11,528 bases of DNA from Candidatus Rokuibacteriota bacterium (lineage in GTDB: Bacteria > Methylomirabilota > Methylomirabilia > Rokubacteriales > CSP1-6), in the NCBI GenBank assembly GCA_016201575.1, contig JACQCN010000364.1, forward strand, positions 1 to 11,528, read 5' to 3'. The notes under the pieces were generated by a model. The model did no database searches, had not been told where the DNA came from, and saw only the letters and a program-made list of their open reading frames with translations. The translations under genes were made by a program, and so were the position numbers. Below are positions 1-11,528 of the stretch, in pieces (the first letter of the stretch is position 1; each line of letters starts with the position of its first letter).

Positions 1-196
1 GCACCTCTTCTGGGAGAAGACGCTCCAGAGCGTGACGGCCAACACGCGCGCCGACGGCGAGGCCTTGCTCGCGGAGGCGGCCGCGATCCCGATCCGCCCG
101 CGGGTCCAGCGCTACGGGCTCGGGCACGCCAACCGCGCCCTGCAGGATCTGGCCGCCGACCGCGTGCAAGGCACCGCGGTCCTGATCGTGGACTGA
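1..196 (+). CDS. Zinc-dependent alcohol dehydrogenase, C-terminal end (partial)
   Basis: Only the last 64 codons are in the window, read from base 2 to a TGA stop; the rest lies upstream. The peptide begins HLFWEKTLQSVTANTR and ends in GTAVLIVD. This matches the C-terminal part of medium-chain zinc alcohol dehydrogenases (AdhP/propanol-preferring type), where a 'S..ANTR.DG..LL..AA.IPI.P.V..Y.L..AN.AL..L' stretch precedes the final strand of the cofactor domain. In that family the enzyme oxidises alcohols with NAD(P)+ in the cytoplasm. The zinc and cofactor motifs are outside the window, so substrate and exact subfamily cannot be judged. The PIN-domain gene follows 16 bases later on the same strand and may be co-transcribed. 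Confidence 0.75.
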   Translation, partial: HLFWEKTLQSVTANTRADGEALLAEAAAIPIRPRVQRYGLGHANRALQDLAADRVQGTAVLIVD

Positions 197-212
197 AGGC
201 GAGGGAAAGCGA

Positions 213-599
213 GTGATCTACCTCGACACATCGGGCGCGCTGGCCCATCTCCTCGCCGAAGATCGCTTCCCGCCGGACCATCTCTGGAACGAGTCGCTGA
301 TCTCGAGCCGACTTCTCGAGTACGAGATCTGGACGCGCATTCACGCGCGAGAGCTGGCGCGCTCGCACGGCGACCACGTCCGAGCGCTCGTCGCCCGCGT
401 GGCGCTCATCGAGCTCGCTTCGCCCGTCCTCGTCCGTGCGCTCGAGCCGTTCCCGACCCCTGTTCGGACTCTCCACGCCCTCCACCTCGCCTCGATCGAG
501 TTTCTCCGCGCGCACGCGCAGTCCGTCACGCTCGCCACCTACGACGATCGCTTGACGAGGGCCGCGACGAGTCTGGGAATCCCCCTCTTTCCCCTGTAG
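213..599 (+). CDS. PIN-domain protein, VapC-like, solitary
   Basis: This 128-residue protein has the length and layout of VapC-type PIN ribonucleases, which cut RNA (often tRNA) using a cluster of acidic residues that hold Mg2+. The first acid is D5 in MIYLDTS, the second E38 in the SSRLLEYEI helix, and the last D111 in LATYDDRL. The third acid, usually the Asp of 'LDALHLA', is His88 here (TLHALHLA; codon CAC at 474-476), so catalysis may be altered. The start is GTG, 16 bases after the alcohol dehydrogenase stop, behind a weak GAGGG ribosome site. No small antitoxin gene (VapB, Phd or similar) sits upstream or downstream: upstream is the dehydrogenase, downstream a repeat. It may be an orphan toxin, a degenerating toxin, or a PIN protein with another role. 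Family assignment is fairly sure; function is not. Confidence 0.8.
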   Translation: MIYLDTSGALAHLLAEDRFPPDHLWNESLISSRLLEYEIWTRIHARELARSHGDHVRALVARVALIELASPVLVRALEPFPTPVRTLHALHLASIEFLRAHAQSVTLATYDDRLTRAATSLGIPLFPL

Positions 600-636
600 C
601 GCTGCCCGGAGCCGGGCCGCCCCGCGTGCCGGGGAA

Positions 637-708
637 TCGGAGAGGGCCCCGACGGCTCCCTCCGAGGTCTCCCCCGGATTCGATTGCGCCGGCAAAGCCG
701 GCGCTCGA
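637..708 (-). repeat. Two-hairpin intergenic repeat, copy 1 (minus orientation)
   Basis: Read on the minus strand, the copy begins with the perfect palindrome GCGCCGGC-TTT-GCCGGCGC (686-704). A G-rich spacer and a second, imperfect hairpin follow, and the copy ends TCCGA. It is the most diverged of the six copies in its second half. It lies head to head with copy 2 in the gap between the convergent PIN gene and the ynfA-like gene. Confidence 0.75.
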
Positions 709-778
709 AAATCGTGACCGCGACGAATCACCGTTGCTCCGCCACCCTGTCAGGAGCGTGTCGGAGTACTCGCCGGTC

Positions 779-850
779 CGAGCGCCGGCTCCGCCGGCGC
801 AACGACCCTGGGGGACGCTCGAAGGGGGCCGCCGAGGCCCCCTTCGACGA
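779..850 (+). repeat. Two-hairpin intergenic repeat, copy 2 (plus orientation)
   Basis: The palindrome GCGCCGGC-TCC-GCCGGCGC is at 782-800. A G-rich spacer leads to a second hairpin whose 12-bp stem (TCGAAGGGGGCC paired with GGCCCCCTTCGA) is perfect around a GCCGA loop. The copy ends at TTCGACGA, one base short of the ynfA-like stop codon at 852-854, so on the minus strand the stop runs straight into the hairpin. There is no T-run after the stem, so it is not a classical intrinsic terminator. Confidence 0.8.
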
Positions 851-851
851 T

Positions 852-1172
852 CTACCGCGGCGCGTACATGATGACGGCGACGCCGAGGAGGCACACAACC
901 GCGCCGATCAGGTCGAAGCGGTCGGGCTGAATCCCGTCGATCACGAGCCCCCAGACCACCGAGGCCACCACGAAGACGCCGCCGTACGCCGCGTACACGC
1001 GCCCGAAATGGGCGGGCTGGTACGTGGGGACGACGCCGTAGAGGACGAGCAGGAGCGCGCCGGCGAGGCCGAGGGTCCAGGAGGCGCCGCTGCGCCACCA
1101 CTGCCAGACGAGATAGCCGCCGCCGATCTCGCAGAGCGCGGCGGCCAGGAAGAGCAGGACCGAGCGGGCCAT
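852..1172 (-). CDS. YnfA family (UPF0060) small membrane protein
   Basis: This is a 106-residue, strongly hydrophobic protein, close to the 108 residues of E. coli YnfA. It shows the family's signatures: [14 protein letters not shown] near the N-terminus (14-27), [12 protein letters not shown] in the middle (57-68) and a C-terminal PDRFDLIGA...[10 protein letters not shown] (83-106). Four membrane helices are expected, roughly 3-25, 33-50, 61-79 and 87-104. The family is related in fold to small multidrug resistance transporters, but its physiological substrate is not settled, so a transport role here is inference. It begins 10 bases after the pntB stop and has only a weak AGGG site inside the end of pntB, so it is probably translated from the pnt transcript. 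Its stop codon abuts repeat copy 2. Confidence 0.9.
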
Positions 1173-1182
1173 CGGGCCCCGG

Positions 1183-2562
1183 TCAGCCCTTGAGCTGCTG
1201 GATGACGCGGGTGAGGGTCTTCTTGGCGTCGCCGAAGACCATCAGCGTGTTCGGCCGCACGAACAGCTCGTTCTCGATGCCGGCGAAGCCCGGGCTCATG
1301 CTGCGCTTGAGCACGATGACGGTGCGCGCCTGCTCCACGTTGAGCACCGGCATCCCGTAGATCGGGCTGCCGGGGTTGGTCTTGGCCGCGGGGTTCACGA
1401 CGTCGTTGGCGCCCACGACGAGCGCCACGTCGGTCTTGCCGAACTCGTCGTTGATGTGCTCGAGATCGAAAAGCTGGTCGTAGGGCACGTCGGCCTCGGC
1501 CAGCAGCACGTTCATGTGCCCCGGCATCCGGCCCGCCACCGGGTGGATCGCGTACTTGATGGACGTCCCGTGCTGCTCGAGGATCTCGGTCAGCTCGCGC
1601 ACGGCGTGCTGGGCCTGGGCCACCGCCATGCCGTACCCGGGCACGACGATCAGCGACTGCGCCGCCTCGAGCACGGCGGCCGCGTCGGCGTCCGTGCCCT
1701 CGTTGACCCCCACCGCCGCCGGCCCCGCCGCTACCGCGGCCGACTCCGCCGTCGAGCCGAAGGCCCCGAAGATCACGTTCCCGAACGACCGGTTCATGGC
1801 CCGGCTCATCAGGATCGAGAGCACGAAGCCGGAGGCGCCATCGAGGGCGCCGGCGATGATGAGGACGTTGTTGGACAGCACGAAGCCCGTGGCGGACGCG
1901 GCGAGGCCGGCGTAGGAGTTCAGCAGCGAGATCACCACGGGCATGTCGGCGCCGCCGATGGGCAGGACCATGAGGACGCCGAGGAGGAAGCCGAGCCCGA
2001 GCATCCCGTAGAAGAGCGGCGACCGACCGGGATCGACGATCAGCACCGCCAGCAGGACGAAGGTCACCACGAAGAGCGAGATGTTCGAGGTGTTCTGTCC
2101 CCGGTACGTCACCGGCACACCCGTGAGCAGGCCCTGGAGCTTGCCGAAGGCCATGAGGCTGCCCGTGAACGTGAGGGCGCCCAGCACGCACTCGAAGCCG
2201 ATCGCCCCCATCTTCACCGAGCCCAGCTCGACGCCGTGCCGGTAATACTCCGAGATGCCCACGAGGGCGGCGGCAAGACCGCCGAAGGCGTGGGAGAGCG
2301 CGATCCGCTCGGGCATCTTGGTCATCGGGATGAGGAGGCCCATCGCCGTGCCGATGGCCGAGCCGACGATGAAGCCGGCGATGATCCACTCGTAGCTGAT
2401 GATGTCGCGGTGGAGGAGCGTGCCGACGATGGCCAGCAGCATCCCCACCTCGGCGAGGAACATGCCGCGGCGGGCCGTCTCCGGCGAGCTGAGCCCCCGG
2501 AGGCCGAGGATGAAGAGGACCGAGGCGGCGAGGTAGAGGAGCTGGACCCAGGACGCGGTCAC
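1183..2562 (-). CDS. pntB: Proton-translocating NAD(P) transhydrogenase subunit beta
   Basis: This is a 459-residue membrane protein, matching the usual PntB length (about 460). Residues 1 to about 270 are membrane helices of domain II. They contain the SHAFGGLAA segment whose His91 corresponds to the proton-channel histidine of E. coli PntB, and ADMPVV with Asp206. Residues about 290-459 form domain III, the NADP(H) site, with [12 protein letters not shown] (307-318), [10 protein letters not shown] (385-394), [13 protein letters not shown] (419-431) and GDAKK (444-448). With the alpha polypeptides it couples hydride transfer between NADH and NADP+ to proton movement across the inner membrane, supplying NADPH. 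The start is GTG, overlapping the pntAB stop as GTGA, with AAGGAG about 11 bases upstream inside pntAB. This suggests coupled translation. Confidence 0.97.
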
Positions 2563-2855
2563 GGCCGCCGCTTCTCCTTCCGCTTGAACATCCGGAGCAT
2601 GCGGTCGGTGATGACGAAGCCGCCCACCACGTTGATGGTGGCCGCGGTGACGGCGACGAAGCCGAGGGCCGTGCTGACCGCGTTGTAGTGGGCGCCCGCC
2701 GCCACGATCGAGCCCACCAGCGAGATGCCCGAGATCGCGTTCGTGGCCGACATGAGCGGCGTGTGGAGCAGCGGCGGCACCCCGGAAATGACCTGGTAGC
2801 CGACGAAGGCGGCGAGGAGGAAGATGTAGACTCCGAAGATGACGTCCGGCGCCAT
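2559..2855 (-). CDS. pntAB: NAD(P) transhydrogenase subunit alpha, membrane part
   Basis: This 98-residue protein consists of three membrane helices (about 6-24, 31-55, 60-83) followed by a basic tail KRKEKRRP. It is the domain II portion of the alpha subunit, which in E. coli is fused to the C-terminus of PntA. Here it is a separate gene, the three-polypeptide arrangement known from Rhodospirillum rubrum. The segments HTPLMSATNAISGI and TINVVGGFVITDRML are hallmark sequence for this domain. It starts with ATG overlapping the pntAA stop by one base (TGATG) and ends overlapping the pntB GTG start, so all three polypeptides are likely made in fixed proportion. It should help form the proton channel together with PntB. 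Confidence 0.96.
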   Translation of the reverse strand: MAPDVIFGVYIFLLAAFVGYQVISGVPPLLHTPLMSATNAISGISLVGSIVAAGAHYNAVSTALGFVAVTAATINVVGGFVITDRMLRMFKRKEKRRP

Positions 2856-3976
2856 CAGGCTCCCATGAGCTGCGGGTGCACGATCCGCCCGCCGTGGGTC
2901 ACCACGGATCCCCGGGTGATCTCGTCCTCGAAGTCCGGCGTGAACGCCCCGTCCCGCACGAGGTGGAAGACGAGCTTCTCCATGTTGCGCGAGAACATCT
3001 GGCTCGCGTGGACGGGCAGATCGGAGGCGAGGTCGACGGAGCCGAGGATCGTCACCCCGTCCCGGCTGATCGTCTTCCCGGGCTCCGTGAGCTCGCAGTT
3101 GCCCCCCTGCTCGGCCGCGAGGTCGACGATCACGGAACCCGGCCGCATCCGGCGCACCATGTCCTCCGTGATCAGGATCGGCGCGCGCCGGCCCGGGATC
3201 AGGGCGGTGGTGATGCAGACGTCGGTGCGCGCGAGGCGCTCGCCGATGACCTCCCGGTTCCGGCGCTGCGTCTCCTCGGCCAGCTCGCGCGCGTAGCCGC
3301 CGGCCGTCGCCGCGTCCTCGGCGATCCCCGTCTCCACGAACTTGGCGCCGAGGCTCTCGACCTGCTCCTTCACCGCCCGGCGGACGTCGAAGGCCTCGAC
3401 GATGGCCCCGAGCCGCCGCGCGACGGAGACGGCCTGGAGCCCGGCGACGCCGGCGCCCAGCACGAGGACACGCGCCGGCGCGACGGTGCCCGCCGCCGTC
3501 ATCAGCATCGGAAAGAACTTCGGGAGCGCCTCGGCGCCCAGGATGACGGCCCGGTAGCCCGCGGCGGTGCCCTGCGAGCTGAGCACGTCCATCGTCTGGG
3601 CGAGCGTGGTGCGAGGGATCTGGTCGAGCGCGATCGCGGTCACGCCCCTGGCGGCCAGGGCCCGGACCAGCTCGAGGTTCGTGGACGGGTACAGCAGGCT
3701 GATCAGGGCCGCGCCCGGGCGGAGCAGATCGACCTCGCGCGGCGTCGGCGGGTGGATCTTGACCACCAGGTCGGCCCCCGCCAGCACGGCATGGGCGGCG
3801 GGCTCGACGGCGGCGCCGGCGTTCCGGTAGTCGTCGTCGGAGAGCCAGGCGCCCGCGCCGGCACCCGCCTCCACGGCGACCGGGAGGCCCTTGCCCGCCA
3901 GCCGCTTGACGGTCTCCGGGACGATGGCCACCCGGCGCTCGCCGGCCTTCACCTCTTTCGGGACCCCGATCGTCAC
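2855..3976 (-). CDS. pntAA: NAD(P) transhydrogenase subunit alpha, NAD(H)-binding part
   Basis: This 373-residue soluble domain I protein belongs to the alanine dehydrogenase/PNT family. The N-terminal part opens GVPKEVKAGERRVAIVPETV (4-23). The nucleotide-binding part has VLGAGVAGLQA with glycines 174-179, and an acidic NAD-selecting residue D197 in AFDVR. The loop R122/Q127/D130/S133 (RTTLAQTMDVLSSQG) has the spacing of the R. rubrum domain I residues that hold NADH and contact domain III. It binds NAD(H) on the cytoplasmic side and passes hydride to PntB domain III. The start is GTG at 3974-3976, chosen because family members begin M-x-IGVPKE. There is no strong ribosome site ahead of it. 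It lies 54 bases after the acyl-CoA dehydrogenase gene on the same strand. Confidence 0.96.
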   Translation of the reverse strand: MTIGVPKEVKAGERRVAIVPETVKRLAGKGLPVAVEAGAGAGAWLSDDDYRNAGAAVEPAAHAVLAGADLVVKIHPPTPREVDLLRPGAALISLLYPSTNLELVRALAARGVTAIALDQIPRTTLAQTMDVLSSQGTAAGYRAVILGAEALPKFFPMLMTAAGTVAPARVLVLGAGVAGLQAVSVARRLGAIVEAFDVRRAVKEQVESLGAKFVETGIAEDAATAGGYARELAEETQRRNREVIGERLARTDVCITTALIPGRRAPILITEDMVRRMRPGSVIVDLAAEQGGNCELTEPGKTISRDGVTILGSVDLASDLPVHASQMFSRNMEKLVFHLVRDGAFTPDFEDEITRGSVVTHGGRIVHPQLMGA

Positions 3977-4030
3977 GGCGCCAACGCTACCGTGGCCCGA
4001 GCGAACGCGACGACTTTAAAACGCCCACCG

Positions 4031-4975
4031 TCACGCCTCCCCCGCTTCCTCTTCGGTCATCGCCCGCCGGAGCGCGATCAGCCGCGCGTCGCGAGCCCGG
4101 ATGAGCGCCTCGTGCGCCCCGGGCCCGTACTCGTGAAAGCCCTTGCCCGCGCGCGCGCCCGTGTGTCCGCGCGCGATCAAGTCTTCGAGCAGCGCGTGAG
4201 GCTTCGAGGCGGAAGACAGGTCGGGATATACATAACTGGCCACGGCCCGGAACGTCGTCAGGCCGGCCAGGTCCATGATCTGGAACGGGCCGACGGCGGT
4301 CCAGCGGAGCGCCAGTCCCCACCGCATCGCCTCGTCCACGTCCTCGGGCGTCGCGACGCCCTGCTCGACGATGTGGACGGCCTCGCGCACGAGGGCCATC
4401 TGGAGCCGGTTCCAGAGAAAGCCCGGCGTATCGCGCTCGACCCGGAACGGGCGGCGCCCGATGCGCTGCGCGAGGGTGACCGTGGCCCGCATCGTCTCCT
4501 CCGAGGTCTTCGCCCCACGGGTGATCTCGACGGGCAGCGTCAGGTGGGGCGGGTTGAGCCAGTGGAAGCCGACCACCCGCTCGGGCCGATCGGCGGACGC
4601 GGCGATCGCCGAGATCGACAGGCCGGAGGTGTTGCTCGCCAGGATCGCGTCGGGCCTCGCGAGTCGAGAAAGGTTCCGGATGAACGCCTGCTTGAGCGCG
4701 AGGTCTTCAGGAATGTTCTCGGAGACGAAGGCCGCCCCCGTCACCGCCTCCGCCAGGTCCTGCGTCAGGCGCAGCCGGGTCAGCGCCCCGGTGGCGGCGG
4801 CCTCCGTGAGCAGCCCGGCCGCCACGAGGTCGCGCTGGTTCTTCCGGATCCGGTCGAGGGCGGCGTCGAGGTTGTCGCGGCTCCGGGACTGGAGCACCAC
4901 CTCGAGGCCGGCCTCGGTGCACACCTCGGCGATCCCCGGCCCCATGATCCCCGCCCCGATCACCGCGACGCGCAT
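4031..4975 (-). CDS. 3-hydroxyacyl-CoA dehydrogenase family protein
   Basis: This 314-residue enzyme has an N-terminal Rossmann fold with VIGAGIMGPGIA (5-16) and a C-terminal helical domain (about 184-280). The catalytic residues of this family are in place: S117 in SNTS, H138 in GFHWLNPP, E150 in PVEI (12 residues after the His, as in mammalian SCHAD) and N189 in PGFLWNR. The family oxidises 3-hydroxyacyl-CoA to 3-ketoacyl-CoA with NAD+ in beta-oxidation, butyryl-CoA metabolism or phenylacetate breakdown. The HWLNPPHL motif differs from the usual HFFNP and marks a subgroup whose substrate I cannot name. An AAGGAGG ribosome site precedes the ATG at good spacing. It is the first gene of a same-strand run into pntAA; co-transcription is plausible. 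Family assignment is firm, substrate is not. Confidence 0.92.
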   Translation of the reverse strand: MRVAVIGAGIMGPGIAEVCTEAGLEVVLQSRSRDNLDAALDRIRKNQRDLVAAGLLTEAAATGALTRLRLTQDLAEAVTGAAFVSENIPEDLALKQAFIRNLSRLARPDAILASNTSGLSISAIAASADRPERVVGFHWLNPPHLTLPVEITRGAKTSEETMRATVTLAQRIGRRPFRVERDTPGFLWNRLQMALVREAVHIVEQGVATPEDVDEAMRWGLALRWTAVGPFQIMDLAGLTTFRAVASYVYPDLSSASKPHALLEDLIARGHTGARAGKGFHEYGPGAHEALIRARDARLIALRRAMTEEEAGEA

Positions 4976-5100
4976 GCCTCCGCCTCCTTGGTCAACGTCT
5001 CAGAGTTTGTGAATCAATCGGGAGTTCACGTTGTGGACCCCCGCTCTTGCTGGGCTTTTCGGACGAGCTTCCGCCGTTCCGGGGATATTTTCACAACCTC

Positions 5101-5532
5101 TCAGTCGAGCGGCGGCATGACGTCGGGCTCGACCTGGTAGCCGTCGGCGATCGAGTTCGTGGAGTTGAACAGCCCCACGATCGCCATCACCTCGCCCAGG
5201 GCCTCGGTGTCGAGGCCGAGCTTCCGGGCCGCCGCCGTGTGCGAGTTGATGCAGTAGGCGCACCCGTTCGTCGCCGAGACGGCGAGCGCGATGATCTCGC
5301 GCGTGAGCGGGTCGAGCCGCGAGGTCCGGCCGATCGACTCGGGGTGCATGAGGGCCTTGAGCCGCGTCCAGACGAGCTCCAGGTGGTCCGGGTTCGTGGC
5401 CAGGACGCGCCAGAAGTTGGGAACGGACTTGAGGCTCTTGGTCTGCTTGATGTCGGCGTAGATCTTGGCCACCTTGCCGGTCGCTTCCTCCTCGGAAACG
5501 GGCCGGACGGTGGCGACGCGGCCGTCAGCCAT
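5101..5532 (-). CDS. AhpD-like / carboxymuconolactone decarboxylase family protein
   Basis: This is a 143-residue, all-helical protein of the CMD/AhpD superfamily, in the peroxidase-related subgroup. The core motif NGCAYCINSHTAAARKLG (89-106) supplies the C91-x-x-C94 pair and H98; E79 in TREIIAL is the acidic residue that usually assists the thiols. AhpD-type members reduce peroxides through the cysteine pair, but in this subgroup the reductant and substrate are generally unknown. The start was placed at ATG 5530-5532 because GGAGG lies just upstream and the protein then begins at the usual place. The frame stays open to 5691, but the extra 53 residues resemble no family. It is transcribed away from the alpha/beta hydrolase gene. 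Confidence 0.9.
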   Translation of the reverse strand: MADGRVATVRPVSEEEATGKVAKIYADIKQTKSLKSVPNFWRVLATNPDHLELVWTRLKALMHPESIGRTSRLDPLTREIIALAVSATNGCAYCINSHTAAARKLGLDTEALGEVMAIVGLFNSTNSIADGYQVEPDVMPPLD

Positions 5533-5571
5533 GGGCGTCCCTCCTGCGCCTCTCGGCGGGGTGATGGCTGA

Positions 5572-5577
5572 ATGATA
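5572..5577 (-). promoter_or_regulatory. Candidate -10 box for the CMD-like gene
   Basis: On the minus strand this reads TATCAT, a good sigma-70 -10 match in very GC-rich surroundings, about 40 bases before the CMD-like ATG. The matching -35 position carries only a weak TGAACG/GTGAAC, so the call is tentative. Confidence 0.3.
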
Positions 5578-5765
5578 CGCGATGAGCGGCCTCCCGTTCA
5601 CGCGCTCCGCGTGTTCACGATCGGCCACCCGCAGTCGGTGCACGGCGCGAGCCAGCCTGTCCGGGGGGACGCGGCAGGCGCCAGCGGTCACGCCTTGGCC
5701 GTTGACCCCATCGTCCTGCCCACCCGCGAAGCCGGCGATGCCGCCCGCCGGGACCGTAGCTGTCC

Positions 5766-5794
5766 TTGACCCGTCGGGCGCCGGGGGCTACCCT
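5766..5794 (+). promoter_or_regulatory. Candidate sigma-70 promoter for the alpha/beta hydrolase
   Basis: TTGACC (5766-5771) and TACCCT (5789-5794) are separated by exactly 17 bases. The -35 box matches five of six consensus bases; the -10 keeps the key T, A and final T. Transcription would begin near 5801, about 18 bases ahead of the AAGGAGG ribosome site at 5819-5825. Confidence 0.5.
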
Positions 5795-5835
5795 CGCCTC
5801 GCCTACCCCTCACCGCTCGAAGGAGGATCCCGACG

Positions 5836-6738
5836 ATGCGCAAGGACATCGCGTTCAAGACCGAGGACGGCGTGACGCTGCGCGGCTGGCTCTACCTTCC
5901 CGATCGCCCGACCGGTTCCGCGCCGGCGGTGGTCATGGCCCACGGCTTCTCCGCCGTGAAGGAGATGTACCTGGACCGGTTCGCGGAGAGCTTCGCGGCC
6001 GGCGGCCTCGCCGCGCTCGTCTTCGACAACCGGAGCTTCGGCGCGAGCGACGGCACGCCCCGCCTGCACATCGACCCCTGGCAGCAGGTCCGCGATTACC
6101 GCGACGCGATCACCTTCGCCGAGACCCTGCCCGAGGTCGACGCGAGCCGGATCGGCGTGTGGGGCTCGAGCTACAGCGGCGGGCACGTCCTCGTGCTCGG
6201 CGCGCTCGACCGGCGCGTGAAGTGCGTGGTCGCGCAGGTCCCGCTCATCAGCGGCCACCGCAATGCGCGGCGCCTGATCCGGGCGGACTTCATCGCGCCC
6301 GTCCAGGCCCAGTTCGACGCCGACCGCCGGGCGCGCTACGCCGGCCAGGAGCCCGCCATGATCCCGGTGGTGGCCGAGAACCCGGCGGCGCCCTGCGCGC
6401 TGCCGACGCCGGACTCCTGGGAGTGGTTCACGGAAACCGGCAAGCGGCGCGCGCCGGCGTGGCGGAACGAGGTCACGCTCCAGTCGGTCGAGCTGTTCAC
6501 CGAGTACGAGCCGGGCGCGTACATCGAATGGGTCAGTCCCACGCCGCTGATGCTGGTGGTGGCGGCCGGCGACCATCTGACCGTGAGCGACGAGGCGCTC
6601 GCCGCCTACGCCCGCGCGCTCGAGCCGAAGCGACTCGTGCTCCTCGGGGGCGGGCACTTCGACGCCTACGTGAAGGACTTCGAGTCGGCGAGCGGGCCGG
6701 CGCGCGACTGGTTCGCGCAGCACCTGGCGAAGCGGTAG
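5836..6738 (+). CDS. Alpha/beta hydrolase (esterase/peptidase-like)
   Basis: This 300-residue cytoplasmic protein has no signal peptide. The fold begins with DGVTLRGWLYLP (11-22) and the oxyanion strand VVMAHGFSA (32-40), followed by DNRSFGASDG (64-73). The nucleophile elbow is WGSSYSGG (109-116), with S112 the likely nucleophile. The acid is D246 in AAGDHLT and the histidine H274 in GGGHFDAY, giving a complete Ser-Asp-His triad. Residues about 140-235 form a large insert between core strands that would make the lid and decide substrate. The family includes esterases, dienelactone hydrolases and S9/S15-like peptidases; I cannot choose among them. AAGGAGG lies 10 bases before the ATG, and a candidate promoter lies upstream, so it is probably transcribed alone. 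It converges on the tRNA cluster, whose last tRNA ends 20 bases beyond its stop. Confidence 0.88.
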   Translation: MRKDIAFKTEDGVTLRGWLYLPDRPTGSAPAVVMAHGFSAVKEMYLDRFAESFAAGGLAALVFDNRSFGASDGTPRLHIDPWQQVRDYRDAITFAETLPEVDASRIGVWGSSYSGGHVLVLGALDRRVKCVVAQVPLISGHRNARRLIRADFIAPVQAQFDADRRARYAGQEPAMIPVVAENPAAPCALPTPDSWEWFTETGKRRAPAWRNEVTLQSVELFTEYEPGAYIEWVSPTPLMLVVAAGDHLTVSDEALAAYARALEPKRLVLLGGGHFDAYVKDFESASGPARDWFAQHLAKR

Positions 6739-6758
6739 ACCGGACGGGCCCGGAGGAC

Positions 6759-6835
6759 TGGTGCTGGTGGAGGGATTCGAACCCCCACTGAACCGATTTT
6801 AAGTCGGTCGCCTCTGCCGATTGGGCTACACCAGC
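6759..6835 (-). tRNA. tRNA with UAA (Leu) anticodon and a short variable region
   Basis: The 77-nt gene folds as follows: acceptor GCTGGTG/CACCAGC, discriminator A73, encoded CCA. The D arm is a 3-bp stem GCC/GGC with an 11-nt loop holding GG. The anticodon stem is ACCGA/TCGGT with loop CTTAAAA. The variable region is TCAGT, and the T arm is GGGGG-TTCGAAT-CCCTC. The anticodon is UAA (plus-strand 6799-6801), which reads the leucine codon UUA. The 3-bp/11-nt D arm and A73 resemble bacterial tRNA-Leu, and the order Gly(GCC)-Cys(GCA)-UAA equals E. coli glyW-cysT-leuZ. Bacterial tRNA-Leu should carry a variable arm of roughly 12-20 nt, yet here there are 5. All stems pair, so it does not look like a pseudogene. 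The amino acid it accepts is inferred, not shown. Confidence 0.85.
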
Positions 6836-6856
6836 GCCGGGACCGGTCGGAAGAGT

Positions 6857-6932
6857 TGGAGGCGGCGAGCGGATTCGAACCGCTGAATAGAGGTTTTGCA
6901 GACCTCCGCCTTAACCACTTGGCTACGCCGCC
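6857..6932 (-). tRNA. tRNA-Cys (GCA)
   Basis: This 76-nt gene has acceptor GGCGGCG/CGCCGCC, discriminator U73 (the cysteine identity base) and an encoded CCA. The anticodon loop CTGCAAA gives anticodon GCA for UGC/UGU. The T loop TTCGAAT is canonical. It is the middle gene of a three-tRNA cluster, 21 bases after the UAA tRNA's 5' end when read on the plus strand. Confidence 0.96.
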
Positions 6933-6965
6933 GGCGGACTCCCGAGACCACCGATGTATGAGAGC

Positions 6966-7040
<75 letters not shown>

Positions 7041-7053
7041 TCGACGATCAGCG

Positions 7054-7062
7054 ATTCTATCA
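7054..7062 (-). promoter_or_regulatory. Candidate extended -10 promoter for the tRNA cluster
   Basis: The minus strand reads TGATAGAAT, an extended -10 element (TG-n-TAGAAT) 14 bases from the tRNA-Gly 5' end, so transcription would start with a leader of about 7 nt. I see no good -35 box, as is common for extended -10 promoters. It lies in the short gap between the tRNA-Gly gene and the end of the upstream protein gene. Confidence 0.45.
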
Positions 7063-7074
7063 CAGCCCCGCGCG

Positions 7075-7752
7075 TCACTTCGACAGGCAGTACAGCAGCC
7101 GGTAGAGGCCGAACACCGCGTCGGGGCCGGCCCCCTGGCGGGCCAGCTCGTCGGGGCCGAGGAACTCCCGCACGGCGACGTCCGCAGGCTGAGTGCCGCC
7201 CGCCTCCGCCAGCACGATCCAGCGCGCGACCTCGTCCTCCTGCGGGCGGAGCCGCCGCTCCTGCGTGGGCACCCGCGTCGCCGACTCGTCCGCCTCGCAG
7301 AAGTGCACGCCCACCACGCACGGGTGACCGGCGAGCGCGGGGAGGGCCTTGTCCACGAGCCAGCTCCGCAGATCCGCCTCCCGCCCCTCGCGCGGCCCCA
7401 GTCGCACGGCGGCGAGCGAGCCCCCCACGCCCTGCCCCAGGCTCAGGACGACCCGGCAGGCCGAGCGGTTGTTGTTACGGAAGAGCGGCAGGGCCCGGCG
7501 CGACCACGCCGTCGGGTTGTCGAGCCGCTCGATGTACGGCCCACGCGCGAGGGTGTCGAGGCTCTCGGTCTCGTAGAGCGTGAAGTACCGGTGGCTGCCC
7601 GAGACGGCCAGGTAGCGGCGGCCGCGGAGGAAGCCCGGGACGCCCACGCGCTCGGGCACGTGCTCGTTGGTGTGCCAGTGGTCGAACTCGGCGTCGCCGC
7701 CGGGGGCGACGTCGTTCCAGATCGCCAGGACCGCGGTTCCCAGCAGACTCAC
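7075..7752 (-). CDS. EthD-like/DUF4286-type dimeric alpha/beta-barrel protein, function unknown
   Basis: This is a 225-residue protein. The N-terminal half opens GTAVLAIWNDVAPGGDAEFD and carries HWHTNEHVPERVGVPGFLRGRRYLA (25-49), the W/H-rich 'HW...EH.PER...PGF.R.RRY' pattern of EthD-like ferredoxin-fold proteins. YFTLYETES (56-64) follows as the next strand and helix start. The second half (about 100-222) could form a second, more diverged ferredoxin-like repeat ending in VFGLYRLLYCLS. Members of this superfamily act as small monooxygenases, lyases or binding proteins; nothing here fixes a reaction. The start is GTG with a weak AGAGGG site about 7 bases upstream. It is the last protein gene before the tRNA cluster, and repeat copy 3 fills most of the gap back to galT. 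Confidence 0.75.
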   Translation of the reverse strand: MSLLGTAVLAIWNDVAPGGDAEFDHWHTNEHVPERVGVPGFLRGRRYLAVSGSHRYFTLYETESLDTLARGPYIERLDNPTAWSRRALPLFRNNNRSACRVVLSLGQGVGGSLAAVRLGPREGREADLRSWLVDKALPALAGHPCVVGVHFCEADESATRVPTQERRLRPQEDEVARWIVLAEAGGTQPADVAVREFLGPDELARQGAGPDAVFGLYRLLYCLSK

Positions 7753-7789
7753 GGGACTGCCCTCTTCGCGCGAACGTGGGCCGATTGGT

Positions 7790-7855
7790 CGAGCGCCGGC
7801 TTTGCCGGCGCCATCCGGGGGGGAGGTTCGGAAGGGGGGCGGAGCCCCCCTCCGA
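7790..7855 (+). repeat. Two-hairpin intergenic repeat, copy 3
   Basis: The palindrome GCGCCGGC-TTT-GCCGGCGC is at 7793-7811. It is followed by GGGGGGAGGTTCGGAA and a second hairpin with stem GGGGGGC/GCCCCCC around GGA, closed further by TCGGA/TCCGA. The copy ends 6 bases before the galT stop codon on the opposite strand. It is oriented against the flanking genes. Confidence 0.85.
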
Positions 7856-7861
7856 GCAACC

Positions 7862-8854
7862 TCATGGCGCCTCCCGGAGGTGGCCGGCGCTGTCCTCGGG
7901 GCCCATGGGGTTGATGAAGAAGCCGCTGCCCCACTCGAAGCCCGCCACCTTCGTCAGCTTGGGGATGATCTCCAGGTGCCAGTGGAAGTGCGGAAGCCGC
8001 GAGTCGTGCAGCGGCGCCGTGTGGAGCATGAAGTTGTAGGGCGGCGTGTTCAGCACGCGGTTCATGCGCCCGAGGAACTCGCGCAGCGTCCGGGCGAGGC
8101 CGTGCAGGTCGTCGTACCCGCTCTCCTCGAACGAGGAGCGGTGCGCGCGCGGCATGATCCAGGTCTCGAAGGGGAAGCGCGGCGCGAACGGGGCCAGCAC
8201 GATGAAGCCGTTGTCCTCGAGGATCATGCGCCGCCCGCCCCGGTCCTGCCGGATGATGTCGCACCACACGCAGCGCTGCTTGAGGTCGTAGTAGCGCGCG
8301 CCGCCGTCCAGCTCCTCCTTGACCATGATGGGGATGATGGGGGTGGCGATGAGCTGGGAGTGCGGGTGCTCGAGGGAGGCGCCCGCCGCCTCGCCGTGGT
8401 TCTTGAAGATCAGGATGTACTCGAAGCGCGGGTCCTTCTTGAGGTCGAGCACGCGCTCGCGGCAGGCGAGGAGCGCGTCGGCGACGACCTCGGTGCCGAG
8501 CGTGGCCAGCGAGGCCTGGTGATCGGGGCTCTCGATCACCACCTCGTGGGCCCCGATGCCGTTCATGCGGTCGTAGAGCCCCTCGCCCGACGGCTCCAGC
8601 TCGCCCTCGATCCGGAGCGCCGGGAACTTGTTCGGCACCACCCGGTAGGTCCAGCCCGGGGTGTTCGGCGCCGTGTGGGGCGGGCGGCCGGCGAGCACCT
8701 CGGGCGGGGTCTTGTCCTCGTTGCCGGGACAGAACACGCAGTGGCCGCCCTTCGCCCGCACCGGCTCGGGGCCGAAGTCCGACGGCCGGCGGGCGCGCTC
8801 GGTCGAGATGATCACCCACCGGCCGACGACGGGATCCTTCCGGAGCTCAGGCAT
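7862..8854 (-). CDS. galT: Galactose-1-phosphate uridylyltransferase family (GalT)
   Basis: This is a 330-residue member of the HIT-superfamily GalT group. The active-site motif is SLEHPHSQ (160-167), with H165 the histidine that becomes nucleotidylated. First zinc site: C39 and C42 (CVFC), H103 (GAHEVVIES) and H163. A second CxxC, C195/C198 (CVWC), with downstream H238 and H289-H293 (HFHWHLEI), suggests a second zinc site as in plant GalT-like/ADP-glucose phosphorylase proteins, where E. coli GalT has an iron site. GalT transfers UMP between UDP-glucose and galactose-1-phosphate in the Leloir pathway, but the two-zinc relatives act on other sugar phosphates, so substrate is open. A GGAGG site precedes the ATG. 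The first 8 bases overlap the end of gpsA, so translation is probably coupled. No galE or galK is visible. Confidence 0.92.
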   Translation of the reverse strand: MPELRKDPVVGRWVIISTERARRPSDFGPEPVRAKGGHCVFCPGNEDKTPPEVLAGRPPHTAPNTPGWTYRVVPNKFPALRIEGELEPSGEGLYDRMNGIGAHEVVIESPDHQASLATLGTEVVADALLACRERVLDLKKDPRFEYILIFKNHGEAAGASLEHPHSQLIATPIIPIMVKEELDGGARYYDLKQRCVWCDIIRQDRGGRRMILEDNGFIVLAPFAPRFPFETWIMPRAHRSSFEESGYDDLHGLARTLREFLGRMNRVLNTPPYNFMLHTAPLHDSRLPHFHWHLEIIPKLTKVAGFEWGSGFFINPMGPEDSAGHLREAP

Positions 8855-9836
8855 CTTCCCTCCTCATTTCGCGGCCCAGGAGGTCCGCGAGCGCGTCGCG
8901 CGCTGGCTTGTCCTCGAACAGCACCGCCCCGACCTCGCGGCAGATCGGCATCGTCACGTCGACCCGCCGGGCGAGGGTGAGGGCGGAGGCGATCGTCCGC
9001 ACGCCTTCCGCGATCATCCGCGTCTCCGCCTCCACCTCGGCGCGCTTCCGCCCGGCCGCCACGGCCAGGCCGAGCGCGCGGTTGCGGGAAAGCGAGCCCG
9101 TGCACGTTAGCACGAGGTCGCCGATCCCGGCGAGCCCGGAGAACGTGAGCGGAGAGGCCCCCAGGGCGACGCCGAGCCGGCTGATCTCGGCGAGGCCGCG
9201 CGTGATCAGGGCCGCGCGCGCGTTCTCGCCGAGGCCCAGCCCGTCCGAGAGCCCGGTGGCGATCGCCATCACGTTCTTCAGCGCGCCGCCGATCTCGACG
9301 CCCACCACGTCGCGGTTGACGTACAGCCGGAACTCCCGCGCCCCCAGCCGCTGCTGGAGCGACCGGGCCACCTCGTCGTCCGCGCCCGCGATCACCGCGG
9401 CGGTGGGGCGGCCGAGCGCGACCTCGCGGGCGAAGGTCGGCCCGGAGAGCGCCGCCACCGGCGTCCGCGGGCAGGCCTCGGCGAGCAGCTCGGTCATGCG
9501 GACGTGGCGCACGGGGTCGAGCCCCTTGGTGGCGGAGACGACGGGCACGCCCGGCCGGAAGGCGGCGGCCGTGCTCTTGACGACGGCGCCGAAGAACTCC
9601 GACGGCACCGCCATGACGATCGTCTCGGCGCCGTCGATCGCGTCCTCGACGTGGCCCATCGGCGTCACCGGCTGGGGGAGCGCGATGCCGGGGAGGAACC
9701 AGGGGTTCTCGCGCCGCGCGCCGATCAGCTCGAGCAGCTCGGGCTCGCGCACCCAGAGGCGGACGGGCCGGCCGGCGCGGCCGAGGTGGACCGCGAGCGC
9801 CGTCCCCCAGCTCCCCGCGCCGATGATCGCGATCAT
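8847..9836 (-). CDS. gpsA: Glycerol-3-phosphate dehydrogenase [NAD(P)+]
   Basis: This 329-residue enzyme reduces dihydroxyacetone phosphate to sn-glycerol-3-phosphate, the backbone for phospholipids. The Rossmann motif is IIGAGSWGTALA (4-15). Other marks are SATKGLD with K104, SGPTFAREV (131-139), ALKN with the catalytic K187, and GIGDLVLTC (237-245). Length matches the family (about 330). The start is ATG 9834-9836, since GpsA proteins begin within a few residues of the GxGxxG motif; the frame stays open 90 codons further only because it runs through repeat copy 4. No Shine-Dalgarno sequence precedes this ATG: the repeat runs to within 3 bases of it. The gene ends overlapping the galT start by 8 bases. 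plsY, which uses its product, lies 160 bases upstream. Confidence 0.96.
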   Translation of the reverse strand: MIAIIGAGSWGTALAVHLGRAGRPVRLWVREPELLELIGARRENPWFLPGIALPQPVTPMGHVEDAIDGAETIVMAVPSEFFGAVVKSTAAAFRPGVPVVSATKGLDPVRHVRMTELLAEACPRTPVAALSGPTFAREVALGRPTAAVIAGADDEVARSLQQRLGAREFRLYVNRDVVGVEIGGALKNVMAIATGLSDGLGLGENARAALITRGLAEISRLGVALGASPLTFSGLAGIGDLVLTCTGSLSRNRALGLAVAAGRKRAEVEAETRMIAEGVRTIASALTLARRVDVTMPICREVGAVLFEDKPARDALADLLGREMRREDA

Positions 9837-9838
9837 CG

Positions 9839-9955
9839 CTCGGAAGGAGGCTCCGCCCCCCTTCCGAACCTCCCCCCGCCGGCAACTCGGAGGGGGGCTC
9901 CGCCCCCCTTCCGAACCTCCCCCCTTGGGGATCGCGCCGGCGGAGCCGGCGCTCG
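9839..9955 (-). repeat. Two-hairpin intergenic repeat, copy 4, with duplicated 3' module
   Basis: Read on the minus strand, the copy starts with GCGCCGGC-TCC-GCCGGCGC (9934-9952) and a G-rich spacer. It then has the second-hairpin module twice: 9886-9924 and 9839-9877. The two 39-base modules differ at only two positions (both A/G) and are separated by 8 bases. The last module ends 2 bases before the gpsA start codon. This is the only copy in the window oriented with, and directly upstream of, a downstream gene. Confidence 0.85.
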
Positions 9956-9996
9956 ACACATCACCAGGGCGAAGGAGGCGGAAGGCATGGAGGCGA

Positions 9997-10596
9997 TCAT
10001 GCCGAGGCGCGCTGGCCGAGGCGCCGCTCGGTGCCGCTGAGGAGGCGGGCGATGTTGTCGAGGTGGCGCACGACGATGATCGTGGCCACCACGGCGGCGG
10101 TGGCAACGAAGGCGCCGGGATAGCGCCAGAGGAGGGCGCCCACCGGCACCGACAGGGCGGCCAGGATCGAGCCGAGCGACACGTAGCGCGAGATCGCCAC
10201 GCTCAGGACCCACACGAGCGCGGCCGGGAGCGTGGCCAGCGGCACGAGGTTGAGGAAGGCGCCGAGCGCCGTGGCCACCCCCTTGCCGCCGCGGAAGCCG
10301 AGGTAGACCGGCCAGCAGTTGCCGACGACGGCGAGGACGCCGCAGGCGGCCAGGGCCGTCGTGTCGCCGTCGAGCACGGCGCGCCCGAAGGCGACGACGG
10401 CGTAGCCCTTGGCGACGTCGCCGAGGAGCGTGAGGACGCCCGGCAGCCGGCCGAGCGTGCGCAGCACGTTGGTGGCGCCGATGTTGCCGCTGCCGTGGCG
10501 CCGGATGTCCGTGCCCCCGAACGCCCGCGCGACCAGGAATCCGACGGGGATCGCGCCGATCAGGTACGCGCCCACCAGCGCCAGCCCCGTTCTCAT
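9997..10596 (-). CDS. plsY: Acyl-phosphate:glycerol-3-phosphate acyltransferase
   Basis: This 199-residue integral membrane enzyme transfers an acyl group from acyl-phosphate (made by PlsX, not in the window) to glycerol-3-phosphate, giving lysophosphatidic acid. The three conserved cytoplasmic blocks are present: GSGNIGATNVLR (35-46), D60-VAKGY (60-65) and GFRGGKGVAT (100-109). About five membrane helices are visible, the first at 3-24. The start is ATG 10594-10596, preceded by GAGAAGG at good spacing. The frame stays open 20 codons upstream into repeat sequence, but that extension is arginine/serine rich and unlike PlsY N-termini. It lies between pgsA and gpsA on the same strand, with repeats in both gaps, so its substrate supply and product use are encoded next door. 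Confidence 0.96.
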   Translation of the reverse strand: MRTGLALVGAYLIGAIPVGFLVARAFGGTDIRRHGSGNIGATNVLRTLGRLPGVLTLLGDVAKGYAVVAFGRAVLDGDTTALAACGVLAVVGNCWPVYLGFRGGKGVATALGAFLNLVPLATLPAALVWVLSVAISRYVSLGSILAALSVPVGALLWRYPGAFVATAAVVATIIVVRHLDNIARLLSGTERRLGQRASA

Positions 10597-10632
10597 CGGA
10601 CTACCTTCTCCCGCGACTGTGGACCCACCGTT

Positions 10633-10704
10633 CGAGCGCCGGCTTCGCCGGCGCAAGCCTTCGGGGGGAAGCTCGAAGGGGGAGGGCAGCCCCCCGTCGA
10701 CGAT
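10633..10704 (+). repeat. Two-hairpin intergenic repeat, copy 5
   Basis: The palindrome GCGCCGGC-TTC-GCCGGCGC is at 10636-10654. The second half carries GCTCGAAGGGGG...CCCCCGTCGACGAT, the same long subtype as copy 2 (72 bases, ending TCGACGA). It is in direct tandem with copy 6, with no spacer between them. Confidence 0.85.
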
Positions 10705-10770
10705 CGAGCGCCGGCTTCGCCGGCGCCCCCCACGGGGGGAGGTTGGGAAGGGGGGCGGAGCCCCCCTCCG
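10705..10770 (+). repeat. Two-hairpin intergenic repeat, copy 6
   Basis: The palindrome GCGCCGGC-TTC-GCCGGCGC is at 10708-10726. The second half is the short subtype seen in copy 3: GGGGGGAGGTTGGGAA, then GGGGGGC-GGA-GCCCCCC and TCCG (66 bases). Together copies 5 and 6 fill most of the 199-base gap between pgsA and plsY, antisense to both genes. Confidence 0.85.
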
Positions 10771-10779
10771 CGTATGCGT

Positions 10780-10794
10780 CCCCCTCCGAGGGGG
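10780..10794. other. Hairpin directly after the pgsA stop codon
   Basis: CCCCCTCCGAGGGGG is a 7-bp perfect palindrome around a single base, starting 1 base after the pgsA stop on the minus strand. There is no T-tract, so it may stabilise or pause the transcript rather than end it. It resembles the tail of a further, truncated repeat copy. Confidence 0.5.
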
Positions 10795-10795
10795 C

Positions 10796-11365
10796 TCACG
10801 ACCAGCGCTCCTCGTCGGGCACGATCGCCCGGTAGTCGGCCTTGCGGAAGAAGCGGTAGAAGTAGTCGGCGCCGGACACGACCGTCAGCACCACCGCCAC
10901 CCACAGGACGCCGGTGGCGACGGCGTGGAACGGCGCCGACTCGATCCCCTTCTCCACGATCAGCATGGTGATGGCCACGTACTGGCCCACCGTCTTCCCC
11001 TTGGCCAGACGCGAGGCGGGCACGATGACGCCGACGGTGGCCGCCACCGCCCGGAGCCCGCTCACCGCCAGCTCGCGGCCGATGATCACGACGACCATCC
11101 ACGCCGCCACCCGGTTGATCTGGAGCAGGGACACCAGCGCCGCCGCCACCAGGAGCTTGTCGGCCACCGGGTCGAGCATGGCGCCGAGCGTGGTGACCTG
11201 GTTGCGGCGCCGGGCGATGGCGCCGTCGAGCCAGTCGGTGACGGCGGCGAGCAGGAAGATCGCCGCCGCGATCAGCACGTTCACCCGCGACGACGAGATG
11301 AGGAAGACGATCAGCAGGGGGACGAGGACGATACGGGACAGCGTCAAGCCGATCGGCAGGTTCAC
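10796..11365 (-). CDS. pgsA: CDP-diacylglycerol--glycerol-3-phosphate 3-phosphatidyltransferase
   Basis: This 189-residue membrane enzyme makes phosphatidylglycerophosphate from CDP-diacylglycerol and glycerol-3-phosphate. The CDP-alcohol phosphotransferase signature D-x2-D-G-x2-A-R-x8-G-x3-D-x3-D is complete at D44, D47, G48, A51, R52, G61, D65 and D69. About five to six membrane helices are visible, and the N-terminus [11 protein letters not shown] is the usual amphipathic PgsA start (most have 'NLPNxLTxxRI'). The start is GTG, overlapping the argG stop as GTGA, so translation is probably coupled to argG. In E. coli pgsA lies directly ahead of the glyW-cysT-leuZ tRNA genes; here the same tRNA trio is on the same strand further downstream. 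Confidence 0.96.
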
Positions 11366-11528
11366 GAGACGCCGCGGTCCCGCAGCGCCCGGATCTTCAG
11401 CCGGAGCGCGTTGAGGTTGATGAAGCCCTCGGCGTCGCGCTGGCGATACACCTGGTCGGCCTCGAAGGTCGCGAAGTCCGGCCGGTAGAGCGACTTCGGC
11501 GACCGGCGGCCCGCCACCGTGATCGACC
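11362..11528 (-). CDS. argG: Argininosuccinate synthase, C-terminal end (partial)
   Basis: Fifty-four codons and the TGA stop are present; the gene continues beyond the right edge. The peptide [20 protein letters not shown] followed by [20 protein letters not shown] is the characteristic ArgG C-terminus, a helix used in tetramer assembly. The enzyme joins citrulline and aspartate with ATP in arginine synthesis in the cytoplasm. The catalytic part is not in the window. Its stop overlaps the pgsA GTG start by four bases, placing argG at the head of, or within, the lipid gene run. Confidence 0.93.

Follow-up and report, generated by a model that had tools for sequence, protein, structure and literature searches.

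The window considered here, a stretch of 11,528 nt from a Candidatus Rokuibacteriota bacterium, encodes a class I tRNA-Leu(UAA), with a short variable region in place of the long arm that defines leucine tRNAs of class II. It is probable in our view that this is a working leucine tRNA for UUA which took the slot of a long-arm tRNA, likely through the homing of a cassette that joins an HTH part to a LAGLIDADG part. A gene resembling a selfish DNA-cutting enzyme may have spread the short tRNA. The features of the window are as follows.

6759..6835, minus strand: class I (short variable region) tRNA-Leu(UAA), CCA encoded (ARAGORN; Rfam RF00005, 63 bits; homologues in relatives)
6799..6801, minus strand: anticodon TAA (loop CTTAAAA), tRNA position 35 (ARAGORN)
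6787..6791, minus strand: variable region TCAGT, 5 nt in place of the long arm, its last base being U48 (sequence)
6857..6932, minus strand: tRNA-Cys(GCA), next to the tRNA-Leu on its upstream side within the conserved Gly-Cys-Leu slot (ARAGORN, Rfam, slot comparison across relatives)
6966..7040, minus strand: tRNA-Gly(GCC), first in the Gly-Cys-Leu slot (ARAGORN, Rfam, slot comparison across relatives)
5836..6738, plus strand: ORF convergent to the tRNA-Leu(UAA), filling the side where some relatives have the LAGLIDADG part

ARAGORN calls the gene at 6759-6835 (-) tRNA-Leu (taa), and Rfam RF00005 matches it with 63.0 bits (E 4.9e-12, cut-off 29). Its single non-standard pair is 13-22 (C.A) in the D arm, base 73 is A, and the variable region has 5 nt where class II tRNA-Leu has a long arm. 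The genes are read in the order Gly(GCC), Cys(GCA), Leu(UAA). An earlier note, made from the letters alone, had given the UAA anticodon, the missing long arm, the coordinates and the Gly-Cys neighbours, and ARAGORN, Rfam and the sequence bear it out on each. The window is contig C445 of a genome in 471 contigs (2.57 Mb, 77% complete) with 20 tRNA matches over the Rfam cut-off, where the one other leucine tRNA is a normal long-arm UAG; a long-arm tRNA-Leu(UAA) was sought in this genome, about a quarter of which is missing, and none was found. We take the convergent ORF to be alpha/beta hydrolase-like by its look, and no LAGLIDADG remnant was found at the expected place here.

The form is not confined to the window. 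The earlier note had allowed that an assembly error might have deleted the arm, in which case sister genomes would lack the form; copies of 92–96% identity occur in 8 other relatives of the 98 searched, which rules such an error out. In the window's Rokubacteria family the short form is present in 7 of the 56 other genomes, and the 57 family genomes divide into 8 with the short form (window included), 42 with a long-arm UAA tRNA and 8 with neither, G039 having both; in this count the long forms of G047, G018 and G009, whose TTAAAC loops the search pattern missed, were added from the loci of the linked gene described below. The long-arm gene of G039 is interrupted by a contig end, and its two Gly-Cys-Leu units (L430 and L431), one long and cut, one short, lie at two contig ends, as a tandem or mixed strains might leave them. 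G044 has as many as three copies of this tRNA (L378 and L439), two of them parted by an N run, either a tandem or a scaffolding artefact.

More widely, the window tRNA belongs to a class I tRNA-Leu(UAA) form with a TAGCCCAANYGGCAGAGGC-type D arm, a short variable region ending in U48 and a UAA anticodon. At least 119 stretches of named genomes match the pattern of leucine-type D arm and short variable region, those listed being mostly actinobacterial by title (Mycobacterium, Nocardia, Rhodococcus, Arthrobacter, Corynebacterium and others). The same class I tRNA-Leu(UAA) pattern also has matches in viral contigs, on at least 120 stretches. A similar tRNA is found in 44 phage records, and the 25 among the matches listed are annotated as tRNA-Leu. 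A second, long-arm tRNA-Leu(UAA), which the earlier note had thought worth seeking, was seen in one short-form genome, G115, taken as the same genome as G039; in the other 18 of the 19 examined no second UAA tRNA was seen with a pattern that misses some loops (19 of 20 genomes were counted, Moorena (G108) being left out, and 12 further rows, G115's excepted, hold no tRNA by ARAGORN). Among single loci, MAGs titled Deltaproteobacteria (L143) and Planctomycetota (L126) have a short tRNA-Leu(UAA) behind tRNA-Cys, that of L143 looking close to the Rokubacteria form (transfer or a mislabelled bin), and a perhaps mobile array of 19 tRNAs in about 2 kb (L040, G091:C13) includes four short-arm tRNA-Leu (taa, gag, cag, tag).

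In some relatives the tRNA is followed directly downstream by an ORF starting AYxYLLGxYLGDG. This linked gene was found in 17 of 99 genomes searched, all 17 of the window's family, and in 17 of 17 it adjoins Gly-Cys-Leu(UAA) or Cys-Leu(UAA), with a long-arm tRNA in 14 and a short-arm one in 3; three more contig-edge or weak matches (L474, L475, L477) have no tRNA in view. Many of its copies are fragmented, and in the family it is about equally frequent beside long forms (14 of 42 genomes) and short forms (3 of 8). Within genus g9, the flanks of G053 are 84–88% DNA-identical to those of G010, while its endonuclease part has 53–55% protein identity to that of G041, against 65–85% for six other g9 members; such a contrast would follow from a joint arrival of the tRNA and the endonuclease. 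Some predicted endonuclease proteins (P0005, P0007, P0008 etc.) open with V/MQVRILPPLP, much as a translated T arm and 3' end of the long-arm tRNA would read; judged at this protein level, ORF and tRNA may overlap there as well.

In G053, G015, G033 and the viral L481, one frame runs from an HTH through a whole class I tRNA-Leu(UAA) into a LAGLIDADG part. The nested tRNA is read in its first frame, giving the AGVAQSAEATDLKSVQ.GF type (diverged in L481), and encodes the linker between the two parts, the anticodon letters TTA being read as a leucine codon. The LAGLIDADG part is complete in one frame solely in L481; in G053, G015 and G033 the frame of the HTH takes in at least a portion of it. 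An open frame through the tRNA means little in itself, other short forms having one as well; what is telling is the HTH in frame with it. Among the best 171 homologues listed from two queries (611 and 2,542 matches), 58 have the tRNA-encoded linker with at least 30 residues upstream. These 58, known at the protein level alone, were picked by the linker pattern and not by HTH or spacing, and in 56 of them the upstream part matches (E ≤1e-3) an HTH profile built from 23 selected proteins that contain no tRNA. Shuffled sequences match it in 0 of 580 cases, and of 29 other upstream parts 4 match. Linker and LAGLIDADG are separated by 29 residues in 56 of the 58 and by 28 in the other 2. Tentatively, we suggest that a tRNA gene is here nested in frame in a homing endonuclease gene whose linker it encodes, that the RNA may either be matured to tRNA or translated, and that homing could swap class II for class I with an essential tRNA as selfish cargo. 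In four further proteins (P0173, P0195, P0203, P0218) the interdomain or N-terminal parts look, by eye and at the protein level, as if other tRNAs had been translated there, perhaps long-arm Leu(UAA), Arg(UCU) and Leu(CAA).

The same kind of gene stands beside another leucine tRNA in an actinobacterial order. Homologues occur in 98 of 200 genomes of the order of Spirillospora albida (E 1e-20) and adjoin tRNA-Leu(CAA) on the same strand at 29 of 29 scored loci, the best-matching ones (L513, with no motif match, stayed unscored though tRNA-Leu(CAA) is present). Among the matches listed, the homologue lies 4–359 nt downstream of tRNA-Leu(CAA), by distances between matches and not gene ends, in 74 of 76 genomes with both rows, while 22 of the 98 endonuclease genomes have no tRNA row. 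At the loci read in this order the HTH follows tRNA-Leu(CAA) and the tRNA is not nested. Class I tRNA-Leu(CAA), seen at L487, L493, L495-L500, L506, L507, L509 and L512, is common there: classed by match length alone, 100 are short and 47 long in the 147 genomes used, out of 150 that have a tRNA row among the matches listed (look-alike rows G227, G316 and G173 left out). In the same set, short and long number 46 and 30 with the homologue and 54 and 17 without it, short forms being, if anything, less frequent where it is present (Fisher p 0.052).

Of 28 named genomes with a class I UAA tRNA, 2 have the homologue, neither beside the UAA tRNA: in Mycolicibacterium sediminis it stands by tRNA-Leu(UAG) on the other strand, in Spirillospora by tRNA-Leu(CAA). 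The homologue was sought near the tRNA in 239 short-form loci, genomic and viral, among the matches listed, and none was found. Four viral homologues came from the P0069 query, L481 by a short and L482 by a long tRNA-Leu(UAA), and L483 and L484 (28% identity) with no tRNA in view; a viral scan with P0070 found no relative, and no protein match at E 1e-5 came from plasmids searched with a G041 query or from named phages searched with L480. The linkage of the HTH-LAGLIDADG gene to tRNA-Leu is strong. As a predictor of the short form, the endonuclease-like gene was rejected, the counts in the family, the named genomes and the actinobacterial order being against it.

Traces of such a cassette remain in the window's congener G002, whose tRNA is 96% identical to the window's. 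A broken HTH end, GRPRSTVR, stands just before this tRNA and HPAYAYL directly after it; of 20,000 random stretches, 155 have a match of the first kind and 62 one of the second, and as these stretches include the cassettes the control is conservative. Single shared 6-mers were dropped as remnant evidence, as 225 of 326 random stretches had one. The window itself has no copy of the linked gene, which the earlier note had thus no means of noticing, and beside its tRNA an HTH or LAGLIDADG remnant was sought at the expected places and none was recognisable. From its relatives, we read the window as an end state, in which a cassette would have arrived, the tRNA been replaced and the protein gene been lost.

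The position of the short form points to replacement at one site. In the family, 7 of 8 short forms (window included) stand behind Gly-Cys, as does that of G059 from another family, and the eighth, in G002, lies 53 nt from a contig end. Sister genomes carry a long-arm tRNA-Leu(UAA) in the same Gly-Cys-Leu slot, and thus it appears that the tRNA was exchanged several times, presumably from long to short since the long form is commoner. As a vehicle, a tRNA replacement borne by an integrase was considered and set aside, as the ORFs on the stretches from G001 and G012, inspected by eye, showed no integrase.

A plain vertical history would be one alternative: the family ancestor had both long and short tRNA-Leu(UAA), lineages lost one or the other, and the LAGLIDADG-like gene is a non-causal neighbour. 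It accounts for G039, with both forms on two contigs, each behind Gly-Cys, and for partial short-form relics found 2.8–3.2 kb from the long forms of G001 and G012, and it agrees with the failure of gene presence to predict tRNA form in the family and the actinobacterial order. We nevertheless hold it to be fairly unlikely. On a LeuRS tree of 35 genomes (G053 absent, no LeuRS being taken from it; the rows of G003, G016 and G050 carrying no label for tRNA form) the short label has to change 7 times, at least 5 of the changes being forced, and is no more clustered than in shuffles, 243 of 500 of which are as low. The congeners G034 and G049 differ in their tRNA, long in the former and short in the latter, and yet on either side of it their flanking DNA can be aligned up to some tens of bases from the gene. 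The remnants on both sides of the G002 tRNA, and the tRNA found inside a protein frame in several lineages, also speak against a history of loss alone.

The reading by homing depends as well on what the linked gene encodes. LAGLIDADG_3 (PF14528) is over the cut-off in 1 of 3 family copies and in 5 of 8 further proteins (P0070, P0076, P0100, L481, L479; not P0115, L437, L480), 4 of the same 8 having HTH_23; a first Pfam scan of two linked-gene fragments gave one negative and one under the cut-off. In 40 aligned rows the motif aspartate D102 is kept in all and D203 in at least 90%, and the relatives' linked gene has both the motifs and the fold of a LAGLIDADG homing endonuclease. An AlphaFold2 model of P0070 (40 sequences; mean pLDDT 85, pTM 0.70) has a confident HTH (25-62) and LAGLIDADG part (86-276), with residues 64-80 under pLDDT 50, a segment inside the tRNA-encoded part that makes up most of the linker. 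Its structure matches are LAGLIDADG enzymes such as I-DmoI, with TM-score up to 0.71 by target length (among the 50 matches listed), and also WhiA (8dy9, 3hyi). This last match counts against the homing reading, since a LAGLIDADG fold with an HTH can be a transcription factor, and the protein might then be a WhiA-like regulator of the tRNA-Leu locus and no endonuclease. We consider this unlikely: WhiA has lost its catalytic residues whereas the motif aspartates are kept here, and the patchy, often fragmented and slot-bound distribution fits homing genes.

The course of events that we favour, replacement of the tRNA by homing, would then run as follows. The tRNA was probably carried by a cassette, its gene lying in frame within that of an HTH and LAGLIDADG protein. 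Where a tRNA-Leu slot had no cassette, homing would bring in a copy together with the foreign tRNA; the short tRNA would thereby have taken the place of the long-arm tRNA-Leu(UAA) in the Gly-Cys-Leu slot of the Rokubacteria family. Afterwards the protein gene would decay while the tRNA remains. G053, G015 and G033 would represent the cassettes, G002 the state of decay and the window the end state.

Whether such a tRNA could serve as a leucine tRNA can be judged from its bases. In the available part of PMC9976931, the identity set of E. coli LeuRS is given as A73, A14, A15-U48, G18G19 and A20a, tRNA-Leu truncated to lack the long arm stays active, and human mt-tRNA-Leu(UUR) is charged without a long arm. 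The window tRNA has the full set as given there (A73, A14, A15:U48, G18G19, A20a). The search pattern forced A14, G18G19 and A20a, so in the copies only the free positions A15, U48 and A73 are evidential. Among the matches listed, A15 with U48 is found in 118 of 118 genome copies and 77 of 79 viral copies parsed, and A73 in 117 of 118 and 79 of 79 (ARAGORN was applied to all 119 genome loci and, of the 120 viral ones, to 80; one copy in either set stayed unparsed). LeuRS would recognise the short tRNA through A73, D-loop and hinge elements and A15:U48, the long arm not being needed.

In the window's genome one leuS-type gene is over the cut-off, and because a long-arm tRNA-Leu(UAG) is present as well, one LeuRS probably serves both it and the class I UAA tRNA. 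The earlier note had proposed that LeuRS be inspected for changes, and the enzyme of the window's genome (G000:C27:8998-11253, L091) does lack, through an in-frame gap, about 75 residues of the CP1 editing domain, the TTRPDT region among them; in relatives the enzyme runs to about 830 aa, and the gap may be a real editing loss or an assembly fault. However, LeuRS frames of 833–856 aa are found in the short-form relatives G015, G033, G039, G049 and G059, and that of G002, in the part present, spans the editing region intact, which rules out an altered LeuRS as adaptation to the short tRNA. As far as sequence can tell, the window tRNA is most likely an ordinary leucine tRNA for UUA charged by the normal LeuRS. 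The suggestion in the earlier note that LeuRS accepts a class I tRNA-Leu thus gains inferential support from the identity elements kept, the mainly leucine TTA columns given below, the single leuS beside a class II UAG tRNA and the 18 of 19 genomes without another UAA tRNA seen.

The codon itself is rare, as the earlier note had expected, with TTA in 13 of 46,757 aligned codons of the family loci and, as it had observed by eye, in none of the 3,244 codons of the 13 window ORFs taken as genes. A mostly actinobacterial set has 87 of 128,311 aligned codons (7 of 119 genome loci were left out, six non-actinobacterial by title and L152 of unstated phylum, while the non-actinobacterial L210 and L221 stayed in). 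The TTA columns are mainly leucine: leucine has the majority in 8 of 9 family columns and in 5 of 6 of those from short-form genomes (two being apparently one column in sister genomes), and in just 35 of 62 in the mostly actinobacterial set, where CTA has 114 of 159. The rarity of UUA, together with the short form often being the sole UAA tRNA seen, would suit a regulatory leucine tRNA of the bldA type, limiting the expression of UUA-containing genes. This is very unlikely, as UUA is no rarer near short forms (10 of 26,607 codons) than near long forms (3 of 20,243), and Streptomyces bldA is itself a class II tRNA with a long arm. Nor does the short form look free to drift, as had been supposed from the rare codon; it is strongly conserved. 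That the tRNA is charged with an amino acid other than leucine, recoding UUA, has the missing arm and nothing else in its favour and is hardly credible, the leucine identity elements being kept, the TTA columns being mainly leucine, and the short form being the sole UAA tRNA seen in the complete genomes of Mycolicibacterium sediminis and Leucobacter coleopterorum.

What emerges is, in all likelihood, a widespread bacterial leucine tRNA without the class-defining arm, in organisms whose other leucine tRNAs include long-arm ones and which seem to have a single LeuRS, whereby the role of the arm becomes testable by comparison. The turnover of an essential tRNA gene is linked to endonuclease-like genes at tRNA-Leu slots in Rokubacteria, one actinobacterial order and viral members, and a tRNA gene serves as protein-coding sequence. 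Among the open-access papers listed by the literature searches we found no description of the class I tRNA-Leu(UAA) form or of an endonuclease-nested tRNA; the parts available of PMC6297222 and PMC9569102 hold nothing on either. As far as their available parts go, PMC7609411 is a review of non-canonical tRNAs, PMC11541572 gives long loops for M. tuberculosis tRNA-Leu-2, 3 and 5, and PMC8450103 (tRNAscan-SE 2.0) has a human tRNA-Leu gene without the arm.

Compared with known systems, the window tRNA shares with the class II tRNA-Leu(UAA) of the E. coli leuZ type the anticodon, A73, A14, A15:U48, G18G19 and A20a, and also the Gly-Cys-Leu gene order, which for E. coli we take from the earlier note; it differs in lacking the long variable arm, and its acceptor and D stems differ from those of the sisters' long-arm forms. 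The tRNA-Leu(TAG) of the M. mucogenicum clade likewise has a short variable loop and stands beside a normal isoacceptor, but its anticodon is UAG and it is an extra copy in a tRNA cluster, and the available part of the paper mentions an HNH gene and neither UAA nor LAGLIDADG (PMC6582537). Human mitochondrial tRNA-Leu(UUR), according to the available part of PMC9976931, is leucylated without a long arm and has A73 and A14 as identity elements; it differs in belonging to an organelle. Streptomyces bldA also reads the rare codon UUA, and differs in that a regulatory role has been shown for it. WhiA, like the linked gene product, combines LAGLIDADG with an HTH, but it is a chromosomal regulator with the reverse domain order, and we know of no tRNA inside it. 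With the LAGLIDADG homing endonucleases I-DmoI and I-AniI the linked gene shares the fold and the two acidic motifs, and it differs from them by its N-terminal HTH, by the tRNA nested as a linker in some members and by its tie to tRNA-Leu slots.
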